From NCBI RefSeq assembly GCF_016863255.1, contig NZ_BOON01000006.1, positions 124,001-188,000 on the forward strand: 64,000 nt of DNA, written 5' to 3'. Positions 1 through 64,000 of the stretch are shown one piece after another. Source of the stretch: Planosporangium mesophilum. Lineage in GTDB: Bacteria > Actinomycetota > Actinomycetes > Mycobacteriales > Micromonosporaceae. Both the position numbers and the translations under genes were made by a program. Position 1 is the stretch's first letter. Each line of letters opens with the position of its first letter. The notes under the pieces are model-generated. The model did not search any database and was not told the origin of the DNA. It saw only the letters and a list, made by a program, of their open reading frames with translations.

Positions 1-42
1 GATCTTGGCGGCCCGGCACGACGACGCCGCGGGCCCCATGAT

Positions 43-750
43 CTACCAATCCTGGCCCACGGCACGGGCCTCGTACGCCCGCCCGCGTACCGCCGACTGC
101 CCGGCCACCCGCGCGGCCTCCCGACGGGCCTCCTCGCGCTCCAACAGCTGCTGACGCAGGAGTTCCCTACGGGCCGCCGCCCGACGGGCCTGCTCGCGCC
201 GTACGGCCGCCTGCCGGGCCGCCACCCAGGCGGCGTAGCGGGCCTCCGCGCGGCGGCGGCGCTGCTCCAGCATCGCCCGGTTGCGCAGGTGGGCCGTGTA
301 CGCCACCAGAAGCAGCCCGGTGAAGCCGGCGCTGATCCAGAATCCCGGGCCGACGACGACCACACCGACCAGCTCCACCAGGTTGAGCAGGACCAGCGCG
401 GCGAACACCCGGCGGCGGCGGTACACCGCGCGGGGGTGCCGCAGGTGCTTGGGCGCCCGCTTGATCGGCTGGCGGGGCGGATCGGACGGAGAACCCTCAG
501 CAGCCGAGGAGACCCCCACACCACCCGCCATCCGGGGCACGACGAAGCGGGGCGGGTTGATCGGCCGGCGTCCGGGCACGGTGCGGCGCCGGCGGTGCGT
601 CTGGCCCCCGATCCGGGCCAGTACGCGAGCCGTCGACAGCGCCCGCTCCGCCACCAGCCGCTCGGTGGCGTCGTACCGGCGAACGAGCGCCGGAGCGAAC
701 GCCAGCAGGCCCGCGGCGGCGAGGACGGCGAGGAGCACCGAGGTCGGCAC
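43..750 (-). CDS. sepX: GlpR/SepX-type divisome membrane protein
   Basis: Membrane protein of 235 residues matching the GlpR/SepX family, the membrane receptor for the gephyrin-like protein Glp at the actinobacterial division septum. There is an N-terminal helix at about residues 3-20, a basic cytosolic stretch, two adjacent helices near 115-150, and an Arg/Ala/Glu-rich C-terminal coiled coil. The GTG at 750 is chosen because a GGGAGGG ribosome site ends 6 nt upstream; the GTG at 756 would touch it and the ATG at 804 has none. Membership is supported by layout and by the neighbours glp and galU, which form the same cluster as mycobacterial Rv0993-Rv0996. The divisome role is family knowledge; the sequence itself shows only topology and context. 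Confidence 0.82.
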   Translation of the reverse strand: MPTSVLLAVLAAAGLLAFAPALVRRYDATERLVAERALSTARVLARIGGQTHRRRRTVPGRRPINPPRFVVPRMAGGVGVSSAAEGSPSDPPRQPIKRAPKHLRHPRAVYRRRRVFAALVLLNLVELVGVVVVGPGFWISAGFTGLLLVAYTAHLRNRAMLEQRRRRAEARYAAWVAARQAAVRREQARRAAARRELLRQQLLEREEARREAARVAGQSAVRGRAYEARAVGQDW

Positions 751-919
751 CCTCACCCCTCCCGTCACACCTGTATGGCAAAAGAAGAGTTGCAGCCGTG
801 GCAACTCCGATATCCGAGGTTACGTGTCCTCGTCGAGTATTTTCCGGCGCCACGCTGCGCAATAGGCGCATGGACCAATTGGTACCTGATAGGTGGTGGT
901 CCCAAACCCGAAAGGATGA

Positions 920-1546
920 TCAGGCCGCGGCGCGGGTCCGGTGCCAACGCGCCAGCAGGCCACCTTCGTCGGCGACATCCTCGACCGTCAGGGCGTACCC
1001 GATATGGTCGCGCCATTCACCGTCGATGTGGAGATAACGCTCGTGGTAGGCCTCCTGGCGGAAACCGAGTTTCTCCACCACCCGCCGGCTCGGCCGGTTT
1101 TCGGGCCGAATGTTGACCTCGATCCGGTGCAGCCCACCGACGCCGAAGGCGTGGTCCACCGCGAGGGCCAGCGCCGTCGGGATGACGCCCCGCCCGGCGA
1201 CCCGCGCGTCGACCCAGTACCCGGCGTACCCGGAGCAGAAGGCCCGCCGCACGATGCTGCCCAGCGTCAACTGGCCGACGAGACGCTCCTCGTCCGCGGC
1301 GAGCAGACACACCGCGAACGGCATCGCGGCGCCCTGGCGGGCGACGCGGCGCAGGTCGGCGTAGACGGAGCGGAACGCGGCCGGCGAGTTCAGCTCGTGC
1401 CACGGGCCGTACGGCGAGGGCTCCCAGGGGGCCAGCCACTCCTCGTTGGCCCGCCGGGTCTCCGACCAGGCCCGGGCATCGCCGCGCCGGTACGGCCGCA
1501 GCAGGACCGGCCCGTCACGGAGCACCGCCGGCCAGCCCGGCTGCAT
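920..1546 (-). CDS. RimJ/RimL-type GNAT N-acetyltransferase
   Basis: GNAT acetyltransferase of 208 residues that would transfer acetyl from acetyl-CoA to an amino group, in RimJ homologues a ribosomal protein N-terminus. Seen: the start 'LRPYRRGD', a central strand 'GQLTLGSI', the CoA-binding turn 'VAGRGVIPTALALAV', and the C-terminal 'NRPSRRVVEKLGF' helix typical of the RimJ family. Its ATG overlaps the glp stop by one base (TGATG), so it is translationally coupled to glp. The order galU-glp-rimJ-glpR is conserved in actinobacteria. The substrate is not visible, and a division-related target is possible. Confidence 0.88.
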   Translation of the reverse strand: MQPGWPAVLRDGPVLLRPYRRGDARAWSETRRANEEWLAPWEPSPYGPWHELNSPAAFRSVYADLRRVARQGAAMPFAVCLLAADEERLVGQLTLGSIVRRAFCSGYAGYWVDARVAGRGVIPTALALAVDHAFGVGGLHRIEVNIRPENRPSRRVVEKLGFRQEAYHERYLHIDGEWRDHIGYALTVEDVADEGGLLARWHRTRAAA

Positions 1547-2847
1547 CACCGTCGCCGGTCCAGCAGCAGAACGTCCACCGTGGACCCGGCCGGCGCGGTC
1601 GTGACCCGCTCGCCGAGCACCATCAGGCCGTTCGCCTCCGCGAGACCGGAGAGCGTGTACGGGCCACCGGCGAGCGGCGCCACCGTGTACCCGCCGCCGC
1701 GGCGCTCGGCCACGTACGCCGGGCGGAACTCGCGCAGCCCGGACGGCGACTTGATCGTCTCCAGCAGGTGCGCCCGGACGCTCGGCCGGAAGACCGGGTC
1801 GGCACCGGCGAGCACCTGGATGACGGGCCGGGCCAGCACCTCGAACCCGATCAGCGCCGCGCCCGTGTCGCCGGGCAGGCAGACGACCGGTACGCCCTCG
1901 GCCCCGGCCATCGACGGCACGTTGCCGTAGCCCAACGATGTACATGGATAGACCGACACGTCGGTGAAGCGTACCGGTGGCCGCTGCCCGTCGCGCCGGG
2001 AGAGCACCCGCCGTACCATGTCGCCGGGGCCGACACCGGTCCCACCGGTCGTGATGATGAGGTCCGCCCGCAGGGTCTGGTCCTCGAGCAGGCCCCGCAG
2101 CCCTTCCGGGTCGTCGTCGCAGATCCCCACCCGGTACGCGTGCGCGCCCGCCTCGGCGGCCGCCGCGGTCAGCGCGTGCGAGTTGGCGTCGACGAGCTGG
2201 CCGGGCTGGCTGGCGCGGCCCACGTCGACGAGCTCGTCACCGGTCGCCACGATCACCGCGCGTGGGCTGGGGCGTACCACCACGTGCCCGATCCCGCAGC
2301 TTGCCAGCAGCGCGACCAGGGCCGGGTTGACGTAGGTGCCGGCCCGCGCGAGCAGGGCGCCGGCCGGGATCTCGTCGCCGGACCGGCGCAGGCCGAACCC
2401 GCGCCTCGGCGGCGAGTCGTACACCTCGACCGCCGCCATGCCCTGGTCGGTGGCGTGCACCGGGACCACGACGTCGGCGGCGGCCGGCAGCAGCGCGCCG
2501 GAGCCGATCGAGAAGCAGGTACCCGGGGTCAGCCGCACCGGCCGCCAGCTCGCCGCGCCCAGGTCGCCGATCACGTTCAGGCGTACCGGCCGGCTCGGCG
2601 AGGCGTCCACGACGTCCTCGAACCGTGCGGCGTACCCGTCGATCGCGGCGTGGTCGAACGCCGGCAGCGGCCCGGGCGCGTGCACGTCCTCGGCGAGCAC
2701 GTTCCCGTACGCCTGGGTCAGGTCGAGGTCGAGTGCCGGCAGGGGCCGCAGCCCTCGCAGCACACCGGCCAGGTACTCGGCGAGCGGAGTCAGCTCGGCG
2801 CCAGCCGGATGAATAGTCGCGTCAAACTCCGTCGGGACCGTCGTCAT
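1546..2847 (-). CDS. glp: Gephyrin-like molybdotransferase Glp (MoeA family)
   Basis: MoeA/gephyrin-family protein of 433 residues. Classical MoeA inserts molybdenum into molybdopterin. The copy in this actinobacterial locus (Glp) is known from Corynebacterium to bind FtsZ and the membrane protein GlpR in division. Seen: MoeA N-terminal 'PLPAFDHAAIDGYA', 'GDEIPAGALL', the MPT-binding 'VIVATGDELV' and 'IITTGGTGVGPGDMV', the substrate loop 'CLPGDTGAALIGFEVLARPVI', and a small C-terminal domain. A GGAGG site lies 9 nt before the ATG. It lies 64 bp behind galU on the same strand and overlaps the GNAT gene. Family is sure; Glp rather than catalytic MoeA rests on synteny with glpR. Confidence 0.9.
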   Translation of the reverse strand: MTTVPTEFDATIHPAGAELTPLAEYLAGVLRGLRPLPALDLDLTQAYGNVLAEDVHAPGPLPAFDHAAIDGYAARFEDVVDASPSRPVRLNVIGDLGAASWRPVRLTPGTCFSIGSGALLPAAADVVVPVHATDQGMAAVEVYDSPPRRGFGLRRSGDEIPAGALLARAGTYVNPALVALLASCGIGHVVVRPSPRAVIVATGDELVDVGRASQPGQLVDANSHALTAAAAEAGAHAYRVGICDDDPEGLRGLLEDQTLRADLIITTGGTGVGPGDMVRRVLSRRDGQRPPVRFTDVSVYPCTSLGYGNVPSMAGAEGVPVVCLPGDTGAALIGFEVLARPVIQVLAGADPVFRPSVRAHLLETIKSPSGLREFRPAYVAERRGGGYTVAPLAGGPYTLSGLAEANGLMVLGERVTTAPAGSTVDVLLLDRRR

Positions 2848-2911
2848 ACCGCTCGCCTCCTTTCCGATCTCGAACTTCTCCGATCTGTCATATCCCGGAT
2901 GTCCCGGGCCA

Positions 2912-3898
2912 CTATGACCGCGCGGAGCCTTCCGAACCATCAATTGATTCCACGAATCCGAGCAACCACGACCGGAAGGCCGGACCGATATCCTGCCGCT
3001 TCGCCGCCAATTGCACGACCGCCTGCAGATATCCGAGGGGCTGGCCGGTGTCGTACCGGATTCCCCGGTAGATGACGCCGTGAACCGGGGTCCCCTCGGC
3101 CAGCAGCAGCGCCATCGCGTCGGTGAGCTGGATCTCACCGCCGCTGCCGGGCTTGGTCCGCTTGATCGCGTTGAAGATGCTGGCCGGCAGCACGTACCGG
3201 CCGACCACGGCGAGGTTGCTCGGCGCCTCCTCCGGTGTCGGCTTCTCCACCAGGCCGGTGACCCGCACGACCTCGTGCCCGACGTCCTGGAGGGACGACT
3301 CGGCGGCCTCCACCGACGCGATGCCGTAGCGGCGCACCTCCTCCGGCTCGACCTCGATGAAGGCGAGCACGATGCCGCCGGTACGCGACTGCAGGTCCAG
3401 CATCGCCGGCAGCAGCGGGTCGGACTCGTCCACGAACTCGTCGCCGAGCAGCACCGCGAACGGCTCACCCGCGATGTGGGACTCGGCGGTGCCCACCGCG
3501 TGGCCGAGGCCGAGGGGCTCGTGCTGGCGGCAGGTGTAGATCTCGGCCAGTTCGCTGGGGCGCCGGACTGCCGCGAGCCGCTCGTCGTCGCCCTTCTCGA
3601 TGAGCCGGGCCTCGAGGTCCGGCCGGCGGTCGAAGTGGTCGACCATGGAGGTCTTGCCGCGACCGGTGATGAGCAGGACGTCGGAGATGCCGGCGTCGGC
3701 GGCCTCTTCGACGATGTACTCCAGAACGGGACGGTCCACAACGGGCAACAGTTCCTTGGGTACGGCCTTGGTTGCGGGTAAGAACCGGGTGGCGAGACCG
3801 GCCGCCGGAATGACAGCCTTGACCGCCCGGCGGCCTTCCGAAATGGACGGAGATGGGGCACCCGTGGTTTCCGTGGTTGTGCGCGCGCTGTCGACCAT
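2912..3898 (-). CDS. galU: UTP-glucose-1-phosphate uridylyltransferase
   Basis: GalU makes UDP-glucose from UTP and glucose-1-phosphate in the cytosol, feeding cell-wall glycans, trehalose and galactose metabolism. Seen in 328 residues: the nucleotide-binding 'IPAAGLATRFLPATKAVPKE' near residue 31, 'LVEKPTPEEAPSNLAVVGRY', and 'GGEIQLTDAM', all hallmarks of bacterial GalU. Length is slightly above the usual 300 because of a 25-residue polar N-terminal extension. First gene of the galU-glp-GNAT-sepX run. The diguanylate cyclase gene lies just upstream on the same strand, with only 9 bp between its stop and this start. Confidence 0.95.
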   Translation of the reverse strand: MVDSARTTTETTGAPSPSISEGRRAVKAVIPAAGLATRFLPATKAVPKELLPVVDRPVLEYIVEEAADAGISDVLLITGRGKTSMVDHFDRRPDLEARLIEKGDDERLAAVRRPSELAEIYTCRQHEPLGLGHAVGTAESHIAGEPFAVLLGDEFVDESDPLLPAMLDLQSRTGGIVLAFIEVEPEEVRRYGIASVEAAESSLQDVGHEVVRVTGLVEKPTPEEAPSNLAVVGRYVLPASIFNAIKRTKPGSGGEIQLTDAMALLLAEGTPVHGVIYRGIRYDTGQPLGYLQAVVQLAAKRQDIGPAFRSWLLGFVESIDGSEGSARS

Positions 3899-3907
3899 GT
3901 CCGGAGA

Positions 3908-6157
3908 CTAACCGCCGTGGCTTCGTCGCGACGCCTGAGGCGCGCTGGGCGCGCCGCTTGACGTGACGGCGGCCGCGTCCATGCCGTCCCCCGCCGGGCC
4001 CGCGTCGTCCGGGCCACCGGCCACGTTCGCCACGGCCGGTACCCCCTCCGCGCGCGCCCGGGCCACCCGGAATCTGTCCCGTCCGTCCGATTTTGCCTGG
4101 TAAAGGGCGTCGTCTGCGGCCTCGAGCACGGCGGCATCGCTCACGCCATGGTCGGGGTAGACCGCAATGCCGATGGATACCGTGACCGGGATCCGCACGG
4201 CCTGGGCCGAGCGGGCCGACCGGACGAACACCGGGGTACGCCGGATCGCCGCGACGAGGCGCTCGGCCACCACCTCGCCGCCGGTGGCGTCGGTCTCCGG
4301 CAGCAGGACGACGAACTCCTCGCCGCCCTGGCGGAACGCGAGGTCGACCTCGCGGATCTCGACCCGTACCCGCCGGGCGAACTCGGCCAGCACGGCGTCG
4401 CCGGCCGCGTGCCCGTACGTGTCGTTGACGTTCTTGAAGCGGTCGAGGTCCAGCGCGAGCACGGTGAGCCGGTGCCCGAACCGGCTGGCCCGCTCCACCT
4501 CCCGGCGCAGCGAGTCCTTCAGGTACCGGTAGTTCGACAGCCCGGTGAGCGGGTCGGTCAGCGACAGCCGCTGCGCCTCCTCGTGTACCCGCACGTTGTC
4601 CAGCGCGACAGCGGCCTGCCCGGCGAAGGTCCGCAGGGTGGTCAGGTCGGCGTCGTCGAACTCGTCGAAGCCGTGCCGGTCGTACAGGGCCAGCACCCCG
4701 CGCGGCGGCGCCGGAGACTCGGGGGCCGCCGGGCCCTCGGCGGTCGCGGCCATGAGCCCGCCGGTCGGGCCGGCCACCGCGCTCGGGCCGGGCGCGGCGA
4801 ACGGTACCGCGACGTAGGTGCGGCAGCGGGGCTCGCCCGGGGCGAGCCGCGGGCCGTCGCGCCCGACCAGGCCCCGGCGCGCCACGCCGCTCGCGGCCAC
4901 GTCGCCGAGCAGGCCGTCCCCCAGCCGTACCCGAAGTTCCTGAACCTGGGCCGGTCCGCCCTCGGTGAGCCCCTCGGCGCACCGGCCGACCAGCGTGCCG
5001 GTCGCCGGGTCGGCCAGCAGCAGCACGCCGGCCCGGGCCCCGGTCGCCGACAGCGCGCTCTCCAGGATCACCTCGAGGATGCGGTCGACGTCGTGCGTAC
5101 TCGACAGCGTGTCCCCGAGCAGGCCGAGGTGGCCGCGCAGCTGGTCGCGGCTGGCCGTGAGCGCCTCCAGGTAGCCCTGCATCTCGCGGGCCATCCGGTT
5201 GAACGTCACGCCCAGCCGACCGACCTCGTCGCGGGTGCGGACCGGTACCCGGACGGCGAGGTCTCCGCCGGCGACCCGGTCGACGGCGTGGGACAGCTCG
5301 GTGAGCGGGCGCGTGGTCGAGCGGGCCAGCCACCGGGCGGCGACGATCGACAGCAGTGCGGTGACCGCGACCACCGCGATGAGCGCGGCGTACAGGGTGC
5401 GAGGCTCGTCGCGGGGCACCGACAGCGCGAGCGGCAGCGGCTGGCCGGGCCCCTGGTCGATCCGGCGGACCCACCGGCCGTTGTCGGTGCGGCCGGCGGC
5501 TCCGGCGCGCAGCCCGTCGGCCGCCGTGGTGACCTGTGCCAGGTCGCCGTCGCGCTCGGTGCTCCAGCGGTGGTCCGCGTGCAGCACGGTCACGGCCGCC
5601 CCGGCGGCGGTGGCGAGGCGGCGTACCAGGGCGGTGTCGACCGGCTCGACGGCGTAGACCTGGCCGAGCGGCCGGCCGTCGGCGTCGACCACCTGGACCC
5701 GCGCGGCGATGGCGACGGCGACGAAGCCGACCCCGTCGGACCCGCCGGCCATGCCGCTCCCTCCGGTTCCGCCGTCCCTGCCGTTCTCTCCGGCTCCGCC
5801 GGACGGGTCGCTACAGTCGGCCCACGGCCGCGCCGGCACGGCACCGGCGCTGTAGGCCACGTCCCCGCCGGTACCCACGAGCTGGATGCCCCCGGCGAGG
5901 TGGCGGCTGACGACCCGCTCCGCGGCGGCCGGTTCGAGGCTGCCACCGAGGACCGCCGCGGTCTCGGCGGCGGTACGCAGCCGCTGGCAGAGCGAGTTCA
6001 TGGCGGTACGGAGGCCGCTGGCGGCCAGGTCGAGCCGCTCGGACGACCGGCTGTTGTTGACGGCGTCGACGGCCACCGCGACGAAGCCTGCCCCGAGCAG
6101 CACGGGACCGAGGACCACCGCGAGAAACGCGGCCGTCAGCCGCGTGCGCAGCGTCAC
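3908..6157 (-). CDS. Membrane diguanylate cyclase (HAMP-GAF-GGDEF)
   Basis: Membrane-bound enzyme of 749 residues predicted to make cyclic di-GMP from two GTP. Order: transmembrane helix about 8-30, an extracytoplasmic sensor with a Gly/Ser-rich insert, a second helix near 255-276, a HAMP linker 'TTRPLTELSHAVDRVAGGDL', a GAF domain about 355-500, and a C-terminal GGDEF domain about 530-690. The active site reads GGEEF, and an inhibitory RxxD (REVD) sits five residues before it, so both catalysis and product inhibition look intact. Start: the GTG at 6157 has GGGAGGA about 5 nt upstream; the ATG at 6211 lacks a site. It sits between galU and the divergent folate gene, positions that are neighbours in mycobacteria. 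Confidence 0.92.
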   Translation of the reverse strand: MTLRTRLTAAFLAVVLGPVLLGAGFVAVAVDAVNNSRSSERLDLAASGLRTAMNSLCQRLRTAAETAAVLGGSLEPAAAERVVSRHLAGGIQLVGTGGDVAYSAGAVPARPWADCSDPSGGAGENGRDGGTGGSGMAGGSDGVGFVAVAIAARVQVVDADGRPLGQVYAVEPVDTALVRRLATAAGAAVTVLHADHRWSTERDGDLAQVTTAADGLRAGAAGRTDNGRWVRRIDQGPGQPLPLALSVPRDEPRTLYAALIAVVAVTALLSIVAARWLARSTTRPLTELSHAVDRVAGGDLAVRVPVRTRDEVGRLGVTFNRMAREMQGYLEALTASRDQLRGHLGLLGDTLSSTHDVDRILEVILESALSATGARAGVLLLADPATGTLVGRCAEGLTEGGPAQVQELRVRLGDGLLGDVAASGVARRGLVGRDGPRLAPGEPRCRTYVAVPFAAPGPSAVAGPTGGLMAATAEGPAAPESPAPPRGVLALYDRHGFDEFDDADLTTLRTFAGQAAVALDNVRVHEEAQRLSLTDPLTGLSNYRYLKDSLRREVERASRFGHRLTVLALDLDRFKNVNDTYGHAAGDAVLAEFARRVRVEIREVDLAFRQGGEEFVVLLPETDATGGEVVAERLVAAIRRTPVFVRSARSAQAVRIPVTVSIGIAVYPDHGVSDAAVLEAADDALYQAKSDGRDRFRVARARAEGVPAVANVAGGPDDAGPAGDGMDAAAVTSSGAPSAPQASRRSHGG

Positions 6158-6282
6158 TCGTCCTCCCGGTGTCAGCGGGGTCGATTGGTCACGCTCGTGT
6201 GATGCTGTCATAACGTACGGCGTTCCACTGACTGTCGCCGAGGTCCTTCGTGTCCGATTTATCTGATCTGTGCATCTTAGCC

Positions 6283-6897
6283 ATGAAAGATGCCCTTGTG
6301 GTGAGCGCCGCGCCGGGGCGCGACAAGCGCGCGATCCGCTCCGCGGTGCTGTCGGCGCGCCGGACGCTGTCCCCGCAGGAGCGCTCGGACGCGGACGCCG
6401 CGATCCGGGAGGCTCTCGCGACCGTGGTGGCGCGGGTGCGGCCCGGTACCGTCTGCGCGTACCTGCCGATGGCCGGCGAGCCGGGCGGCGCGCGGCTGCC
6501 GGAGCTGCCGGGCGTCGGCCGGGTCCTGCTGCCGGTCCTCCGCCCCGACCTGGACCTCGACTGGGCCGCCTACCCGGCACCGCTGCTGTCGGGGCGGTAC
6601 GGGCTCAGCGAACCCGACGGCCCCCGGCTCGGTGTGGACGCGATCGCCGAGGCCGAGCTGATCGTCGCACCGGGGCTGGCGGTGTCCACCGACGGCGTCC
6701 GGCTGGGTCGCGGCGGCGGCTCGTACGACCGCGCGCTGGCCCGGGTGGCACCCTCGGCACTCGTGGTGGTACCGCTCTACGACGGCGAACTGGTCGACCG
6801 GCTGCCGGCCGAGCCGCACGACCGGCCGGTGGACGCCGTGGTCACGCCGTCGGGCGTGGGTCTGGTGACTCACACTGGACGAAACCGGTCCGGATGA
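6283..6897 (+). CDS. 5-formyltetrahydrofolate cyclo-ligase
   Basis: Converts 5-formyl-THF to 5,10-methenyl-THF with ATP, returning folate from its storage form. Seen: N-terminal 'KRAIRSAVLSARRTL', 'CAYLPMAGEPG', and the C-terminal signature 'GVRLGRGGGSYDRAL' that forms the ATP/folate pocket. About 204 residues from the ATG at 6283. GTG codons at 6250, 6298 and 6301 are alternatives, and none has a clear ribosome site, so the start is uncertain. Divergent from the diguanylate cyclase and followed by an FmdB gene, the same pairing as Rv0992c-Rv0991c. Confidence 0.9.
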   Translation: MKDALVVSAAPGRDKRAIRSAVLSARRTLSPQERSDADAAIREALATVVARVRPGTVCAYLPMAGEPGGARLPELPGVGRVLLPVLRPDLDLDWAAYPAPLLSGRYGLSEPDGPRLGVDAIAEAELIVAPGLAVSTDGVRLGRGGGSYDRALARVAPSALVVVPLYDGELVDRLPAEPHDRPVDAVVTPSGVGLVTHTGRNRSG

Positions 6898-6946
6898 CGC
6901 ACCATTGGCACTCGAAGATGCCGAGTGCCAAATCACGGAGGCTGTC

Positions 6947-7255
6947 GTGCCGACCTACCAGTACGCCTGCACCGCGTGCGGCCACCAGCTCGAGGCGGTG
7001 CAGTCGTTCACCGACGAGCCGCTGACCGAGTGCCCCGCCTGCGAGGGCAAGCTGCGCAAGGTGTTCTCGGCCGTGGGTGTGGTGTTCAAGGGTTCGGGCT
7101 TCTACCGCACCGACTCCCGGTCGAACTCGTCGTCGTCGTCATCGACGGTGAGCTCGACCAACGGTGGCGAGACCACGAAGAAGGCATCCGAGAGCAAGCC
7201 GGCGGCGAGCACCTCGTCGGACAAGAAGCCGGCCGGCTCGACCACCGCGAGCTAG
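6947..7255 (+). CDS. FmdB-type zinc ribbon protein
   Basis: Small protein of 102 residues with an N-terminal FmdB/CxxC zinc ribbon: 'YACTACGHQLE' and 'TECPACEGKLRKVF' give two CxxC pairs about 24 residues apart. 'GSGFYRTDSRS' is the typical end of the domain. The rest is a Ser/Thr/Lys-rich, low-complexity tail, probably disordered. The GTG start is set by ACGGAGG 5 nt upstream, not by the longer reading frame from 6905. In mycobacteria the homologous position holds Rv0991c, described as a stress-related chaperone-like protein; applying that role here is inference. Confidence 0.87.
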   Translation: MPTYQYACTACGHQLEAVQSFTDEPLTECPACEGKLRKVFSAVGVVFKGSGFYRTDSRSNSSSSSSTVSSTNGGETTKKASESKPAASTSSDKKPAGSTTAS

Positions 7256-7266
7256 GCGCCGCGAAG

Positions 7267-7289
7267 GCCGCGCCGCGTGAAGGCGCGGC
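7267..7289. terminator. Hairpin between convergent genes
   Basis: Perfect 8-bp stem GCCGCGCC/GGCGCGGC with a 7-nt loop, in the 39-bp gap between the FmdB gene and the convergent small gene ending at 7295. No U-tract follows, as is usual in high-GC actinomycetes, so it could end transcription from both sides. Confidence 0.5.
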
Positions 7290-7294
7290 GGCGC

Positions 7295-7483
7295 TCAGCC
7301 CCAGTGCGGCGGCCGGTCTGCCAGCAGGCGGTCGTCGTTGCTGCCGGAGTGCTCGCCCCAGCCCGCGTCGGTGTCGTCACCGGTCTGGTCGGGCAGGATC
7401 ACCAGATCCTCGGCGAAGGTCACCTCTCGCCGGTCGTCGGTGCGGTCGGGCGTGAGGTCCACGTCTTCGGTTCGGTACGGCAC
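7295..7483 (-). CDS. Small acidic conserved protein
   Basis: 62-residue protein, very acidic in its first two thirds ('EDVDLTPDRTDDRREVTF', 'FAEDLVILPDQTGDDTDAGW'). I recognise it only as a recurring small hypothetical of actinomycetes; no domain or membrane segment is visible. The GTG at 7483 is preferred over a far longer reading frame because the hexamer TACGCT lies exactly 6 nt upstream, the arrangement of a leaderless transcript, and no ribosome site is present. It converges on the FmdB gene across a hairpin. Confidence 0.62.
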   Translation of the reverse strand: MPYRTEDVDLTPDRTDDRREVTFAEDLVILPDQTGDDTDAGWGEHSGSNDDRLLADRPPHWG

Positions 7484-7489
7484 ATACGC

Positions 7490-7495
7490 AGCGTA
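7490..7495 (-). promoter_or_regulatory. -10 hexamer of leaderless transcript
   Basis: TACGCT (TANNNT) read on the minus strand, 6 nt before the GTG at 7483, so transcription would begin at or next to the start codon. Confidence 0.45.
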
Positions 7496-7579
7496 GTCCG
7501 AGGAGCCCGGATGTGAGGGTTCCCGCCGCACGGCGGCGTCCCTCACACTGATGCGGTCAACGCATCGAAGGGAATCTCC

Positions 7580-7732
7580 ATGGGTATCGAAGACCCGACG
7601 CCGCAGGCCGCGCTGGACCCCACGGCCCAGGACAGCCAGGTCCGGCCCGGCCCGGCGGCGCCGAGCTGGGCCGACGAGTCCACCATCGCCATCCCGCTCT
7701 CCGAGCTGTTCGCGGACGAGGCCGAGGAGTGA
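7580..7732 (+). CDS. Possible 50-residue acidic protein
   Basis: A short reading frame with ATG at 7580 preceded by AAGGGA 7 nt upstream, giving 50 residues and ending in an acidic tail ('LSELFADEAEE'). Proline and alanine are common in the first half, then a short amphipathic stretch 'STIAIPLSELF'. No Cys, membrane helix or known domain. The ribosome site and the position between two supported genes favour expression. I cannot name a family. Confidence 0.42.
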   Translation: MGIEDPTPQAALDPTAQDSQVRPGPAAPSWADESTIAIPLSELFADEAEE

Positions 7733-7746
7733 CCGCCGGGTGTTGG

Positions 7747-7752
7747 TAGCGT
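7747..7752 (+). promoter_or_regulatory. -10 hexamer of leaderless transcript
   Basis: TAGCGT lies 7 nt before the GTG at 7760 and there is no ribosome site, which suggests a leaderless mRNA. Confidence 0.42.
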
Positions 7753-7759
7753 CGGGCTC

Positions 7760-8131
7760 GTGAGCAGCCCGAGCCCGTACGGGTCCGGCCCGGAGAATGT
7801 CACCGGGCGGCCCGCACCTGTCGTCGACGACGAGGCGCAGTGGCGACGACCCCCGGACGGGACCCCTCCGCCGGCACCGGCCGACCCGGCCCCGGCGGGC
7901 CGGCCGGCGAGCTACCCCGGGCCGCCTCCGACCATCCCGCCGCCGGCCGGTTGGCGGCCGCCGCTCGTCGTACAGGCGCCACCGCCCCGGTCGTTGCCAC
8001 CCCAGGACCCCCTCGGCCTGGACCAGGCCGAGGGGCGGGCGCGCACGTTGACGTTCGGCATCGCCATGGTGAGCGGGGCGGTCATGGTCGTCCTGGTACT
8101 CGTGCTGTGCGGGCGGGCGCTGTTCTTCTGA
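7760..8131 (+). CDS. Proline-rich protein with C-terminal membrane anchor
   Basis: 123 residues: about 90 residues rich in Pro, Ala, Gly and Arg and probably disordered, then one hydrophobic helix at roughly 98-120 ('FGIAMVSGAVMVVLVLVL') that ends almost at the C terminus. This is a tail-anchored layout with the disordered part likely cytosolic. No enzymatic motif is visible and I do not recognise a named family. A tandem repeat array begins 29 bp after the stop. Confidence 0.6.
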   Translation: MSSPSPYGSGPENVTGRPAPVVDDEAQWRRPPDGTPPPAPADPAPAGRPASYPGPPPTIPPPAGWRPPLVVQAPPPRSLPPQDPLGLDQAEGRARTLTFGIAMVSGAVMVVLVLVLCGRALFF

Positions 8132-8160
8132 CCCGGCCCTCCGGCTCGGCCCGGCTCGGC

Positions 8161-8230
8161 CCAGGCCTGGCCAGGCCCGGCCAGGCCCGGCCAGGCCCGG
8201 CCAGGCCCGGCCAGGCCCGGCCAGGCCCGG
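8161..8230. repeat. 10-bp tandem repeat array
   Basis: Seven tandem copies of CCAGGCCCGG: the first is CCAGGCCTGG, the next six are identical. GGCC blocks make each unit pair with its neighbours, so the RNA could fold into alternative hairpins. It lies between the membrane-anchored protein and the Fur-family gene, outside any supported CDS. A run of GGCTCGGCCC units at about 8141-8160 precedes it. Confidence 0.85.
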
Positions 8231-8265
8231 CGAGACCCCATGGCGGTCAATTAGTACAAAGCCGA

Positions 8266-8281
8266 CGTGGCTCCGACCACG
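8266..8281. promoter_or_regulatory. Palindrome upstream of Fur-family gene
   Basis: CGTGG-N6-CCACG, a perfect 5-bp inverted repeat 40 bp before the start of the CatR/FurA-like gene. Its position suits an autoregulatory operator, but the sequence does not match a Fur box that I know. Confidence 0.25.
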
Positions 8282-8321
8282 CCACCTTGAGGTGCGGCAT
8301 CGCGCGTGGTCTGATGGATGG

Positions 8322-8747
8322 ATGTCCGGCGAAGAACTGCTGCGGTCCCGCGGTCTGCGGGTGACCCGGCAGCGCCTTGCCGTGCTCGACGTGCTCGACA
8401 GCGACCACGGACACCTCGACGTGGAGCAGATCACCGCCAAGGTACGCGGCCGGCTGGACTCCGTCTCGGTACAGGCCGTCTACGACGTGCTCGGCGCGCT
8501 GTCCCGCGCCGGCCTCGCGCGGCGGATCGAGCCGGCCGGCGGGCCGGCCCGCTTCGAGCGGCGGACCGGCGACAACCACCACCACATCGTGTGCCGGGGC
8601 TGCGGCGAGATCGCCGACGTCGACTGCGCGGTCGGGGCCGCGCCGTGCCTGAACCCGTCGCAGCTGCACGGGTACGAGCTGGACGAGGCCGAAGTGACGT
8701 TCTGGGGTCTCTGCGCCGGGTGCCAGGCCCGTCGTGCCGAGGACTGA
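8322..8747 (+). CDS. Fur-family repressor, CatR/FurA type
   Basis: 141-residue metal-dependent repressor of the Fur family, closest by motif to the peroxide-responsive CatR/FurA group. Seen: the winged-helix region 'GLRVTRQRLAVLDVL' to 'SVQAVYDVLGALSRAGLARR', then the metal-binding 'GDNHHHIVCRGCGEIADVDC' and a second CxxC ('CAGC') near the C terminus for structural zinc. The ATG at 8322 fits the family N terminus; an earlier ATG-like start at 8292 would add ten untypical residues. The usual partner, a catalase gene, is not next to it; an MpaB-like oxygenase follows instead. No classical Fur box was found. Confidence 0.9.
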   Translation: MSGEELLRSRGLRVTRQRLAVLDVLDSDHGHLDVEQITAKVRGRLDSVSVQAVYDVLGALSRAGLARRIEPAGGPARFERRTGDNHHHIVCRGCGEIADVDCAVGAAPCLNPSQLHGYELDEAEVTFWGLCAGCQARRAED

Positions 8748-8754
8748 TCCGTGG

Positions 8755-8760
8755 CACGCT
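8755..8760 (+). promoter_or_regulatory. Possible -10 hexamer of leaderless transcript
   Basis: CACGCT lies 6 nt before the GTG at 8767. It matches NANNNT spacing, but the first base departs from TANNNT. Confidence 0.3.
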
Positions 8761-8766
8761 GACCCG

Positions 8767-9633
8767 GTGGGCAGCGGCGACGACAACGGCCTCGGGCTGT
8801 TCGGCCCAGGCTCGGTGACCTGGCGGGTGCACTCGGAGCCGATCATCGCGCTGGGCGGCCTCCGGGCCCTGTACCTGCAGCCGGCGCACCCCCGTGCGAT
8901 GGCGGGTGTGGCCCAGAACTCCGACTTCCGGACCGACCCCTGGGGCCGGCTGGCCCGTACCTCGATCTACGTCGCCACGGTGGTGTACGGCACGACCGAG
9001 CAGGCCAACCGTGCCGGCGAGCGGCTGCGCGGGCTGCATGCGCGAATGTGGGCGACCGACCCGCACACCGGGGAGCGCTTCCGCATCGACGAGCCGGACC
9101 TGCTGCGGTGGGTACACGTGACCGAGATCGACTCGTTCCTGACCACCGCCCGACGGGCGGGCGTGGCGCTCACCGACGACGAGGCCGACCGGTACGTCCA
9201 CGAGCAACGACGCGCGGCCGAGCTGGTCGGCCTGGCCGCCGACGAGGTGCCCGGTTCGGTCGCCGAGATCCAGGAGTACTACCGGGAGGTCCTCCCCCGC
9301 CTGCGGATGACCCGGGAGGCGGCGGAGAGCCTGCTGTTCCTGTCCGCGCCGCCGATGCGCTGGGGGCTCGGCTACACCCCGGCACGCGCCGCCTGGCTGG
9401 GGCTGGCGGCGCTCGGGATCGGCCTCCTGCCGCCGTGGGCCCGCAAGCTGTACGGCCTGCCGGCCCTACCGACCACCGACCTGACGGCATCCCTGTCGGC
9501 CCGTGCGCTGCGACTCACCCTGCGGGCCCTACCCCGGAACCTGTTCGAGGGCCCGATCTACAAGTCGGCGATGGCCCGGGCGGCGAGGGCCACCCCGACG
9601 GTCGGCGACCGCTCCACCCCGGGCTCCGCCTGA
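8767..9633 (+). CDS. MpaB/rubber-oxygenase-like (DUF2236) protein
   Basis: 288-residue member of the DUF2236 family, related to latex-clearing protein Lcp and the fungal MpaB oxygenase, which use b-type haem to cleave or oxidise hydrophobic substrates. Seen: 'FGPGSVTWRVHSEPI', 'QPAHPRAMAGVAQ' with a candidate haem-ligand His, 'WGRLARTSIYVATVVYGTT', 'LRWVHVTEIDSFL', and two hydrophobic stretches near the C terminus. The GTG at 8767 is preferred over the ATG at 8734, which would overlap the Fur-family gene, and it has a NANNNT hexamer 6 nt upstream. The substrate is unknown. Lying next to a redox-type Fur repressor hints at a link to haem or oxidative stress, as inference. Confidence 0.82.
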   Translation: MGSGDDNGLGLFGPGSVTWRVHSEPIIALGGLRALYLQPAHPRAMAGVAQNSDFRTDPWGRLARTSIYVATVVYGTTEQANRAGERLRGLHARMWATDPHTGERFRIDEPDLLRWVHVTEIDSFLTTARRAGVALTDDEADRYVHEQRRAAELVGLAADEVPGSVAEIQEYYREVLPRLRMTREAAESLLFLSAPPMRWGLGYTPARAAWLGLAALGIGLLPPWARKLYGLPALPTTDLTASLSARALRLTLRALPRNLFEGPIYKSAMARAARATPTVGDRSTPGSA

Positions 9634-9641
9634 CCGGTCGG

Positions 9642-10484
9642 CTACCCCTCCGGCGCGGACTCCGACGGCCGCTCGATCGCGGCCCACGGCTCACGCTCCG
9701 GGGCGGCCGCACCGGCGGGGCAGGTCCGACGGAAGTCGCACCAGGAACAGATCGGCCCCGGCGTGGTGGGGAACGCCACGTCGGGGTCGGCGCCGGCGGC
9801 CACCGCCTCCTCGGCGTCGATCACGTCCTGCGCGGTCTGCTCCGCCCGGCGCAGGTGCCTGGCCAGGGACTCCTCGGTGTGCTCGTGCGTCGCCACGGTG
9901 CCGGTGGGCAGGTGATGCAGCTCGACCCGGCGGCACCGGCGCCGGAACATCCGCTCCGCCGCGTACGCGTAGAGCGCCAGCGCCCGCGAACCGCGCGCGT
10001 CGTCGCCGTTGAGGTCGCGGCGCCCGGTCTTGTAGTCGACGATCACCAGTTCGTCGCCCACCTCGTCGATGCGGTCGACCCGCCCCGACAGCGCGAGCAC
10101 CGTGGTGGGCGCGCCGACCGTCCGCTCCACCCCGAGCGGCTCGGCCGCCGGGTCGAGGCCCTCGACGTAGGTCTCCAACCACCCCAACGCCCGCTGGAAC
10201 GCCTGCTGCTCCTGCTCGTCGTCCCGGTAGCCCTCACGCACCCAGGTGGCGCGCAGAAGCCTCGGCAGGGCCGCCGTGGTGCGCTCGGGGGCGGCCAGCC
10301 CGAACCAGTTCTTCAGGGCGCTGTGCACGCTCGCGCCCAGCGAGTTGTGGGCCCAGGGCGGCCCCCTCCGCGGCGCGGGCCGGTCGACGTAGACGTACCG
10401 GTAGCGGCGCGGGCAGTCCTCGTACGTGCCGAGCCGGCTCGGCGTACAGCTGAACAGCCGCCGGGGCGGGGCAAAAAGCCCCAT
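9642..10484 (-). CDS. RecB/Cas4-like PD-(D/E)XK nuclease
   Basis: 280-residue exonuclease-like protein with the RecB nuclease fold. Seen: 'YEDCPRRYRYVYVD' at the N terminus, 'SGRVDRIDEVGDELVIVDYKTG' region carrying the catalytic D...DYK motif near residue 150, a C-terminal 'CSWCDFRRTC'. The one N-terminal and three C-terminal cysteines match the iron-sulfur cluster of Cas4, AddB and related enzymes. It is a stand-alone gene without CRISPR or helicase partners and resembles the housekeeping 'RecB family exonuclease' of actinobacteria. Start ATG 10484 is taken because conserved sequence begins soon after; upstream in-frame extension to 10814 overlaps the divergent gene. Confidence 0.85.
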   Translation of the reverse strand: MGLFAPPRRLFSCTPSRLGTYEDCPRRYRYVYVDRPAPRRGPPWAHNSLGASVHSALKNWFGLAAPERTTAALPRLLRATWVREGYRDDEQEQQAFQRALGWLETYVEGLDPAAEPLGVERTVGAPTTVLALSGRVDRIDEVGDELVIVDYKTGRRDLNGDDARGSRALALYAYAAERMFRRRCRRVELHHLPTGTVATHEHTEESLARHLRRAEQTAQDVIDAEEAVAAGADPDVAFPTTPGPICSWCDFRRTCPAGAAAPEREPWAAIERPSESAPEG

Positions 10485-10641
10485 CTGCCCGTCTTGCTCG
10501 TTAGGGTGGGCCGGGGTGGACGAACGGGTCGGCCGCTGTGTAGGCACATGACGATCCTGCCACCCGGGTGCGACACTTGTCCGACGCGCTATGGAGGCGC
10601 GGCCGGCCAGCACGACAGGCCGGCGGGCGCCGGGAGGTCTG

Positions 10642-10932
10642 ATGGGGTTCATGCGATGGCTGCGCGGAGGTGACGAGGGCTCCAGCGCCACGAGCGCGGT
10701 CTCCGCGGGCCTTGCCGAGATCGACGGGCTGTTCCGGCCGTCGAAGCACAAGCAGACCGAGCACGTCGAGGAGCAGAAGCGCCGCCGGGTCGACGTGGCC
10801 GCCGCCGGCGGCATCGACCTCGAGCGTGGGGTGGCGGTGATCCGGGCCCCGCGAGCGGACCAGCCAGCAGTACAGGACTCACCAGCCGGCGGCGGTCAGC
10901 CGGTACGGACCGGCGAAGATCAGCCCAGGTAG
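10642..10932 (+). CDS. Small conserved hypothetical, DUF6191-like
   Basis: 96-residue basic protein with the motif 'LAEIDGLFRPSKHKQTEHVE' followed by 'EQKRRRVDVAAAGGIDLERG'. This resembles a small actinomycete family annotated DUF6191. No membrane helix is clear. Start ATG 10642 has CGGGAGGT 4 nt upstream. Its 3' end overlaps the convergent MarC gene by 13 bp. Confidence 0.68.
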   Translation: MGFMRWLRGGDEGSSATSAVSAGLAEIDGLFRPSKHKQTEHVEEQKRRRVDVAAAGGIDLERGVAVIRAPRADQPAVQDSPAGGGQPVRTGEDQPR

Positions 10933-11531
10933 GACCGGACGAACGCGGCCACCGCGTCCGCGATCAACTGCACCGCGATCGCGGCGACCAGGAGACCGGC
11001 GATGCGGGTCAGCACCTCGATGCCGCTGGGGCGCAGGATCCGCACGATGATCCCGGAGAACCGCAGCGCCAGCCAGACCAGCAGCAGTACCACGGCCATC
11101 CCCAGCGCGATGGCGGCGAAGTCGCCGGCGGTGTGCGCCCGCCGTACGAACAGCATCGTCGCCACGATGGCGCCCGGACCGGCCAGCAGCGGCGTTCCCA
11201 GCGGCACCAGGGCGATGTTCGAGGTCGCCTGCTGAGAAGACGGGTCGTCGGCCTTGCCGGTCAGCAGTTCCAGCGCGACCAGCAGGAGCAGCAGCCCACC
11301 CGCGCCCTGCAAGGCAGGCAGGCCGATGCCGAGATAGCCCAGGATCTGGTACCCGGCGACCGCGAAGAACGCGATGACGCCGCCGGCCAGCGCCACGGCC
11401 TGCCAGGCGGCCCGCTTGCGCTCGCGCGCCGGCTGCCTGCCCGTCAACGCGAGGAAGATCGGGACCATACCGGGCGGGTCCATGATCACAAAGAGCGTGA
11501 CCAGGGCCTCGCCGAACAGCTTCGCGTTCAT
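10920..11531 (-). CDS. MarC-family integral membrane protein
   Basis: 203-residue MarC family protein, six predicted helices. Seen: 'EALVTLFVIMDPPGMVPIFLALT' region at the N terminus with the family DPPG motif, 'LVPLGTPLLAGPGAI' in the middle, 'RIAGLLVAAIAVQLIADA' near the end. MarC was once linked to multidrug resistance but that has been withdrawn; transport substrate is unknown. Its ATG overlaps the stop of the PHP phosphatase gene (ATGA), so the two are translationally coupled. Confidence 0.92.
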   Translation of the reverse strand: MNAKLFGEALVTLFVIMDPPGMVPIFLALTGRQPARERKRAAWQAVALAGGVIAFFAVAGYQILGYLGIGLPALQGAGGLLLLLVALELLTGKADDPSSQQATSNIALVPLGTPLLAGPGAIVATMLFVRRAHTAGDFAAIALGMAVVLLLVWLALRFSGIIVRILRPSGIEVLTRIAGLLVAAIAVQLIADAVAAFVRSYLG

Positions 11532-12376
11532 CGCAGCGGGCCGTAGCCTTTCGCGGCGCCGACGATCCGCTCGTACACGTCCGGCGCGGTCGTGTACGCG
11601 CCGAGCGGCACGGTCTTGTTGGTGCCGTGGAAGTCGCTGGAGCCGGTGACGACGAGCCCGAGGTCGGCGGCGAGCGCCCGGACGTACGCCCGCTCGGCGG
11701 GCGAGTGGTCGTCGTGGTCGGCCTCCAGCCCGAACAGGCCGGCCGCCGCCATCTCCGCGATGACGGCGTCGGGCACGATCCGGCCGCGCTTGGTGGCGTG
11801 CGGGTGGGCGAACACCGTCACCCCGCCCGCGTCGCGTACCAGCCGCAGCGCGTCGAACACGTCGAGGTCGTGCTTGGGCAGGCGGTACCGCTCTCCCAGC
11901 AGGTGCGGGGCGAACGCCTCGGAGACGCTCGCCGCCATCCCGCGCCGGATGAGCGCCTGGGCCAGGTGCGGCCGGCCGACCGTACCGCCGGCCGCGTAGC
12001 GGACGATCTCCTCCCAGGTGACGTCGATGCCGTCCGCGCGCATGAGGTCGACCATCCGCTGCGCGCGCCGCTCGCGGTCGGAGCGCACCGCGGCCAGCGC
12101 CTCGCACAGCGCCGGGTCGTCCGGGTCGAACAGGTACGCGAGCAGGTGCAGCGCGGTGGTCTGGTCCGGGCCGTACCACCGGCAGGACAGTTCGGCTCCG
12201 GGTACCAGCGTCAGCCCCGCCGGCAGCGCCGCCCGGGCCGGTTCCCAACCGCCCGTGGTGTCGTGGTCGGTGAGCGCGATGACGTCCAGCCCGGCGGCGG
12301 CTGCCGCCGTCATGAGCTCTGCCGGGCTCAGCGTGCCGTCGCTGGCGATGGAGTGGGTGTGCAGGTCAATTCGCAT
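11528..12376 (-). CDS. PHP-domain phosphoesterase (YciV/TrpH-like)
   Basis: 282-residue PHP-domain enzyme. Relatives hydrolyse 3',5'-nucleoside bisphosphates or trim RNA 5' ends. Seen: the metal motifs 'DLHTHSIASDGT', 'IALTDHDTTGG', 'PGAELSC', 'FAHPHATKRG' and 'GSSDFHG', all in the family order. ATG 12376 gives the canonical 'MRIDLHTHS' start. Coupled to the downstream MarC gene by an ATGA overlap. Confidence 0.92.
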   Translation of the reverse strand: MRIDLHTHSIASDGTLSPAELMTAAAAAGLDVIALTDHDTTGGWEPARAALPAGLTLVPGAELSCRWYGPDQTTALHLLAYLFDPDDPALCEALAAVRSDRERRAQRMVDLMRADGIDVTWEEIVRYAAGGTVGRPHLAQALIRRGMAASVSEAFAPHLLGERYRLPKHDLDVFDALRLVRDAGGVTVFAHPHATKRGRIVPDAVIAEMAAAGLFGLEADHDDHSPAERAYVRALAADLGLVVTGSSDFHGTNKTVPLGAYTTAPDVYERIVGAAKGYGPLR

Positions 12377-12512
12377 CAAACCCGACGGTACGGTATCGGC
12401 CGCCCGACCGGTCACGTACCTGCCGGTGCCACCACCATCCAGCGCTCCGATGTGGACGGCACCGGCCCACGGAAAGGTTGTCAGGAGGAGAAACGAATCT
12501 TCGATCGCCCGG

Positions 12513-13322
12513 TCAGGTGCCGTCTTCCTCGCCGTACTCGCCCTCGGCCACCCGACCCAACCTGGCCTCGACCGCCTCGGGCTCGTACATCTCCTCGACG
12601 ATGCGCAGGTACAACTCGTTCGGGTTGGGCAGGTTCTCGACCTTGCGCAGCGCCTGGTCCTGGCCTGCGGACTCCAGTTCGAACGTGCCGTACTTGAGGA
12701 GCCTGCCCAGCGGCGACTGTACGTACTTCATGTCGGTGACGCGGACCAGCGGCATCATCGCGACGTTGCGGGTGATGATGCCGCTGATGACCATCACCCG
12801 CTTGTTGGTGAGGATGAACCGGTCGAACCACCAGTCGCCGATGCGCCAGCCGATCCAGAGCAGGACCAGGAGCCAGAGCACGATGACGATGGTGACGCCG
12901 CTGGGGATGTTCTTCTTGGCCAGGTACCCGGTGGCGTACCCCATCAGCAGGGTTGCCGCCAGGCCGATGCCGATCTCCTTGCCGAGCTCGATCCAGTGCC
13001 GCTTCCACTCGCCCCGGAACTTCTCCGTGGGGAACAGGTACCGCTGAACCACCCCGCTCGGCTCGTCCTCGAGCGGCATGACGCGCTTGGTGGTCAACAG
13101 CGGCGGCGGTGCGGACTCCCCTCGCAGGCCGGCCAGTTCCTCCTCGGTGAGGGGAAGCGGTTCGTCGACCACGTAGTAGGCGCCACCCGAGGCGGCCCCG
13201 CCGTACCCACCCGACATCGTCGACGACGGATCGTCCCCGGGCGGTCGCGAGAACTGCTCGGTGTCCTGGTCCTGCCAGCGGCGGGGAGGCTCGTCCCCGT
13301 CCGGTGGTTGCGGCGTCGTCAT
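12513..13322 (-). CDS. Membrane protein with bacterial PH domain
   Basis: 269 residues: an acidic, proline-rich cytosolic N terminus of about 115, two helices ('IGIGLAATLLMGYATGYLA' and 'VTIVIVLWLLVLLWIGW'), then a bacterial pleckstrin-like (bPH2/DUF304) domain with 'RFILTNKRVMVISGIITRNV' and 'LVRVTDMKYVQSPLGRLLKYG'. The family probably senses or organises membranes; no enzymatic role is known. A 52-residue membrane peptide gene lies immediately upstream, 2 bp away. Confidence 0.87.
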   Translation of the reverse strand: MTTPQPPDGDEPPRRWQDQDTEQFSRPPGDDPSSTMSGGYGGAASGGAYYVVDEPLPLTEEELAGLRGESAPPPLLTTKRVMPLEDEPSGVVQRYLFPTEKFRGEWKRHWIELGKEIGIGLAATLLMGYATGYLAKKNIPSGVTIVIVLWLLVLLWIGWRIGDWWFDRFILTNKRVMVISGIITRNVAMMPLVRVTDMKYVQSPLGRLLKYGTFELESAGQDQALRKVENLPNPNELYLRIVEEMYEPEAVEARLGRVAEGEYGEEDGT

Positions 13323-13324
13323 CG

Positions 13325-13483
13325 CTAGCTGACGAGCCTGGTGAAGAAGTCGCCGAAGCCCGTGCCTATGTCCACGATCCCGCTACCGATGGACTTCACG
13401 ACCATGGCCGCCGAGGCCGGACGATAGGCCACAAAGAACACTAGAAAAGCGATGGAAGCCCAGGTGAGGACCTTTTTGACCAT
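13325..13483 (-). CDS. 52-residue single-pass membrane protein
   Basis: A short reading frame starting 'MVKKVLTWASIAFLVFFVAY', one helix followed by a Gly/Ala-containing amphipathic tail that ends 'FGDFFTRLVS'. I recognise this as a widespread small actinobacterial membrane protein of unknown role. A GGAAGG ribosome site lies 8 nt before the ATG. Its stop is 2 bp upstream of the PH-domain gene start, so the two form a unit. Confidence 0.8.
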   Translation of the reverse strand: MVKKVLTWASIAFLVFFVAYRPASAAMVVKSIGSGIVDIGTGFGDFFTRLVS

Positions 13484-13607
13484 CTCGGGCCTTCCCTCTC
13501 CCCACGGCCTCGGTGTCGCGCCGCGGCCAACTCACGGTATCAGTTATGTGCCTTTGGGTGAATGTCGCTCATCCATCCGGTCAGAACTTGATCCTAATGG
13601 GGCCGCG

Positions 13608-14279
13608 CTATGCAGAGCCATGGAGATAGGGCGATGGGGCACCGAAAACGAGCTCACTCGGCCGGGACTCCACCAGATCGCACAGCGACAGATCCTCGGC
13701 TACCAGGTACCCGGAGGACGAGGGCCAGGCCACGGCGTACAGCCACATGCCCCTGGCCTCGCCCACGTACGCCGACCGGTCGTCGGCGGACTTCACCGAC
13801 CACAGTGGCGTGGGCCAGCCCGCCGCCCGTACCTTCGCGTGCGCCGGCGCCCCGTCCCGCGCGCCCTCCAGGAACGGCCCCGGATCCGGGCCGGGGATGC
13901 CGGCGAACCGGGCACCCAGCCCGACCCCGGGCTCCTCGGCCACCAGGACGATGTCGGCGGGGCCGCGGTCGATCGGCGCCGGCCCGCTGCACGCCAGCAC
14001 GGTCGCCCGTACCCCGGACCGGCAGTCGCCGGCCCAGCCGACCCCGGTCACCATCCATCCCGTGGGTAACGGCCACAACCCCCACAGCGGAGTCGGCGCG
14101 CCACTCGCACTACCCGTGGCCACCTTGGCGACGACCGACTCGAGGATCTGGGCGTTGATGTGCTCGGTGACGTGCAGTGGCAGTACCGGCCCGTCGACGT
14201 CGCAGCGCCAGCTGCTGTTCATGAGATCGGGCGGTCGTACCCGACCGCCACATCTGGGACAGCTAACGGCGATGCCCAT
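13608..14279 (-). CDS. DUF6758-like zinc-ribbon protein
   Basis: 223-residue actinomycete protein. The N terminus carries a zinc ribbon, 'CPRCGGRVRPPDLMNSSWRC', with CxxC and one further Cys. The body has several aromatic glycine-rich segments ('WGLWPLPTGWMVTGVGWAGD', 'MWLYAVAWPSSSGYLV') that look like a beta-rich fold. It corresponds to a family annotated DUF6758, function unknown. The ATG at 14279 places the ribbon at the very N terminus, as in homologues. Confidence 0.75.
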   Translation of the reverse strand: MGIAVSCPRCGGRVRPPDLMNSSWRCDVDGPVLPLHVTEHINAQILESVVAKVATGSASGAPTPLWGLWPLPTGWMVTGVGWAGDCRSGVRATVLACSGPAPIDRGPADIVLVAEEPGVGLGARFAGIPGPDPGPFLEGARDGAPAHAKVRAAGWPTPLWSVKSADDRSAYVGEARGMWLYAVAWPSSSGYLVAEDLSLCDLVESRPSELVFGAPSPYLHGSA

Positions 14280-14382
14280 GTGACTACGGTGCGTCGTCGT
14301 CACCGGGCAGTCAAGCCGGTTGGCAAAGGTGGCTCGGACTGATTTGCCCCAGTAGGGGATCTCGGGCGGAAACCCGCCGTCA

Positions 14383-15009
14383 TCACCCCGGCGCGGCGTG
14401 CGCCCGCACCCAGGCGTGCATGGCGATGCCGCTGGCCACACCGGCGTTGATGGAGCGGGTCGAACCGTACTGCGCGATGGAGTAGACCTGGTCGCAGGCG
14501 TTCCGGGCCGCATCGGACAGCCCCGGGCCCTCCTGGCCGAAGATCAGGACGCAGCGGCGCGGCAGGACCACCGACTCCAGCGGGTACGCCCCCGGCAGGT
14601 TGTCGATGCCGACCACCGGCAGCCCCCCGGCGTGTGCCCAGCCGACCAGATCGGTGATCGTCTCGTGGTGGCGCACATGCTGGTAGCGATCGGTGACCAT
14701 CGCGCCCCGGCGGTTCCAGCGGCGGCGGCCCACGATGTGCACCTCGGCCGCCATGAACGCGTTCGCGTTGCGGACCACCGTGCCGATGTTCAGGTCGTGC
14801 TGCCAGTTCTCGATCGCGACGTGGAAGTCGTGGCGGCGGGCGTCGAGATCGGCCACGATCGCGTCGACACGCCAGTACCGGTACCGGTCGACGACGTTGC
14901 GGCGGTCGCCCCGCGCGAGCAGCTCCGGGTCGTAGCGCGGATCCGTCGGCCACGGACCCACCCACGGCCCGACCCCGACCTCGAACTCGACCTCGACGTC
15001 CTCACTCAC
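14383..15009 (-). CDS. SpoU/TrmH-family RNA 2'-O-methyltransferase
   Basis: 208-residue SPOUT methyltransferase that would methylate a ribose 2'-OH of tRNA or rRNA using SAM. Seen: motif 1 'NWQHDLNIGTVVRNANAF', motif 2 'VLIFGQEGPGLSD', motif 3 'STRSINAGVASGIAMHAW', which form the SAM knot. An N-terminal extension of about 50 residues contains 'DRYRYWRVDAIVADLDARRH'. Which RNA is modified cannot be told. The GTG at 15009 has no ribosome site. Confidence 0.9.
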   Translation of the reverse strand: MSEDVEVEFEVGVGPWVGPWPTDPRYDPELLARGDRRNVVDRYRYWRVDAIVADLDARRHDFHVAIENWQHDLNIGTVVRNANAFMAAEVHIVGRRRWNRRGAMVTDRYQHVRHHETITDLVGWAHAGGLPVVGIDNLPGAYPLESVVLPRRCVLIFGQEGPGLSDAARNACDQVYSIAQYGSTRSINAGVASGIAMHAWVRAHAAPG

Positions 15010-15028
15010 GACAAGGAAAGGTACGGGC

Positions 15029-15505
15029 TCAGACGGCCAGCGCGAGCGCCAGGTCGGCGAGGAAGCGCTGTTCGGCGAGGGTGACCCAGCCGTGCGGCCG
15101 CCCCGCGGAACAGACCGTGGTCGCGATCTCCACCAGCCAGTCCCGGTAGGCGTCGGCGTCCGAACCGGCGACGCGTCTGGCGAGGGTACGGGCGGCCGCC
15201 CGGCAATCGGTCAGTACGCTGACCATGGCCGATCTCGGGTCGGCGAACTCCCGCGGATCGACGTCGCCGGCCCGTTCGGCGTAGATCGCCGCCACCACGT
15301 CGTGCGGCAGGCGGCTCGGCGAGGCCCGGCCGGCGGCGATCGCCTCGATCCCGGCGAGGCCCTCGCCGACGGTGTGCCGGGCGTCCTCGGGCCGGACCGC
15401 CGTGGCGGCGATCAGGACCCGGCCGGGCAGGCGGACCAGGAGGTCCCACTCGGCCGGCGGAAACGGCAGCGCGATGGGTGAGCGGCTCGTTGAATGGTGC
15501 GACAT
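15029..15505 (-). CDS. Conserved hypothetical protein
   Basis: 158-residue soluble, alanine-rich, probably helical protein. Starts 'MSHHSTSRSPIALPFPPAEW', later 'VRLPGRVLIAATAVRPEDA'. I do not recognise a named family. The second half has regularly spaced aromatic and acidic residues ('ADAYRDWLVEIATTVC'). Start ATG 15505 is supported by GGGAGGGTCGTC just upstream. It follows the MaoC gene on the same strand after about 70 bp and precedes the SpoU methyltransferase by 19 bp. Confidence 0.65.
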   Translation of the reverse strand: MSHHSTSRSPIALPFPPAEWDLLVRLPGRVLIAATAVRPEDARHTVGEGLAGIEAIAAGRASPSRLPHDVVAAIYAERAGDVDPREFADPRSAMVSVLTDCRAAARTLARRVAGSDADAYRDWLVEIATTVCSAGRPHGWVTLAEQRFLADLALALAV

Positions 15506-15576
15506 GACGACCCTCCCAGGCTCAGCATAAGCGCGCCCGAAACCATGATCGTCACAAGCCGACCGGTGATCCATGA

Positions 15577-16077
15577 TCAGGAGGAGGGCCGGGGCTCCGG
15601 GAAGCTCGGCTGCTCCGGGCCGGCGAACTCCTTCTTGGGCACCATGACCCGGCGCCGGAACACGCAGACCAGGGTGCCGTCCTGCTTGTAACCCCGGGTC
15701 TCCACGCTGACCACGCCGCGGTCGGGCTTCGAGCCGGACTCCCGCTTGTCGAGCACCGTCGTCTCGCCGTAGATGGTGTCTCCGTGGAACGTCGGGGCGA
15801 CGTGGCGCAGCGACTCGACCTCGAGGTTGGCGATCGCCTTGCCCGACACGTCCGGAACCGACATGCCCAGCAGGATCGAGTAGATGTAGTTGCCGACGAC
15901 CACGTTGCGCTTGAAATGGGTCGACGTCTCGGCATAGTGGGCGTCGATGTGCAACGGGTGGTGGTTCATCGTCAACAGGCAGAACAGGTGGTCGTCGTAC
16001 TCGGTGACCGTCTTGCCGGGCCAGTGCCGGTAGACCGCCCCGACCTCGAACTCCTCGAAGTACCGACCGAACTGCAT
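15577..16077 (-). CDS. MaoC-family dehydratase, candidate mesaconyl-CoA hydratase
   Basis: 166-residue hot-dog fold hydratase that adds or removes water on a CoA-bound enoyl substrate. Seen: 'YFEEFEVGAVYRHWPGKTVT', 'NHHPLHIDAHYAE' with the catalytic D/H motif, 'GNYIYSILLGMSVPDVSGKA'. I associate this family with the Streptomyces cluster around ccr-meaA that also holds a CitE-like lyase and an acyl-CoA dehydrogenase; both partners occur in this window but far away. Function as mesaconyl-CoA hydratase is inference. A TTACC-N4-GGTAA palindrome lies 31 bp upstream. Confidence 0.85.
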   Translation of the reverse strand: MQFGRYFEEFEVGAVYRHWPGKTVTEYDDHLFCLLTMNHHPLHIDAHYAETSTHFKRNVVVGNYIYSILLGMSVPDVSGKAIANLEVESLRHVAPTFHGDTIYGETTVLDKRESGSKPDRGVVSVETRGYKQDGTLVCVFRRRVMVPKKEFAGPEQPSFPEPRPSS

Positions 16078-16108
16078 TTCCGACCCCTTCCCCTCGTCCG
16101 AGCTGACA

Positions 16109-16122
16109 TTACCGGTTGGTAA
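16109..16122. promoter_or_regulatory. TTACC-N4-GGTAA operator before maoC gene
   Basis: TTACCGGTTGGTAA, perfect 5-bp arms around a 4-base centre, 31 bp before the MaoC start codon. The same arms recur at 25449 and, diverged, at 22271. A TetR-family repressor site is the likeliest reading. Confidence 0.55.
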
Positions 16123-16250
16123 CCAAGCTGGACACGGAGACGTCGACCACAGAAAGCAATGAACGGCGGGGCCCTCCCCGGCGCCCGCCGCCCACGCTCT
16201 GTTGCGGAGAATTGTGCCGGGGCCCGCAACGCTGCGTACAGAGACGGGCG

Positions 16251-16270
16251 TCACAGTTACCAAATTGTGA
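16251..16270. promoter_or_regulatory. TCACA-N10-TGTGA inverted repeat
   Basis: Arms TCACA/TGTGA with further matching TT/AA inside, 48 bp before the GTG at 16319 in the 240-bp gap between the divergent MaoC and secreted-protein genes. It may be an operator; the regulator is unknown. Confidence 0.28.
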
Positions 16271-16318
16271 GCCTAACGGGGCTGGTACCAGGAATTCACG
16301 GAAAGTCGATTACAAGAA

Positions 16319-16795
16319 GTGAATGACAAATCACTACGGGGCGTAAGCAAGAGCGGTGACGCCGAATCACTCACCCGGCGTGGTCGCCTGATACGAGTCA
16401 CGGCCACGCTGATCGGTTGCGCACTGCTGCTGACCGGCACGGCCGTCGGTGACGACGACGACTTTCCCTTCGGCCCGTTCCGGGTCTACGCGAGCGCCGA
16501 CCCGCCCGGCGCCCCGGTCGCCGATACCCGCGTCGAGGCGGTCGACACGGCCGGCCTGCGACGGATCCTGACCCAGGCCGACACGGGCATCCGCCGCGCC
16601 GAGATCGAGGGCCAGCTCGACCGCTTCACCGCCGAGCCGTCCCGGCTGTCCACCGTGGCCACGGCGTACCAGCGGCGAAACCCGGGCGCCGCGCCGCTGC
16701 GGGAGGTCAGCGTCGTGGTGCGCTGGCACGAGGTACGCGACGGCCGCCCGACCGGGCGGTCCTGGGACGCCACGACCGTGGTGTGGCGCCCATGA
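16319..16795 (+). CDS. Secreted or membrane-anchored hypothetical protein
   Basis: 158 residues with a basic N terminus and one helix at about 25-44 ('LIRVTATLIGCALLLTGTAV'), a signal peptide or anchor, then a polar domain ending 'VSVVVRWHEVRDGRPTGRSW'. Not a family I recognise. The helix has a Cys but not in a lipobox. GTG 16319 is used; ribosome site is weak. The stop overlaps the start of the HTTM gene (ATGA), so the two are coupled and probably act together at the membrane. Confidence 0.68.
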   Translation: MNDKSLRGVSKSGDAESLTRRGRLIRVTATLIGCALLLTGTAVGDDDDFPFGPFRVYASADPPGAPVADTRVEAVDTAGLRRILTQADTGIRRAEIEGQLDRFTAEPSRLSTVATAYQRRNPGAAPLREVSVVVRWHEVRDGRPTGRSWDATTVVWRP

Positions 16796-17724
16796 CGAGG
16801 CTGGCCGGCTGGCTCACCGAGCCGGTACCGCGCGGGCGGGTCGCCTGGATGCGCACGCTGGTGTACCTGTTCGTCGCGGCCGATCTCGTCTTCTTCACCC
16901 CGTGGGTACGTCACCACGGCGAGCTGCCGGGCTCGTTCTACCGCCCGCTGCTCATCGGCCGGCTGCTGCACCTGCCGGCCCCCACCCCCAGCCTGGTCGA
17001 CACGGTGTTCTGGCTGCTCCTGGTGGCCGCGTGCGCGGCAGCAACCGGCCGGGCACCCCGCGCGCTCGGCTGGACCGTCGCCATCCTGTACCTCGAATGG
17101 ATGGTCGTGGCGATGAGCTACGGCAAGGTCGACCACGACCGGTTCGCGCTGCTGGTGGCGCTGGTCGCGCTGCCGACCGCCGGTCCGGCCCGGCACCGCG
17201 ACACGATCCCCACCGAGCGTGGCGGCTGGGCACTGCGCGTGACGCAGCTCGCCGCCGTCGCCACCTACTTCCTGGCGGCCTGGGCGAAGCTGCGCTTCGG
17301 CGGCCTCGACTGGCTCACCGGCGCCACCCTGAACTGGGCGCTGCTGCGCCGCGGCACCGCGCTGGGTCAGGCGCTCACCCGCGTACCCGAACTGCTGGTC
17401 GCGGCGCAGTTCGGCATCATGGCGTTCGAGCTGCTCAGCCCGCTGGTCTTCGTACTGCCCCGGCGGGGGCGCCAGCTCGCGGTCGCCTTCTTCTACGCGT
17501 TCCACCTCGGCGTGTTCGCCACGATCACGATCTCGTTCATCCCGCAGCAGGTGGCGCTGGCGAGCTTCCTACCGCTGGAACGCCTGGGCGCATTTCTGCT
17601 CCCCCGTCGATCCAGGAGCAGTGGCGGGGCGAACCGGACAGACGAGGCGCCATATCTCCTAGATCGGCGCGGTTGGGGTCTCGGGAGGCGGCGGCAGCGC
17701 GCAGGCGGCGGTGCCGCCGGGTAG
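16792..17724 (+). CDS. HTTM-domain membrane protein
   Basis: 310-residue multi-pass membrane protein with an HTTM fold (the membrane part of vitamin K-dependent gamma-carboxylase relatives). Seen: 'WMRTLVYLFVAADLVFFTPW', 'FWLLLVAACAAATGR', 'YLEWMVVAMSYGKVDHDRFA', 'LAAWAKLRFGGLDWLTG', and 'YAFHLGVFATITISFIP'. No carboxylase half is present. HTTM proteins are often next to or fused with DCC thiol proteins, and here a DCC gene lies tail-to-tail, the two coding ends overlapping by 66 bp. ATG 16792 overlaps the upstream stop. Confidence 0.85.
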   Translation: MTRLAGWLTEPVPRGRVAWMRTLVYLFVAADLVFFTPWVRHHGELPGSFYRPLLIGRLLHLPAPTPSLVDTVFWLLLVAACAAATGRAPRALGWTVAILYLEWMVVAMSYGKVDHDRFALLVALVALPTAGPARHRDTIPTERGGWALRVTQLAAVATYFLAAWAKLRFGGLDWLTGATLNWALLRRGTALGQALTRVPELLVAAQFGIMAFELLSPLVFVLPRRGRQLAVAFFYAFHLGVFATITISFIPQQVALASFLPLERLGAFLLPRRSRSSGGANRTDEAPYLLDRRGWGLGRRRQRAGGGAAG

Positions 17725-18066
17725 CCGGTGGCGGTTACGCGCCACCCACCGGTACGCGGGCCAGGCCAGCGCGAGCGCGGGCCGGGTACCGAGAACCGCG
17801 CCGGCCGGGCGCCACACCAGATGACCGCTCAGCCCGCGGGCCTGCCGCAGCAGCCGCGCGATGGCCACCGGCCCGGCCGCGACCTCGCCGTCGACGCCCA
17901 CCCACTGCACGGCGTCCGCGCACCGGTCGGCGGTCAGCCCGAGGGCGGCGAGATCGAGCCGCTGCCAGGCCTTGAGCCGCGCCGGCGTGGAGATACGGCG
18001 CTCGATGAAGCGCACGCACGACGAGCAGAATGCGCAGTCACCGTCGTAGACGAGGGTCGGTTCCAC
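17659..18066 (-). CDS. DCC-family thiol-disulfide oxidoreductase
   Basis: 135-residue DUF393/DCC protein (YuxK-like), thioredoxin-fold redox protein. Signature 'LVYDGDCAFCSSCVRFIERR' with DGDCxFC at residues about 8-14 and a second Cys pair partner. Then the family 'WQRLDLAALG' and 'PAYRWVARNRHRLPGG' ends. GTG 18066 has CACAAT 6 nt upstream, so possibly leaderless. Tail-to-tail overlap with the HTTM gene covers the last 22 codons. Confidence 0.9.
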   Translation of the reverse strand: MEPTLVYDGDCAFCSSCVRFIERRISTPARLKAWQRLDLAALGLTADRCADAVQWVGVDGEVAAGPVAIARLLRQARGLSGHLVWRPAGAVLGTRPALALAWPAYRWVARNRHRLPGGTAACALPPPPETPTAPI

Positions 18067-18072
18067 CGGTCA

Positions 18073-18078
18073 ATTGTG
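18073..18078 (-). promoter_or_regulatory. Possible -10 hexamer of leaderless transcript
   Basis: CACAAT on the minus strand, 6 nt before the GTG at 18066. Second A and last T match the actinobacterial -10; the first base does not. Confidence 0.33.
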
Positions 18079-18198
18079 CGGGGTTGAGCCGGTCGGCTTC
18101 GGGTACGCCAGGGGTGACAGTCAGCACGTTGTGGAATTGCACCGACCGCCCGGTCGTTGCCCAAGAACGTAGCCGCAGAACGTAGAACGGAGACGAGA

Positions 18199-18561
18199 AT
18201 GGCGACCGTAGCGCTCACTGCTGAGAACTTCGCCGAGAAGGTGTCCGGCGAGGGCATCGTGCTCGTTGACTTCTGGGCCAGCTGGTGCGGACCCTGCCGT
18301 TCGTTCGCGCCGGTGTACGAGCGGGCCTCGGAGAACCACCCGGACATCACCTTCGCGAAGGTCGATACCGAAGCCGAGCAGCTGCTCGCGAGCGAATTCG
18401 AGATCCGCTCGATTCCCACGGTGATGGCGATCCGCGACGGCATCATGGTCTTCGCGCAGCCGGGCGCGCTGCCCGAGTCGGCGCTGGAGTCCCTCATCAG
18501 CCAGATCCGCGCCCTCGACATGGACGAGGTGCGCCGCCAGGTCGCGGCCAACGCGTCCTGA
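18199..18561 (+). CDS. Thioredoxin
   Basis: 120-residue thioredoxin that reduces protein disulfides. Seen: 'GIVLVDFWASWCGPCRSFAP' with the WCGPC active site at about 31-35 and the cis-proline 'IRSIPTVMAI'. C-terminal tail 'QIRALDMDEVRRQVAANAS' is typical of a group of actinobacterial thioredoxins near TrxA. ATG 18199 is taken, with ACGGAGACGAG just upstream as ribosome site. Confidence 0.95.
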   Translation: MATVALTAENFAEKVSGEGIVLVDFWASWCGPCRSFAPVYERASENHPDITFAKVDTEAEQLLASEFEIRSIPTVMAIRDGIMVFAQPGALPESALESLISQIRALDMDEVRRQVAANAS

Positions 18562-18636
18562 GCCCCGTACCCGGGTTCCGGCGCTTGAGTCCGGCACCCG
18601 CTGGACAGCAGGTCGAACGGATGTTCGAATAGGCGG

Positions 18637-19695
18637 ATGCGCTGGGACAACCTTTCGGTCAACGACGCCGACGGCGAACCCGCGCTGCCGATCCCGGTGG
18701 CCGGGGCCGTCACGCGCACCTTCGACACGCCCGAGTTCCGGGGCATGACGTTCTACGAGGTGCGGGCGAAGTCCATCATCAACCGGGTGCCCGGCGCCTC
18801 GCGGGTGCCGTTCGAGTGGACGCTCAACCCGTACCGGGGCTGCACTCATGCGTGTCGATACTGTTTCGCCCGCAACACGCACACGTACCTTGACCTCGAC
18901 GCCGGCCGGGACTTCGACACCCGGGTCGTGGTCAAGGTGAACGCCGGCGAACTGCTGCGCAAGGAGCTGGCGTCGCCGCGCTGGCGCGGCGAGCAGATCG
19001 CGATGGGCAGCAACGTCGACTGCTACCAGCGGGCCGAGGGACGGTACCGGCTGATGCGCGACATCCTGACCGCCCTGCGCGACTTCGCCAACCCGTTCTC
19101 GATCCTCACCAAGGGCACCCTGATCCTGCGCGACCTCGACCTCCTCAAGCAGGCCGCGGAGGTCACCGCCGTCGGGCTGTCGATGTCGGTCGGCTTCGTG
19201 GACGAGGCGCTGTGGCGCTCGGTCGAGCCGGGTACCCCGAGCCCGCGCCGCCGCCTGGACGCGGTCCGGCAACTGTCCGACGCGGGCTTCGCGGTCGGCG
19301 TACTGATGGCGCCGATCCTGCCGGGAATCACCGATACCGCCGAATCCATCGACGAGACGGTCCGCGCCATCGCCGCCGCCGGTGCGGCCAGCCTGGTCCC
19401 GCTCGGGCTGCACCTGCGGCCCGGTGCCCGGGAGTGGTACCTGTCCTGGCTGGCACGGGAGCGGCCGGACCTGCTGCCGCGCTACCGCGAGCTGTACCAC
19501 GACGGCGCCTACCTCGGCTCGGCGTACCAGCGGGAGTTGACCGCGCGGGTGCGGCAGGCCGCGCGCCGCCACGGTCTGCCCGCCGGCGGCACCAACACCG
19601 CCCGGCAGGTGCTGTCGAGCCCGCAGGAGGATCGGGTGCTGGCAGACCCGTCCGGCGTGAAGCCGCGGCCGGACGAGCAGTTGACCCTGCTGTAG
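18637..19695 (+). CDS. Rv2578c-family radical SAM protein
   Basis: 352-residue radical SAM enzyme of the Rv2578c/SplB-like group. Seen: the cluster motif 'RGCTHACRYCFARNTHTY' (CxxxCxxC) near residue 70, 'GSNVDCYQRAEGRYRLMRDI', 'PFSILTKGTLILRDLDLL', 'LMAPILPGITDTAESI'. In this family the substrate is unknown; spore photoproduct lyase is a distant relative that repairs DNA. It is a single gene between thioredoxin and a PH-like membrane protein, so a reductant link to thioredoxin is conceivable but not shown. Confidence 0.92.
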   Translation: MRWDNLSVNDADGEPALPIPVAGAVTRTFDTPEFRGMTFYEVRAKSIINRVPGASRVPFEWTLNPYRGCTHACRYCFARNTHTYLDLDAGRDFDTRVVVKVNAGELLRKELASPRWRGEQIAMGSNVDCYQRAEGRYRLMRDILTALRDFANPFSILTKGTLILRDLDLLKQAAEVTAVGLSMSVGFVDEALWRSVEPGTPSPRRRLDAVRQLSDAGFAVGVLMAPILPGITDTAESIDETVRAIAAAGAASLVPLGLHLRPGAREWYLSWLARERPDLLPRYRELYHDGAYLGSAYQRELTARVRQAARRHGLPAGGTNTARQVLSSPQEDRVLADPSGVKPRPDEQLTLL

Positions 19696-19706
19696 CGGCG
19701 CGCGCC

Positions 19707-19712
19707 TATCCT
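19707..19712 (+). promoter_or_regulatory. -10 hexamer of leaderless transcript
   Basis: TATCCT lies exactly 7 nt before the ATG at 19720 and no ribosome site is present, so the mRNA may begin at the start codon. Confidence 0.48.
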
Positions 19713-19719
19713 TGCGGCC

Positions 19720-20463
19720 ATGCCGCCCACCCCGGTCCCCCTGCGCCCGACCCGAGGCGAACTGGCCTGGCTGTTCGGGCCGTTGGTCGGCGCGCTGCTG
19801 AGCGTCGCCGGTGCGTACGTGGTCGACGGGTCCGGCGAGGTGCGGCAGTACGCGTTCCTGGCGGGCTGGGCCTTCTTCGCACTCGCCTTCCTGGGCACCG
19901 TGCGGGCACCGCGGCGGGGCGGCGCACCGGCGCCCGCGGCGTTTACCGTCACCCGACTGGCGGGGCGACCGGCGTTCGCCGCGCCACCCGCGTACCGGGT
20001 GATGTGTCCCCGGTTTGGTGGGCTCCTGGTGTTCCCGGTCATGGTGTGGGGGGCGAGCCCGGCGCTCGCGCCGCTCGCTGCGGTGGCGCTGGTCGGCGGG
20101 CTGCTCGCCGCCGTACGGCTGGCGCGCGGCGTGCCGGCGGTCGCGCTCACCCCGGAGGGGGTCGTGCGGGGCTACCCGGTGCGGCGCACCCTCGGCTGGG
20201 AGCAGGTCGGGCCGCCCGAGCTACGAAAGGCCGGGGTGCGGGCGGTCCTCGACGTCCGGGCCACCGGTCGCCGGAGCGCCTGGGCACGGCTGCCCGAGGT
20301 GACGACCGGCGTCAATCTGGTGTACCTGATGGATGCGGTGCGTCACTACGCCGACCAGCCGGAGCCGCGGTACGCCATCGGTACGGACGGCGAGCAGGAG
20401 CGGGTGTACGCCGAACTTCTGGCCCGGCGGCCCGATGCCGACGGACACGTCAGTCCACAGTAG
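19720..20463 (+). CDS. Membrane protein with PH-like domain
   Basis: 247 residues: two N-terminal helices ('LFGPLVGALLSVAGAYVV' and 'YAFLAGWAFFALAFLGTV'), a loop, two more ('FGGLLVFPVMVWGA' and 'PLAAVALVGGLLAAVRLA'), then a C-terminal domain with 'VALTPEGVVRGYPVRRTLGW' that resembles a low-molecular-weight PH-like domain. No catalytic motif. Likely a leaderless transcript. Confidence 0.7.
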   Translation: MPPTPVPLRPTRGELAWLFGPLVGALLSVAGAYVVDGSGEVRQYAFLAGWAFFALAFLGTVRAPRRGGAPAPAAFTVTRLAGRPAFAAPPAYRVMCPRFGGLLVFPVMVWGASPALAPLAAVALVGGLLAAVRLARGVPAVALTPEGVVRGYPVRRTLGWEQVGPPELRKAGVRAVLDVRATGRRSAWARLPEVTTGVNLVYLMDAVRHYADQPEPRYAIGTDGEQERVYAELLARRPDADGHVSPQ

Positions 20464-20491
20464 ATACTCGGCAACCCCTGGTGGACCGCGC

Positions 20492-20497
20492 TAACCT
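20492..20497 (+). promoter_or_regulatory. -10 hexamer of leaderless transcript
   Basis: TAACCT, 7 nt before the GTG at 20505; no Shine-Dalgarno in between. Confidence 0.48.
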
Positions 20498-20504
20498 TTC
20501 CCTG

Positions 20505-20921
20505 GTGAGAACGCCACGCGAGATACTCGAGGAGTCGGTCACCATCGCGGTGGTCGGCGCCTCCCGCAACCCCGGAAAAGCCGCGCACGAGGTGCCGGTC
20601 CAGATGCTGCGGCACGGTTGGCGGGTGATCCCGGTCAACCCCAGCATCAACGAACTCTGGGAACAGCCCAGCTACCCGGTGCTGGCCGAAATCCCCGAGC
20701 CGGTCGACCTGGTCAACATCTTCCGCCCGAGCGCCGACGCGGCGGAGATCGTACGGCAGGCCGTGGAGATCGGCGCCCGGGCGGTGTGGCTGCAGCTGGG
20801 GATCGTCTCGCCGGAGGCGCGCGAGATCGCCGAGCAGGCCGGCGTCGACTACGTCGAGGACTCGTGCATCGCCGTGGTCCGGGCGAGTTCCGGACTGACC
20901 CGCAACATCGAGAATTCCTGA
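20505..20921 (+). CDS. CoA-binding domain protein (YccU-like)
   Basis: 138-residue Rossmann-fold CoA-binding protein. Seen: 'SVTIAVVGASRNPGKAAHEV' with the GASxxPxK nucleotide loop, 'RVIPVNPSINELWEQPSYPV', 'PVDLVNIFRPSADAAEIVRQ', and the terminal 'EDSCIAVV'. The fold matches the first domain of succinyl-CoA synthetase alpha; stand-alone members such as YccU have no proven reaction. The GTG at 20505 is chosen from the leaderless promoter layout and homologue length. Confidence 0.9.
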   Translation: MRTPREILEESVTIAVVGASRNPGKAAHEVPVQMLRHGWRVIPVNPSINELWEQPSYPVLAEIPEPVDLVNIFRPSADAAEIVRQAVEIGARAVWLQLGIVSPEAREIAEQAGVDYVEDSCIAVVRASSGLTRNIENS

Positions 20922-20932
20922 TCGTGACCGAT

Positions 20933-21003
20933 GGTCGTCACAACGTCCCGAAAATCGGGGCCTCAGCACCCTTGGCTTCAAATTCCGGGACGTTGTGACG
21001 ACC
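20933..21003. repeat. 18-bp perfect inverted repeat in convergent gap
   Basis: Arms 20933-20950 and 20986-21003 are exact reverse complements, reading GGTCGTCACAACGTCCCG on the left, around a 35-nt loop. It fills the gap between the CoA-binding gene (stop 20921) and acyl-CoA dehydrogenase (stop 21014). Probably a two-way terminator, but arms this long and a core shared with 15550 and 45650 suggest a dispersed repeat element. Confidence 0.8.
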
Positions 21004-21013
21004 TAGGGACGCT

Positions 21014-22216
21014 TCAGCGCTGCTTGTACTCCTTGAGCAGGCCACGCGAGATGATGGTCTTCTGGATCTCGGACGTACCCTCGCCGATGAGCAGGAACGG
21101 CGCCTCGCGCATCAGCCGCTCGATCTCGTACTCCTTGGAGTAGCCGTAACCGCCGTGGATGCGGAACGCCTCCTGGACCACCTCGGCGCAGTACTCGCTG
21201 GCCAGCAGCTTCGCCATGCCCGCCTCGACGTCGTTGCGCTTGCCGGCGTCCTTGAGCCGGGCGGCGTTGACCATGAGGGCGTGCGCCGCCTCGATCTTCG
21301 TACCCATCTCGGCGAGCTTGAACGCGATCGCCTGGTGGCCGGAGAGCGGCTTGCCGAACGTCTGCCGCTGCTGCGCGTACGCGACGGCGAGTTCGAAGGC
21401 CCGGATCGAGATGCCGCAGGCGCGGGCGGCCACGTTGACCCGGCCGACCTCGATGCCGTCCATCATCTGGTAGAAGCCGCGGCCCAGGCCGGCGTCGACG
21501 CCGCCGAGGACGGCGGTCTCCGGCACGACATGGCCGTCGAGGACCATCTCGGTCGTCTCGACGCCCTTGTACCCCATCTTCTCGATCTTGCCGGGAATGG
21601 TGAGGCCGGGAGCCGTCTCGCCGAAGCCGGGCTCCTTCTCCACCAGGAAGGTCGTCATGTTGCCGTACACGGTGTCGGCGCCGAGGTCGGTCTTGACCAG
21701 GGTCGCGACCACTGAAGACTGCCCGCCGTTGGTCAGCCACATCTTCTGGCCGTCGATGGTGAACCGGTCACCATCGCGGACGGCCTTGGTACGGATCGCG
21801 GAGACGTCCGAGCCGCAGCCGGGCTCCGACATCGAGAAGGCGCCACGGACGCTGCCCTCGGCCATCTTCGGCAGGAAGTACTTCTTCTGCTCCGGCGAGC
21901 CGTGCTGGCTGATGAGGTACGCGACGATGAAGTGGGTGTTGATGATGCCGGAGATCGACATCCAGCCGCGCGACAGCTCCTCCACGACCAGCGCGTACGT
22001 GAGCAGCGACTCCCCCAGCCCGCCGTACTCCTCGTCGATCGTGATGCCGAACAGGCCCATCTCGCGCATCCCGTCGACGATGTCGGCCGGGTACTCGTCG
22101 GCGTGCTCCAGCCGCTGCGCGTGCGGGATGATCTCCTTGTCCACGAACTCCCGGACGGTTTCCAGGATCGACTGCTGAACGTCGGTCAGGCCGGGCGTCT
22201 GGGCGAGGCGTGCCAT
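21014..22216 (-). CDS. Acyl-CoA dehydrogenase
   Basis: 400-residue FAD-dependent acyl-CoA dehydrogenase that desaturates an acyl-CoA thioester between C2 and C3. Seen: 'FSMSEPGCGSDVSAIRTKA' (FAD/substrate), 'KMWLTNGGQSSVVATLVKTD', 'IEVGRVNVAARACGISIRA', 'RQTFGKPLSGHQAIAFKLAE', and C-terminal 'LLIGEGTSEIQKTIISR' with the catalytic Glu of the GEGTxEIQ motif. Substrate unknown; by resemblance to the Streptomyces gene near ccr it could be methylsuccinyl-CoA dehydrogenase, an inference. A TTACT-N4-AGTAT palindrome lies 54 bp upstream of the start. Confidence 0.94.
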   Translation of the reverse strand: MARLAQTPGLTDVQQSILETVREFVDKEIIPHAQRLEHADEYPADIVDGMREMGLFGITIDEEYGGLGESLLTYALVVEELSRGWMSISGIINTHFIVAYLISQHGSPEQKKYFLPKMAEGSVRGAFSMSEPGCGSDVSAIRTKAVRDGDRFTIDGQKMWLTNGGQSSVVATLVKTDLGADTVYGNMTTFLVEKEPGFGETAPGLTIPGKIEKMGYKGVETTEMVLDGHVVPETAVLGGVDAGLGRGFYQMMDGIEVGRVNVAARACGISIRAFELAVAYAQQRQTFGKPLSGHQAIAFKLAEMGTKIEAAHALMVNAARLKDAGKRNDVEAGMAKLLASEYCAEVVQEAFRIHGGYGYSKEYEIERLMREAPFLLIGEGTSEIQKTIISRGLLKEYKQR

Positions 22217-22270
22217 GGTGACCCTCCAGGGCTATGGGGGAACGTGGCGGATATTTGAACGCAGATTAAG

Positions 22271-22284
22271 TTACTGACGAGTAT
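22271..22284. promoter_or_regulatory. TTACT-N4-AGTAT operator before acyl-CoA dehydrogenase
   Basis: TTACTGACGAGTAT, arms match at four of five positions, 54 bp upstream of the acyl-CoA dehydrogenase start. It keeps the 5-4-5 spacing of the sites at 16109 and 25449. Confidence 0.42.
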
Positions 22285-22354
22285 CATGCGACCGCAGCTG
22301 TTGTGAATACAGTCACCGCAGAACACCGCCATCCGCAATGGTGCACCCGACGGT

Positions 22355-22360
22355 TACGGT
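22355..22360 (+). promoter_or_regulatory. -10 hexamer of leaderless transcript
   Basis: TACGGT, 6 nt before the GTG at 22367. Confidence 0.42.
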
Positions 22361-22366
22361 TGAGCC

Positions 22367-22732
22367 GTGGCTTCGATGTACGACGATGAACCGACCGAAC
22401 CGTACGGCCCCACCCGGCCGCTCGGTCCGGCGGAGCCGCCCACCCAGATCGACCCGTACCACCTCGGGTACGCGCCGGCCGGGCACGCGCCGCCGACGGC
22501 ACGCCCGACCAACACGATGGCCATTCTCTCGCTGGTCTTCGCGTTCGTGTTCTGGCCGCTGGCGATCGTCTTCGGCCACGTCGGAAAGCGCCAGATCGCC
22601 CGTACCGGTGAGGCCGGCGGCGGGCTCGCGACCGCGGGCCTGATCATGGGGTACCTGTGGCTCGCGGTCAGCGTGTGCCTGTGCTGCGGCGCCCTCAACC
22701 TGATCCCGAACACCAACGGGTCCGGCAACTAG
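22367..22732 (+). CDS. DUF4190 membrane protein
   Basis: 121 residues: a proline-rich N terminus of about 50 then two helices in the DUF4190 pattern, '[20 protein letters not shown]' and '[20 protein letters not shown]' joined by '[18 protein letters not shown]'. The family has no known function. GTG 22367 or ATG 22376 could start it; the TANNNT spacing favours the GTG. The stop codon overlaps the convergent SDR stop. A longer paralogue lies at 23829. Confidence 0.85.
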
Positions 22733-23514
22733 CGGTACTGGGCCTCCTGCACGCTGTTGCCGCCGTCGACGATGAGCATCTGACCGGTGATGTACGACGC
22801 CGACGGCGAGCACAGGAACGCGATCGTGGCCGCCACCTCGTCGGGGGTGCCCGGCCGCCCCATCGGGGTGCCGTACCCCTGCTTGAGCTCCACAAGCGTG
22901 GACGCTCCGGTGTGGATGATGCCGGGCGCCACCGCGTTGACCGTGATGCCGTCCGCCACCAGCTCCATGGCGAGTGCCCGGGTCAGGCCGACCACGCCGG
23001 CCTTGGCCGCCGCGTAGCCGGCCTCGGCCGGCAGCGCGTTCACCGGCCCGGCGGTGGCGGCCAGGTTGACGATGCGCCCCCAGCCGTGTTCCGCCATCCC
23101 GCCGACGAACGCGCGGCTGACCAGGAAAGCGGTGCTGAGGTTGCGGTCGATCTCCGCGCGCCACTCGTCGTAGCTGAGCTGGGCCACCGGCCGGAGCACC
23201 TCGGGGCTGGCCTTGCTGGCGAGGCCGGCGTTGTTGACGACGATGTCGACGCCGCCCAACTGGTCACTGATCGCGTCGGCGAGCGCCCCCACCTCGGCCT
23301 CCACGGTGAGGTCGGCGACGAAGCCGGTGACGCCCAGCTCGGTCGCCCGCTCGTGGATGCGGCGGGTGGTGGACACGATCGCCACGATGGCGCCGAGCGC
23401 GCGCAGCCTCCGCGCGGTCGCGTAGCCGATCCCGTCCGGGCTGCCGGCCCCGGTGACCAGTGCCACCTTGCCGTCGAGCCGGTCGCCGGCGAGCGGGGAG
23501 AACTGCTCGGGCAT
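22729..23514 (-). CDS. Short-chain dehydrogenase/reductase (FabG-like)
   Basis: 261-residue classical SDR oxidoreductase using NAD(P)H. Seen: '[20 protein letters not shown]' cofactor loop (with a two-residue insert relative to TGxxxGIG), 'DIVVNNAG', and the catalytic 'YAAAKAG' with Tyr/Lys; the typical catalytic Ser position reads 'NLAATAG', Ala instead of Ser, so activity is uncertain. C terminus '[12 protein letters not shown]' is the FabG end. ATG 23514 gives a normal length; a further in-frame start at 23646 would add a 44-residue basic leader. Role unknown. Confidence 0.87.
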
Positions 23515-23828
23515 GGTCGACTCGTCGTCGGGCTGCTCGCCGCTCGGGACCGCCCGGAGGGTACGCCGAGCCTGCCCCGGCCTGCTCACGTCGCGCCGGC
23601 CGCTCTTCGCGCCGGCCGCGACGCCACGTCGCGAATCAGGTGCCATGCAGCGATCCTGCCCGTTAGGAGGGGGGCGGGCAACGACAACGCGAATGTTGCG
23701 CGGACGGATTGGCCGTACCGGGGGACAGCCTGAGCGTGCTCTCTGCCGCTACCCTGTCGAAGCCCGCCGTCACCGACGCCGGGCCGCGGCCGCGCGCCGC
23801 GCCTTTGTGAGCGTACGGAGCAAACCAG
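23515..23828. other. 314-bp divergent intergenic region
   Basis: Between the SDR and DUF4190 starts. The SDR reading frame stays open to 23646, so part may be coding if the gene starts earlier. Towards 23829 there is an ACGGAGC ribosome site, and a TACCCT hexamer near 23750 could be a promoter. I see no RNA gene or repeat. Confidence 0.4.
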
Positions 23829-24395
23829 ATGACACAGCCGCCGCAACAGCCGGACATTTGGTCGGACCCGACCCGGCCGCCGGCCGAGCAGCAGCAACCC
23901 CAGGCGCCGCAGCCGCCGCAGGGCCAGACGCCCGAGCAGCCGCAGCCGACTCAACCGCTCTACGCCGACCCGTACGGCGCCGCGCCCACCTCCGCGCCGG
24001 GGTACGCCGACCCGTACGGCGCCGCGCCGGGCTACGCCGCGCCGGGGTACGCCGTTCCGACGGGCACCCCGCAGAGCTACCCCGGCTACCCCGGGTACCC
24101 CGGGTACGGGTACGGGGCGCCGATGCCCGTATCCCCGCCCAACAACCAGATGGCGCTCGTGGCGATGATCCTGTCGCTGGTAGGCCTGGGCTGCGGTATC
24201 TGCGCCCCGGTCGGGGCGATCATGGGCCACATCGCGCGCCGCCAGATCCGTGAGCGCGGCGAGGGCGGCGACGGCATGGCGCTGGCCGGCATCATCGTCG
24301 GCTGGATCGTGACCGCGCTGTACCTGCTCTACTTCGGTTTCCTCATCATCATGATGATCATTGCTATCGGCAGTTCGTCCTCGACGACCTACTGA
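23829..24395 (+). CDS. DUF4190 protein with YGAP-rich tail
   Basis: 188 residues. The first 105 are low complexity, Gln/Pro then repeated 'YADPYGAAP' and 'YPGYPGYPGYGYG' units, probably disordered and cytosolic. Two DUF4190 helices follow, 'QMALVAMILSLVGLGCGIC' and 'LAGIIVGWIVTALYLLYFGF', joined by 'MGHIARRQIRERGEGG'. Paralogue of the gene at 22367. A GGAGC ribosome site precedes the ATG. A strong hairpin follows the stop. Confidence 0.85.
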   Translation: MTQPPQQPDIWSDPTRPPAEQQQPQAPQPPQGQTPEQPQPTQPLYADPYGAAPTSAPGYADPYGAAPGYAAPGYAVPTGTPQSYPGYPGYPGYGYGAPMPVSPPNNQMALVAMILSLVGLGCGICAPVGAIMGHIARRQIRERGEGGDGMALAGIIVGWIVTALYLLYFGFLIIMMIIAIGSSSSTTY

Positions 24396-24403
24396 GAAGA
24401 CAC

Positions 24404-24451
24404 CGAAACGACGAACGCCCGCCGGGGACCCGGTGGGCGTTCGTCGTTTCG
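24404..24451. terminator. Bidirectional hairpin terminator
   Basis: Perfect 17-bp stem (24404-24420 with 24435-24451) around a 14-nt loop, between the DUF4190 stop and the convergent CoA-lyase stop at 24460. AT-rich outer arm ends (CGAAACG/CGTTTCG) support two-way termination. Confidence 0.85.
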
Positions 24452-24459
24452 CGGTCCGG

Positions 24460-25419
24460 TCAGCCCTTGTCGGGGGGCGTGAACGAGCTGGTACGGGACA
24501 TGCCCGCGGCCCGGCCCTTGCCGGCGACGACGAGCGCCATCTTGCGCGACGCCTCGTCGATCATCTCGTCGCCGAGCATCACCGCGCCGAGCTTGCCGCC
24601 CTTCTCGGAGGTGTAGTACTCGTACGCGTCCAGGATCAGCTCGGCGTGGTCGTAGTCGGCCTGGCTCGGCGAGTACACCTCGTTGGCCGCGTCGATCTGG
24701 CCGGGGTGCAGGACCCACTTGCCGTCGAAGCCGAGCGCCGCCGACCGCTTCGCGACCTCGGTGAATCCGTCGACGTCGCGGATCTGCAGGAACGGCCCGT
24801 CGATCGCCTGCAGGTCGTGCATGCGGGCGGCCATCAGGATGCGCATCAGGATGTAGTGGTACGGGTCGGCCGGGTACTCCGGGATGAGCTGACCGACCAC
24901 CAGGGACTTCATGTTGATCGAGGCCATGAAGTCGGCGGGCCCGAAGATGATGGTCTCGACGCGGGGCGACGCGGCGGCGATCGCGTCCACGTTGACCAGG
25001 CCGGCCGCGTTCTCGATCTGCGCCTCGATGCCGATGCCGCCGACCGGCAGGCCGACCGTCTTCTCGATCTGGGTCAGCAGCATGTCCAGCCACTGCACCT
25101 GGGCGGCGTTCTGAACCTTGGGCAGCATGATCGCGTCGAGGTTGGCGCCAGCGCCCTCCACGACCTCGATCACGTCGCGGTACGTCCACGGCGTGGTGAG
25201 GTCGTTGACGCGTACCACCCGGACCTTGTCACCCCAGCCGCCGTCGTTGAGTGCGGCCACGATGTTCTTGCGCGCCTCCGGCTTGGCCAGCGGCGCCACC
25301 GCGTCCTCGATGTCGAGGAAGACCTGGTCGGCCGGCAGGCCCTGCGCCTTGCCGAGCATCTTTACACTCGAGCCGGGAACAGCCAAGCAGGACCGGCGCG
25401 GTCGTCCGAGAGCGCCCAT
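24460..25419 (-). CDS. HpcH/HpaI (CitE-like) CoA-ester lyase
   Basis: 319-residue CitE-like TIM-barrel lyase that splits malyl-CoA or beta-methylmalyl-CoA. Seen: 'RRSCLAVPGSSVKMLGKA' at the start, 'VFLDIEDAVAP' with metal-binding Glu/Asp, 'VRVNDLTTPWTYRD', 'IMLPKVQNAAQVQWLD', 'AQIENAAGLVNVDAI', and 'GFDGKWVLHPGQIDAANEVY'. ATG 25419 has AAGGAG 9 nt upstream. It fits the lyase step of the ethylmalonyl-CoA pathway next to a mesaconyl-CoA hydratase and methylsuccinyl-CoA dehydrogenase, but that assignment is inference. A TTACC-N4-GGTAA palindrome lies 29 bp upstream, shared with a divergent SDR gene. Confidence 0.92.
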   Translation of the reverse strand: MGALGRPRRSCLAVPGSSVKMLGKAQGLPADQVFLDIEDAVAPLAKPEARKNIVAALNDGGWGDKVRVVRVNDLTTPWTYRDVIEVVEGAGANLDAIMLPKVQNAAQVQWLDMLLTQIEKTVGLPVGGIGIEAQIENAAGLVNVDAIAAASPRVETIIFGPADFMASINMKSLVVGQLIPEYPADPYHYILMRILMAARMHDLQAIDGPFLQIRDVDGFTEVAKRSAALGFDGKWVLHPGQIDAANEVYSPSQADYDHAELILDAYEYYTSEKGGKLGAVMLGDEMIDEASRKMALVVAGKGRAAGMSRTSSFTPPDKG

Positions 25420-25448
25420 ACGAGGCTCCTTAGGAGTCGGTAAGTTGG

Positions 25449-25462
25449 TTACCCAACGGTAA
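25449..25462. promoter_or_regulatory. TTACC-N4-GGTAA operator in divergent gap
   Basis: TTACCCAACGGTAA, with the same perfect arms and spacing as 16109, inside a larger GGTTAC...GTAACC palindrome. It sits between the CoA-ester lyase and SDR starts and may control both. Confidence 0.58.
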
Positions 25463-25492
25463 CCGTGCTGCGGGATCGGGGAGAACAGAGCT

Positions 25493-26308
25493 GTGGAAGA
25501 TCTCACGGTCGTGGTGACAGGGGCCAGTTCGGGTGTCGGGCTCGCCGCCGCGAAGGCGTTCGCGGAGCGGGGCGCGCGGGTCGTCGTGGTCGGGCGGGAT
25601 CCGGACCGGCTGGCGTCGGCGGCGGAGCAGGTACGGGCGGCCGGCGGCCGGGCTCCCGACAGCTTCCGGGCCGACTTCAACCGCCTGGACGACGTCCGGA
25701 CACTCGCTTCCCACCTTGCCGACCGCTATCCCAGGATCGACGTCCTGGCCAACAACGCGGGCGGGCTCGTCAACTCGTACACCCTGACGGCGGACGGTTT
25801 CGAGGCCACCATCCAGGCCAACCACCTGGCGCCGTTCCTGCTGACCAACCTGCTGCGCGAACAACTGCGCGGCGGCCGGGTGGTCAACACCGCCTCCGAC
25901 GCCCACCGCACGGGCGTGCCGGACCCGGACGACCTGGTCGGGCGGGGCGACCGGTACAGCATGTGGCGGGCGTACGGCGCGAGCAAGGCCGCCAACATCC
26001 TCTTCGCCGCCGAGGCGGCCCGCCGCTGGCCGGACGCGCTGTCCACGTCGTACCACCCCGGCGTCGTGCGCAGCCGGTTCGGCGCGGGCAGCACCCTGCT
26101 GAACTTCTTCTACCGGGCCGCCCCGTTCCTGGTCAGCCCGGAAGACGGCGCCGACACCCTGGTCTGGCTCGCGACCGCACCGGCCGAGGAGATCAATCAG
26201 GGCGGGTACTACGCGAAGCGCCGGCCCCGCCGGCCCACACCCACGGCGGCGGATCCGCAGCTCGCCGCGCGCCTGTGGGAGGCGAGCGCGAAGGCCGTCG
26301 GCCTCTAG
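25493..26308 (+). CDS. Short-chain dehydrogenase (retinol-dehydrogenase-like)
   Basis: 271-residue SDR oxidoreductase. Seen: '[20 protein letters not shown]' cofactor loop, 'DVLANNAGG', catalytic Ser in 'NTASDAH', '[19 protein letters not shown]' with Tyr and Lys, '[12 protein letters not shown]'. This pattern matches the retinol dehydrogenase/WW-oxidoreductase-like group; substrate unknown. Divergent from the CoA-ester lyase over a 73-bp region that holds the TTACC palindrome, so the two may be coregulated. Confidence 0.92.
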
Positions 26309-26319
26309 CGTTTGCGGCT

Positions 26320-26817
26320 CTACCGCTTACGGACGCGGTGCAGGCGGAACGGGCGCCGTACGGTCCGCGCCGCCGGCGTGGGCGGTGGCGGGGCGGCCAG
26401 CGACGCGTCGGGCAGCGTCGGACCCGCCTCGGTGGGCTCCCCGGCCGGGGTCAGCCGGCTCACCACGCACTCGGCCCCCCACCGGGTGACGATCTCTCCG
26501 GTCGTACCGCTGGCGTTGAGCCGCTTCGCCGCCAACTGCGGCGCGACGGTGTCCCACTCGTCGGTGCCGAACGTCAGCCTCGACACTGTCGCCGGCCACG
26601 TCACGATCCGCCCGCCATGGTCGCCGCGGGCCGTGACGCACGCCTTCTCGGCCACGGCCAGGCCCGGCGCCGTCTGCTCCCCCGCGCCGCTCACGACGTA
26701 CAGCGCACCGTCGATCCAGAGACACCAGACGGGATAGCCCGGCCCGACCTCCGGCACGGTCAGCCACGCCACGGCTGCCTTCTTCATCGCCTCGTCGATG
26801 AGCGGAACGCGCTCCAT
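26320..26817 (-). CDS. Conserved hypothetical, possible FMN-binding split barrel
   Basis: 165-residue protein: 'VPLIDEAMKKAAVAWLTVP', 'YPVWCLWIDGALYVVSGAGE', 'ITWPATVSRL'-like strands suggest a pyridoxamine-oxidase-like split barrel, though no flavin motif is clear. The tail after about 125 is Pro/Ala-rich and basic. ATG 26817 has CATAAT 6 nt upstream, so possibly leaderless. It converges on the SDR gene, 11 bp between stops. Confidence 0.62.
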   Translation of the reverse strand: MERVPLIDEAMKKAAVAWLTVPEVGPGYPVWCLWIDGALYVVSGAGEQTAPGLAVAEKACVTARGDHGGRIVTWPATVSRLTFGTDEWDTVAPQLAAKRLNASGTTGEIVTRWGAECVVSRLTPAGEPTEAGPTLPDASLAAPPPPTPAARTVRRPFRLHRVRKR

Positions 26818-26823
26818 CCCTGC

Positions 26824-26829
26824 ATTATG
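26824..26829 (-). promoter_or_regulatory. -10 hexamer of leaderless transcript
   Basis: CATAAT on the minus strand, 6 nt before the ATG at 26817. Confidence 0.4.
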
Positions 26830-26837
26830 CGGGGTCG

Positions 26838-27551
26838 TCAGACCGGCGTCGGTACCCGCTGCTCGATCAACTCCAGCACCTCGGTGAGGCTGGTGACGAC
26901 CGGACCCCTCCACCCGGGGTCACCCCGGAAGGCCAAATGGTTGACCAGGTCCGGGGCGGCCAGCCGGACCGCGGACATTCCGACCTCGCGCGCCCCCGAA
27001 AGTTCGCGGCTGCCGCCGTCACCCACGTACAGGCACTCGTCCGGTTCCACCCGCAGTTGGCGGCAGGCGGCCAGGTACATGGCGGGGTGCGGCTTGCAGT
27101 GCCCCACCTCCACCGAGTACACGCAGCCCTCCAGCAGCGGCGCCACCGCCAGGCGGGGCAGGAAGGCCGGCAGCTCGTACCAGCAGTCGCTGGCCACCAC
27201 GACCGGTACCCCGCGCTCGCGCAGCTCCGTCAGGACGGACACCGCCTCCGGGCGCAGCACCGTGTCGGCGCGTACCGCCTCCGGGCGCGCCATCACGGCG
27301 TAGGTGAGCTCGGCGAGCGTCGGGCGGCCGCCGGCGGCGTACGCCACCCGACGCAGCCCGTCGATCGGGTCGCCGTAGCGGCCGGCGGCGCGCAGGTAGA
27401 ACGTCCGGTCCAGTTCGGCGAAGAACGCCTCCGGGTCGCAGCCGAGCAGCCGGGCGATGACGCGATGGCGCGGGCCCCGGCGTACGGCGGTCGTGAGGGT
27501 GCCGAAGAAGTCGCACACCACCGCGCGTGGCGGGGCAGGAGCGGGAAGCAT
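26838..27551 (-). CDS. HAD-superfamily hydrolase
   Basis: 237-residue HAD phosphatase-like enzyme. Seen: motif I 'VVCDFFGTLT' with the nucleophile Asp (Phe takes the second Asp position, as in several non-phosphatase HADs), motif II 'VVVASDCW', motif III Lys in 'VGHCKPHPAMYLAA', motif IV 'CLYVGDGGSREL'. Because the +2 Asp that acts as acid/base in phosphatases is absent, it may have another reaction. Divergent from the EamA transporter gene. Confidence 0.87.
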   Translation of the reverse strand: MLPAPAPPRAVVCDFFGTLTTAVRRGPRHRVIARLLGCDPEAFFAELDRTFYLRAAGRYGDPIDGLRRVAYAAGGRPTLAELTYAVMARPEAVRADTVLRPEAVSVLTELRERGVPVVVASDCWYELPAFLPRLAVAPLLEGCVYSVEVGHCKPHPAMYLAACRQLRVEPDECLYVGDGGSRELSGAREVGMSAVRLAAPDLVNHLAFRGDPGWRGPVVTSLTEVLELIEQRVPTPV

Positions 27552-27655
27552 GAACGGGCCTTACCGACGGGGAAGTGACCAGGACGAGAGTAGCCAGCTC
27601 GTCACTCATGGTCTGTCGCCCTGTCGGCTCGTGTGACGTGGCAGCATCACCAGCC

Positions 27656-28528
27656 ATGCGTACGACGACCTTGGCCCTGATGATCGCAGTGGTCGCCGTC
27701 TCGTCGTCCGCTCCCCTGATCGCGTACGCGGCCGCACCGGCGCTGGCCATCGCGTTCTGGCGGAACGCCCTCGCCGTCGGCGTACTGGCACCGGTCGCGC
27801 TCACCAGCCGACGCGCCGGGCTGAGCGGGCTGGACCGGCGTACCGCCGTGCTCTGCGCGCTGGCCGGGATCGCGCTCGCGGCCCACTTCGCGACGTTCGT
27901 ACCCAGCGCCAAGCTGACCACCGCCGCCGCCGCGACCGCCATGGTCTGCACCCAGCCGGTCTGGGCGGCGCTGATCGCCGCCGCGCGTCGGGTACCGGTC
28001 GCCCCCGCGACCTGGACCGGGATCGGGCTCGCCGTCGCCGGCGCGGTGCTCGCGACCGGCGCGGACCTCACCGTCTCCGGCCGCGCGGTCACCGGCGACC
28101 TGCTCGCGGTCGCGGGCGGGATGGCCGGCGCGGTGTACATGACGCTCGGCGAGCGGGCCCGGGCGCGTACCACCACGACCGCGTACACCACGGTCTGCTA
28201 CACCGTCTGCGCGGTCCTGCTCGGCGTGGTCTGCCTGGCCGGCGGCGTACCCCTGACCGGTTTCGACCGGAACACCTGGCTCGCGCTCGGCGCGCTGACC
28301 GCGGGCGCCCAGCTGCTGGGCCACTCGCTGGTCAACTACGCGCTGCACCGGGTGTCGGCGACCACGGTCTCGGTACTGCTGCTGCTGGAGGTGCCGGGCG
28401 CCGGGCTGCTGGCCTGGGCCTGGTTGGGTCAGGTACCCGCCGCCCGCAGCCTGCCCGGGCTGGCCCTGCTGGTCGTCGGCGTCGCCGTGGTCGTCCTCGG
28501 CGCGGCCCGCCGACCGACCGCCCCTTGA
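27656..28528 (+). CDS. EamA/DMT-family transporter
   Basis: 290-residue, ten-helix DMT exporter with two EamA repeats. First repeat includes 'FWRNALAVGVLAPVALTSRR' and 'AHFATFVPSAKLTTAAAATA'; second includes 'GDLLAVAGGMAGAVYMTLGE' and 'LGHSLVNYALHRVSATTVSV', followed by 'LLEVPGAGLLAWAWLGQVP'. Substrate unknown; relatives export amino acids or metabolites. ATG 27656 gives a standard length, the longer frame adding a polar leader of 27 residues. Confidence 0.9.
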   Translation: MRTTTLALMIAVVAVSSSAPLIAYAAAPALAIAFWRNALAVGVLAPVALTSRRAGLSGLDRRTAVLCALAGIALAAHFATFVPSAKLTTAAAATAMVCTQPVWAALIAAARRVPVAPATWTGIGLAVAGAVLATGADLTVSGRAVTGDLLAVAGGMAGAVYMTLGERARARTTTTAYTTVCYTVCAVLLGVVCLAGGVPLTGFDRNTWLALGALTAGAQLLGHSLVNYALHRVSATTVSVLLLLEVPGAGLLAWAWLGQVPAARSLPGLALLVVGVAVVVLGAARRPTAP

Positions 28529-28531
28529 TCG

Positions 28532-29404
28532 TCACCCGACGAACGGCGGGACGGCGATCTCGCCGGCGGAGACCGGTACGACGTGGCCGCTGACCGTCAC
28601 CGAGGTGGCGGCCCCGCCGGCCGCGGTGACCGTGCAGTCCAGGGTGGACGGGCGGTGGATCTCCGCGCCCTGGAGGACCCGGTAGGCCGACGTGCCGTCG
28701 CCGGGCACGAGACCCGACGCGACCAGCCAAACCCCGAGCCCCAGGGCGGCGGAGCCGGTCGCCGGGTCCTCGGGTACCCCCAGCGCGGGCGCGAACATCC
28801 GGGCGTGGGCGACGGCGGTGGCCGCGTCCCAGGCGAAGACCTCGATCTTGTCGAAGCCGGCCGCCCGCAACGCGCCCGGGTCACAGGCGGCCCGGCCCAC
28901 CGCCGACGGCGTCACGGACAGGAACACGTTGTCCAGCCCGCAGCCGGCGACCCGCGGCGGCGGGCCGACGAAGTCGTCGGGCCCCAGCCCGACCGCCGCG
29001 AGCAGCGGTGCCGGATCCAGTTCGGGGCCGACCGTCGGGGTACCCCCGGTCAGCGTCGCGGACCCGGTCGACTCGACCGCGATCGGCAACAGGCCGGCAC
29101 CGCACTCCTGGACGACCGTGCCGGCCGGGAACCAGCCGGCACGGTGCAGCGTCACGGCCGCGCCGACGCTGGGGTGCCCGGCGAACGGGATCTCGGCACC
29201 CGGGGTGAAGATCCGGGCCCGGTAGGTCGCCCCGGGGGTCGTCGGCGGCAGCGGGAAGATCGTCTCGGACAGGTTGAACTCACGCGCTATCGCGTGCATC
29301 TGCTCCCCGGCCAGCTCGTCGGCGCCGTACACCACCGCGAGCGGGTTACCGGTGAACGGGCGATCGGTGAAGACATCGACAACCTCGTACCGCAACGTCG
29401 TCAT
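28532..29404 (-). CDS. PhzF-family isomerase/epimerase
   Basis: 290-residue PhzF-like protein with two repeated halves related to diaminopimelate epimerase. Seen: 'YEVVDVFTDRPFTGNPLAVV' and 'EFNLSETIFP' with the catalytic Glu, 'ARIFTPGAEIPFAGHPSVGA', and C-half 'ARMFAPALGVPEDPATGSAA'. Reaction not inferable outside phenazine clusters; none is here. ATG 29404 has TAGGCT 7 nt upstream and no ribosome site, so the mRNA is probably leaderless. Divergent from the CBS-domain gene. Confidence 0.92.
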   Translation of the reverse strand: MTTLRYEVVDVFTDRPFTGNPLAVVYGADELAGEQMHAIAREFNLSETIFPLPPTTPGATYRARIFTPGAEIPFAGHPSVGAAVTLHRAGWFPAGTVVQECGAGLLPIAVESTGSATLTGGTPTVGPELDPAPLLAAVGLGPDDFVGPPPRVAGCGLDNVFLSVTPSAVGRAACDPGALRAAGFDKIEVFAWDAATAVAHARMFAPALGVPEDPATGSAALGLGVWLVASGLVPGDGTSAYRVLQGAEIHRPSTLDCTVTAAGGAATSVTVSGHVVPVSAGEIAVPPFVG

Positions 29405-29411
29405 GACGATC

Positions 29412-29417
29412 AGCCTA
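29412..29417 (-). promoter_or_regulatory. -10 hexamer of leaderless transcript
   Basis: TAGGCT on the minus strand, 7 nt before the ATG at 29404. Confidence 0.5.
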
Positions 29418-29475
29418 GACACCGCCGGGCGCGTCGGAAGCGTGCGGACTCGGCGTACCGACGATCGAACGCGAC

Positions 29476-29481
29476 TAGTCT
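29476..29481 (+). promoter_or_regulatory. -10 hexamer of leaderless transcript
   Basis: TAGTCT, 7 nt before the GTG at 29489. It is divergent from the TAGGCT site only 59 bp away. Confidence 0.5.
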
Positions 29482-29488
29482 GCAATAC

Positions 29489-30823
29489 GTGACTACCGCG
29501 ACGAGGGTTTACGTCGCCCGGCTTGCCAACCTTCCCATGTTCGACCCGAACGGCGACCAGGTCGGGCGGGTCCGGGACGCGGTGATCCGGGTACGCCCCG
29601 GCCAGCTGCCACCCCGGGTGGTGGGGCTGGTGGCGGAGATCCCCATGCGCCGGCGCATCTTCGTACCCATCACGCGGGTGACCGCGATCGAGGCCGACGC
29701 GGTGATGCTCAGCACCGGCACGCTCAACCTGCGCCGCTTCGAGAAGCGCCCGGGTGAGCTGCTCGTCCTGGAGGACCTGCTGGACCGGCGGGTGACGGTC
29801 AACGACACCGGCCGCGAGGGCACGGTCGTCGACGTCGCCATGGAGTCCGACCGTACCGCCGAGTGGGCGCTGGGCAGGGTGGCGGTCCGCGAGCTGACCG
29901 GCCGACTGACCCGGCGGGGGCACCTGCACCAACTCGCGTGGAACGAGGTGCGCGGCCTGGTCGGCGCGCACGACACGCAGGGCACCGCCGGCCTGCTCGC
30001 GGTGCTCGACAACATGCGCCCCGCCGACCTCGCCAACGCGCTGCAGGACCTCTCGGACGCGCGCCGCGTCGAGGTCGCCACGGCGCTGGACGACGAGCGC
30101 CTCGCCGACGTGCTCGAGGAGCTGCCCGAACACGACCAGGTGGAGATCATCGCGGCACTGGGCCGGGAGCGCGCCGCGGACGTACTCGAGGAGATGGACC
30201 CCGATGACGCCGCCGACCTGCTCGCCGAGCTACCCAAGCCCGACCAGGAGGCGCTGCTCGACCTGATGGAGCCGCACGAGGCGTCCAAGGTCAGCCAGCT
30301 GCTCGACTACAAGCCCGGGACCGCCGGCAGCCTGATGACCTCCGAGCCGATCATCCTGCCCCCGGACTCGACGGTCGCCGAGGCGCTGGCCCGGATCCGG
30401 GAGCCGCAGTTGTCCCCGGCCGTCGCCGCGGGGGTGTTCATCACCCGGGCGCCGAACGCGACCCCGACCGGGCGATACCTGGGCGTGGTGCACTTCCAGC
30501 GACTGCTGCGCGAGATGCCCTCCGCGCTGCTGGGCGGCGTGGTCGACAACGACATCGACCCGCTGGACCCGGCCACCCCACTGTCGGAGATCACCCGGCG
30601 GATGGCGACGTACAACCTGGTCTGCATGCCGGTCGTCGACGGCAACGACCGGCTGGTGGGCGCGGTCACCGTCGACGACGTGCTCGACCACCTCCTGCCG
30701 CCGGACTGGCGCGACCGCGACCACGTGGAGCCACTGGTGGTCGGCCACCCGGCGGCGCGGGCGGCCCAGCTCATGGGCCGGCCGGTGCCGCCGCCGGGAC
30801 GGGAGGACAACCTCCGTGGCTGA
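29489..30823 (+). CDS. MgtE N-domain and CBS-pair protein lacking the channel
   Basis: 444-residue cytosolic protein. Order: two PRC-barrel-like repeats (about 1-150, 'VYVARLANLPMFDPNGDQVG' and 'DRRVTVNDTGREGTVVDV'), an MgtE N domain (about 165-275, 'VATALDDERLADVLEELPE' repeats) and a CBS pair (about 280-410, 'TAGSLMTSEPIILPPDSTVA' and 'TYNLVCMPVVDGNDRLVGAV'). The transmembrane channel of MgtE is absent, so it may sense Mg2+ or nucleotides for another partner. The next gene, DUF1003, overlaps it by 8 bp and supplies two membrane helices; the pair is conserved in actinobacteria. Confidence 0.9.
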   Translation: MTTATRVYVARLANLPMFDPNGDQVGRVRDAVIRVRPGQLPPRVVGLVAEIPMRRRIFVPITRVTAIEADAVMLSTGTLNLRRFEKRPGELLVLEDLLDRRVTVNDTGREGTVVDVAMESDRTAEWALGRVAVRELTGRLTRRGHLHQLAWNEVRGLVGAHDTQGTAGLLAVLDNMRPADLANALQDLSDARRVEVATALDDERLADVLEELPEHDQVEIIAALGRERAADVLEEMDPDDAADLLAELPKPDQEALLDLMEPHEASKVSQLLDYKPGTAGSLMTSEPIILPPDSTVAEALARIREPQLSPAVAAGVFITRAPNATPTGRYLGVVHFQRLLREMPSALLGGVVDNDIDPLDPATPLSEITRRMATYNLVCMPVVDGNDRLVGAVTVDDVLDHLLPPDWRDRDHVEPLVVGHPAARAAQLMGRPVPPPGREDNLRG

Positions 30824-31517
30824 CTCCCGTCGGGTGGGCCGCCTCGACCAGCCCCGCGAGCCGGGCCGGCTCACGCTGCCGCGGCTGGACAAGGAGGCAT
30901 TCGGGCGCTTCGCCGAGACGTTCGCGCGGTTCATGGGCACCGCCCGGTTCATCTTCTACATGACGGTCTTCCTGATCGTGTGGGTGGGCGTGAACCTCAT
31001 CGGGATCTTCGGATTCCGTTGGGACCCGTACCCGTTCATCCTGCTCAACCTGTTCTTCAGCGCCCAGGCGTCGTACGCCGCGCCCCTGATCCTGCTCGCC
31101 CAGAACCGCCAGGCCGACCGCGACCGGCTCTCTATCGAGGAGGACCGGCGGCGGGCGCAGATGCAGAAGGCCGACACCGAGTACCTGTCGCGCGAGATCG
31201 CCTCGCTGCGGATCGCGCTCGGCGAGGTGTCCACCCGCGACTTCGTCCGCTCGGAGCTGACCCGGGTGATCGAGGAGCTGGACGAGGCCGCGTACCGTCG
31301 CCACAAGCAGGAGCGCAAGGAGCAGCGCAAGGACCTGAAACGCGCCGCGCGGCGGGCCGTGGAGGAGGTCGGGCAGGAGGACGAGCCCGAGGAGTCGGAG
31401 TACGCCGACCAGCCGGAGACGATGGCCCGGTCCGTCGGCTCGGCCCCGGAGATCGGCTCGGCCCCAGAGATCGGCTCGGCCCCGGACGTTCGGGCGCCGC
31501 GCGCCTCAAGGGGCTAG
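30816..31517 (+). CDS. DUF1003 membrane protein
   Basis: 233-residue DUF1003 protein with two helices, 'FIFYMTVFLIVWVGVNLIGI' and 'YPFILLNLFFSAQASYAAPL', then a long charged coiled coil ('LILLAQNRQADRDRLSIEED' onward) rich in Arg/Lys/Glu. The C-terminal tail has three 'GSAPEI/DV' repeats from a tandem 18-bp DNA repeat. Overlaps the CBS-domain gene by 8 bp; probable partner in Mg2+ or stress sensing. Function of the family is unknown. Confidence 0.88.
   Translation: MADSRRVGRLDQPREPGRLTLPRLDKEAFGRFAETFARFMGTARFIFYMTVFLIVWVGVNLIGIFGFRWDPYPFILLNLFFSAQASYAAPLILLAQNRQADRDRLSIEEDRRRAQMQKADTEYLSREIASLRIALGEVSTRDFVRSELTRVIEELDEAAYRRHKQERKEQRKDLKRAARRAVEEVGQEDEPEESEYADQPETMARSVGSAPEIGSAPEIGSAPDVRAPRASRG
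31437..31490 (+). repeat. 18-bp tandem repeat inside DUF1003 gene
   Basis: Three in-frame 18-bp units beginning GGCTCGGCCCCGGAGATC, with one substitution in unit 2 and divergence at the end of unit 3. Each encodes GSAPEI or GSAPDV at the protein C terminus; repeat number could vary between strains. Confidence 0.8.
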
Positions 31518-31663
31518 GCGCGCGGCACGACCTGGGCAGATGGTCCCATCGTCAGGTACCCGACGTCCAGCCCCAATCCGGCATTGGCCACAACCACGGC
31601 CAATGTGACCTGGCTGTGGTCGGTCGCACGTACCGGCCCCGACCGCATCCCACCACCCGGACG

Positions 31664-31669
31664 TAACAT
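31664..31669 (+). promoter_or_regulatory. -10 hexamer of leaderless transcript
   Basis: TAACAT, 7 nt before the ATG at 31677; no ribosome site. Confidence 0.48.
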
Positions 31670-31676
31670 TGGCGCC

Positions 31677-32822
31677 ATGTCTGCCCCCGTCACCACCACC
31701 GAGGACGCGCTCCGCTCCGCCCTCGCGACCGTCAACGACCCCGAGATCCGCCGCCCCATCACCGATCTGGGCATGGTCAAGTCCGCGACGGTACGTCCCG
31801 ACGGCGTCGCCGAGATCGGGATCCTGCTGACGGTCGCCGGGTGCCCGCTGCGCGACAAGCTGCGCAGCGACATCACGCTGGCCGTGGCCCAGGTGCCCGG
31901 CGTACAGGGTGTCGAGATCGACTTCGGTGTCATGACCGACGAGCAGCGCCGCAACCTGCAGACGAGCCTGCGCGGCGGCGGCGGGGCCGAGCCGGTCATC
32001 CCGTTCGCGCAGCCCGGGTCGCGCACCCGGGTGTACGCGATCGCCAGCGGCAAGGGCGGTGTCGGCAAGTCCAGCGTGACGGTCAACCTGGCCGCGGCCC
32101 TGGCGGCCAAGGGGCTGTCCGTCGGCGTGGTGGACGCCGACATCTACGGCCACTCCGTTCCCCGCATGCTGGGTACCGACGCCCGCCCCACGCAGGTCGA
32201 GGAAATGATCATGCCGCCGCAGGCGCACGGCGTGAAGGTCATCTCGATCGGGATGTTCACCGCCGGCAACGCCGCCGTGGTCTGGCGGGGTCCGATGCTG
32301 CACCGCGCGCTGCAGCAGTTCCTCGCCGACGTGTACTGGGGTGACCTGGACGTGCTGCTGCTCGACCTGCCACCGGGTACCGGTGACGTCGCGATCTCGC
32401 TGGCCCAGCTGCTGCCCAGCGCGGAGATCCTGGTCGTCACCACCCCGCAGATGGCCGCCGCGGAGGTCGCCGAGCGGGCCGGCGCGATCTCGCTCCAGAC
32501 CCACCAGCGGCTGGTCGGCGTGGTCGAGAACATGTCGTGGATGGAGCTTCCGTCCGGTGAGCGGATGGAGGTCTTCGGCGCCGGCGGCGGCCAGACGGTC
32601 GCCGACTCGCTGACCCAGCTGACCGGCGCCAAGGTGCCGCTGCTCGGTCAGATCCCGCTCGACACCCGGGTACGGGAGGCCGGCGACGTCGGACGCCCGA
32701 TCGTCCTCGATGCCCCCGACGCGCCCGCGGCCAAGGCGCTGAGCGCGGTGGCCGACCGGCTCGCGGTACGCCGGGAGAGCCTCGTCGGCAGGCCCCTCAA
32801 CCTGCGCCCGGCGGGCCGGTAA
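31677..32822 (+). CDS. mrp: Mrp/NBP35-type Fe-S carrier ATPase
   Basis: 381-residue P-loop ATPase that carries and delivers Fe-S clusters. Seen: an N-terminal DUF59/MIP18 domain ('VNDPEIRRPITDLGMVKSA'), the deviant Walker A 'IASGKGGVGKSSVTVNLAAA', 'VGVVDADIYGHSVPRMLG', 'LLLDLPPGTGDVAISLAQLL'. The C-terminal CxxC that binds the shared cluster in many Mrp proteins is not present in 'GVVENMSWMELPSGERMEVF' (Ser-Trp-Met in its place), as in several actinobacterial versions. Convergent with tatB. Confidence 0.93.
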   Translation: MSAPVTTTEDALRSALATVNDPEIRRPITDLGMVKSATVRPDGVAEIGILLTVAGCPLRDKLRSDITLAVAQVPGVQGVEIDFGVMTDEQRRNLQTSLRGGGGAEPVIPFAQPGSRTRVYAIASGKGGVGKSSVTVNLAAALAAKGLSVGVVDADIYGHSVPRMLGTDARPTQVEEMIMPPQAHGVKVISIGMFTAGNAAVVWRGPMLHRALQQFLADVYWGDLDVLLLDLPPGTGDVAISLAQLLPSAEILVVTTPQMAAAEVAERAGAISLQTHQRLVGVVENMSWMELPSGERMEVFGAGGGQTVADSLTQLTGAKVPLLGQIPLDTRVREAGDVGRPIVLDAPDAPAAKALSAVADRLAVRRESLVGRPLNLRPAGR

Positions 32823-32850
32823 CCGGCGCGGCTCTTCGTCGATCCAGGAG

Positions 32851-32887
32851 AAATGGCGGCCCGGGAGCGTTCCCGGAGCCGCCATTT
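32851..32887. terminator. Bidirectional hairpin between mrp and tatB
   Basis: Outer stem AAATGGCGGC/GCCGCCATTT, inner CCGGGA/TCCCGG, in the convergent gap (32823-32900). The A/T ends give a short U-run both ways. Confidence 0.82.
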
Positions 32888-32900
32888 GTCCGAGATCGGC

Positions 32901-33323
32901 TCAGGTCGCGTCGTCGTACGTGTGCCGTCCGACCGCCGGCGGGGGCGCGGGTACCGGCGACGTCGGGGTGGCCTGGTGTACGTCCAGCGCGCTGGCCGTG
33001 GCACTCAAGTCGCTCTTGACGTCGTCGGCGGTACCGCGCAGGTCGTCGTAGATACCCTGGAACGGCCGGCGGAGCGCGGCCTCGTCGTCCTCGCTGAGCA
33101 CGTGCTTGCGGAGGAAGGTCTTCGGGTGCAGGTCCTCCAGCTGGATGTCGGTGCCCAGCTCACGGCTGAGGTCGCCGGTCGCGTTGCGGGCCATCTGACG
33201 CAGCTGCCGCAGCATCCGGACCCCGTCGCTGATCGCCTTGGGGAGCTTGTCGGGGCCGAAGATGAACAGGCCGACCAGGATGATCACGATCAGCTCCCAG
33301 CCGCCGATGTTTTCCAGCCCCAT
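32901..33323 (-). CDS. tatB: Sec-independent translocase TatB
   Basis: 140-residue TatB of the twin-arginine translocase. Seen: N-terminal helix 'ELIVIILVGLFIFGPDKLPK' with the conserved E and FGP motif, then an amphipathic helix 'RMLRQLRQMARNATGDL' and a long polar tail. GGAGGG 6 nt before the ATG. It follows htrA on the same strand (57 bp), a conserved neighbour. Confidence 0.93.
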   Translation of the reverse strand: MGLENIGGWELIVIILVGLFIFGPDKLPKAISDGVRMLRQLRQMARNATGDLSRELGTDIQLEDLHPKTFLRKHVLSEDDEAALRRPFQGIYDDLRGTADDVKSDLSATASALDVHQATPTSPVPAPPPAVGRHTYDDAT

Positions 33324-33380
33324 GTCGCCCTCCCTCTGTCCCAGCCAGCGTACGCACCCGCGCGCACCGGACGGGAGCCG

Positions 33381-34721
33381 CTACTTCCCGTCCGCCGCCA
33401 GGACGACCTGCGCGTTGCGCCTGGCGCCGTCACGGGTGTACTCGACGCTGACGTTGGTGCCGGGCGCGTACTTGCGGACCAGCGCGATCAGATCGCCCGG
33501 CTCCTCCAGCGGGGCCCCGCCGACGCGGGTCAGCACGTCGCCGGCGCGCAGCCCGCCGTTCGCCGCCGGACCGCCGGCCGAGACGGCCTGCAACCGCACC
33601 CCGCCGCTCGGGCTACGGTACGCGGCCTCGATCTCCGCCCCGATCACCGTACGGCGCGCCTTGCCGGTGTCCACGATGTCCTGGGCGAGCCGCTTGGCCT
33701 GGTTGATCGGGATGGCGAAGGCGAGCCCGACGTTGCCGGCCTGGTCCTGGTCGGCGGCGAGGGACTTGATGACCGCGTTGATGCCGATCACCCGACCGGC
33801 CGCGTCGACCAGCGGGCCCCCGGAGTTGCCGTGGTTGACCGCCGCGTCGGTCTGGATCGCCGCGTAGTACCGCGTCGGCCCACCCGCCTCGCCGGCCGCG
33901 ATCGGGCGGTCGACGGCGCTGACGATGCCGTACGTCACCGTGTTCGCCAGCGCCAGCGGCGATCCGATCGCCAGGACCGGGTCGCCCACCTGGGTGGAGT
34001 CGGAGTCGCCGAACTGGATCGGGGTGAGCTTGGGGCCGTCCAGCTTGAGCACGGCCACGTCGGACTCGGGGTCGCTACCGACGACCTTGGCCGGGACCGT
34101 GGTGCCGTCGCTGAAGGTCACCATGGTCGCCCCCGAGGCGCCGGCGACGACGTGGTCGTTGGTGATCGCGTACCCGTCGCTGGAGACGATGAAGCCGGAG
34201 CCGAGGCTGGTACCGCCACCGGCCGGGGACTTCACCGTGATCACGCTGGGCAGCACCTTCTTGACGACGCCGGCGAGGGATTCGGGTGGGCGCTGCGTGA
34301 GCGGCGCCGGGTTGGCCGCGCCGAGATCGGGACCCCGGCCCAGCCCGCCCCGGCTGGCGAACACGAAGCCGAGCGTGCCACCGAGCGCCCCGGCGAGCAG
34401 GGCGGTGATCACCGACACAAGGACGACGAGCCCGAGGCCGCTCCGGACACCGCGCGCCGACGGTCCGGGGGCCGGGTCGAGCGCGGGTACGTCGGAGGCC
34501 GTCGGCGTCACCACGACGGCGGCCGGCGCCGCCGGGTCACGCCAGGGATCGGAGAGCGCATCGGACCACCAGGGCGAATCGGCTCCGGCGTGCGAGCCGG
34601 TCGGTGCGCCCGGGCCGGCCCCGCCAGCCGCAGCGGCCGGGCCGGGGACGCCGGACGCTTCGGCAGCGGTCATACGCCGCCGCGTACCCCAGTCACTCAC
34701 GATCGGTACTCCTTCGTCCAT
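33381..34721 (-). CDS. HtrA/DegP-type serine protease
   Basis: 446-residue membrane-anchored S1C protease that degrades or refolds envelope proteins. Order: a disordered cytosolic N terminus of about 95, one helix ('LGLVVLVSVITALLAGALGG'), a trypsin-like domain with catalytic His in 'YAITNDHVVAG', Asp in 'GSDPESDVAVLKL', Ser in 'VNHGNSGGPLVDAA', then a PDZ domain ('AVSAGGPAANGGLRAGDVL'). All catalytic residues are present. Neighbours tatB and mrp match the mycobacterial sigE-rseA-htrA-tatB locus, but the sigE and rseA genes expected between it and the O-methyltransferase are missing. Confidence 0.93.
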   Translation of the reverse strand: MDEGVPIVSDWGTRRRMTAAEASGVPGPAAAAGGAGPGAPTGSHAGADSPWWSDALSDPWRDPAAPAAVVVTPTASDVPALDPAPGPSARGVRSGLGLVVLVSVITALLAGALGGTLGFVFASRGGLGRGPDLGAANPAPLTQRPPESLAGVVKKVLPSVITVKSPAGGGTSLGSGFIVSSDGYAITNDHVVAGASGATMVTFSDGTTVPAKVVGSDPESDVAVLKLDGPKLTPIQFGDSDSTQVGDPVLAIGSPLALANTVTYGIVSAVDRPIAAGEAGGPTRYYAAIQTDAAVNHGNSGGPLVDAAGRVIGINAVIKSLAADQDQAGNVGLAFAIPINQAKRLAQDIVDTGKARRTVIGAEIEAAYRSPSGGVRLQAVSAGGPAANGGLRAGDVLTRVGGAPLEEPGDLIALVRKYAPGTNVSVEYTRDGARRNAQVVLAADGK

Positions 34722-34805
34722 CCGTCACAAGGATTACACGTACCGACATCCCCCACACCGGCCGACCGTTCCCTAGGCTCGTACCAGACTTGCCATCGAC
34801 CGGTC

Positions 34806-34812
34806 AGGAGGT
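34806..34812 (+). promoter_or_regulatory. Ribosome binding site that sets an AUC start
   Basis: AGGAGGT, full match to the 16S tail, 5 nt before the ATC at 34818. No ordinary start codon in that frame is reachable from it. A TAGGCT hexamer at 34774-34779 may be the promoter -10. Confidence 0.6.
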
Positions 34813-34817
34813 GCGCC

Positions 34818-35474
34818 ATCGCCGCGTCCACAAAGATTCCCCAACAGCATGCCGCCCACGCCCACGAGTTCGCGCAGGCGTACGTGGCCGAGGACGCCGT
34901 ACTGGCCGCGGCCCGCGCGCACGCCGGTGAGGTCGGGCTGACGCCGGTCAGCCCCGCGGCCGGCGCCGCCCTGCGCTTCATCGCCGCGGCGGGCAACGCC
35001 AAGGCGGTGGTGGAGGTGGGCACCGGCACCGGGGTCAGTGGCGCATGGCTGCTGCGGGGCATGCGCCCGGACGGGGTCCTCACCACGATCGACATCGAGA
35101 ACGAGCACCAGCGGGTCGCGCGCGTGATCTTCGCGGAGGCCGGATTCGCCCCGTCGCGTACCCGCATCATCACCGGGCGCGCCCTCGACGTGCTCCCCCG
35201 GCTCGCGGACGGCGTCTACGACCTGATCTTCGTCGACCACGACGCCAGCGAGTACGCCCGCGCCGTCACCGCCGCGGCCAGGCTGCTGCGCCCCGGCGGG
35301 GTACTGGTGCTCGGCGCCGCCCTCGCCGGCGGCAGGGTGGCCGACCCGGCCGTGCGCGAACCGGAGACGGTAGCGCTGCGCGAGGTGCTGAGGGAACTGC
35401 GCGACTCGGACGAGTGGATCCCGGCGCTGCTGCCCACCGGCGACGGGCTCCTCTGCGTGGTCAAGCGGCCGTGA
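34818..35474 (+). CDS. SAM-dependent O-methyltransferase, probable AUC start
   Basis: Class I methyltransferase of about 218 residues, O-methyltransferase family 3, homologous to Rv1220c. Seen: SAM loop 'VVEVGTGTGVSGAWLLRGM', 'GVLTTIDIENEHQRVARVIF', 'LIFVDHDASEYARAV'. No ATG, GTG or TTG lies in frame near the N terminus. An AGGAGGT ribosome site ends 5-6 nt before an ATC (34818-34820), and a start there gives the homologue's length; the first ordinary in-frame codon, GTG 34884, would remove about 22 conserved residues. Divergent from htrA. Substrate unknown. Confidence 0.88.
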   Translation: MAASTKIPQQHAAHAHEFAQAYVAEDAVLAAARAHAGEVGLTPVSPAAGAALRFIAAAGNAKAVVEVGTGTGVSGAWLLRGMRPDGVLTTIDIENEHQRVARVIFAEAGFAPSRTRIITGRALDVLPRLADGVYDLIFVDHDASEYARAVTAAARLLRPGGVLVLGAALAGGRVADPAVREPETVALREVLRELRDSDEWIPALLPTGDGLLCVVKRP

Positions 35475-35475
35475 G

Positions 35476-35501
35476 GACGGGGCGCGGGACCGCGCCCCGT
35501 C
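35476..35501. terminator. Bidirectional hairpin terminator
   Basis: Perfect 12-bp stem GACGGGGCGCGG/CCGCGCCCCGTC with a tight loop, in the 25-bp gap between the O-methyltransferase stop and the convergent pepA stop. Confidence 0.8.
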
Positions 35502-37023
35502 AGGAGGCCGCCGCTTCGACCGGGACTCCGGACGGCGCCTCGCCGGCCACCCGGTCGAGCCAGCGCACCAACGTGCGCACGCCCCAGCCGGTCGCGCCCT
35601 TGACCAGCTCCCGGTCCGGCGAATCGGCCCAGGCGGGCGCGGACATGTCCAGGTGGGCCCAGCGGTCGCGGAGCGTCCCGGCGAACTCTCGCAGATACAT
35701 CGCGGCCATCACCGAGCCGGCACCCACCTGCGTGGAGTTGACCAGGTCCGCGACGTCGCTGTCGAGCGCGTCGCGGTAGTCGTCGGGCATCGGCATCCGC
35801 CACACCCGCTCACCGGCCGCGGTCGCCGCCTCGGCCAGCGCCTCGGCGAGCGGATCGCTGTCGCTGTAGAGCGCGGCGGTGCGCTTGCCGAGGGCGACGC
35901 TCTGGGCACCGGTCAGCGTGGCGAGGTCGACCAGGAGGTCGGCGTCCAGGTGCCGCGCCGCGTACGCCATCGCGTCGGCCAGGACCAGCCGCCCCTCGGC
36001 GTCGGTGTTGAGCACCTCGGTGGTCATTCCGCCGTAGTGGCGAACCACGTCACCGGGGCGGTAGGCGGTGCCGCTGGCCATGTTCTCGGCGAGCGGGGCC
36101 AGCGCGGTCACGCGTACCGGCAGGTTCAGCGCCGCCGCCGCGATCGTCGCGGCGGCCACGGCGGCGGCCCCGCCCATGTCCTTGCGCATCAGCCTCATGC
36201 CGTCGCGGGGCTTGATGCAGATGCCGCCGGTGTCGAACGTGATGCCCTTGCCCACCAGGACGACGTGGGTACGCGCCTGCGGCGGCTGCCACGACAGCTC
36301 CACCAGCCTGGGCGGGCGGACGGAGCCGTTGCCGACCGCCAGGATCGCGTTGAAGCCCTCGGCGGTCAGCTGCTCCGGCTCCCGGACGACCACGCTCAGG
36401 CCCGGGTGGGACGCGGCGGCCTCCCGGATCCGCTCGGCCAGCCACGCGGGCGACTTGCGGTCGCTCGGCGTGTTCGTGAGGTCCCTGGCCAGCATGGTCG
36501 CCTCGGCCACCGCACGGGCCACGGCCAGGGCCGGCTCGTACCGCCCGGTCTCGTCCACCACGATCGTGACGCTCGCCAGCTTGGGTGCCTTGTCGGGTGG
36601 CTCGGTGGCCACCCGGAAGCGGTACGCCGCGAGCCAGAGCCCCTCGGCGAGGCCGCGGACCGCGGCCGGGTCCACCGCGGCGGGCAGCCCGACCGTGACC
36701 GAGGGTTGTTGCCTGGCGGAGCGCGCGATCGCGGCCCCGGCCGCGCGCCAGCCGGCCTCGTCACCGGCGCCCACCCCGGTCAGCAGTACCCGGCGCGGGC
36801 TGGCGAGCGGGCGGGCCAGCGTGTGCACCACGCCGGCCCCACCGGTGTGTTCCACGTCGCTGATGAAGGCGAGCGCCTCCTCGCGTACCGCGCGGTCGGC
36901 GGCGTACGCGGTGGGCAGCAGCTCGCCGCCGGGGCCGGATTCACCCGTACGGGCACCCTTCCCGACCGGCAGCGCCAGCGTGTCCGGCACGGTCTGCTCG
37001 ACCGCGAGCCGTATCTCGAGCAC
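35500..37023 (-). CDS. pepA: Leucyl aminopeptidase (M17)
   Basis: 507-residue M17 aminopeptidase, which removes N-terminal residues using two metal ions, usually as a hexamer. Seen: 'VLVGKGITFDTGGICIKPRD' with metal-binding Lys and Asp, 'MRKDMGGAAAVAAAT', 'VLNTDAEGRLVLADAMAYA' (the NTDAEGR signature), 'DLATLTGAQ'. GAGGAGG ribosome site 5 nt before the GTG at 37023. A CGTTGTACAACG palindrome lies about 120 bp upstream. Confidence 0.95.
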   Translation of the reverse strand: MLEIRLAVEQTVPDTLALPVGKGARTGESGPGGELLPTAYAADRAVREEALAFISDVEHTGGAGVVHTLARPLASPRRVLLTGVGAGDEAGWRAAGAAIARSARQQPSVTVGLPAAVDPAAVRGLAEGLWLAAYRFRVATEPPDKAPKLASVTIVVDETGRYEPALAVARAVAEATMLARDLTNTPSDRKSPAWLAERIREAAASHPGLSVVVREPEQLTAEGFNAILAVGNGSVRPPRLVELSWQPPQARTHVVLVGKGITFDTGGICIKPRDGMRLMRKDMGGAAAVAAATIAAAALNLPVRVTALAPLAENMASGTAYRPGDVVRHYGGMTTEVLNTDAEGRLVLADAMAYAARHLDADLLVDLATLTGAQSVALGKRTAALYSDSDPLAEALAEAATAAGERVWRMPMPDDYRDALDSDVADLVNSTQVGAGSVMAAMYLREFAGTLRDRWAHLDMSAPAWADSPDRELVKGATGWGVRTLVRWLDRVAGEAPSGVPVEAAAS

Positions 37024-37086
37024 GGCCGCCTCCTCACGTTCTCGCCCACCTGCCGCGCCCGTCGGAACCGAAACGCGCCACCCCGT

Positions 37087-37122
37087 CGGGGAGTTCCGCG
37101 CGGGGGCCCGCCGAACTCCCCG
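37087..37122. terminator. Hairpin between DUF3117 and pepA genes
   Basis: Perfect 10-bp arms CGGGGAGTTC/GAACTCCCCG around a GC-rich 16-nt core. It could terminate the DUF3117 transcript or fold in the pepA leader. Confidence 0.5.
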
Positions 37123-37140
37123 AACCGGGCTGGCGATGGA

Positions 37141-37152
37141 CGTTGTACAACG
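37141..37152. promoter_or_regulatory. CGTTGTACAACG palindrome upstream of pepA
   Basis: Perfect 12-bp palindrome in the 216-bp gap before pepA; an AACGTT lies 6 bp beyond. Possible regulator site, unknown factor. Confidence 0.28.
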
Positions 37153-37182
37153 CTATGAACGTTCCAGTACCGCCGATGGGCC

Positions 37183-37218
37183 GCCCGCCGCACGACCTTC
37201 ATGCGGTGTGCGGCGGGC
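37183..37218 (-). terminator. Terminator of DUF3117 gene
   Basis: 11-bp stem GCCCGCCGCAC/GTGCGGCGGGC with a 14-nt loop, 22 bp past the DUF3117 stop in the direction of transcription. Confidence 0.7.
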
Positions 37219-37239
37219 ACCTCCGGCCCGAAACCGCGG

Positions 37240-37407
37240 TCAGCCCGTGGCCGACTTCAGCGCCTCGCTCAGCGCGTTGGCCTCGTCGGGCGTCATCTCT
37301 ACGACGAGCCGGCCACCACCCTCCAGCGGGACCCGCATGACGATGCCGCGGCCCTCCTTGGTGACCTCAAGCGGACCGTCGCCCGTCCGCGGCTTCATGG
37401 CCGCCAT
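37240..37407 (-). CDS. DUF3117 small protein
   Basis: 55-residue protein of the DUF3117 family, nearly universal in actinobacteria: 'MAAMKPRTGDGPLEVTKEGR' and 'LVVEMTPDEANALSEALKS'. Homologue of Rv1211, function unknown. GGGGAGA ribosome site 5 nt before the ATG. Its own terminator follows. Confidence 0.93.
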   Translation of the reverse strand: MAAMKPRTGDGPLEVTKEGRGIVMRVPLEGGGRLVVEMTPDEANALSEALKSATG

Positions 37408-37579
37408 CTTGTCTCCCCTCACACACTTTATGGTGTTCAGATCCCGGGCACGTCGACCGCACCCGTGAGCTGCGCAGGCCCATTCCGTGACCCACGCGTA
37501 CCCGCGGGCACGCCGGAAACGGCGCCGACCAATGATTTTCCCTGATGATGGCCCCAAGACCCAAACCGGGGCCGATTTG

Positions 37580-37620
37580 TTGTGACAGTGCCTGGTGCGT
37601 TAGCGCCAAAAGTGTCACAA
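37580..37620. promoter_or_regulatory. Wide-spaced TTGTGACA/TGTCACAA operator
   Basis: Perfect 8-bp arms (37580-37587 and 37613-37620) with 25 nt between, containing an inner TGGTGC-N4-GCGCCA imperfect palindrome, directly before the PaaX-like gene start. E. coli PaaX is recalled to use a similarly wide-spaced palindrome; probable autoregulatory site. Confidence 0.5.
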
Positions 37621-37629
37621 TATGCGGCC

Positions 37630-38478
37630 ATGCAGGCCCGGTCGGCGCTCTTCGACCTCTACGGCGACCACCTCCAGCCGAGGGGTGGCCGGGCACCGGT
37701 CGCTGCGCTGGTACGGCTGCTCGCGCCGCTGGGAATCGCCGCCCCGGCGGTACGCACCGCGGTGTCCCGGATGGTGCGCCAGGGCTGGCTGCATCCGCTG
37801 CGCCTGTCCACCGGGCCGGGATACCTGCTGACCCCCAAGGCGGCCCGCCGGCTGGACGAGGCCGCCGCCCGCATCTACCGCACCGGCGCCAACTCCTGGG
37901 ACGGCCGGTTCGACCTGGTCGTGATCGACCCGCCGGCCCAGCGCGCCGACCGGGGACGGCTGGCGGCGAACCTGACCTTCCTGGGCTACGGTGCGATCGA
38001 CGCCGCGACCTGGGTCGCCGCCCGCCCCACCGACGAGGTCGAGACGCTGCTGGGCGAGTCCGGCATCCGGTACGAGCGCTTCTCCGCCAGCCACTCCGGC
38101 GGGGTCGACGGCGCGGTGGCCCTGGTCCGCCGGGCCTGGGACCTGGCCGAGATCGGCGCCGCGTACGAGGAGTTCGTGCGGGAGCTGACCCCCACGGTCA
38201 CCGCGATCGACGCCGACAGCGACGACGAGCAGGCGTACGCGGCGCGCTTCACCCTCGTACACGCGTGGCGCACGTTCCTGTTCCGCGATCCCCAACTACC
38301 CCCGGAGCTGCTGCCCGAACCGTGGCCCGGCAGCGCCGCCGCCGCCTTCTTCGACAGCCACGCCGCACGGCTGCGCCCGGCCGCCGACCGGTTCGTGGAC
38401 CGCTGCCTGGACCTCGCCACGTCCAGGCCGCCGGTCACCGGTACCCCGGTGAACCGCGCCCTGCCGCTACCCAGATGA
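37630..38478 (+). CDS. PaaX-family transcriptional repressor
   Basis: 282-residue PaaX-like regulator. Relatives bind aryl-CoA, such as phenylacetyl-CoA, and repress its breakdown genes. Seen: 'MQARSALFDLYGDHLQPRGG', a winged helix through 'VRTAVSRMVRQGWLHPL', middle domain 'WDGRFDLVVIDPPAQRADRG', C-terminal PaaX domain 'RRAWDLAEIGAAYEEFVREL'. ATG 37630 is used since a start at 37582 would put the operator inside the gene. An enoyl-CoA hydratase gene follows by 31 bp, the likely regulated partner. Confidence 0.9.
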   Translation: MQARSALFDLYGDHLQPRGGRAPVAALVRLLAPLGIAAPAVRTAVSRMVRQGWLHPLRLSTGPGYLLTPKAARRLDEAAARIYRTGANSWDGRFDLVVIDPPAQRADRGRLAANLTFLGYGAIDAATWVAARPTDEVETLLGESGIRYERFSASHSGGVDGAVALVRRAWDLAEIGAAYEEFVRELTPTVTAIDADSDDEQAYAARFTLVHAWRTFLFRDPQLPPELLPEPWPGSAAAAFFDSHAARLRPAADRFVDRCLDLATSRPPVTGTPVNRALPLPR

Positions 38479-38509
38479 CCGGCGTACAGATCACCAGAAA
38501 GGCACCACC

Positions 38510-39301
38510 GTGACCGATGTCCTGCTCGTCGAGCGCGTCGACGAGATCGCCACCCTGACCCTCAACCGCCCCGACTCGCTCAACTCGCTCGACGTGGCCC
38601 TCAAGGAGGCGCTGCGCGAGGCGCTCGCCGAGCTGACCGCCGACGACTCCTGCCGGGCGGTCGTGCTCACCGGCGCGGGCCGGGCGTTCTGCGTCGGGCA
38701 GGACCTGCGCCAGCACGTCGAGAAGCTGGAGTCCGGCGACACCGACCCGCTGGCGACCGTGCGGGAGCACTACAACCCGGTCGCGACGCTGCTGGCCGAG
38801 ATGCCCAAGCCGGTCGTGGCGGCGGTGCGCGGCATGGCGGCCGGGGCCGGCGCGTCGCTGGCGATGCTCGCCGACTTCCGCGTCGGCGGCCCCCGTACCG
38901 GCTTCCTCATGGCGTTCGCCAACGTCGGCCTGGCCGGCGACTCCGGTGCGTCCTGGGCGCTGCCGCGGCTGGTCGGCCACGCCAAGGCCACCGAGCTGCT
39001 GATGCTGGCCGAGCCGATCGACGCGGCACAGGCGCTGCGGCTGGGGCTACTGACCACGCTGGTCGACGACGACGAAGAGGTACTGCCGGCCGCGCGGGCC
39101 CTGGCCACCCGGCTGGCCAGCGGCCCCACCGTCGCGTACGCCCAGATCAAGCGCCAGCTGCGCATCGGCGGTACCGGGACCCTCGCCGAGGCCCTCGAAG
39201 CCGAGTACGAGGCGCAGAAGGTCAGCGGCGCCACCGCCGACCACCGCAACGCCACCTACGCGTTCGTCCGCAAGGAGCGACCGATCTTCGAGGGCCGCTA
39301 G
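38510..39301 (+). CDS. Enoyl-CoA hydratase/isomerase (PaaG-like)
   Basis: 263-residue crotonase-fold enzyme. Seen: 'TLNRPDSLNSLDVALKEALR', the oxyanion 'AFCVGQDLRQH' and 'GMAAGAGASLAMLADFRVG', then 'FMAFANVGLAGDSGASWALP'. GDSGASWALP carries Asp but no second Glu, the pattern of PaaG-type isomerases rather than classical hydratases. Next to a PaaX regulator this suggests an aromatic-acid CoA step, but no other paa genes are in the window. Ribosome site AGAAAGG upstream of the GTG. Confidence 0.88.
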   Translation: MTDVLLVERVDEIATLTLNRPDSLNSLDVALKEALREALAELTADDSCRAVVLTGAGRAFCVGQDLRQHVEKLESGDTDPLATVREHYNPVATLLAEMPKPVVAAVRGMAAGAGASLAMLADFRVGGPRTGFLMAFANVGLAGDSGASWALPRLVGHAKATELLMLAEPIDAAQALRLGLLTTLVDDDEEVLPAARALATRLASGPTVAYAQIKRQLRIGGTGTLAEALEAEYEAQKVSGATADHRNATYAFVRKERPIFEGR

Positions 39302-39309
39302 TACCGGCG

Positions 39310-39888
39310 CTAATCCTCGTCGTCCTCCTCCGGGTCCTGGTTGGCCACCTCGCCCAGCACGTACGCCTGCATCGCCAACTCGTCGCCGCGCGGCGAGACG
39401 AACGCCGGCAGCTCGCGCGGGCCGAGCTGCTGCACGTACGTCCAGAAGGCGCGTACCGCCTCAGCCGGCGAGGGCGCCTCGATGGGCAGGTGGACCCCGA
39501 CCAGCCACTCTCGCTGGGCCGCCGGCCCGGCGCCGGCCTTGTCGGCGAGCGCGGCGAACCGGTCGGAGTCGATCATGAAACAGCCCGCATCGGAAGCGAG
39601 GCCGTCCGCGGGCAGCGGCGCGTCGAACAGGTGCCGGGTGTACGCGATGTCCAGGTCGGCCGCTGGTGCGCCGGGAACCGGGTCGTCGGGGTCATAGTTG
39701 CCTGTGCCGACCGTGAGCACCCGCCCCAGCGCGAAGACGACCGGCTCCGCCCCGCCCGCTACCAGCGCCACCTCGTCCCCGGTCGCGGGTAGCGGACCGT
39801 CCAGCCCGGTCAGCTCCAACGTCTCGTGCCGGAACAACCGCTCCGCCTCGTACCGCTCGACCGGTACGACCACCGCCCAGTACGCCAT
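39310..39888 (-). CDS. Conserved hypothetical protein
   Basis: 192-residue acidic protein, 'MAYWAVVVPVERYEAERLF', 'GDEVALVAGGAEPVVFALGR', 'LDIAYTRHLFDAPLPADGLA', ending in an Asp/Glu run. It resembles a recurring Micromonosporaceae protein of unknown function; the strand pattern at the start suggests an EVE/PUA-like fold, unproven. ATG 39888 has AAGG upstream and lies 4 bp after the stop of a 49-residue reading frame. Convergent with the enoyl-CoA hydratase. Confidence 0.65.
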   Translation of the reverse strand: MAYWAVVVPVERYEAERLFRHETLELTGLDGPLPATGDEVALVAGGAEPVVFALGRVLTVGTGNYDPDDPVPGAPAADLDIAYTRHLFDAPLPADGLASDAGCFMIDSDRFAALADKAGAGPAAQREWLVGVHLPIEAPSPAEAVRAFWTYVQQLGPRELPAFVSPRGDELAMQAYVLGEVANQDPEEDDED

Positions 39889-39892
39889 GCCT

Positions 39893-40042
39893 TCATCTCA
39901 TCACGAGAGCCCGCCAGCTCTCCGGGGTGACCGATCCGGCCGGCGGTATCGGGTTGATACCCGCCGCGCGCAGCTCCGCCGCGCCGACCGGTGCGACTTT
40001 CCGGACCGCCCGGGAAGGCTGGTGGTCGGCCGCCGCGAGCAT
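39893..40042 (-). CDS. Possible 49-residue ORF coupled to downstream gene
   Basis: Minus-strand frame from ATG 40042, 'MLAAADHQPSRAVRKVAPVG' to 'VTPESWRALVMR', with a balanced, protein-like composition. The frame stays open about 70 bp further upstream without an ATG, GTG or TTG, so it may be the remnant of a longer gene. It stops 4 bp before the 39888 start, which would allow coupling. No ribosome site is clear. Confidence 0.3.
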   Translation of the reverse strand: MLAAADHQPSRAVRKVAPVGAAELRAAGINPIPPAGSVTPESWRALVMR

Positions 40043-40154
40043 CGCGGCGTCGACCCGTGGCGGCGGGTGGAAGCAGCCGCCCGGACACGGGCGACCATCA
40101 CGATGAACATGCCCGGCAGGTTAGCGACGTCGGGCGACCTGCACGACCGAATTG

Positions 40155-40736
40155 TCAGCGCGGTCGGCCGCAGGCCACGTGGCAGTCGGCCAGGTGGTCG
40201 TCGACCATCCCGGTCGCCTGCATCAGGGCGTACGCGGTGGTCGGGCCCACGAAACGGAACCCGCGCCGCTTGAGTTCCTTGGCCATCGCGGTGGACTCGG
40301 GGGTGACGGCCGGCACCTCCGCGAACGAGCGTGGCCGCCGCTCGCGCGGGGCTGGCGCGTACGACCACAGCAGCGCGCTCAGCCCCCCGTCCAGTTCGGC
40401 GGCGGCCCGGGCGTTGTGCAGGGCGGCCTCGATCTTCGCCCGTTTGCCGACGATGCCCGCATCCATCAGCAGCCGCTCGACGTCGCCTGAGTCGAACGCG
40501 GCCACCTCGCTGATCATGAAGTTCTTGAACGCGGCCCGGAACGCCGGGCGCTTGCGCAGGATGGTCAGCCAGGACAGGCCGGACTGGAACGCTTCGAGGG
40601 TCAGCCGCTCGTACAGGCCGTCGTCGTCGCGTACCGGACGGCCCCACTCGTCGTCGTGGTAGGCCATGTAGTCCGGCGTCGCGCCGGCCCAGCGGCAGCG
40701 GGACAGTCCGTCGGGCCCGGTGACGAGATCGGTCAC
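40155..40736 (-). CDS. DNA-3-methyladenine glycosylase I
   Basis: 193-residue Tag-family base-excision enzyme that removes 3-methyladenine from alkylated DNA. Seen: zinc-binding Cys in 'SRCRWAGATPDYMAYHDDEW', 'FQSGLSWLTILRKRPAFRAA', 'GIVGKRAKIEAALHNARAA', and 'GFRFVGPTTAYALMQATGMV' followed by His and Cys zinc ligands near the end. GTGA overlap with the upstream SRPBCC gene couples them. Confidence 0.95.
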   Translation of the reverse strand: MTDLVTGPDGLSRCRWAGATPDYMAYHDDEWGRPVRDDDGLYERLTLEAFQSGLSWLTILRKRPAFRAAFKNFMISEVAAFDSGDVERLLMDAGIVGKRAKIEAALHNARAAAELDGGLSALLWSYAPAPRERRPRSFAEVPAVTPESTAMAKELKRRGFRFVGPTTAYALMQATGMVDDHLADCHVACGRPR

Positions 40737-41365
40737 GGCAGCTCACCGGCCTCCACCATCCGGGCGAAACGCCGCAGCGCCTGGGTCAGGCTGACCTTCG
40801 AGCCCGGCCACAGAACCGGCCAGGCGACCTTGCCGGCGGTACCGCCGGGCAGGTGGAACCACTCGTGCCAGACCACCTGGGTACGGTCGCCGCCCATCGG
40901 GGTGCACCGCATCACGCCGGGGCCGCGCAGCACCCTGCCGTAGTGGACGACCCGGATCTCGTACGGCCGGTCGACCTTGATCACGCGCATCTCGTCGCGC
41001 AGCACGGCCGGGCCGACCTGGGTCACCGCCTCGATCGAACTGCCCTCACCGCCGTCGCCGTCGACCAGCCGTACCCGCGTGAACGGGATCCAGTCGCTCT
41101 GCCGCTCCCAGGCCAGCAGGGCCTCGAAGACCTGCGCCGCGGGGGCGTTGACGATGACGGTGGCGGTCACCTCACCGGCGCCCGGCTGTACGGCGTCGCC
41201 GAGTGCGGCCTGGGCCGCCCGGGCGGCGTCGCCCGGCGGCTCGCTCCGCGCACCCGCGGCGTCGTTGGTACCGGCACGGGGCTCGTCGTCGCCGGCCGTG
41301 GACGCCTGCCGCGGCGTCGTGTCGGTCGCCCCGTCCCCCGTTGACCGGGGCTGCGGGGTACTCAC
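40733..41365 (-). CDS. SRPBCC-family lipid/ligand-binding protein
   Basis: 210 residues: about 65 disordered, charged residues and then a START/Bet v1-like SRPBCC domain ('VTATVIVNAPAAQVFEALLA', 'VVHYGRVLRGPGVMRCTP', 'WHEWFHLPGG'), a hydrophobic-ligand pocket fold. Ligand unknown. Overlaps by 4 bp with both neighbours (TagI downstream, DivIVA-like upstream), so three genes form one operon. Confidence 0.83.
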   Translation of the reverse strand: MSTPQPRSTGDGATDTTPRQASTAGDDEPRAGTNDAAGARSEPPGDAARAAQAALGDAVQPGAGEVTATVIVNAPAAQVFEALLAWERQSDWIPFTRVRLVDGDGGEGSSIEAVTQVGPAVLRDEMRVIKVDRPYEIRVVHYGRVLRGPGVMRCTPMGGDRTQVVWHEWFHLPGGTAGKVAWPVLWPGSKVSLTQALRRFARMVEAGELP

Positions 41366-41883
41366 GGCAGCCTCATCTCCTGTGGCTCGGACGAGGAGTC
41401 GTCCGAGCCGGGTCCGCCGTCACGCGGTGCCGGCCCGGCCGGGCTCGCGTCGTGCTCCGCATCAGGGGACGAGCTGTGCTCCGGGCCGAGGTCCGTGGTC
41501 GGCTCCGGACCGCTCCGGATCGCCCTGGACGCGGCTTCCCGCGCGGCGCGGAGCTTGTCGGCGTCGGCAGACCGCCCGTCGCGCAGCGCGTCCACCTCGG
41601 CCTGCAGCACGTCGATCAGCTCCAGCTTGTACCCGATGTCGTAGGCCGCCCGGCGCAGCGCCGCGTCGACCTGGGCCATCCGGTAGCCCCGCGCCCCGGT
41701 GTCGAACCGGATCCGGGCGAGGTCGGACTCGACCAGCGGGCGGTCGGCGGGCAGCGGAACCGCCCTGCCCTCCCCCTCCACCGGCGCCAGCCCGGGGTCT
41801 GAGCCCGAGATGAGCACCGCGATGCCGAAGCCGATAGCACCGACGACGAGCGCGCCGATCGTCAGGAGCACGAGCTGACCCAT
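41362..41883 (-). CDS. DivIVA-domain membrane protein
   Basis: 173 residues: one N-terminal helix ('LVLLTIGALVVGAIGFGIAV'), a short DivIVA-like stretch 'IRFDTGARGYRMAQVDAALR' leading into a coiled coil, and a Ser/Asp-rich disordered tail. Proteins of this layout are common in actinobacteria and may follow membrane curvature at poles or septa; no direct role is known. ATG 41883 has CACGAT 6 nt upstream. First gene of the divIVA-like/SRPBCC/tagI operon. Confidence 0.78.
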   Translation of the reverse strand: MGQLVLLTIGALVVGAIGFGIAVLISGSDPGLAPVEGEGRAVPLPADRPLVESDLARIRFDTGARGYRMAQVDAALRRAAYDIGYKLELIDVLQAEVDALRDGRSADADKLRAAREAASRAIRSGPEPTTDLGPEHSSSPDAEHDASPAGPAPRDGGPGSDDSSSEPQEMRLP

Positions 41884-41975
41884 CTCACGATCGTGGCACG
41901 CTCGCCTCGACCAAGCGAGTCCGGCGTGCTCAACAGGGCGAGTCGGACACCCGGACAGGGTGAGGGCGGGACGGG

Positions 41976-42353
41976 TCAGCTCCAGCGCAGGACGCGTTTG
42001 CGCCAGGCGTAGAGCAGGCCGAGCGCGAGCAGCCCGACGAAGATGCCCATCTCGACCACGGCCGCGGTGCCGAACCCGGGCCGGTCGAAGACGACGGCCC
42101 ACGGAAAGATGAAGACACTTTCAACCGCAAAAAGCACATACAGGTACGCGTACACGTAGTAACGAACCTGTACCTGGGCCCAGTCGCCGCCGACTGGGTC
42201 GAGTCCGCACTCGTAGTTCTCCCACTTGCCGGGCGTGTCGGCCGGACGGCTGGGGCGCAGCACCCGGTTGGCCCCGAAGGCCGCCACGAACACCAGCGCG
42301 CCCGCGAGCAGAAGCAGCCCGAGCGTGGCGTACGAGCCGAGATAACCGGTCAC
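41976..42353 (-). CDS. nuoA: NADH-quinone oxidoreductase subunit A (lone copy)
   Basis: 125-residue NuoA, a three-helix subunit of complex I. Seen: 'LGLLLLAGALVFVAAFGANR', 'KWENYECGLDPVGGDWAQVQ' with the conserved ECG motif, 'YYVYAYLYVLFAVESVFIFP'. No other nuo gene is nearby, so this is a detached copy, next to the divergent korAB ferredoxin oxidoreductase. GTG 42353 with TAGGCT 6 nt upstream points to a leaderless mRNA. Confidence 0.92.
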   Translation of the reverse strand: MTGYLGSYATLGLLLLAGALVFVAAFGANRVLRPSRPADTPGKWENYECGLDPVGGDWAQVQVRYYVYAYLYVLFAVESVFIFPWAVVFDRPGFGTAAVVEMGIFVGLLALGLLYAWRKRVLRWS

Positions 42354-42676
42354 GACCGCAGCCTAGCCGTACGTCGCTGTCGAATCACCGATCGCAGGGC
42401 TGCGTACCCCAGCACCCCGACCGATAATGGATGCCTTTGGGTGGTCCACCGGCCGGTTTTCGAACCACCGGAAGGCGGCTATCCGTACAAATGCGTGGAT
42501 GCCGACGCCGGCGCAACGTGTCGTCACCCACGTAACGGAAACCACAGGGAGTCCGTCGGACCAGTTCGACGTAGGCTCGGGGTGTATGGAGGAGCGGGTC
42601 CTCGAAGGGCCCGTCGCCCGACGCTGCGCGACGGCGACTCATCCCCCCACCCGCCGTCACCGAGGAGGTCAACCAC
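42354..42676. other. 323-bp divergent gap nuoA-korA
   Basis: Holds the nuoA leaderless promoter at its left edge and the korA AGGAGGT ribosome site at its right. GGTGGT/ACCACC near 42440-42475 could pair. A TAGGCT hexamer at 42572-42577 may be a korA -10, giving a leader of roughly 100 nt. I find no RNA gene. Confidence 0.4.
42360..42365 (-). promoter_or_regulatory. -10 hexamer of leaderless transcript
   Basis: TAGGCT on the minus strand, 6 nt before the GTG at 42353. Confidence 0.48.
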
Positions 42677-44521
42677 GTGACCAAGCAGGTCCGTCAACTG
42701 GATCGAGTGGTCATTCGTTTCGCCGGAGACTCCGGCGACGGTATGCAACTCACCGGCGACCGGTTCACCTCGGAGACCGCCCAGCTCGGCAACGACATCT
42801 CCACGCTGCCCAACTTCCCGGCCGAGATCCGGGCGCCTGCCGGCACGCTGCCCGGCGTCTCCAGCTTCCAGGTTCACTTCGCCGATTTCGACATCCTGAC
42901 GCCCGGTGACACCCCGGACGTGCTCGTCGCCATGAACCCGGCGGCGCTCAAGGCCAACCTGGGCGACCTGCGTCCCGGCGCCGACATCATCGTCAACACC
43001 GACGAGTTCACCAAGCGGAACCTGGCCAAGGTCGGGTACGCCGACGACCCGCTCGAGGACGGCTCCCTCGACGGCTACGCGCTGCACCCGGTGGCGCTGA
43101 CCTCCATGACCGTGCGCGCCCTGGAGAACTTCGAAATCTCCAAGAAGGACGCCGAGCGGGCCAAGAACATGTTCGCCCTCGGCCTGCTGTCGTGGATGTA
43201 CTCCCGCCCCAGCGAGTCCACGCTGCGGTTCCTGGAGCGCAAGTTCGCCGCCCGCCCCGAGGTGGCCGCGGCCAACGTCGCCGCGTTCAAGGCCGGCTTC
43301 AACTTCGGTGAGACCACCGAGGACTTCGTGGTGCGCTACGAGGTCAAGCCGGCGAAGATGCCCGCGGGCGAGTACCGCAACATCACCGGCAACACGGCCC
43401 TGGCGCTGGGCGTCGTGGCCGCCGGGGTGCGCGCGAAGCTGCCGGTCCTGCTCGGCGCGTACCCGATCACGCCGGCCAGCGACATCCTGCACGAGCTGTC
43501 CAAGCACAAGAAGTTCGGCGTCACGACGGTGCAGGCCGAGGATGAGATCGCCGCGATCGGCGTGGCGCTGGGCGCCTCGTACGGCGGCGCGCTCGGGGTC
43601 ACCTCGACCTCCGGTCCGGGCGTCGCCCTCAAGAGCGAGACGATCAGCCTGGCGGTGGCCCTGGAGCTGCCGCTGCTCATCATCGACGTGCAGCGCGCCG
43701 GGCCGTCCACCGGCATGCCGACCAAGACCGAGCAGGCCGATCTGGCCATGGCCCTGCACGGCCGGCACGGCGAGGCCCCGGTGGCGATCATCGCGCCGCG
43801 CTCCCCCGCCGACTGCTTCGACGCCGCGCTCGAGGCGGCGCGGATCGCGCTGACCTACCGGACCCCGGTGATCCTGCTCTCCGACGGGTACATCGCCAAC
43901 GGCTCCGAGCCGTGGCGGCTGCCCGCCGTCGCCGAGCTGCCGGACCTGCGGGTCGAGTTCGCGTCCGAGCCGAACGGCCCCGAGGGGCAGTTCCTGCCGT
44001 ACCTGCGCGACCCGGCCACCCTGGCCCGGCCGTGGGCCGTGCCCGGCACGCCGGGGCTGGAGCACCGCATCGGCGGTCTGGAGAAGGCCGACAAGACCGG
44101 TGACATCTCGTACGACCCGGCCAACCACGACTTCATGGTCCGTACCCGCGCCGCCCGGATCGAGGGCATCGAGGTGCCGGACGTCGAGGTCGACGACCCC
44201 GACGGCGACGCCCGGGTCCTGGTCCTGGGCTGGGGCTCCACGTACGGGCCGATCGGCGCCGCGTGCCGCTCCCTGCGCCAGCGCGGCCTGCCGGTGGCCC
44301 AGGCGCACCTGCGCCACCTGAACCCGATGCCGCGTAATCTCGGCGCGGTCCTCAAGGCCTACGACCGGGTGGTCATCCCGGAGATGAACCTCGGTCAGCT
44401 CGCCGGCGTGATCCGGTCGAAGTACCTGATCGACGCGATCGCCTACAACCAGGTACGCGGCCTGCCGTTCACCGCCGCCGAGCTGGAGAGCATGTTGGAA
44501 GAGGTCGTAAAGAATGCATGA
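42677..44521 (+). CDS. korA: 2-oxoacid:ferredoxin oxidoreductase subunit alpha
   Basis: 614-residue alpha-gamma fused subunit of 2-oxoglutarate (or related 2-oxoacid) ferredoxin oxidoreductase, which oxidatively decarboxylates a 2-oxoacid to its CoA ester and reduces ferredoxin. Seen: gamma domain 'RFAGDSGDGMQLTGDRFTSE' at the start, then 'GAYPITPASDILHELSKHKK', 'VQAEDEIAAIGVALGASYGG', 'TSTSGPGVALKSETISLAVA', and C-terminal 'VLVLGWGSTYGPIGAA'. AGGAGGT ribosome site before GTG 42677. Overlaps korB by 8 bp. Actinobacterial KorAB runs the TCA step alongside 2-oxoglutarate dehydrogenase. Confidence 0.94.
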   Translation: MTKQVRQLDRVVIRFAGDSGDGMQLTGDRFTSETAQLGNDISTLPNFPAEIRAPAGTLPGVSSFQVHFADFDILTPGDTPDVLVAMNPAALKANLGDLRPGADIIVNTDEFTKRNLAKVGYADDPLEDGSLDGYALHPVALTSMTVRALENFEISKKDAERAKNMFALGLLSWMYSRPSESTLRFLERKFAARPEVAAANVAAFKAGFNFGETTEDFVVRYEVKPAKMPAGEYRNITGNTALALGVVAAGVRAKLPVLLGAYPITPASDILHELSKHKKFGVTTVQAEDEIAAIGVALGASYGGALGVTSTSGPGVALKSETISLAVALELPLLIIDVQRAGPSTGMPTKTEQADLAMALHGRHGEAPVAIIAPRSPADCFDAALEAARIALTYRTPVILLSDGYIANGSEPWRLPAVAELPDLRVEFASEPNGPEGQFLPYLRDPATLARPWAVPGTPGLEHRIGGLEKADKTGDISYDPANHDFMVRTRAARIEGIEVPDVEVDDPDGDARVLVLGWGSTYGPIGAACRSLRQRGLPVAQAHLRHLNPMPRNLGAVLKAYDRVVIPEMNLGQLAGVIRSKYLIDAIAYNQVRGLPFTAAELESMLEEVVKNA

Positions 44522-45572
44522 AGCGAAGAATTCCGCTGGCGCGGCGCCAGTGGCGCTCAAGCTGACCGCGAAGGACTTCAAGTCCGACCAGGAGGTGCGC
44601 TGGTGCCCCGGCTGCGGTGACTACGCGATCCTGGCCGCGATGCAGTCGTTCCTGCCGGAGCTCGGCATCCCCCGCGAGCGCACCGTGTTCGTGTCCGGTA
44701 TCGGCTGCTCGTCGCGGTTCCCGTACTACCTCAACACGTACGGCATGCACTCGATCCACGGCCGTGCGCCGGCCATCGCGACCGGCCTGTCGGTGTCGCG
44801 CCCGGACCTGTCGGTGTGGGTGGTCACCGGTGACGGCGACGCCCTGTCGATCGGCGGCAACCACCTCATCCACTCGCTGCGCCGCAACGTCAACCTGAAG
44901 ATCCTGCTGTTCAACAACAAGATCTACGGGTTGACCAAGGGCCAGTACTCACCGACCTCGGAGCTCGGCAAGGTCACGAAGTCGACGCCGGTCGGGTCGG
45001 CGGACTCCCCGTTCAACCCGATCTCGCTGGCGCTCGGCGCCGAGGCGACCTTCGTCGCCCGGACGATCGACTCCGACCGCAAGCACCTCCAGTCGGTGCT
45101 GCGCCAGGCAGCCGAGCACAAGGGCTCCGCGTTCGTGGAGATCTACCAGAACTGCAACATCTTCAACGACGGCGCGTTCGAGGTGCTCAAGGACCCGTCC
45201 ACCCGCGACGAGTACGTGATCCGCCTCCAGCACGGCCAGCCGATCACCTTCGGCAAGGACGGCGAGTGGTGCGTGACCCACCCGCCGGGCGCCTTCGGGC
45301 TCGAGGTGCGCCGGACCGCCGAGGTGTCGGCCGACGAGGTCGTCGTGCACGACGCGACGGTCGCCGAGCCGGCGTACGCGTTCGCGCTGTCCCGGCTACC
45401 CGAAGGGGACCTGCGCAACACCCCGATCGGCGTGTTCCGGGCGGTGGACCGGCCCAACTACGACGACCTGGTGCGTAGCCAGCTCGACGAGGCGAAGGCG
45501 AAGCTGGTCGGCGAGCCGGAGGCCGAGCTGTCCAACCTGCTCAACTCCGGCGACACCTGGGCCATCCTCTAG
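44514..45572 (+). CDS. korB: 2-oxoacid:ferredoxin oxidoreductase subunit beta
   Basis: 352-residue thiamine-pyrophosphate subunit of the KorAB enzyme. Seen: 'VRWCPGCGDYAILAAMQSF' (CxxC cluster ligands), 'VFVSGIGCSSRFPYYLNTYG', the TPP motif 'VVTGDGDALSIGGNHLIH' with 'LKILLFNNKIYGLTKGQYSP', 'FVEIYQNCNIFNDGAFEVL'. It follows korA with an 8-bp overlap. A large inverted-repeat element follows the stop at once and probably terminates the operon. Confidence 0.94.
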   Translation: MHEAKNSAGAAPVALKLTAKDFKSDQEVRWCPGCGDYAILAAMQSFLPELGIPRERTVFVSGIGCSSRFPYYLNTYGMHSIHGRAPAIATGLSVSRPDLSVWVVTGDGDALSIGGNHLIHSLRRNVNLKILLFNNKIYGLTKGQYSPTSELGKVTKSTPVGSADSPFNPISLALGAEATFVARTIDSDRKHLQSVLRQAAEHKGSAFVEIYQNCNIFNDGAFEVLKDPSTRDEYVIRLQHGQPITFGKDGEWCVTHPPGAFGLEVRRTAEVSADEVVVHDATVAEPAYAFALSRLPEGDLRNTPIGVFRAVDRPNYDDLVRSQLDEAKAKLVGEPEAELSNLLNSGDTWAIL

Positions 45573-45575
45573 CTC

Positions 45576-45657
45576 GATCAACACAACCTCCGAGGTGAGG
45601 TCGTGGTCTCGGCACACCGCTACGACCACGACCTCCCCTGGGGAAGTTGTGACGATC
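45576..45657. repeat. Nested inverted repeat between korB and regulator gene
   Basis: Inner perfect 12-bp arms (45597-45608 and 45624-45635, GAGGTCGTGGTC) and imperfect outer arms (45576-45591 and 45642-45657, GATC..CACAAC.TCC). It fills the whole convergent gap and shares a TCGTCACAA core with 20933-21003. Likely a two-way terminator and a member of a dispersed element family. Confidence 0.75.
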
Positions 45658-48322
45658 AAGACGAGTGGCTGAAGCGACCCGAGTCGGCCGCCAGGTCCGG
45701 GTGCTCCACGGTGAGCGCGACGGCCACCGCGTCCTCCAGGGACAGCGTCGCGCCCTCGGCGTACGCGGCATCGAACATCACGTCGCCGAGCACGGCACGG
45801 GCCACCGCCTGCTGCTCGTGCCAGTACGGGCCGAACGGCCCGGCCGCCAGCCGCAGCCGGGCCCGCGCCGCCTGTGCCGCCCCGAACAGCCGTGCCGCGG
45901 TGAGCGGGTCGTCACCGGCCAGGCAGCGCACCGCCACCGCGTTGAGCGTCTCGCCGGACTGCGCGGAGAAGCCGAACCCCATCCGGGACCGCAGCGCCAC
46001 CGCGAGGTGGTCGTGCGCCGCGACCACGTCACCGCGCCGCAGCGCCACCAGGCCCAGCAGCGCGTCGACGGTACGGCGACCGCGCTCGGCCGGTCGGGAC
46101 GCCTCCAGCGGGCGGGCGTTGGCCAGCAGGTCTGCCGCCTCGTCCAGCGCGCCGCGCACCAGCAGGATCTGGGCCAGCGTGTACACGGCGAGCAGCGCGT
46201 CGCTCCACACGCCCTCCCGGCGGGCCCATCCCGTCACCTCCCGGCACACCCGCTCGGCGTCGTCGACCTGGCCCAGTCCGGCCAGCGGCGCGCCGCGCCC
46301 GGCGAGCACGCGTACCAGGAGGCCGACCTCGCCGGCACCCCGCGCCGAGGCCTCGGCCCGCTGCGAGAACCGCAGCCCCTCGACGTACTCGCCGTCGGCG
46401 CCGGCCGCCGCCGCGTGGGCGTGGTACGCGGCCGCCACCTCGCCCTCGGGTAGCTCCTCGCCGGTGGCCCTGACCCGCTCGTACAGCCGGAACAGCCACA
46501 TCCGGGCCTCGCTCGCCAGCCCACGCTCGCACCACCACTGGTCCAGGCGGGTCGCGACGGCCAGCCCGTCCCGGGCGGCGCCCCGGCTCACCGTCCACCG
46601 CAGGGCACCGCGCACCTCGTCGGCCAGCGGGTCGATCGCGTACAGCGACAGCGTCACCGGACGGCCGTTGGCGTCCACGTGCGCGGCCCGGATCTGCCGC
46701 AGGCACCAGGCGACGTGCCGGTCCCGGATCGCCTCCTCCTCGCCGGTGTCGCGCAGGGCGCGGGAGGCGTACGCCCGGATCGGCCGCAGCAGCCGGTAGG
46801 TCGCCGTCTCCGCCCGCGGCTCCGCCTGGACCAGCGACTTGTCCACGAGCGTGGCGAGCGGATCGAGCGGATCGCCGCCACCGAGCGACTCGACGGCCGG
46901 CAGGGCCACCGGGCCGGCGAACACCGACAGCCGGCGCAGCAGCCGGGCCGCCGGGGCGTCAAGGGTGCGGTACGACCAGTCCAGCGCCGCCTGGATCGTC
47001 CGGTGCCGGTCACCGGCGCCCGGCAGCGACGTGCCGCCGCAGCCGGCGTCGAGGGTGGCGAGCACGTCGTCGATCCGGGCGGCGAGGTCGCCCGCGGACA
47101 GTACCCGCAGCCGGGCCGCGGCCAGTTCGAGCGCGAGCGGCAGCCCGGACAGCCCGGTCGCGACCCGGTCGAGGTACACCGCCTCGTCGTCGCAGGGCGG
47201 CTGCCCACCGCGGGCCGCGGCGGCCCGGTCGAGCAGCAGCGCGACGGCGTCGCTCGGGCCGCCCGCGGTGGCGTCCACCGGCAGCGGCGGCAGCCTCCAG
47301 ACCACCTCACCGGGGAGTCCGAGCGGCTCGCGGCTGGTCGCCAGTACCCGCGCGCCGGACCCGCCGTCGAGCAGCCGCCCGACCAGCGGTGCGACCGCCG
47401 GTAGCTGCGCGTCGCAGGTGTCGAGGACGACGAGGGTATGACGACCGGCGGCATGGTCGGCGAGGGTCTGCGCGACCGTCCGGCCGGGCTCCGGGCGCAG
47501 CCCGAGCGCTCCCGCGACCGCGAGCTCCACCTGGTGCGGGTCGCCGGTACCGGCGAGGTCGACGAACCAGACCCCGTCTGGGTACTCGCCGACGAGGTCG
47601 CGCGCCACCTCGACGGCCAGCCGCGTCTTCCCCACCCCGCCCGCGCCGGTCACCGTGACGAGGCGGTGGTCGGCGAGCAGTTCGGGTAGCCGCTGCCGCT
47701 CGGCGGCGCGGCCGATCAGCGAGGTCGCCGGGGTCGGCAGGTTGTGCGGGGGGCGGACGGGCGTACGGGGGCGTGGGAAGTCCGGGGCGAGGCCGGCCGC
47801 CACGACCTGGTACAGCCGCTCACGGCCGTCGAAGCCGCGCAGCCGGTGCAGTCCGAGATCGGAGAGCGCGACCCCGTCGGGCAGGCGGCGCGCCGCGGCC
47901 GCGGTGGCCGCCGAGCAGAGCACCTGGCCGCCGTGCGCTGCCTCGGCCACCCGGGCCGCACGGTGCACCTCGGGGCTCGCGTACTCCCCGTCGACCGGCT
48001 CGGCGTAACCGGTGTGCAGCCCCATTCGTACCATCGGCCGCGTCCGCGGATCGGGCCACTCGTGCCGCGACAGCGCGCGCTGGGCCGCGACGCACGCGCG
48101 CAGGGCCGCGGTCGCGTCGGCGAACGCGACGAAGAGCGAGTCGCCCTCGGTGAACAGCACCACACCGTCGCCTGTGGACAGTGCGCGCCACAGCACCCGC
48201 CGGTGCTCGGTCAGCACCGCGCGGTAGTCCACACCGAGCATCTGGGCCAACCTCGTCGAGCCCTCGATGTCGGTGAACAGAAAGGTCACCAGCCCGTTCG
48301 GCAGGTGCGTCCGTGCCGACAC
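45656..48322 (-). CDS. Adenylate-cyclase-domain ATPase regulator
   Basis: 888 residues: class III nucleotide cyclase domain at about 10-175 (metal-binding 'FLFTDIEGSTRLAQMLGVDY', 'FTEGDSLFVAFADATAALRA'), then an NB-ARC/AAA ATPase with P-loop 'VTGAGGVGKTRLAVEVARDL' near 230 and Walker B 'HTLVVLDTCDAQLPAV', and a C-terminal TPR-like helical repeat. A DNA-binding domain of the LuxR or BTAD type is absent, so signalling may be through cyclic nucleotide or protein contacts. GTG 48322 has GGAGG 8 nt upstream. Typical for actinomycetes; ligand unknown. Confidence 0.88.
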   Translation of the reverse strand: MSARTHLPNGLVTFLFTDIEGSTRLAQMLGVDYRAVLTEHRRVLWRALSTGDGVVLFTEGDSLFVAFADATAALRACVAAQRALSRHEWPDPRTRPMVRMGLHTGYAEPVDGEYASPEVHRAARVAEAAHGGQVLCSAATAAAARRLPDGVALSDLGLHRLRGFDGRERLYQVVAAGLAPDFPRPRTPVRPPHNLPTPATSLIGRAAERQRLPELLADHRLVTVTGAGGVGKTRLAVEVARDLVGEYPDGVWFVDLAGTGDPHQVELAVAGALGLRPEPGRTVAQTLADHAAGRHTLVVLDTCDAQLPAVAPLVGRLLDGGSGARVLATSREPLGLPGEVVWRLPPLPVDATAGGPSDAVALLLDRAAAARGGQPPCDDEAVYLDRVATGLSGLPLALELAAARLRVLSAGDLAARIDDVLATLDAGCGGTSLPGAGDRHRTIQAALDWSYRTLDAPAARLLRRLSVFAGPVALPAVESLGGGDPLDPLATLVDKSLVQAEPRAETATYRLLRPIRAYASRALRDTGEEEAIRDRHVAWCLRQIRAAHVDANGRPVTLSLYAIDPLADEVRGALRWTVSRGAARDGLAVATRLDQWWCERGLASEARMWLFRLYERVRATGEELPEGEVAAAYHAHAAAAGADGEYVEGLRFSQRAEASARGAGEVGLLVRVLAGRGAPLAGLGQVDDAERVCREVTGWARREGVWSDALLAVYTLAQILLVRGALDEAADLLANARPLEASRPAERGRRTVDALLGLVALRRGDVVAAHDHLAVALRSRMGFGFSAQSGETLNAVAVRCLAGDDPLTAARLFGAAQAARARLRLAAGPFGPYWHEQQAVARAVLGDVMFDAAYAEGATLSLEDAVAVALTVEHPDLAADSGRFSHSS

Positions 48323-48532
48323 GCGTGAACCTCCGCCCTGCCAGTCGCACTCATGCTGCCGCACACCCGCCGCGCGCACATCGTAGAAACGGCTCGCCTC
48401 GGCCCGAGGTCGCAGCCGGGGATCATACGAGCAGGCCGGTGGGGACAGGCGGGTTCGGCCGAGGTAACGACCGGAGGGTCGACGGGGTTGCGACGTATGG
48501 ATGAGCTTCGTTACCAGCCGGTACGGCGGGGC

Positions 48533-48739
48533 TCAGCCGCAGCCGCACCCGCCTCCACAGCATCCGCCGCCAGGGCCGGCCGGCTCCCCCCGACGTCCGC
48601 CGACGGCCACAGTGGACAGCAGCTTGACAGTGTCGTCGTGACCACCGGGGCATCGGGCCGGTTCGCCCGCCTCGCGCATCGGCCGGCTCAGTTCGAAGGT
48701 GGCGCCGCAGCTGCGGCAGCGGTACTCGTAGCGGGGCAT
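48533..48739 (-). CDS. FmdB-type zinc ribbon with Cys/Gly-rich tail
   Basis: 68-residue protein: an FmdB ribbon 'YEYRCRSCGATFELSRPMRE' with 'ARCPGGHDDTVKLLS' as the second metal half (C..H rather than CxxC), then a tail 'GGRRGEPAGPGGGCCGGGCG' with four cysteines. The tail may bind extra metal or take part in redox. Divergent from the transglycosylase gene, whose annotated leader overlaps by two bases if started at 48738. Confidence 0.85.
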   Translation of the reverse strand: MPRYEYRCRSCGATFELSRPMREAGEPARCPGGHDDTVKLLSTVAVGGRRGEPAGPGGGCCGGGCGCG

Positions 48740-48802
48740 GTCATCAGATTACCTACATCAGCGCCGGTCGTTCCCGGGACGACAACGTCTGCACGGATGG
48801 GC

Positions 48803-48808
48803 CATACT
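48803..48808 (+). promoter_or_regulatory. -10 hexamer of leaderless transcript
   Basis: CATACT, 7 nt before the GTG at 48816. Supports that start over the upstream ATG at 48738. Confidence 0.4.
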
Positions 48809-48815
48809 CGACGGC

Positions 48816-49853
48816 GTGGGACAGGGGAACCGGGTGGTCGATCCGACGACGGCGCCGCTGCGGCCGGCGGCGCCAGCCGAGGAGGCGCAGGCACCCACCC
48901 CGATCCCGGCACCGGACACGGTCGACAAGTCAGACTCGATCGGCGTTTCCAACCATCGTGCACCGTCGACCCGGCGCCCCGGCCGGTGGCGCGCTCTCCC
49001 GGCTCGCGTCGGCCGGCGACTGATCACCGCCTCCCGCGCCGGCTTCCGCGCCACGGCGGCGTGGGCGCGGCGCCCGTACCCCGGGGTTCTCCGGTCCGGT
49101 CTGTTGGTCTTCGCGCTGATGGCCGGATCGGTCCTCGCCGGCGCGTTCGTCGTGCCGGCGCTGCCGACCTCCACCCAGCGCGCCTTCGCGAGGATCGACC
49201 CGGCCGCCTTACCGGATGTCCCCGGCGCCGGCCTGCCCGGCACCGATCCGAGCGCAGCCCCCGGCAGCGGCGCGACCGGCGCCATGACCAGGCCGTCGGA
49301 CCTCGCCGCCTGGGCCAGGCCGCTGGCGGCGAAGCTCGGCGTCCCGGTGGTGGCGATGCAGGCGTACGGGTACGCCGAGCTGGCCACCGCCGCCTCCCAG
49401 CCGACCTGCCAGCTCCGGTGGACGACGCTCGCCGGCATCGGCAAGATCGAGTCGGCGCACGGCCAGCACCAGGCGACGCTCGCCCCCGACGGCAAGGCGC
49501 TCCCGCCGATCATCGGCGCGCCGCTGGACGGGCAGGGCAGCCGGATGGCCATCCACGACACCGACGGCGGGCGGCTCGACGGCGACCGTACCTGGGACCA
49601 CGCCGTCGGGCCGATGCAGTTCATCCCCTCCACCTGGGGCCAGTACGGAGCGGACGCGGACGGCGACGGGGTCGCCGACATAAACGACATCGACGACGCG
49701 GCCCTGGCGGCGGCCCGCTACCTGTGCGCCGGCAACCGCAACCTCACGGTGGCCGGCGACTGGTGGGCGGCGATCATGGCGTACAACGCGGTCCAGGCGT
49801 ACATCCAGGACGTCTTCAACGCCGCGAACGACTACGGCGTGCGCAGCCGCTGA
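48816..49853 (+). CDS. Membrane-anchored lytic murein transglycosylase
   Basis: 345-residue cell-wall enzyme. About 95 cytosolic disordered residues, one helix ('VLRSGLLVFALMAGSVLAGA'), then a periplasmic SLT-like domain: 'TCQLRWTTLAGIGKIESAHG' with the catalytic Glu, 'GPMQFIPSTWGQYGADADGD', 'RYLCAGNRNLTVAGDWWAAI', and 'MAYNAVQAYIQDV'. It cleaves peptidoglycan between MurNAc and GlcNAc. GTG 48816 preferred on promoter spacing. Confidence 0.9.
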   Translation: MGQGNRVVDPTTAPLRPAAPAEEAQAPTPIPAPDTVDKSDSIGVSNHRAPSTRRPGRWRALPARVGRRLITASRAGFRATAAWARRPYPGVLRSGLLVFALMAGSVLAGAFVVPALPTSTQRAFARIDPAALPDVPGAGLPGTDPSAAPGSGATGAMTRPSDLAAWARPLAAKLGVPVVAMQAYGYAELATAASQPTCQLRWTTLAGIGKIESAHGQHQATLAPDGKALPPIIGAPLDGQGSRMAIHDTDGGRLDGDRTWDHAVGPMQFIPSTWGQYGADADGDGVADINDIDDAALAAARYLCAGNRNLTVAGDWWAAIMAYNAVQAYIQDVFNAANDYGVRSR

Positions 49854-49910
49854 CCGACCGGCCGGAGACTTAATAACCGCTAAGGCCTTCCGTCCGGGCG
49901 CGAACATCGG

Positions 49911-49916
49911 CAAGCT
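49911..49916 (+). promoter_or_regulatory. Possible -10 hexamer of leaderless transcript
   Basis: CAAGCT, 7 nt before the GTG at 49924; first base departs from TANNNT. Confidence 0.3.
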
Positions 49917-49923
49917 AGGTGCC

Positions 49924-50928
49924 GTGCAGGTGCGTGAGTGGGATCCCGTCGCCGCTCCCACCGAGGAGCTTGCGGCACTGGTCCGCACCTTCAACCTGAT
50001 CTTCGCCGCCGACGTGCCGGAGGACCCGCCGTGGCGGATGGACTCCTTCCGGGAGTACCTGGCGGTCACCATGCCCGAGGAGCGGCGCATCTGCTGGGTC
50101 GCCGAGGACGGCGACGAGCTTCTCGGGTACGCGAGCATCCTGCTCGTCGGTGACATCGCCGTACTGGAGCTGCTGGTGCGCCCGGACGCCCGCCGGGCCG
50201 GCGTCGGCACCGCCCTGCTCGCCGCCGCGGCCAGGCGCGCCGACGCCGAGGCGTACGGCTCGATCGGGGTGGAGGTGGTGGGCGACACCCCGGCCGCCGA
50301 CTTCTTCGAGGCTCAGGGCTTCCGGTGCGCCTTCGTCGAGATGCGCAACCTGCTCGACCTCTCCACCGTGAACTGGGAGCAGCTCACCGGCCTGGCGAAG
50401 GGCGTCGGGTCGGGGTACCGGATCGAGTACCACCACGGTGGGCCGCCCGAAGAGCTCCTGGACGAGTACGCCAGGGCCAAGGCGACGATGCGGCTCAACC
50501 CGGCGTACGAACTCGAGCTGCGCCCCAGCTCGTACGACAGTGAGCGGCTGCGGGCCAGCCTCGCCACGCTGCGCGCCCGGGGCCTGAAACCGTACGTCGT
50601 GCTGGCCATCCACGAGCAGTCCGGCGCGGTCGCCGGGCTGACCGAGGTGGTCGTACCGGCGCAGCGGCCGACCCGGGCCGACCAGTACGACACGGTCGTG
50701 GTGCGGACCCACCGGGGGTACGGGCTGGGCCGCGCCCTGAAGGCCCGGATGCTGACCGAGCTGCGGACCGACGAGCCGCAGCTGGAGGACGTGCAGACCT
50801 GGAACGCGGTCGGCGGCGAGGCGATGCGCCGGGTCAACGACGAGCTGGGGTTCAAGCCCAACCGGGAGTGGCGCGAGTACGAGGCGGACGTATCCGACGT
50901 GCTCCGCCGGCTGGACGCGGCGAGCTAG
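49924..50928 (+). CDS. Tandem GNAT acetyltransferase
   Basis: 334-residue protein with two GNAT domains in tandem. N-terminal half: 'ELLVRPDARRAGVGTALLAA' acetyl-CoA loop, and 'FFEAQGFRCAF'. C-terminal half: 'VVVRTHRGYGLGRALKARML' and 'MRRVNDELGFKPNREW'. The layout resembles mycothiol synthase MshD, but the surrounding genes give no pathway and these proteins acetylate varied substrates. Probably leaderless. Ends 4 bp into the convergent XRE gene. Confidence 0.87.
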   Translation: MQVREWDPVAAPTEELAALVRTFNLIFAADVPEDPPWRMDSFREYLAVTMPEERRICWVAEDGDELLGYASILLVGDIAVLELLVRPDARRAGVGTALLAAAARRADAEAYGSIGVEVVGDTPAADFFEAQGFRCAFVEMRNLLDLSTVNWEQLTGLAKGVGSGYRIEYHHGGPPEELLDEYARAKATMRLNPAYELELRPSSYDSERLRASLATLRARGLKPYVVLAIHEQSGAVAGLTEVVVPAQRPTRADQYDTVVVRTHRGYGLGRALKARMLTELRTDEPQLEDVQTWNAVGGEAMRRVNDELGFKPNREWREYEADVSDVLRRLDAAS

Positions 50929-51437
50929 GGCCAGCTGCTCGGAGGCTGCCACCAGCGCCAACGGTCGCTCCACCGGGGATCGGGCGGCTCCGGTGACGTG
51001 CGGTACTTCGCCACCCGCACCTCCCACTGGCTGCGCCGGCGCATGGCGTCGCGGAGCCGGCGGTCGCGGAAGAACGTCTCCGGCGGCCGCGCCAGCCCGT
51101 AGATGTCGGCCCACCACTCCCCCGGCTCCGGATCGGTGATGGTGTCCAGGTGCGACGGGTAGCGGCGCTCGGCGCCGTCACGCAGGTCCTCCCTGTCGAG
51201 CATCGGCGTGATCACCCTTCCGTGATCATCCACTACCAGCAGGTGCATCCCGGCCGCGTCGACCAGGCGGGAGAACAGCGCCACGCTGGCCGCCCGCGCA
51301 CCCGACTCGACCCGACCGACCGAAGACGGGGACACCCCCGCCGCCCGGGCGAGCTCCCGCTGGCTCATGTCGGCCTTCCGCCGTACCGCTCGGAGAAGAC
51401 CGGTGGTGGGGTACGGCTCGCGTTCGTTCTCGGTCAC
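50925..51437 (-). CDS. XRE-family transcriptional regulator
   Basis: 170-residue regulator with an N-terminal helix-turn-helix, 'DMSQRELARAAGVSPSSVGR' then 'VESGARAASVALFSRLVDAA', and a C-terminal domain of unknown function rich in Trp/Arg ('EWWADIYGLARPPETFF', 'RWSDRWRWWQPPSSWP'). GTG 51437 follows a GGTGGGGG ribosome-like site and gives the homologue length; target unknown. Convergent with the GNAT gene by a 4-bp overlap. Confidence 0.85.
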   Translation of the reverse strand: MTENEREPYPTTGLLRAVRRKADMSQRELARAAGVSPSSVGRVESGARAASVALFSRLVDAAGMHLLVVDDHGRVITPMLDREDLRDGAERRYPSHLDTITDPEPGEWWADIYGLARPPETFFRDRRLRDAMRRRSQWEVRVAKYRTSPEPPDPRWSDRWRWWQPPSSWP

Positions 51438-51604
51438 GCCCCCACCCTGGCCGGATCGGCCCGCTCGGCGCAGCCCCGCTCCGTCAGCTGTGGACAAGCT
51501 GTGGATAAGCGCTGCGAAAGAGCCGAGCGCTCGACCGGGCTAGCATGCGGTTCCGCCTCCGTCCGCGCGCGGCCCAGGGCGCGCGCGACCCAGGGCGCGC
51601 CCGA

Positions 51605-52576
51605 TCAGGCGCCGACGGTCTCCCGCCGCCGTACCCGGGGCAGAACCTCCTTGGCGTACAGGTCGCACAGCTCGCGGTAGTGCGGGCCGATGTTCGCCAC
51701 GTACACCTCGTCGTAGCCGGCCTCCTGGTACTTCTGGATCATGTCCAGTTGCCGGGCGGGGTCGGGGCCGATCGCGAACGACTCCTTGAGCATCTCCGGC
51801 TTGACCAGTTCGCTCGCCTGCTCGAAGTGGCGGGGCGACGGCAGCACCTGGGCCAGCTCGCCGGGGAGCCCCTCGTTGCGCCACTTCTCGTGCGCGATCC
51901 GCAGGGCTTCGTCCTCGCTCTGCGCGTAGCAGGCCTTGAAGCCGCCCTGCACCACCTTGCCGTCGCCGCCCTGCTCACGGAATTGGCGTACCTTGTCGGC
52001 GTCGGGCATCACACAGATGAACCCGTCGCCGATACGGGCGGCCAGTTCGATCGACTTCTTCCCGAAGCCGGAGACGTAGATCTTGGGGGGCTCGTCGGGC
52101 AACGTGTAGATCCTGGCCTGCTCGACCTGGTAGTGCTCGCCGTAGTGGTTGACGAACTTGCCCCGCCACAGCTCACGGATCACCTCGACGGCCTCTTCGA
52201 GCATGTCCAGGCGCATCGCGGCCGACGGCCACGGGTCGCCGAGGATGTGCTCGTTGAGGGCCTCGCCGCTGCCCACACCGAGAGTGAAGCGACCGCCGGT
52301 CAGGACACCGCTGGTCGCCGCCGCCTGGGCGATGATCGCCGGGTGGATGCGGACGGTCGGCGCGGTCACCGCCGTGGTGATCGGCAACGAGCAGACCTGG
52401 CTGATCGCGCCGATCATCGACCAGACGAAGGGGCTCTCGCCCTGCTCCTCCAGCCAGGGATGGAAGTGGTCGGAGATCCAGAGCGCCTCGAAGCCGGCCT
52501 GCTCCGCCGCCTTGGCCTGCTCGACCAGCTCAGCCGGTCCGTACTCTTCGCACGACAGGAAGTATCCGATTCTCAT
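51605..52576 (-). CDS. F420-dependent LLM-class oxidoreductase
   Basis: 323-residue luciferase-like monooxygenase fold enzyme of the F420-dependent group (F420 glucose-6-phosphate dehydrogenase relatives). Seen: 'RIGYFLSCEEYGPAELVEQA', 'ALWISDHFHPWLEEQGESPF', 'VTAPTVRIHPAIIAQAAATS', 'GRFTLGVGSGEALNEHILGD'. Hydride would go to or from coenzyme F420; substrate unknown. ATG 52576 places the strand-1 motif at the N terminus. Sits downstream of hemB by 26 bp on the same strand, so it may be cotranscribed with the haem genes. Confidence 0.9.
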   Translation of the reverse strand: MRIGYFLSCEEYGPAELVEQAKAAEQAGFEALWISDHFHPWLEEQGESPFVWSMIGAISQVCSLPITTAVTAPTVRIHPAIIAQAAATSGVLTGGRFTLGVGSGEALNEHILGDPWPSAAMRLDMLEEAVEVIRELWRGKFVNHYGEHYQVEQARIYTLPDEPPKIYVSGFGKKSIELAARIGDGFICVMPDADKVRQFREQGGDGKVVQGGFKACYAQSEDEALRIAHEKWRNEGLPGELAQVLPSPRHFEQASELVKPEMLKESFAIGPDPARQLDMIQKYQEAGYDEVYVANIGPHYRELCDLYAKEVLPRVRRRETVGA

Positions 52577-52602
52577 GTATGTCGGATACCCGGTCGCTGC
52601 GG

Positions 52603-53583
52603 TCAGTACCCCTTGCGCAGCAACTGTGCCGCCTCGACGGCCCAGTACGTGAGGATGATCTGCGCACCGGCCCGACGGATCGACGTGAGCTGCTCCAGGA
52701 TGGCCCGCTCCCGGTCGATCCAGCCGTTGGCTGCGGCCGCCTCGACCATCGCGTACTCGCCCGAGATCTGGTACGCGGCCACCGGCACGTCGACCTCGGC
52801 GGCGACCGCGGAGATCACGTCGAGGTACGGCAGGGCCGGCTTGACCATCACCATGTCGGCGCCCTCGGCGATGTCGAGCGCGACCTCGCGCAGCGCCTCC
52901 CGCAGGTTCGCGGGGTCCTGCTGGTAGCTCTTGCGATCGCCCTCCAGCGTCGACTCGACGGCCTCGCGGAACGGGCCGTAGAACGCGGAGGCGTACTTGA
53001 CCGCGTAGGCCAGCACAGCGGTGTCGGTGTGACCGGCCTCTTCGAGCGCCTCGCGGATCACTCCGATCTGGCCGTCCATCATCCCGGACGGGCCGAGCAC
53101 GTGCGCACCGGCCTCGGCCTGCGCCAGCGCCATGTCGGCGTACCGGCGGAGGGTCGCGTCGTTGTCGACCTCGCCGTCGGGCGTAAGCACGCCACAGTGC
53201 CCGTGCGAGGTGAACTCGTCCAGGCACAGGTCGCTCATCACCACGGTGGCGTCGCCGACCTCGCTGACCACGTCGCGGATGGCGGCGTTCAGGATGCCGT
53301 CCGGGTCGGTACCGGCGGAGCCGCACTCGTCGCGGGTGGCCGGGACGCCGAAGAGCATCAGGCCGCCGATGCCGGCCTGTACCGCCTCGACGGCGGCCTT
53401 GCGCAGCGAGTCACGGGAGTGCTGGACCACGCCGGGCAGCGAGGAGATCGGGCGCGGCCCGGTCAGGCCCTCGCGTACGAACATGGGGAGCACCAGTTCG
53501 GCGGGGGCCGGACGGGTCTCGGCGACGAGCCGGCGGATAGCGGGGGTGCGACGCAGGCGCCGCGGGCGAACTGCGGGGAACAT
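52603..53583 (-). CDS. hemB: Delta-aminolevulinic acid dehydratase
   Basis: 326-residue HemB, which condenses two 5-aminolevulinate into porphobilinogen. Seen: '[20 protein letters not shown]', '[17 protein letters not shown]' (zinc or Mg-site cysteine cluster is partial), catalytic Lys in '[19 protein letters not shown]', and '[14 protein letters not shown]' Schiff-base Lys. GGAGG lies 8 nt before ATG 53583. Last gene of the rex-hemA-hemC-hemD-hemB operon, behind a hairpin. Confidence 0.96.
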
Positions 53584-53605
53584 GTGTACTACCTCCGATC
53601 TCGGG

Positions 53606-53635
53606 CACCTGGCGGGCCTGTCACCCCGCCAGGTG
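53606..53635 (-). terminator. Hairpin between hemD and hemB
   Basis: Perfect 11-bp stem CACCTGGCGGG/CCCGCCAGGTG with an 8-nt loop, in the 74-bp hemD-hemB gap. May terminate part of the transcripts or stabilise the upstream mRNA end. Confidence 0.55.
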
Positions 53636-53657
53636 TCCAAGATCCATGAAGAGACGA

Positions 53658-55241
53658 CTAGCGATACCGTAGCGCGGTCGGGCCCTGCACCTTGGACCCG
53701 CGGCGCTGCTTGGCCGGCATGGCGGCCAGCTTCTCGCGCAGCTCGATCGCGTACTGCGCAAGCGCCTCCACCAGGTCCGGGACGCTCGCGTGCTGCGGCC
53801 GGACGTCGACGCGCAGCCCGAACTCGGTCGCGGTCTCGGCCGTCTTCGGTCCGATGACCGACACCACGGTGCGGGCGTGCGGCTTGCCGGCGATGCCGAC
53901 CAGGTTGCGCACGGTCGAGGACGACGTGAAGAGCACGGCGTCGAAGCCGCCCGACTTGATGGCGTCGCGGATCTCGGCCGGCGGCGGCGCGGCCCGGACG
54001 GTCCGGTACGCCGTGACGTCGTCGACCTCCCAGCCGAGGTCGGTCAGGCCGGCGGCCAGGGTTTCGGTGGCGATGTCGGCGCGCGGCAAGAGGATCCGCC
54101 CGACCGGGTCGAGCACCTCGTCGTGCGGGGAGAACTCCGCCAGCAGCCCCTCGGACGACTGCTCGCCGGACGGGATCAGCTCCGGCTGTACACCGAACGC
54201 GCGTACCGCTTCGGCGGTCGCCTCACCGATACACGCGATCTTCACGCCGCCGAAGTGGCGGGCGTCGAGGCCGTGCTCGGCGAACTTCTCCCACACCGCA
54301 CGGACGGCGTTGGTGGAGGTGAAGACGACCCAGGCGTACCGGCCGTCGACCAGCCCCTTGATCGCCCGCTCCATCTGGGCCGGGGTGCGCGGCGGCTCGA
54401 CCGCGATCGTCGGCACCTCGCACGGGATCGCCCCGTACGCGCGCAGCCGCTCGCTCATCGCGCCGGCCTGCTCCTTGGTACGCGGGACGAGCACCTTCCA
54501 GCCGTACAGCGGCCGGTTCTCCCACCAGCCGAGCTTGTCACGGTGGGTGACGCCCTCGCCGAGGCTGACCACGATGCGGCCGGCGAAGCCGATCACGGCG
54601 GTCACCATGCTGTCCACACTGGACGACGTCGTGTACTGCGTGTCGCCGGTGCCCTCGCCGGTCACCGCCACCGGCGTGCCCGGGTCGACCCCGGCGGCCA
54701 GCAGCCCGTCCCGGACCGTGGCCAGGTCACCGGCGTCGATCGCGAGCGCCGCGGACGAGCCGCGGGCCAGGGCTGCGGCGATCGGCTCGAAGTCGAGGGT
54801 GTGCACGTCGTCGACGTCGGCGACGGTGCGCACGCCGGGCAGCGGCACACCGGCGTAGGTGGCCACGCCGGCGGCGGCGCCGATGCCGGGCACGACCTCG
54901 AACGGCACGTTGGTACGGGCGACCGCCTGCACCTCCTTGACCACCGAGTCGTGGCCGAGCGGGTCACCGCCGACGAGGTGTACAGCCTTCAACCCGGAGC
55001 GGGCCGCCGAGAGCAGCACCTTGGCGACGTCGCCCGAGGCCCCCTCGGCCGGCGAGAACTCCGTCTCGGGTGCCGCGTCCGCCTTGATCGCCTCGAGCAT
55101 GGACTCGGGGACGCGGCGGTCGTACACGATGTGGTCGGCGGTCGTCAGCGCGTCGTACGCCCGACGGGTGAGCAGGCCGGGGTCACCCGGGCCGGCACCC
55201 ACGAACACGACGCGGCCTGCGTTCTTACGGGTACGGGTCAT
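53658..55241 (-). CDS. hemD: Uroporphyrinogen-III synthase fused to SUMT-like domain
   Basis: 527-residue fusion. N-terminal part (about 1-245) has the uroporphyrinogen-III methyltransferase fold ('[20 protein letters not shown]'), but where active enzymes continue after GGDP with a phenylalanine-glycine-rich loop this one reads '[14 protein letters not shown]'; methyltransferase activity is doubtful. C-terminal part (260-515) is HemD: '[20 protein letters not shown]', '[17 protein letters not shown]', '[15 protein letters not shown]', the enzyme that closes the uroporphyrinogen III ring. ATGA overlap with hemC. Same fusion occurs in other actinomycetes. Confidence 0.93.
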
Positions 55242-56212
55242 GCTGTACTCCCCAGTACAGAGTCAGCGCCTTCAGCGAGCAGGTCGGTGGCGAGCAGCCT
55301 GCCGACCTGTCCGGCCTCGGCGAGCGTTCCGGTACGCGACAGCCGGACGCCGAAGCGACCGTCCGGACTGAACACCGCACCGCGCAAGTAGATCTCCAGA
55401 CCGCTATCGCCTTCGGCGATCTCGGCCAGAGCGGCGACCGGCGCGGAGCAACCGGCCTCCAATTGAGCGAGCAGAGCGCGCTCGGCCGTCACCGCGGCGC
55501 GAGTGCCCGGGTCGTCGAGTGCGGCGAGCAGCTCGATCAGCTCGTCGTCGTCTTCCCGGCACTCCACGGCCAGCGCTCCCTGGGCGGGGGCGGGCAGCAT
55601 GAGCATCGGGTCGAGGATCTCGGTCGCCTCAGCCGCCCGACCGAGCCGCGAGAGACCGGCACGGGCCAGAATCACGCCGTCAAGCTCACCCTGGGCGACT
55701 TTACGCAACCGAGTGTCAACATTACCTCGAATTGGAACGCATTTCAGATTTCGCCCGAGAGCGGCGATCTGGGCGATACGGCGGATCGCGCCGGTACCGA
55801 TCCTGGCGCCTTCGGACAGTTCGGTCAGGGTCAGCCCGTCCCGGGCCACCAGTGCGTCGCGCGGGTCCTCGCGCGGCGGTACGGCGGCAATACACAGGCC
55901 ATCCCCGAAGGTCCGGGGCGTGGTGGAGCCCCTCGGGCCGGGGCCCTCCTGCGCGGACGTCGGCAGGTCCTTGTAGGAGTGCACGGCGAAGTCGATCTCT
56001 TTCGCCGCGAGCGCGTCGCGCAACGCGCTGACGAACACGCCGACGCCCAGGTTGGCGATCGGTGCGCTGGACCGGTCGCCGGCCGTGCTGATCTCCACCA
56101 GCTCGACCTCGCGCCCGGTCTTGGCCCGGACGGCGGCGGCGACCAGGCCCGACTGGGCCATCGCCAGCGCGCTTCCGCGGGTACCGAGCCTCAGCTTTCC
56201 GTACACGGTCAC
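55238..56212 (-). CDS. hemC: Porphobilinogen deaminase
   Basis: 324-residue HemC (hydroxymethylbilane synthase), which joins four porphobilinogen units on a dipyrromethane cofactor. Seen: 'LRLGTRGSALAMAQSGLVAA', 'DFAVHSYKDLPTSAQEGPGP', 'RGNVDTRLRKVAQGELDGVI', and the cofactor Cys in 'LAQLEAGCSAPVAALAEI'. GTG 56212; overlaps hemD by 4 bp. The gap to hemA carries a 70-bp REP-like repeat, which forms its leader. Confidence 0.95.
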   Translation of the reverse strand: MTVYGKLRLGTRGSALAMAQSGLVAAAVRAKTGREVELVEISTAGDRSSAPIANLGVGVFVSALRDALAAKEIDFAVHSYKDLPTSAQEGPGPRGSTTPRTFGDGLCIAAVPPREDPRDALVARDGLTLTELSEGARIGTGAIRRIAQIAALGRNLKCVPIRGNVDTRLRKVAQGELDGVILARAGLSRLGRAAEATEILDPMLMLPAPAQGALAVECREDDDELIELLAALDDPGTRAAVTAERALLAQLEAGCSAPVAALAEIAEGDSGLEIYLRGAVFSPDGRFGVRLSRTGTLAEAGQVGRLLATDLLAEGADSVLGSTA

Positions 56213-56285
56213 GCCACCGCCTCGCTTCGCTCGGCGGTGCGCTCCCGGCGGACTGAGTTCATGATTCGCTCGCTGCGCTCGCTCA
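56213..56285. repeat. REP-like GAGCGAGCGCAGCGAGCGAA repeat
   Basis: The hemA-hemC gap reads, on the minus strand, as GAGCGAGCGCAGCGAGCGAA followed by a second GAGCGAAGCGAGG block. Both are made of GAGCG/CGCTC palindromic units. I recall near-identical sequence as a dispersed intergenic repeat in Micromonosporaceae. It overlaps the hemA stop and supplies the hemC ribosome region (GAGGCGG). Confidence 0.6.
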
Positions 56286-57695
56286 TGACTCCTCCGGCCC
56301 GGAGACGGCGACCTCGCACGCCCCCACCGGGTCGATGCCCTGCGGGATCTCCAGCCCGAACAGGGCACGCAGCGCGGCCGCGTACGACTCACCGCCCGGC
56401 TCGGCGGCGAGCTGACGGACCCGTACCGACGGCAGGTGCAGCAGCCGCTGCACCACCCGGTGCACCGCGTGCGCCACGTCGTCGCGCTGTTCGTCGGTGA
56501 GGTCGGGGCGGCGCTGGCGCAGCCGGCGCATTTCGGCCGCGACCACCTCGTCGGCGCGGGCCCGCAGCGCGGCGACCGTCGGCGCCACGTCGGAGCTGCG
56601 CTGCCAGGTACGGAACGCCTCCACCTCGTCGCCCACGATCGTCTCGGCGGCGCGTATGTCGGTGTCGGCCGGCAGCCCGAGCCGCTGGCCTTCCGGCAGC
56701 GCGACGTCCCGGGCGACGCCGATGACCTCGGCGGCCTCATCCGAGCGCTCGTCTGCGGCCAGGCCGAGGCGTTCGAGGTCGACCAGGATCACGCCGGGCA
56801 GGTCGGCGACGCCGGGGGCGACGTCGCGGGGTACCGCCAGGTCGAGCACGAGCAGCGGCCGCGCGGCCGGACGCCGGGCGGCGGCCAGCACCTCGGGGGT
56901 GAGTACCGGCTCGGGCGAGGCGGTGGCGCAGACCACCACGTCGACGCGGGCGAGAGCGGAGGCGAGGTCGTCGAACGGCACCGCCTCGGCGTCGTAGTTG
57001 GCGGCGAGGCGCTGCGCCCGGGCCGCGCCGCGGTTGGCGACGTAGAGGCGGCCCGCGCCGGCCCGGCGCAGCGTCGCCAGGGAGAGCGCGCCCATCGCGC
57101 CCGCGCCGATCACCAGCACGTCCGCCGACGCCTCCGGCGGGAAGGTCTCGGTCTGCGCGCCGTACAGGCTCGACAGGCCGAGCCCCAGGGCGGCCGTGAC
57201 GACGCTCTGGCCGGCCCGGTCGATCGCGGTCTCGGCGTGCGCGCGCTTGCCCACGCGCAGCGCCTGCTGTGCCAGTTCGTGCAGCAGCCGGCCGGCGGTG
57301 CCGTGCTCGGTCGCGACGGTGTACGCGTCGCGCAGCTGGCCGAGGATCTGCGCCTCACCGACGACCATGGAGTCCAGCCCGGCCGCCACCCGGAAAGCGT
57401 GCCGGACGGCGTCCGCCTCGTAGCTGACGTACAGGTGGGGAGCCAGGTCCGCGACCGCGCAGCCGGCCCGCTCGGCGAGCACCGCGCCGATGTCGGCGAG
57501 GCCGCCGTGGAACGCCGAGACCGCCGCATACACCTCGACCCGGTTGCAGGTCGAGAGCACGAGAGCCTCGCCGACGAACTCCTGGGCGAGCAGTCGGTTG
57601 AGCAGTTCGGGGGTCTGGTCGGGCGTCACCGCCAGCCGCTCCAGCAGGGCGACCCCCGCGGTGCGGTGCGAAACTCCGACGACAAGCAGGTTCAC
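56283..57695 (-). CDS. hemA: Glutamyl-tRNA reductase
   Basis: 470-residue HemA, first committed step of C5-pathway tetrapyrrole synthesis (glutamyl-tRNA to glutamate-1-semialdehyde with NADPH). Seen: 'LLVVGVSHRTAGVALLERLA', catalytic Cys in 'VLSTCNRVEVYAAVSAFHGG', 'VVGEAQILGQLRDAYTVATE', NADPH loop 'VLVIGAGAMGALSLATLRRA'. GTGA overlap with rex. Size within family range, C-terminal dimer arm present. Confidence 0.95.
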   Translation of the reverse strand: MNLLVVGVSHRTAGVALLERLAVTPDQTPELLNRLLAQEFVGEALVLSTCNRVEVYAAVSAFHGGLADIGAVLAERAGCAVADLAPHLYVSYEADAVRHAFRVAAGLDSMVVGEAQILGQLRDAYTVATEHGTAGRLLHELAQQALRVGKRAHAETAIDRAGQSVVTAALGLGLSSLYGAQTETFPPEASADVLVIGAGAMGALSLATLRRAGAGRLYVANRGAARAQRLAANYDAEAVPFDDLASALARVDVVVCATASPEPVLTPEVLAAARRPAARPLLVLDLAVPRDVAPGVADLPGVILVDLERLGLAADERSDEAAEVIGVARDVALPEGQRLGLPADTDIRAAETIVGDEVEAFRTWQRSSDVAPTVAALRARADEVVAAEMRRLRQRRPDLTDEQRDDVAHAVHRVVQRLLHLPSVRVRQLAAEPGGESYAAALRALFGLEIPQGIDPVGACEVAVSGPEES

Positions 57696-58447
57696 GTAGC
57701 GAGCGCCTCCCCATTGAGCGCTGGGCGGATCTTCACCCGGCCATTGGCCGGGTGCGACGGCAGGGTGGTCAACGCGGACTTGCGGTGCTCGTGGAACGAC
57801 AGGATCTGCAGCTCGACCGCGAGATCGACCTTTCGCACATCCACCCCGTCGGGCACGGACAACACGCACGGCGCGAAGTTCAAAATGCTGGTCACACCGG
57901 CGGCCACCAGCTGGTCGGCGACCTGCTGGGCGGCCTCCGCCGGCGTGGCGATGACCGCGATGGAGATCGCCTCGGCGGCCACCACCTCGGGCAGGCGGCG
58001 GATGTCGTGCACCGGCAGGCCGTTGATCTGCTCGCCGACCCGACCGGGGTCGGCGTCGAACAGCGCGGCGATGCGGAACCCTCGGGTGCCGAACCCGCCG
58101 TAGCCGGCCAGTGCATGACCAAGGTTACCGACACCGACGAGCGCGACGGTCCGTCGCTGGGTGAGGCCGAGGACGTGCTCGATCTGGGCGATCAGCAGCG
58201 CCACGTCGTAGCCGACCCCCCGGGTGCCGTACGAACCCAGGTGGGACAGGTCCTTGCGCAGCTTCGCCGAGTTGACCCCGGCAGCGGCCGCGAGACCCTC
58301 GCTGGACACGGTGTCGAACCCGGTCTCCGCGAGGTGGTGCAGGGCACGGAGGTACTCCGGCAGCCGGGCGACGGTGGCTTCGGGAAGATCCGGAAAGCCG
58401 GCCCCGTCCGGGGCACCGGCGGCTTGCCCGTTGCGCTGCTGGCTCAT
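57692..58447 (-). CDS. rex: Redox-sensing repressor Rex
   Basis: 251-residue Rex, an NADH/NAD+-sensing repressor. Seen: winged-helix 'VSSEGLAAAAGVNSAKLRKD' and 'LSHLGSYGTRGVGYDV', Rossmann loop 'VALVGVGNLGHALAGYGGFG', 'FRIAALFDADPGRVGEQING', and 'VPDGVDVRKVDLAVELQIL'. When NADH rises Rex leaves DNA. First gene of the haem operon; a Rex-type operator and its promoter lie upstream. The order rex-hemA-hemC-hemD-hemB matches Streptomyces (SCO3320 region). Confidence 0.96.
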   Translation of the reverse strand: MSQQRNGQAAGAPDGAGFPDLPEATVARLPEYLRALHHLAETGFDTVSSEGLAAAAGVNSAKLRKDLSHLGSYGTRGVGYDVALLIAQIEHVLGLTQRRTVALVGVGNLGHALAGYGGFGTRGFRIAALFDADPGRVGEQINGLPVHDIRRLPEVVAAEAISIAVIATPAEAAQQVADQLVAAGVTSILNFAPCVLSVPDGVDVRKVDLAVELQILSFHEHRKSALTTLPSHPANGRVKIRPALNGEALAT

Positions 58448-58819
58448 CTGACTCCGAGACGTCGAACGTACTGGGACCCCTTGTGCCCAGCCGGGAACGG
58501 CTGTGCTATCAGGCTCGACGTCGTAACAGAGTAGGCGTTTGTGAACGTACGCACAAACTCACGATCTTGAAGAAGTCCGTGGTCAGCGCCCACCCGCCGA
58601 GCGTCACAGCCCGAGATATGCCCCCGCGGCACGGTGTGCCATTCATTCTCGACCTCGCAATGCGGCGGGTGGGCGCCGGGGACGATTATTACGCAATTCC
58701 GACTTATCCCCGTTCAACTTGCCGAAATTGCTCCGTTGCTTCTGCGGCGGTCCGAAGCGCTGGTGGGGCTGGCCTGACCTCGAAAAGGCAGGTCGGCGGG
58801 GTGGAGGCGAACGGCTCCG
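58448..58819. other. Rex promoter region and gap to small membrane ORF
   Basis: 372 bp between rex and the 85-residue ORF. It holds the Rex operator and promoter near 58528-58556, an AT-rich patch at about 58680-58740, and no gene, RNA or repeat that I can support. Minus-strand frames here lack protein-like composition. Confidence 0.45.
58528..58556 (-). promoter_or_regulatory. rex promoter overlapped by Rex operator
   Basis: On the minus strand TTGTGC (58556-58551), 17 nt, TACTCT (58533-58528) form a good -35/-10 pair. The operator TTGTGAACGTACGCACAA (58539-58556) covers the -35 and spacer, near the Rex consensus TGTGAAC-N3-TTCACA. Autorepression is expected. The leader to the rex ATG is about 75 nt. 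Confidence 0.72.
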
Positions 58820-59077
58820 CTGCCGAGCGCTTTCGACGCGACGACCACGACGCATCCAGCCCTGCACGCCGCCGCCGAACCGCCGGCCATCCGCCGCCTG
58901 TTACGCCGACCCGGGATCGACCCGGCCTGTCTGCTCACCGGATTCCCACCGGCCCTGATCGGATTCGTGGTGCTCATCACGGGCTTCGCGATGGGCGTGG
59001 CCGCCAGGCTCGGCCTGATCCCCGACGACGAGCAGCACCGCCGGGTACTGGCCGAGCCGGCCTACCTGCGGGCCTGA
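58820..59077 (+). CDS. 85-residue membrane ORF without a standard start
   Basis: Frame ending 'RRVLAEPAYLRA', with a hydrophobic helix 'LIGFVVLITGFAMGVAARLG' and a soluble N part 'THPALHAAAEPPAIRRLLRR'. Composition and helix look genuine, but no ATG, GTG or TTG lies between the upstream stop (about 58776) and the helix. CTG 58820 is the best candidate, with GGAGG 13 nt before it; a sequencing frameshift joining the GTG at 58801 is the other option. Contains one TTA codon (58901). Overlaps the convergent HAD stop by 16 bp. Confidence 0.55.
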   Translation: MPSAFDATTTTHPALHAAAEPPAIRRLLRRPGIDPACLLTGFPPALIGFVVLITGFAMGVAARLGLIPDDEQHRRVLAEPAYLRA

Positions 59078-59721
59078 GCCCCGATCGCCTCGCGGGCCAG
59101 CTCGACGGCCTCGACCAGGCTGGTCGCCACCGGCACCCCGGCCTCGACCAGCCGGTCCGGGTGGGTGAAGCCCCCGCCGTACAACACGCACGCCGCGCCG
59201 ACGGCCGCCGCGGCGTGCGCGTCGTCGGCCGAGTCGCCGATCAGCACGGTGTCGGAGGCCTCGACGCCCAGGGCGGCCAGGTGCTCGACGAGGTGCTCGG
59301 CCTTGTGCCCACCGCCGACGACGCCGGGGCGCAGCCCGTCGATGCGCTCGAACACGGCGTGCAGTCCGCGCCGGGTCACCTCGGGCACCAGCTCCTCGTG
59401 GAACCACATCGACAGCAGGGACTGGGTGCCCGGCCACGCGCGCATCGCGTCCTCGGCGTCCGCCGCCAGCCGGCAGTCGAGCAGCCCGTCGCGGTAGAAG
59501 TCGTGGTAGATCCGGTCGAGCGTGACGAACTCGTCCGGCGACACCGTCCGGCCCAGGACGTGGCCGTAGTAGTCCGCGACCGGCCGGCGGAAGTCCCGCC
59601 GGTGCTCCTCCGCGGTGATCGAGGGGCCGCCGATGGTCTCGAGCGAGACGTTCGTCGCCGCGACCACGAGGGTCAGATCGTCGAGCAGGGTGCCGTTCCA
59701 GTCCCAGACAAGGTGAGCCAC
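59062..59721 (-). CDS. HAD-family phosphatase (phosphoglycolate-phosphatase-like)
   Basis: 219-residue HAD phosphatase. Seen: 'LVWDWNGTLLDDLTLVVAAT' with DxN as motif I (Asn at the +2 position), a cap domain, and 'DTVLIGDSADDAHAAAAVGA' as motif IV with two Asp. Substrate unknown; likely a small phosphate ester. GTG 59721 has TAAGGT 7 nt upstream, probably leaderless. Downstream of a glutaredoxin-like gene on the same strand, and convergent with the small membrane ORF. Confidence 0.9.
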   Translation of the reverse strand: MAHLVWDWNGTLLDDLTLVVAATNVSLETIGGPSITAEEHRRDFRRPVADYYGHVLGRTVSPDEFVTLDRIYHDFYRDGLLDCRLAADAEDAMRAWPGTQSLLSMWFHEELVPEVTRRGLHAVFERIDGLRPGVVGGGHKAEHLVEHLAALGVEASDTVLIGDSADDAHAAAAVGAACVLYGGGFTHPDRLVEAGVPVATSLVEAVELAREAIGAQARR

Positions 59722-59728
59722 GGCGGCA

Positions 59729-59734
59729 ACCTTA
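59729..59734 (-). promoter_or_regulatory. -10 hexamer of leaderless transcript
   Basis: TAAGGT on the minus strand, 7 nt before the GTG at 59721. Confidence 0.45.
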
Positions 59735-59750
59735 GCGACCGCGACCGACG

Positions 59751-59999
59751 TCAACGACCGAGATCCCGCAGCAGCCGGTCCTCCTCGACCCGCCAGTACC
59801 CGTGCTCCTTGCCGTCGAGGAGCACCACCGGGATGCGGTCGCCGTACTCGCCCTCCAGCTCCCGGTCGCCGGAGATGTCGACCTCGTGCCAGGTCTCGCC
59901 GGTCGCGGCGGCGACCCGGACCATCGCCTCCTTCGCGACGTCGCACAGGTGGCAGCCGGGCCTGGTGAACAGCACGAGTCGATCAGCCACCGAGCTCAC
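59751..59999 (-). CDS. Glutaredoxin-like thiol protein
   Basis: 82-residue glutaredoxin-family protein with a CxxC redox site in 'LVLFTRPGCHLCDVAKEAMV' and the cis-proline in 'GDRIPVVLLDGKEHGYWRV'. Actinobacteria use mycothiol rather than glutathione, so this may be a mycoredoxin-like partner, as inference. GTG 59999 or 59990; both overlap the end of the acyl-CoA ligase gene, so it is coupled. Confidence 0.9.
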   Translation of the reverse strand: MSSVADRLVLFTRPGCHLCDVAKEAMVRVAAATGETWHEVDISGDRELEGEYGDRIPVVLLDGKEHGYWRVEEDRLLRDLGR

Positions 60000-61593
60000 C
60001 CCTGCGCACCTTGCCCGTGGCGGACTTGGGCAGTTCGGCCACGAACTCGACCGCCGTCGGGCACTTGAACCGGGCGAGGTTGCCCTCGCAGTACGCGATC
60101 AGGTCCTCGGCGGTGACCGTGACGCCCGGACGTCGTACCACGTAGGCCTTCACGGTCTGCTGGGTGTACGGGTGCTCCACCCCCACCACGGCCGACTCCA
60201 CGACCGCGGGGTGGCTGCTCAAGACCAGCTCCACCTCGTGCGGGTACACGTTGAACCCGCTCACGATGATCAGGTCTCCGACCCGGTCCACCAGGAACAG
60301 GTCGCCGTCGGCGTCGGCGTACGCGACGTCGGCCGTGAACCACCAGCCGTTGGCGTCGGGGCCGCCGCTGCCGTCCGGCCAGTACCCGGAGAACAGGTTG
60401 GGGCCGCGGACGACCATGACGCCGGGGTCGGTACCGGGACTCCCCGGCGAGTCGTACTCGAGGTCGTCGTCGTCGACCCCCTCGTCGTCGACGGTGCCGA
60501 CCACCTGGCCGTCAGCGTCGACGAGCTGCACGTCGACGTCGGGCAGCGGCCGCCCGATCGAGCCGACCTTCGGCTCCTTCTCCCCCATCGTGGTGGTGAG
60601 CACGGGCGCGGTCTCGGTAAGCCCGTACCCCTCGTACACCGGCCGGCCGACCACCTCGGCGAACCGGCGCGCGGTCTCGACGTCCAGCGGCGCGGCGCCG
60701 GAGACGGCGATCCGGACGCCGGCGAAGGCGGTCGCGAGCTGATCACCCATGAGGGACCAGGCGACGTACATCGGCGGCACCCCGACGACGACCGTGACGC
60801 CCTGGCGGCGGATGCGGGTCAGGGTGTCTGCGGGGTCGAAGCGCTCCACCAGGACCCCGCAGGCGCCGTGGTAGGCGATGGCGCCCAGGCCGGTGTTGAG
60901 CCCGTACGAGTGGAACAGCGGCAGCGTGAGCAGCACGACGTCGTCGGCGCCCATCGGCTGCGGCTCGATCGCCGCGAGCTGTGCGTGGTTGGCCAGCAGC
61001 GCCCGGTGCGAGAGCATCGCGCCCTTGGGCATGCCGGAGGTGCCCGAGGTGTAGAGGAGGACCGCGATGTCCTCGCCACCGGCGGTGGGCTCGACCGGGG
61101 TCGGGGCCGCGGCCAGCAGCTCGGCGAAGGGCCGGGCGCCAGCGGCGGATTCACCCACCGCGTACGCGTGGCGCAGCGCCGGCGCCTCCACGGTCGCGAC
61201 GGCCGCGAGCACGGCCGGCGTACCGATGATCACCTCGGCGCCGGTATCGGCCAGCAGGTGCCGCAGTTCGCGGGCGGTATAGCCGGGGTTGACCGGCACC
61301 ACGACCAGGCCGGCGCGGAGCGCTCCGAAGTACGCGGTGGCGAACTCCGGCACGTTGGGCAGCGCGATGGCGATCCTCGCCGCGACGGCGTTGTCATCGT
61401 CGGCTTGAACGCTGTCGTCGGCTTGATCGGTGACGCTGCGCAGTGCGGCCGCCACGGCATCGACCTGCATGTCCAGCTCGCCCCAGGTGATCACGCGGTC
61501 GTGCCAACGCAGTGCCGGGCGGTCCGCCCCGGACGACGCGGCTCGGCGGACGAGATCGGCGACGTTTCGTACGTCCTGCACGATCGCTGACAC
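59983..61593 (-). CDS. AMP-dependent acyl-CoA synthetase/ligase
   Basis: 536-residue ANL-superfamily ligase that activates a carboxylate with ATP and joins it to CoA. Seen: 'IAVLLYTSGTSGMPKGAMLS' (P-loop), 'VYEGYGLTETAPVLTT', 'GWWFTADVAYADADGDLFLV', 'DRVGDLIIVSGFNVYPHEVE', and the catalytic Lys in 'LPKSATGKVRRGEL'. A long-chain or aryl acid is likely; not shown. An unusual Asp-rich insert 'DDEGVDDDDLEYDSPGSP' lies before 'GVMVVRG'. GTG 61593; GGTAAC-N4-GATACC lies 56 bp upstream. Confidence 0.92.
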   Translation of the reverse strand: MSAIVQDVRNVADLVRRAASSGADRPALRWHDRVITWGELDMQVDAVAAALRSVTDQADDSVQADDDNAVAARIAIALPNVPEFATAYFGALRAGLVVVPVNPGYTARELRHLLADTGAEVIIGTPAVLAAVATVEAPALRHAYAVGESAAGARPFAELLAAAPTPVEPTAGGEDIAVLLYTSGTSGMPKGAMLSHRALLANHAQLAAIEPQPMGADDVVLLTLPLFHSYGLNTGLGAIAYHGACGVLVERFDPADTLTRIRRQGVTVVVGVPPMYVAWSLMGDQLATAFAGVRIAVSGAAPLDVETARRFAEVVGRPVYEGYGLTETAPVLTTTMGEKEPKVGSIGRPLPDVDVQLVDADGQVVGTVDDEGVDDDDLEYDSPGSPGTDPGVMVVRGPNLFSGYWPDGSGGPDANGWWFTADVAYADADGDLFLVDRVGDLIIVSGFNVYPHEVELVLSSHPAVVESAVVGVEHPYTQQTVKAYVVRRPGVTVTAEDLIAYCEGNLARFKCPTAVEFVAELPKSATGKVRRGELGG

Positions 61594-61738
61594 TATCGCG
61601 TCCGACCGACCCGGTTCACCGTGAGGCCGACTCGCCGACACGCCGATAGGTAACCGGAGATACCCGAATAGGTGACTTCGGCGTGTCTTAACGGGCATCA
61701 ATGAGTGCCTTGACGCCGACCTTTTGCGCATAAACCCC

Positions 61739-61755
61739 TAAACCGGGCCGGTTTA
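61739..61755. promoter_or_regulatory. 17-bp palindrome upstream of bldN
   Basis: TAAACCGGGCCGGTTTA, a perfect palindrome about a central G, roughly 100 bp before the putative bldN -10. Strong operator candidate; factor unknown. Confidence 0.45.
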
Positions 61756-61766
61756 AGCGCTGTGAC

Positions 61767-61779
61767 GCACACAGTGTGC
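61767..61779. promoter_or_regulatory. GCACAC-A-GTGTGC palindrome upstream of bldN
   Basis: Perfect 6-bp arms around one base, 12 bp after the 61739 palindrome. Spacing of one helical turn or so suggests cooperative sites. Confidence 0.38.
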
Positions 61780-61855
61780 GACGGAAAGAGGGGTCGATCG
61801 GGAAATACTCATGCCCCGTGTAACGGACTGCGCACACCTGCGTGACGAACCCCCC

Positions 61856-61861
61856 TATAGT
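61856..61861 (+). promoter_or_regulatory. Putative bldN-operon -10 element
   Basis: TATAGT, about 60 bp before the GTG at 61922. No good -35 lies at the usual distance, so an activator may be needed. Confidence 0.45.
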
Positions 61862-61921
61862 CAGCCAAGTCAGCTCGCCCCTTTTAGGGGGGTTGATACC
61901 TCTCACCCCGAGGAGGCCGCA

Positions 61922-62122
61922 GTGCCCTACTTTGCACCGCATCAGCGCTTCTCCGGCGCGGGCTGGAGCGCCGTATGCGCCACGCCCCCGCCCCCGTCAT
62001 CAGGTCCGGCCGCCCAGTTCCGGCGGCTCGACCAGCCGGGGGGTGCGGCGAGCAAGCGCGTGGTCGGCCGCGGGCGCAACGCCGGCTGCGGTGCCACCAC
62101 CAGCGGTGAGGAGCTCGGGTGA
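61922..62122 (+). CDS. 66-residue ORF coupled to bldN
   Basis: GTG 61922 has AGGAGG 5 nt upstream, the strongest ribosome site in this region, and encodes 'VPYFAPHQRFSGAGWSAVCA', a Pro/Gly-rich middle, and a Gly/Arg-rich tail 'RGRNAGCGATTSGEEL'. Two cysteines, no membrane helix. The stop overlaps the bldN start (GTGA), so translation is coupled. I recognise no family; it may be a regulatory leader or a protein in its own right. Confidence 0.55.
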   Translation: MPYFAPHQRFSGAGWSAVCATPPPPSSGPAAQFRRLDQPGGAASKRVVGRGRNAGCGATTSGEELG

Positions 62123-63036
62123 CCGGGTACGAGCTGAGCGCCGGCCCCGACGTTCTCGCGGCGTGCCCCGCACTGTCCGACGGACTGCACCAGATCCGGG
62201 AGATGATGACTACCGCGATCCGCGGGGACAACGGTCTCCCCCATACCCGTCAACGCCCACCCGCCATCGACTCGCACGGCGTACGGCCCGCCCCGGGCTC
62301 GAACAGCCGCCCGGTCGACGGGCGGGTCGCGCCACCCGGCCGACTGTCGCCGGAGAGCCTCGAACAGCCCGGGACCACCCGCACCATCGCGGTCGACACC
62401 GAGCCGAAGCCCCAGTCCGGCGACGCCGGCGGCCCGCCGCCCGGGTACCCCGACCGCCCCGAGCCCACCGACGCCGCGTCGGCCGTCTGGCAGCTGGTCG
62501 AGCGGGCCCAGGCCGGCGACACCGAGGCGTTCGGCCTGATCTACGACCGGTACTTCGACACGGTCTTCCGGTTCGTGTACTTCCGGGTCGGCAACCGGCC
62601 GCTCGCCGAGGACCTGACCTCCGACACGTTCCTGCGGGCACTCAAGCGGATCGGCAGCTTCACCTGGCAGGGCCGCGACCTCGGCGCCTGGCTGGTCACG
62701 ATCGCCCGCAACCTGGTGGCCGACCACTTCAAGTCCGGCCGGTACCGGCTGGAGGTCACCACCGGCGACGTGCTCGACGCCGAGCGCACCGAGAACGGCC
62801 CGGAGGGCAGCCCGGAGAACGCCGTCGTCGACCACATCACCAACGTGGCCCTGCTGACGGCGGTCAAGCAGCTCAACCCGGAGCAGCAGGAGTGCATCGT
62901 GCTGCGCTTCCTGCAGGGCTTCTCGGTCGCGGAGACGGCGCAGGCGATGGGCAAGAACGAGGGAGCGATCAAGGCCCTGCAGTACCGCGCGGTCCGCACC
63001 CTGGCCCGGCTGCTCCCGGACGGGTTCCAGGTGTGA
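62119..63036 (+). CDS. bldN: ECF sigma factor BldN
   Basis: 305-residue ECF sigma factor of the BldN/AdsA type, which in Streptomyces drives aerial development (chaplin and rodlin genes) and is held by RsbN. An N-terminal extension of about 120 residues, Pro/Gly-rich, corresponds to the cleaved pro-sequence of BldN. Region 2: 'FGLIYDRYFDTVFRFVYFRV' to 'WLVTIARNLVADHFKSGR'; region 4: 'LNPEQQECIVLRFLQGFSVA' and 'MGKNEGAIKALQYRAVRTLA'. GTG 62119 overlaps the upstream ORF. The RsbN-like gene follows. Confidence 0.88.
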   Translation: MTGYELSAGPDVLAACPALSDGLHQIREMMTTAIRGDNGLPHTRQRPPAIDSHGVRPAPGSNSRPVDGRVAPPGRLSPESLEQPGTTRTIAVDTEPKPQSGDAGGPPPGYPDRPEPTDAASAVWQLVERAQAGDTEAFGLIYDRYFDTVFRFVYFRVGNRPLAEDLTSDTFLRALKRIGSFTWQGRDLGAWLVTIARNLVADHFKSGRYRLEVTTGDVLDAERTENGPEGSPENAVVDHITNVALLTAVKQLNPEQQECIVLRFLQGFSVAETAQAMGKNEGAIKALQYRAVRTLARLLPDGFQV

Positions 63037-63114
63037 CACGCGACGGCATACAGCCATGAGGCGCGGCGCGACGGCGCCGAAACAAATTGTGTCCGACATC
63101 ATATTTCGGGTGAC

Positions 63115-63143
63115 CGTAACCGCAGCCGGCACACCTCCGTTGG
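63115..63143 (+). promoter_or_regulatory. Candidate sigma-BldN promoter for rsbN
   Basis: CGTAAC (63115-63120), 17 nt, CGTTGG (63138-63143). From memory, the BldN-dependent promoter in Streptomyces is near CGTAAC-N16-CGTTGA, which this matches at all but the last base and by one base of spacing. It lies 101 bp before rsbN. Confidence 0.55.
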
Positions 63144-63243
63144 AGGGGGTACGACCGGTGGCTGGGCGCCCGCCGGTCCCGGTGGCAACCCACGCCACCC
63201 CGTCGCGCCACATAGTCGCGACAAGCGAAGGGGGGTGCTCGCG

Positions 63244-64000
63244 GTGAACACGTCAGTCTTCCATCGCCGGCGCGCCGAGCGCTTCGCGCAGCTCCTCGAC
63301 GAGGCCAACGGCGCCCGCCGCCACCATGTCCGGTCCGAGGCCGACCGCGAACTGACCGACCTTGTCGAGGTCGGTCAGCGGTTGAGCCGGATCGACCTCG
63401 GTGTGCGGGCCGATCCCGAGTTCCGAGACGGGCTGCGTGCCATGTTGATGGCGACGATCGAGCGTGAAGGCATCGGTGCGACGGCCGTCGCGCCCGAGGC
63501 CGGCACCCGGCCGATCGCCGCCGGACCGAAAATCGCCTGGGTACCGGTCCGCAGCCGGCGGGCCCGCGGTGCCGTCGTGGTCGGGTTGGCCGTCGGCACG
63601 CTCGCCATCTCCGGCATGTCGGCCGCCAGCGGCGACGCGAAGCCCGGCGACGCCCTGTACGGGATGAAGCGCTCCGCCGAGCGGGCGCAGCTGGCGCTGT
63701 CCGGCTCCCAGCAGGGGCGTGGCCAGCTCAATCTCGAGTTCGCGAAGACCCGGATCAGCGAGGCCGTCACCGGCCGCGGCGACGTGGTCACGATCCTCGA
63801 CGACATGGACACCGAGACCCGTGAGGGCGTGCGGCTGCTCACCACCGCGGCCATCGACGGCCGCGACCCGGCGTCGCTGGACGTGGTCGACGCCTTCGTG
63901 GCCGAGCAGCGCCACGCGATCGCCGGCCTGCTCGACACCGTCATCGGCGACGCGCGTACCCGCACGATCGGCTCGTTGCAGCTGCTCGACCAGGTATCCA
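63244..64000 (+). CDS. rsbN: RsbN-type anti-sigma factor (DUF5667), partial
   Basis: At least 252 residues, cut by the window edge. N-terminal cytosolic part 'FHRRRAERFAQLLDEANGAR' to 'DPEFRDGLRAMLMATIE' would bind sigma-BldN; one helix at about 108-127 ('RGAVVVGLAVGTLAISGM'); then an extracytoplasmic DUF5667 domain ('SGDAKPGDALYGMKRSAERA'). This matches RsbN, which holds BldN inactive. GTG 63244 follows an AAGGGGGG site. A BldN-type promoter precedes it. Confidence 0.87.
   Translation, partial: MNTSVFHRRRAERFAQLLDEANGARRHHVRSEADRELTDLVEVGQRLSRIDLGVRADPEFRDGLRAMLMATIEREGIGATAVAPEAGTRPIAAGPKIAWVPVRSRRARGAVVVGLAVGTLAISGMSAASGDAKPGDALYGMKRSAERAQLALSGSQQGRGQLNLEFAKTRISEAVTGRGDVVTILDDMDTETREGVRLLTTAAIDGRDPASLDVVDAFVAEQRHAIAGLLDTVIGDARTRTIGSLQLLDQVS

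Follow-up and report, generated by a model that had tools for sequence, protein, structure and literature searches.

The window, the whole 64,000-nucleotide stretch of Planosporangium mesophilum DNA analysed here (C6:124001-188000), holds three minus-strand genes for acyl-CoA enzymes, each preceded by a short palindrome:

15577..16077, minus strand: MaoC-type hydratase, 166 aa, candidate mesaconyl-CoA hydratase (Mch) from its Pfam, PDB and Streptomyces matches
16109-16122: operator TTACCGGTTGGTAA, 31 bp upstream of the mesaconyl-CoA hydratase-like gene (start 16077)
21014..22216, minus strand: acyl-CoA dehydrogenase (acd), 400 aa, with Pfam acyl-CoA dehydrogenase domains, candidate methylsuccinyl-CoA dehydrogenase
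22271-22284: operator TTACTGACGAGTAT, 54 bp upstream of the acd gene (start 22216), reading ATACTCGTCAGTAA on the gene strand
24460..25419, minus strand: CoA-ester lyase, 79-82% identical to the Streptomyces cluster gene
25430-25443: second, weaker operator copy (8/10) before the lyase gene
25449-25462: operator TTACCCAACGGTAA, 29 bp upstream of the lyase gene (start 25419)

The original prediction assigned these genes to the enzymes of the Streptomyces ccr cluster, which encodes the ethylmalonyl-CoA (EMC) pathway. This assignment was borne out: the three proteins align with the ccr-cluster homologues, at 69-83% identity to the last three genes of the cluster, and are not best matched to unrelated pathways. 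The hydratase is 77-83% identical to its Streptomyces counterpart, matches the Pfam family Mesaconyl-CoA hydratase (PF19315, 6.3e-21, covering about half of the profile) and has beta-methylmalyl-CoA dehydratase as its second PDB match. Malyl-CoA lyases match the CoA-ester lyase far better than do chains named citE. The dehydrogenase is 69-74% identical to its counterpart at the end of the Streptomyces cluster; its PDB match is not diagnostic because the best one by sequence alone is FadE3. The genome also encodes ccr (profile match of 620 bits, above the curated cut-off) and an ecm-like B12 mutase, for which 29 of 29 genomes have a relative at 71-83% identity. Judged by sequence, candidates for the EMC genes ccr, ecm, lyase, hydratase and dehydrogenase are all present, and no match to isocitrate lyase was found in this draft genome.

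All three palindromes lie where they had been described, and TTAC-N4-GTAA is far above chance in the window, TTACYNNNNRGTAW occurring at three places (five strand hits) where 100 shuffles give an expectation of 0.03. The acd site had been described as diverged. It shares an ATACT...GTAA asymmetry with ATACTCGCCGGTAA or ATACTCACCGGTAA, the form seen most often upstream of acd in Saccharothrix, Lentzea, Umezawaea and Geodermatophilus, and because the same asymmetry precedes acd in these four other genera, the site looks like a conserved form rather than the product of decay.

The 6.62 Mb draft genome has 7 places with TTACCN4GGTAA and 19 with TTACYN4RGTAA, with none for the backwards-read control pattern in either case; permitting one mismatch gave 86 places in the whole genome versus 31 for the control. 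The motif is not equally common within genes, as 0 of the 19 exact sites fall inside called genes, which make up 87% of the stretches used (calls by a crude codon-usage caller). Seven more sites end in AT: three precede acyl-CoA genes, those at L042, L044 and L045 have no clear link, and one falls within a called gene (L033).

Sites before ecm, ccr and a TetR gene had also been anticipated, and all were found:

C3:16284: exact operator, 39 bp upstream of ecm
C2:252129: operator with one mismatch, about 210 bp upstream of ccr
C17:227836-228465: FdmR-like TetR gene, with tandem motif words (9/10 and 8/10) upstream

All five EMC genes examined thus carry the operator upstream, two of them with one mismatch. 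The 19 exact sites fall in 17 intergenic regions, nine of which face acyl-CoA or fatty-acid genes and eight of which face genes without a clear fatty-acid link. Exact sites also precede genes for electron-transfer flavoprotein (ETF), acyl-CoA dehydrogenase, acyl-CoA ligase and thiolase/FabG, the FabG/thiolase pair presumably resembling Rv0242c-Rv0243, and both arms are common to the EMC sites and the fatty-acid sites. The original proposal of one repressor shared by the EMC genes stands insofar as these genes share an operator; it was too narrow in that beta-oxidation-type and ETF genes belong to the same set, and the regulator is a repressor only putatively. Because dispersed EMC genes and fat-burning genes share the operator, the data suggest that one fat-sensing regulator controls both together.

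To follow the operator across actinobacterial families, a site was counted as conserved if it scored at least 9/10 upstream of the orthologue. Rows matching only after residue 12 or with a short region, L222 among them, were excluded from scoring, as were the ecm paralogue L229 and the second TetR matches L254-L258; acd was absent or dropped at 4 of its 80 loci and maoC at 36 of 80, and L094 lay outside the genome searches of relatives. Conserved sites were present at 47 of the 55 scored non-Streptomyces acd loci (47/76 of all loci), 21 of 28 scored ecm loci and 25 of 30 scored ccr loci (30 rows, 29 genomes). The FdmR-like TetR promoter reached at least 9/10 in 16 of 24 relatives, with 6 more at 8/10; here the near-identical control word YTACT scored 21 versus 16 for the true motif. 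At the lyase (citE), 19 of 59 non-Streptomyces loci reached 9/10, and the permuted control ATCTY also scored 19. The hydratase operator leaves the weakest footprint, since few relatives reach 9/10 (6 of 23 scored non-Streptomyces regions) and one control, the near-identical permuted word TTAYC, scores higher (10 vs 6). Against the counts for acd, ecm, ccr and the TetR promoter, the 59 permuted half-sites averaged 0.5 to 1.1 per set. In 1.12 Mb from 59 non-Streptomyces loci, 73 of the 84 sites scoring at least 9/10 fall just upstream of the three genes, in 1.6% of the sequence. The four spacer bases vary between lineages while the arms stay constant, the pattern expected of a binding site.

The strongest candidate regulator is the FdmR-like TetR, whose own promoter carries the motif both in this genome and in relatives. 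It shares 38-49% identity with the best match of each of 19 genomes of the same order (f2), and in a tree it groups with the f2 proteins, apart from the FasR-like ones, with a warning for long branches. The f2 orthologue adjoins a GH3 gene in L192 and L199, and L192 also has a FabG-MaoC pair beside it. We take this neighborhood to be the Rv0237-Rv0242c gene order, on which calling the f2 gene Rv0238 is based, and the P. mesophilum protein is probably orthologous to mycobacterial FdmR (Rv0238). Published work presents FdmR as a repressor of fatty-acid degradation genes that responds to long-chain acyl-CoA (PMC12403877). An initial attribution of FdmR to Rv0158 was wrong, the gene being given as Rv0238 (PMC12403877), and Rv0158 is reported to have a different motif (PMC10501769). 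Two other TetR genes in the genome were noted: an unrelated one (L041) stands beside an exact site and was set aside, since a search of this genome with the FdmR-like protein did not recover it at 1e-20, and two words scoring 8/10 lie upstream of the other (L129).

We therefore favor, with a probability of roughly 0.7, the reading that an acyl-CoA-responsive TetR of fatty-acid breakdown, likely the FdmR-like one, has TTACY-N4-RGTAA as its operator and would occupy its own promoter, beta-oxidation and ETF genes and the five EMC genes. When long-chain acyl-CoA is absent, the TetR dimer would block these promoters. A supply of fatty acids would yield acyl-CoA that releases the dimer from its operators, and beta-oxidation and the EMC pathway would then switch on together, the latter assimilating the resulting acetyl-CoA in a genome where isocitrate lyase was not detected.

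Against this reading, the candidate regulator was not found in every genome that has the sites. No FdmR match at 1e-30 was found in 5 of 29 genomes (Catenulispora, three Geodermatophilus and Goekera), all five of which keep ccr sites of at least 9/10; ecm sites in these genomes reached at least 9/10 in three of the four scored, with one at 8/10. Because Geodermatophilaceae keep EMC sites without a clear FdmR orthologue, the FasR-like paralogue is a live rival: it, or both paralogues, may read the sites, placing EMC genes under a regulator of lipid synthesis. The nearest TetRs in Geodermatophilaceae are FasR-like: the family does have a TetR 59-62% identical to the FasR-like protein of this genome (C66:18486, L130), and a motif-like element scoring 8/10 or 9/10 lies just upstream of its start in 7 of 7. 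The two TetRs have a similar DNA-binding region, and the DNA crystallized with M. tuberculosis FasR contains TACT-GGCG-AGT, close to this operator (PMC7382501). The L130 promoter, however, scores only 7/10, the motif being carried by the FdmR-like promoter instead; the lipid genes among the targets resemble breakdown genes; and Corynebacterium FasR is reported to have a different operator (PMC10933834). We consider this reading unlikely.

It is likewise improbable that a separate EMC regulator reads a near-identical motif, with sister TetRs of shared consensus having overlapping regulons. Such a dedicated regulator would be in keeping with the TetR that adjoins ccr in Streptomyces and with the second TetR (L041) beside an exact site here, but the Streptomyces protein has no good match among the 42 TetR loci examined (best 41% over 93 aa), no TetR appears in the window among the 150 of 191 candidates scored, and the EMC and fatty-acid sites share both arms. 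Chance or promoter AT-richness would accommodate the eight site regions without clear links, but as a source of the sites it is disfavored to the point of being negligible by the backwards-read counts and by conservation across several families relative to permuted-motif controls.

The EMC route converts acetate and the products of fat degradation into cell carbon; it is reported to be generally induced by acetate (PMC4606968) and also provides extender units for polyketide antibiotics (PMC4606968, PMC5427115). In the open literature, consulted mostly as titles and passages, we found no operator or regulator in print for the actinobacterial EMC pathway. With an operator and a candidate regulator now named, its control can be tested directly.

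BkaR (Rv2506) was considered first, since the mycobacterial leucine region is another place where genes for CitE, MaoC and acyl-CoA dehydrogenase lie together; the BkaR regulon reportedly includes all three. The lyase here, however, is far closer to malyl-CoA lyases than to the citE-named chains. BkaR likewise exerts TetR control of branched-chain acyl-CoA genes, but its operator, GTTANTN4ANTAAC (PMC3920632), differs from the window operator TTACYN4RGTAA/T, and BkaR was rejected. AccR of Streptomyces avermitilis, likewise considered, is also a TetR repressor of acyl-CoA genes, with a different operator (GTTAA-N6-TTAAC) and listed targets that are not EMC genes (PMC10933834). FasR (Rv3208), a TetR activator of fas-acpS, belongs to a paralogous family and binds DNA like the operator core, but governs lipid synthesis (PMC7382501). 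The FasR-like gene of this genome is without a site. CcrR of Methylobacterium, in another phylum, is said to be an activator. A title cited in PMC4606968 presents it as a TetR regulator of an EMC gene.

The FdmR regulon is a close parallel in its probably orthologous TetR and in that a long acyl-CoA dehydrogenase gene and an acyl-CoA ligase gene are among those with the operator here; it differs in that the operator here additionally precedes five EMC genes. To our knowledge, mycobacteria are without the EMC pathway. Among the genes reported to be repressed by FdmR is fadE5 (PMC9262360).

In Streptomyces, the same five enzymes, dispersed in this genome, are encoded contiguously in the emc cluster (PMC4606968, PMC5427115) in the order ccr-ecm-citE-maoC-acd, with lyase, hydratase and dehydrogenase last, an order identical to that given for S. 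ambofaciens (PMC5427115). Either a single operon may have been broken up, or genes once dispersed may later have been gathered in Streptomyces. Sites of at least 9/10 were absent there from ccr (0/3), ecm (0/3) and the orthologues of the window genes (0/21), although an FdmR-like TetR is present, which counts against the favored reading; among loci that include ccr and the sequence before it, the best words there score 6 to 8 of 10. The variant TTACYN4RGTTA is present in 15 of 21 Streptomyces loci, some 220-430 bp before the called 3-hydroxyacyl-CoA dehydrogenase start in the five loci inspected for layout, and Streptomyces has its own TetR between that gene and ccr, as likewise described in PMC5427115. 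Cluster and dispersed regulon offer a natural comparison for the same five enzymes. We see roughly even odds that a fatty-acid-degradation repressor unites the dispersed EMC pathway in several actinobacterial families, making acetyl-CoA production by beta-oxidation and acetyl-CoA assimilation one acyl-CoA-gated regulon, with the Streptomyces genes clustered and without this operator at the cluster.

The putative operator TTACY-N4-RGTAA, scored as matched positions out of 10 over both arms, lies in the window where the original prediction placed it, upstream of three gene starts:

Hydratase (maoC), minus strand, operator 31 bp upstream
Acyl-CoA dehydrogenase (acd), minus strand, operator 54 bp upstream
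Lyase (citE), minus strand, operator 29 bp upstream

TTACYNNNNRGTAW occurs at three places in the window against 0.03 expected, and TTACYNNNNRGTAA at 19 places genome-wide against none for the same pattern written backwards; with one mismatch allowed, the genome holds 86 operator matches against 31 for this control. The worry that the motif might be as common inside genes is removed by the finding that 0/19 exact sites fall within called genes, which make up 87% of the stretches read (using a simple codon-usage caller written for this analysis). The lyase operator has a weaker second copy (8/10, window 25430–25443) 5 bp away; this copy overlaps the likely ribosome-binding site.

Gene order supports the assignment of the three enzymes to the types found in Streptomyces ccr clusters. 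Among the best 80 lyase loci of a longer list, taken with their record titles, ecm, lyase, hydratase, and dehydrogenase are consecutive in all 21 Streptomyces loci, and ccr precedes ecm in all 20 whose stretch extends that far; this synteny is the decisive point for the putative identity of the window genes. The hydratase (166 aa) matches the Pfam family Mesaconyl-CoA hydratase over about half of the profile, and the best solved matches of the lyase are malyl-CoA/beta-methylmalyl-CoA lyases (5ugr, 240.8 bits; 4l9y, 203.9). Many acyl-CoA dehydrogenases match the window dehydrogenase, FadE3 best, so this gene alone is not diagnostic. The genome carries ccr on contig C2, an ecm-like mutase on C3, and the window genes on C6, contigs that could be neighbors since the assembly is a draft.

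The 19 exact sites represent 17 intergenic regions, nine of which face acyl-CoA or fatty-acid genes:

Hydratase (window)
Lyase (window)
ETF-domain gene
Enoyl-CoA hydratase
ecm-like mutase (C3)
AMP-binding acyl-CoA ligase
618-aa acyl-CoA dehydrogenase, two sites
Fe-S/CCG protein, presumably EtfD-like
Divergent thiolase/FabG pair

The other eight have no clear fatty-acid connection:

Aldehyde dehydrogenase/glutamate synthase
P450
GH1 glycosidase on one side and S15-type peptidase on the other, two tandem exact sites (L032:6645–6677), no evident tie to lipids
S8 peptidase
GDSL lipase/hemerythrin
FMO-like monooxygenase operon and a TetR in divergent orientation that may act as a separate, local regulator (L041:5176–5189)
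RraA/LigB
AAA ATPase

Seven further sites end in AT; three of these stand before acyl-CoA genes, namely the window dehydrogenase, a second acyl-CoA dehydrogenase, and an acyl-CoA thioesterase. Additional sites had been anticipated and were found before the ecm-like mutase (exact), ccr (CTACTGGGCAGTAA, ~210 bp upstream of the called start), and one TetR gene (9/10). Isocitrate lyase had no match in this genome (13 of 30 genomes searched have one at E ≤0.001; 12 were above the cut-off, some partial), leaving the ethylmalonyl-CoA (EMC) pathway as the sole acetyl-CoA assimilation route recognized; its joint control with beta-oxidation would therefore make physiological sense.

Sites of ≥9/10 were counted from −120 to +25 of orthologues, and from −350 to +60 for ccr (30 rows from 29 genomes). 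They precede acd in 47/76 orthologues (47/55 without Streptomyces), the lyase in 19/80, the best 80 of a longer list (19/59), the hydratase in 6/44 (6/23), ecm in 21/28, ccr in 25/30 rows, and FdmR-like TetR genes in 16/24. Permuted half-sites (n = 59) averaged 0.5 to 1.1 per set, the top-scoring ones being mostly one swap from the true word: YTACT scored 26 for acd, 15 for ecm, 20 for ccr, and 21 for TetR, the last exceeding the true motif's 16; and TTAYC scored 10 against 6 for the hydratase. For the lyase, ATCTY equaled the true 19. The lyase and hydratase footprints are therefore weak, and CTACT-like arms are preferred in the TetR promoters. Of the 84 sites in the 59 non-Streptomyces loci, which span 1,118,522 bp in total, 73 are confined to the sequence directly ahead of the three genes (18,078 bp). 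Thirteen of 14 individually mapped loci (Geodermatophilus, Goekera, Saccharothrix, Lentzea, Umezawaea, and one record titled Nocardia) carry sites upstream of lyase and/or acd, with one extra site elsewhere, in L105; the Goekera locus L111 is the sole one without a site.

The candidate regulator is an FdmR-like TetR (C17:227836–228465) with a 9/10 word and an adjoining 8/10 word upstream, between it and a divergent SCP2 and acyl-CoA dehydrogenase pair; no other TetR locus among the 42 examined reached 9/10. Relatives retain these words, for example TTACCCATCAGTAA and TTACTCATTGGTAA in L174. Its best solved relative is 3f1b, followed by 6o6p and 6o6n, which we take to be FasR. Among the matches listed, at least 19 f2 genomes (same order) have a homologue; in both L192 and L199 it adjoins a GH3 gene, and in L192 also a FabG–MaoC pair. 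We assume this neighborhood to be the Rv0237–Rv0242c order. FdmR (Rv0238) is described in part of PMC12403877 as a repressor responsive to long-chain acyl-CoA.

Against an FdmR-like reader, the protein has no match at 1e-30 in Catenulispora, three Geodermatophilus, and Goekera, all five of which retain ccr sites of ≥9/10. Ahead of ecm, Catenulispora, Goekera, and one Geodermatophilus also have words of 9/10 or 10/10, and a second Geodermatophilus has an 8/10 word (the third, L222, was left out of this scoring); Catenulispora has a diverged FdmR-like member (L259). A paralogous FasR-like TetR may read the operator instead, since the nearest TetRs in Geodermatophilaceae belong to the FasR-like type, their genes bear a motif-like element ahead of the start, and the DNA crystallized with FasR resembles the operator. 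The element near the start of these genes is TTACCGGCGGGTCA-like (8/10 or 9/10) in 7/7 loci (L260–L266).

In Streptomyces the FdmR-like TetR is present, yet the EMC cluster is without the operator (≥9/10 in 0/21 for each of lyase, hydratase, and acd, −120 to +25). A constant, asymmetric variant, TTACYN4RGTTA, is found in 15 of the 21 Streptomyces loci (e.g., L110:3189–3202). In the five whose layout was mapped, the variant is followed by a 3-hydroxyacyl-CoA dehydrogenase gene with its called start ~220–430 bp downstream, and this gene in turn precedes a ccr-linked TetR. The Streptomyces set is named the "emc operon" in a passage of PMC4606968, and in S. ambofaciens, according to a passage of PMC5427115, the same genes are succeeded by a TetR gene and one for 3-hydroxybutyryl-CoA dehydrogenase.
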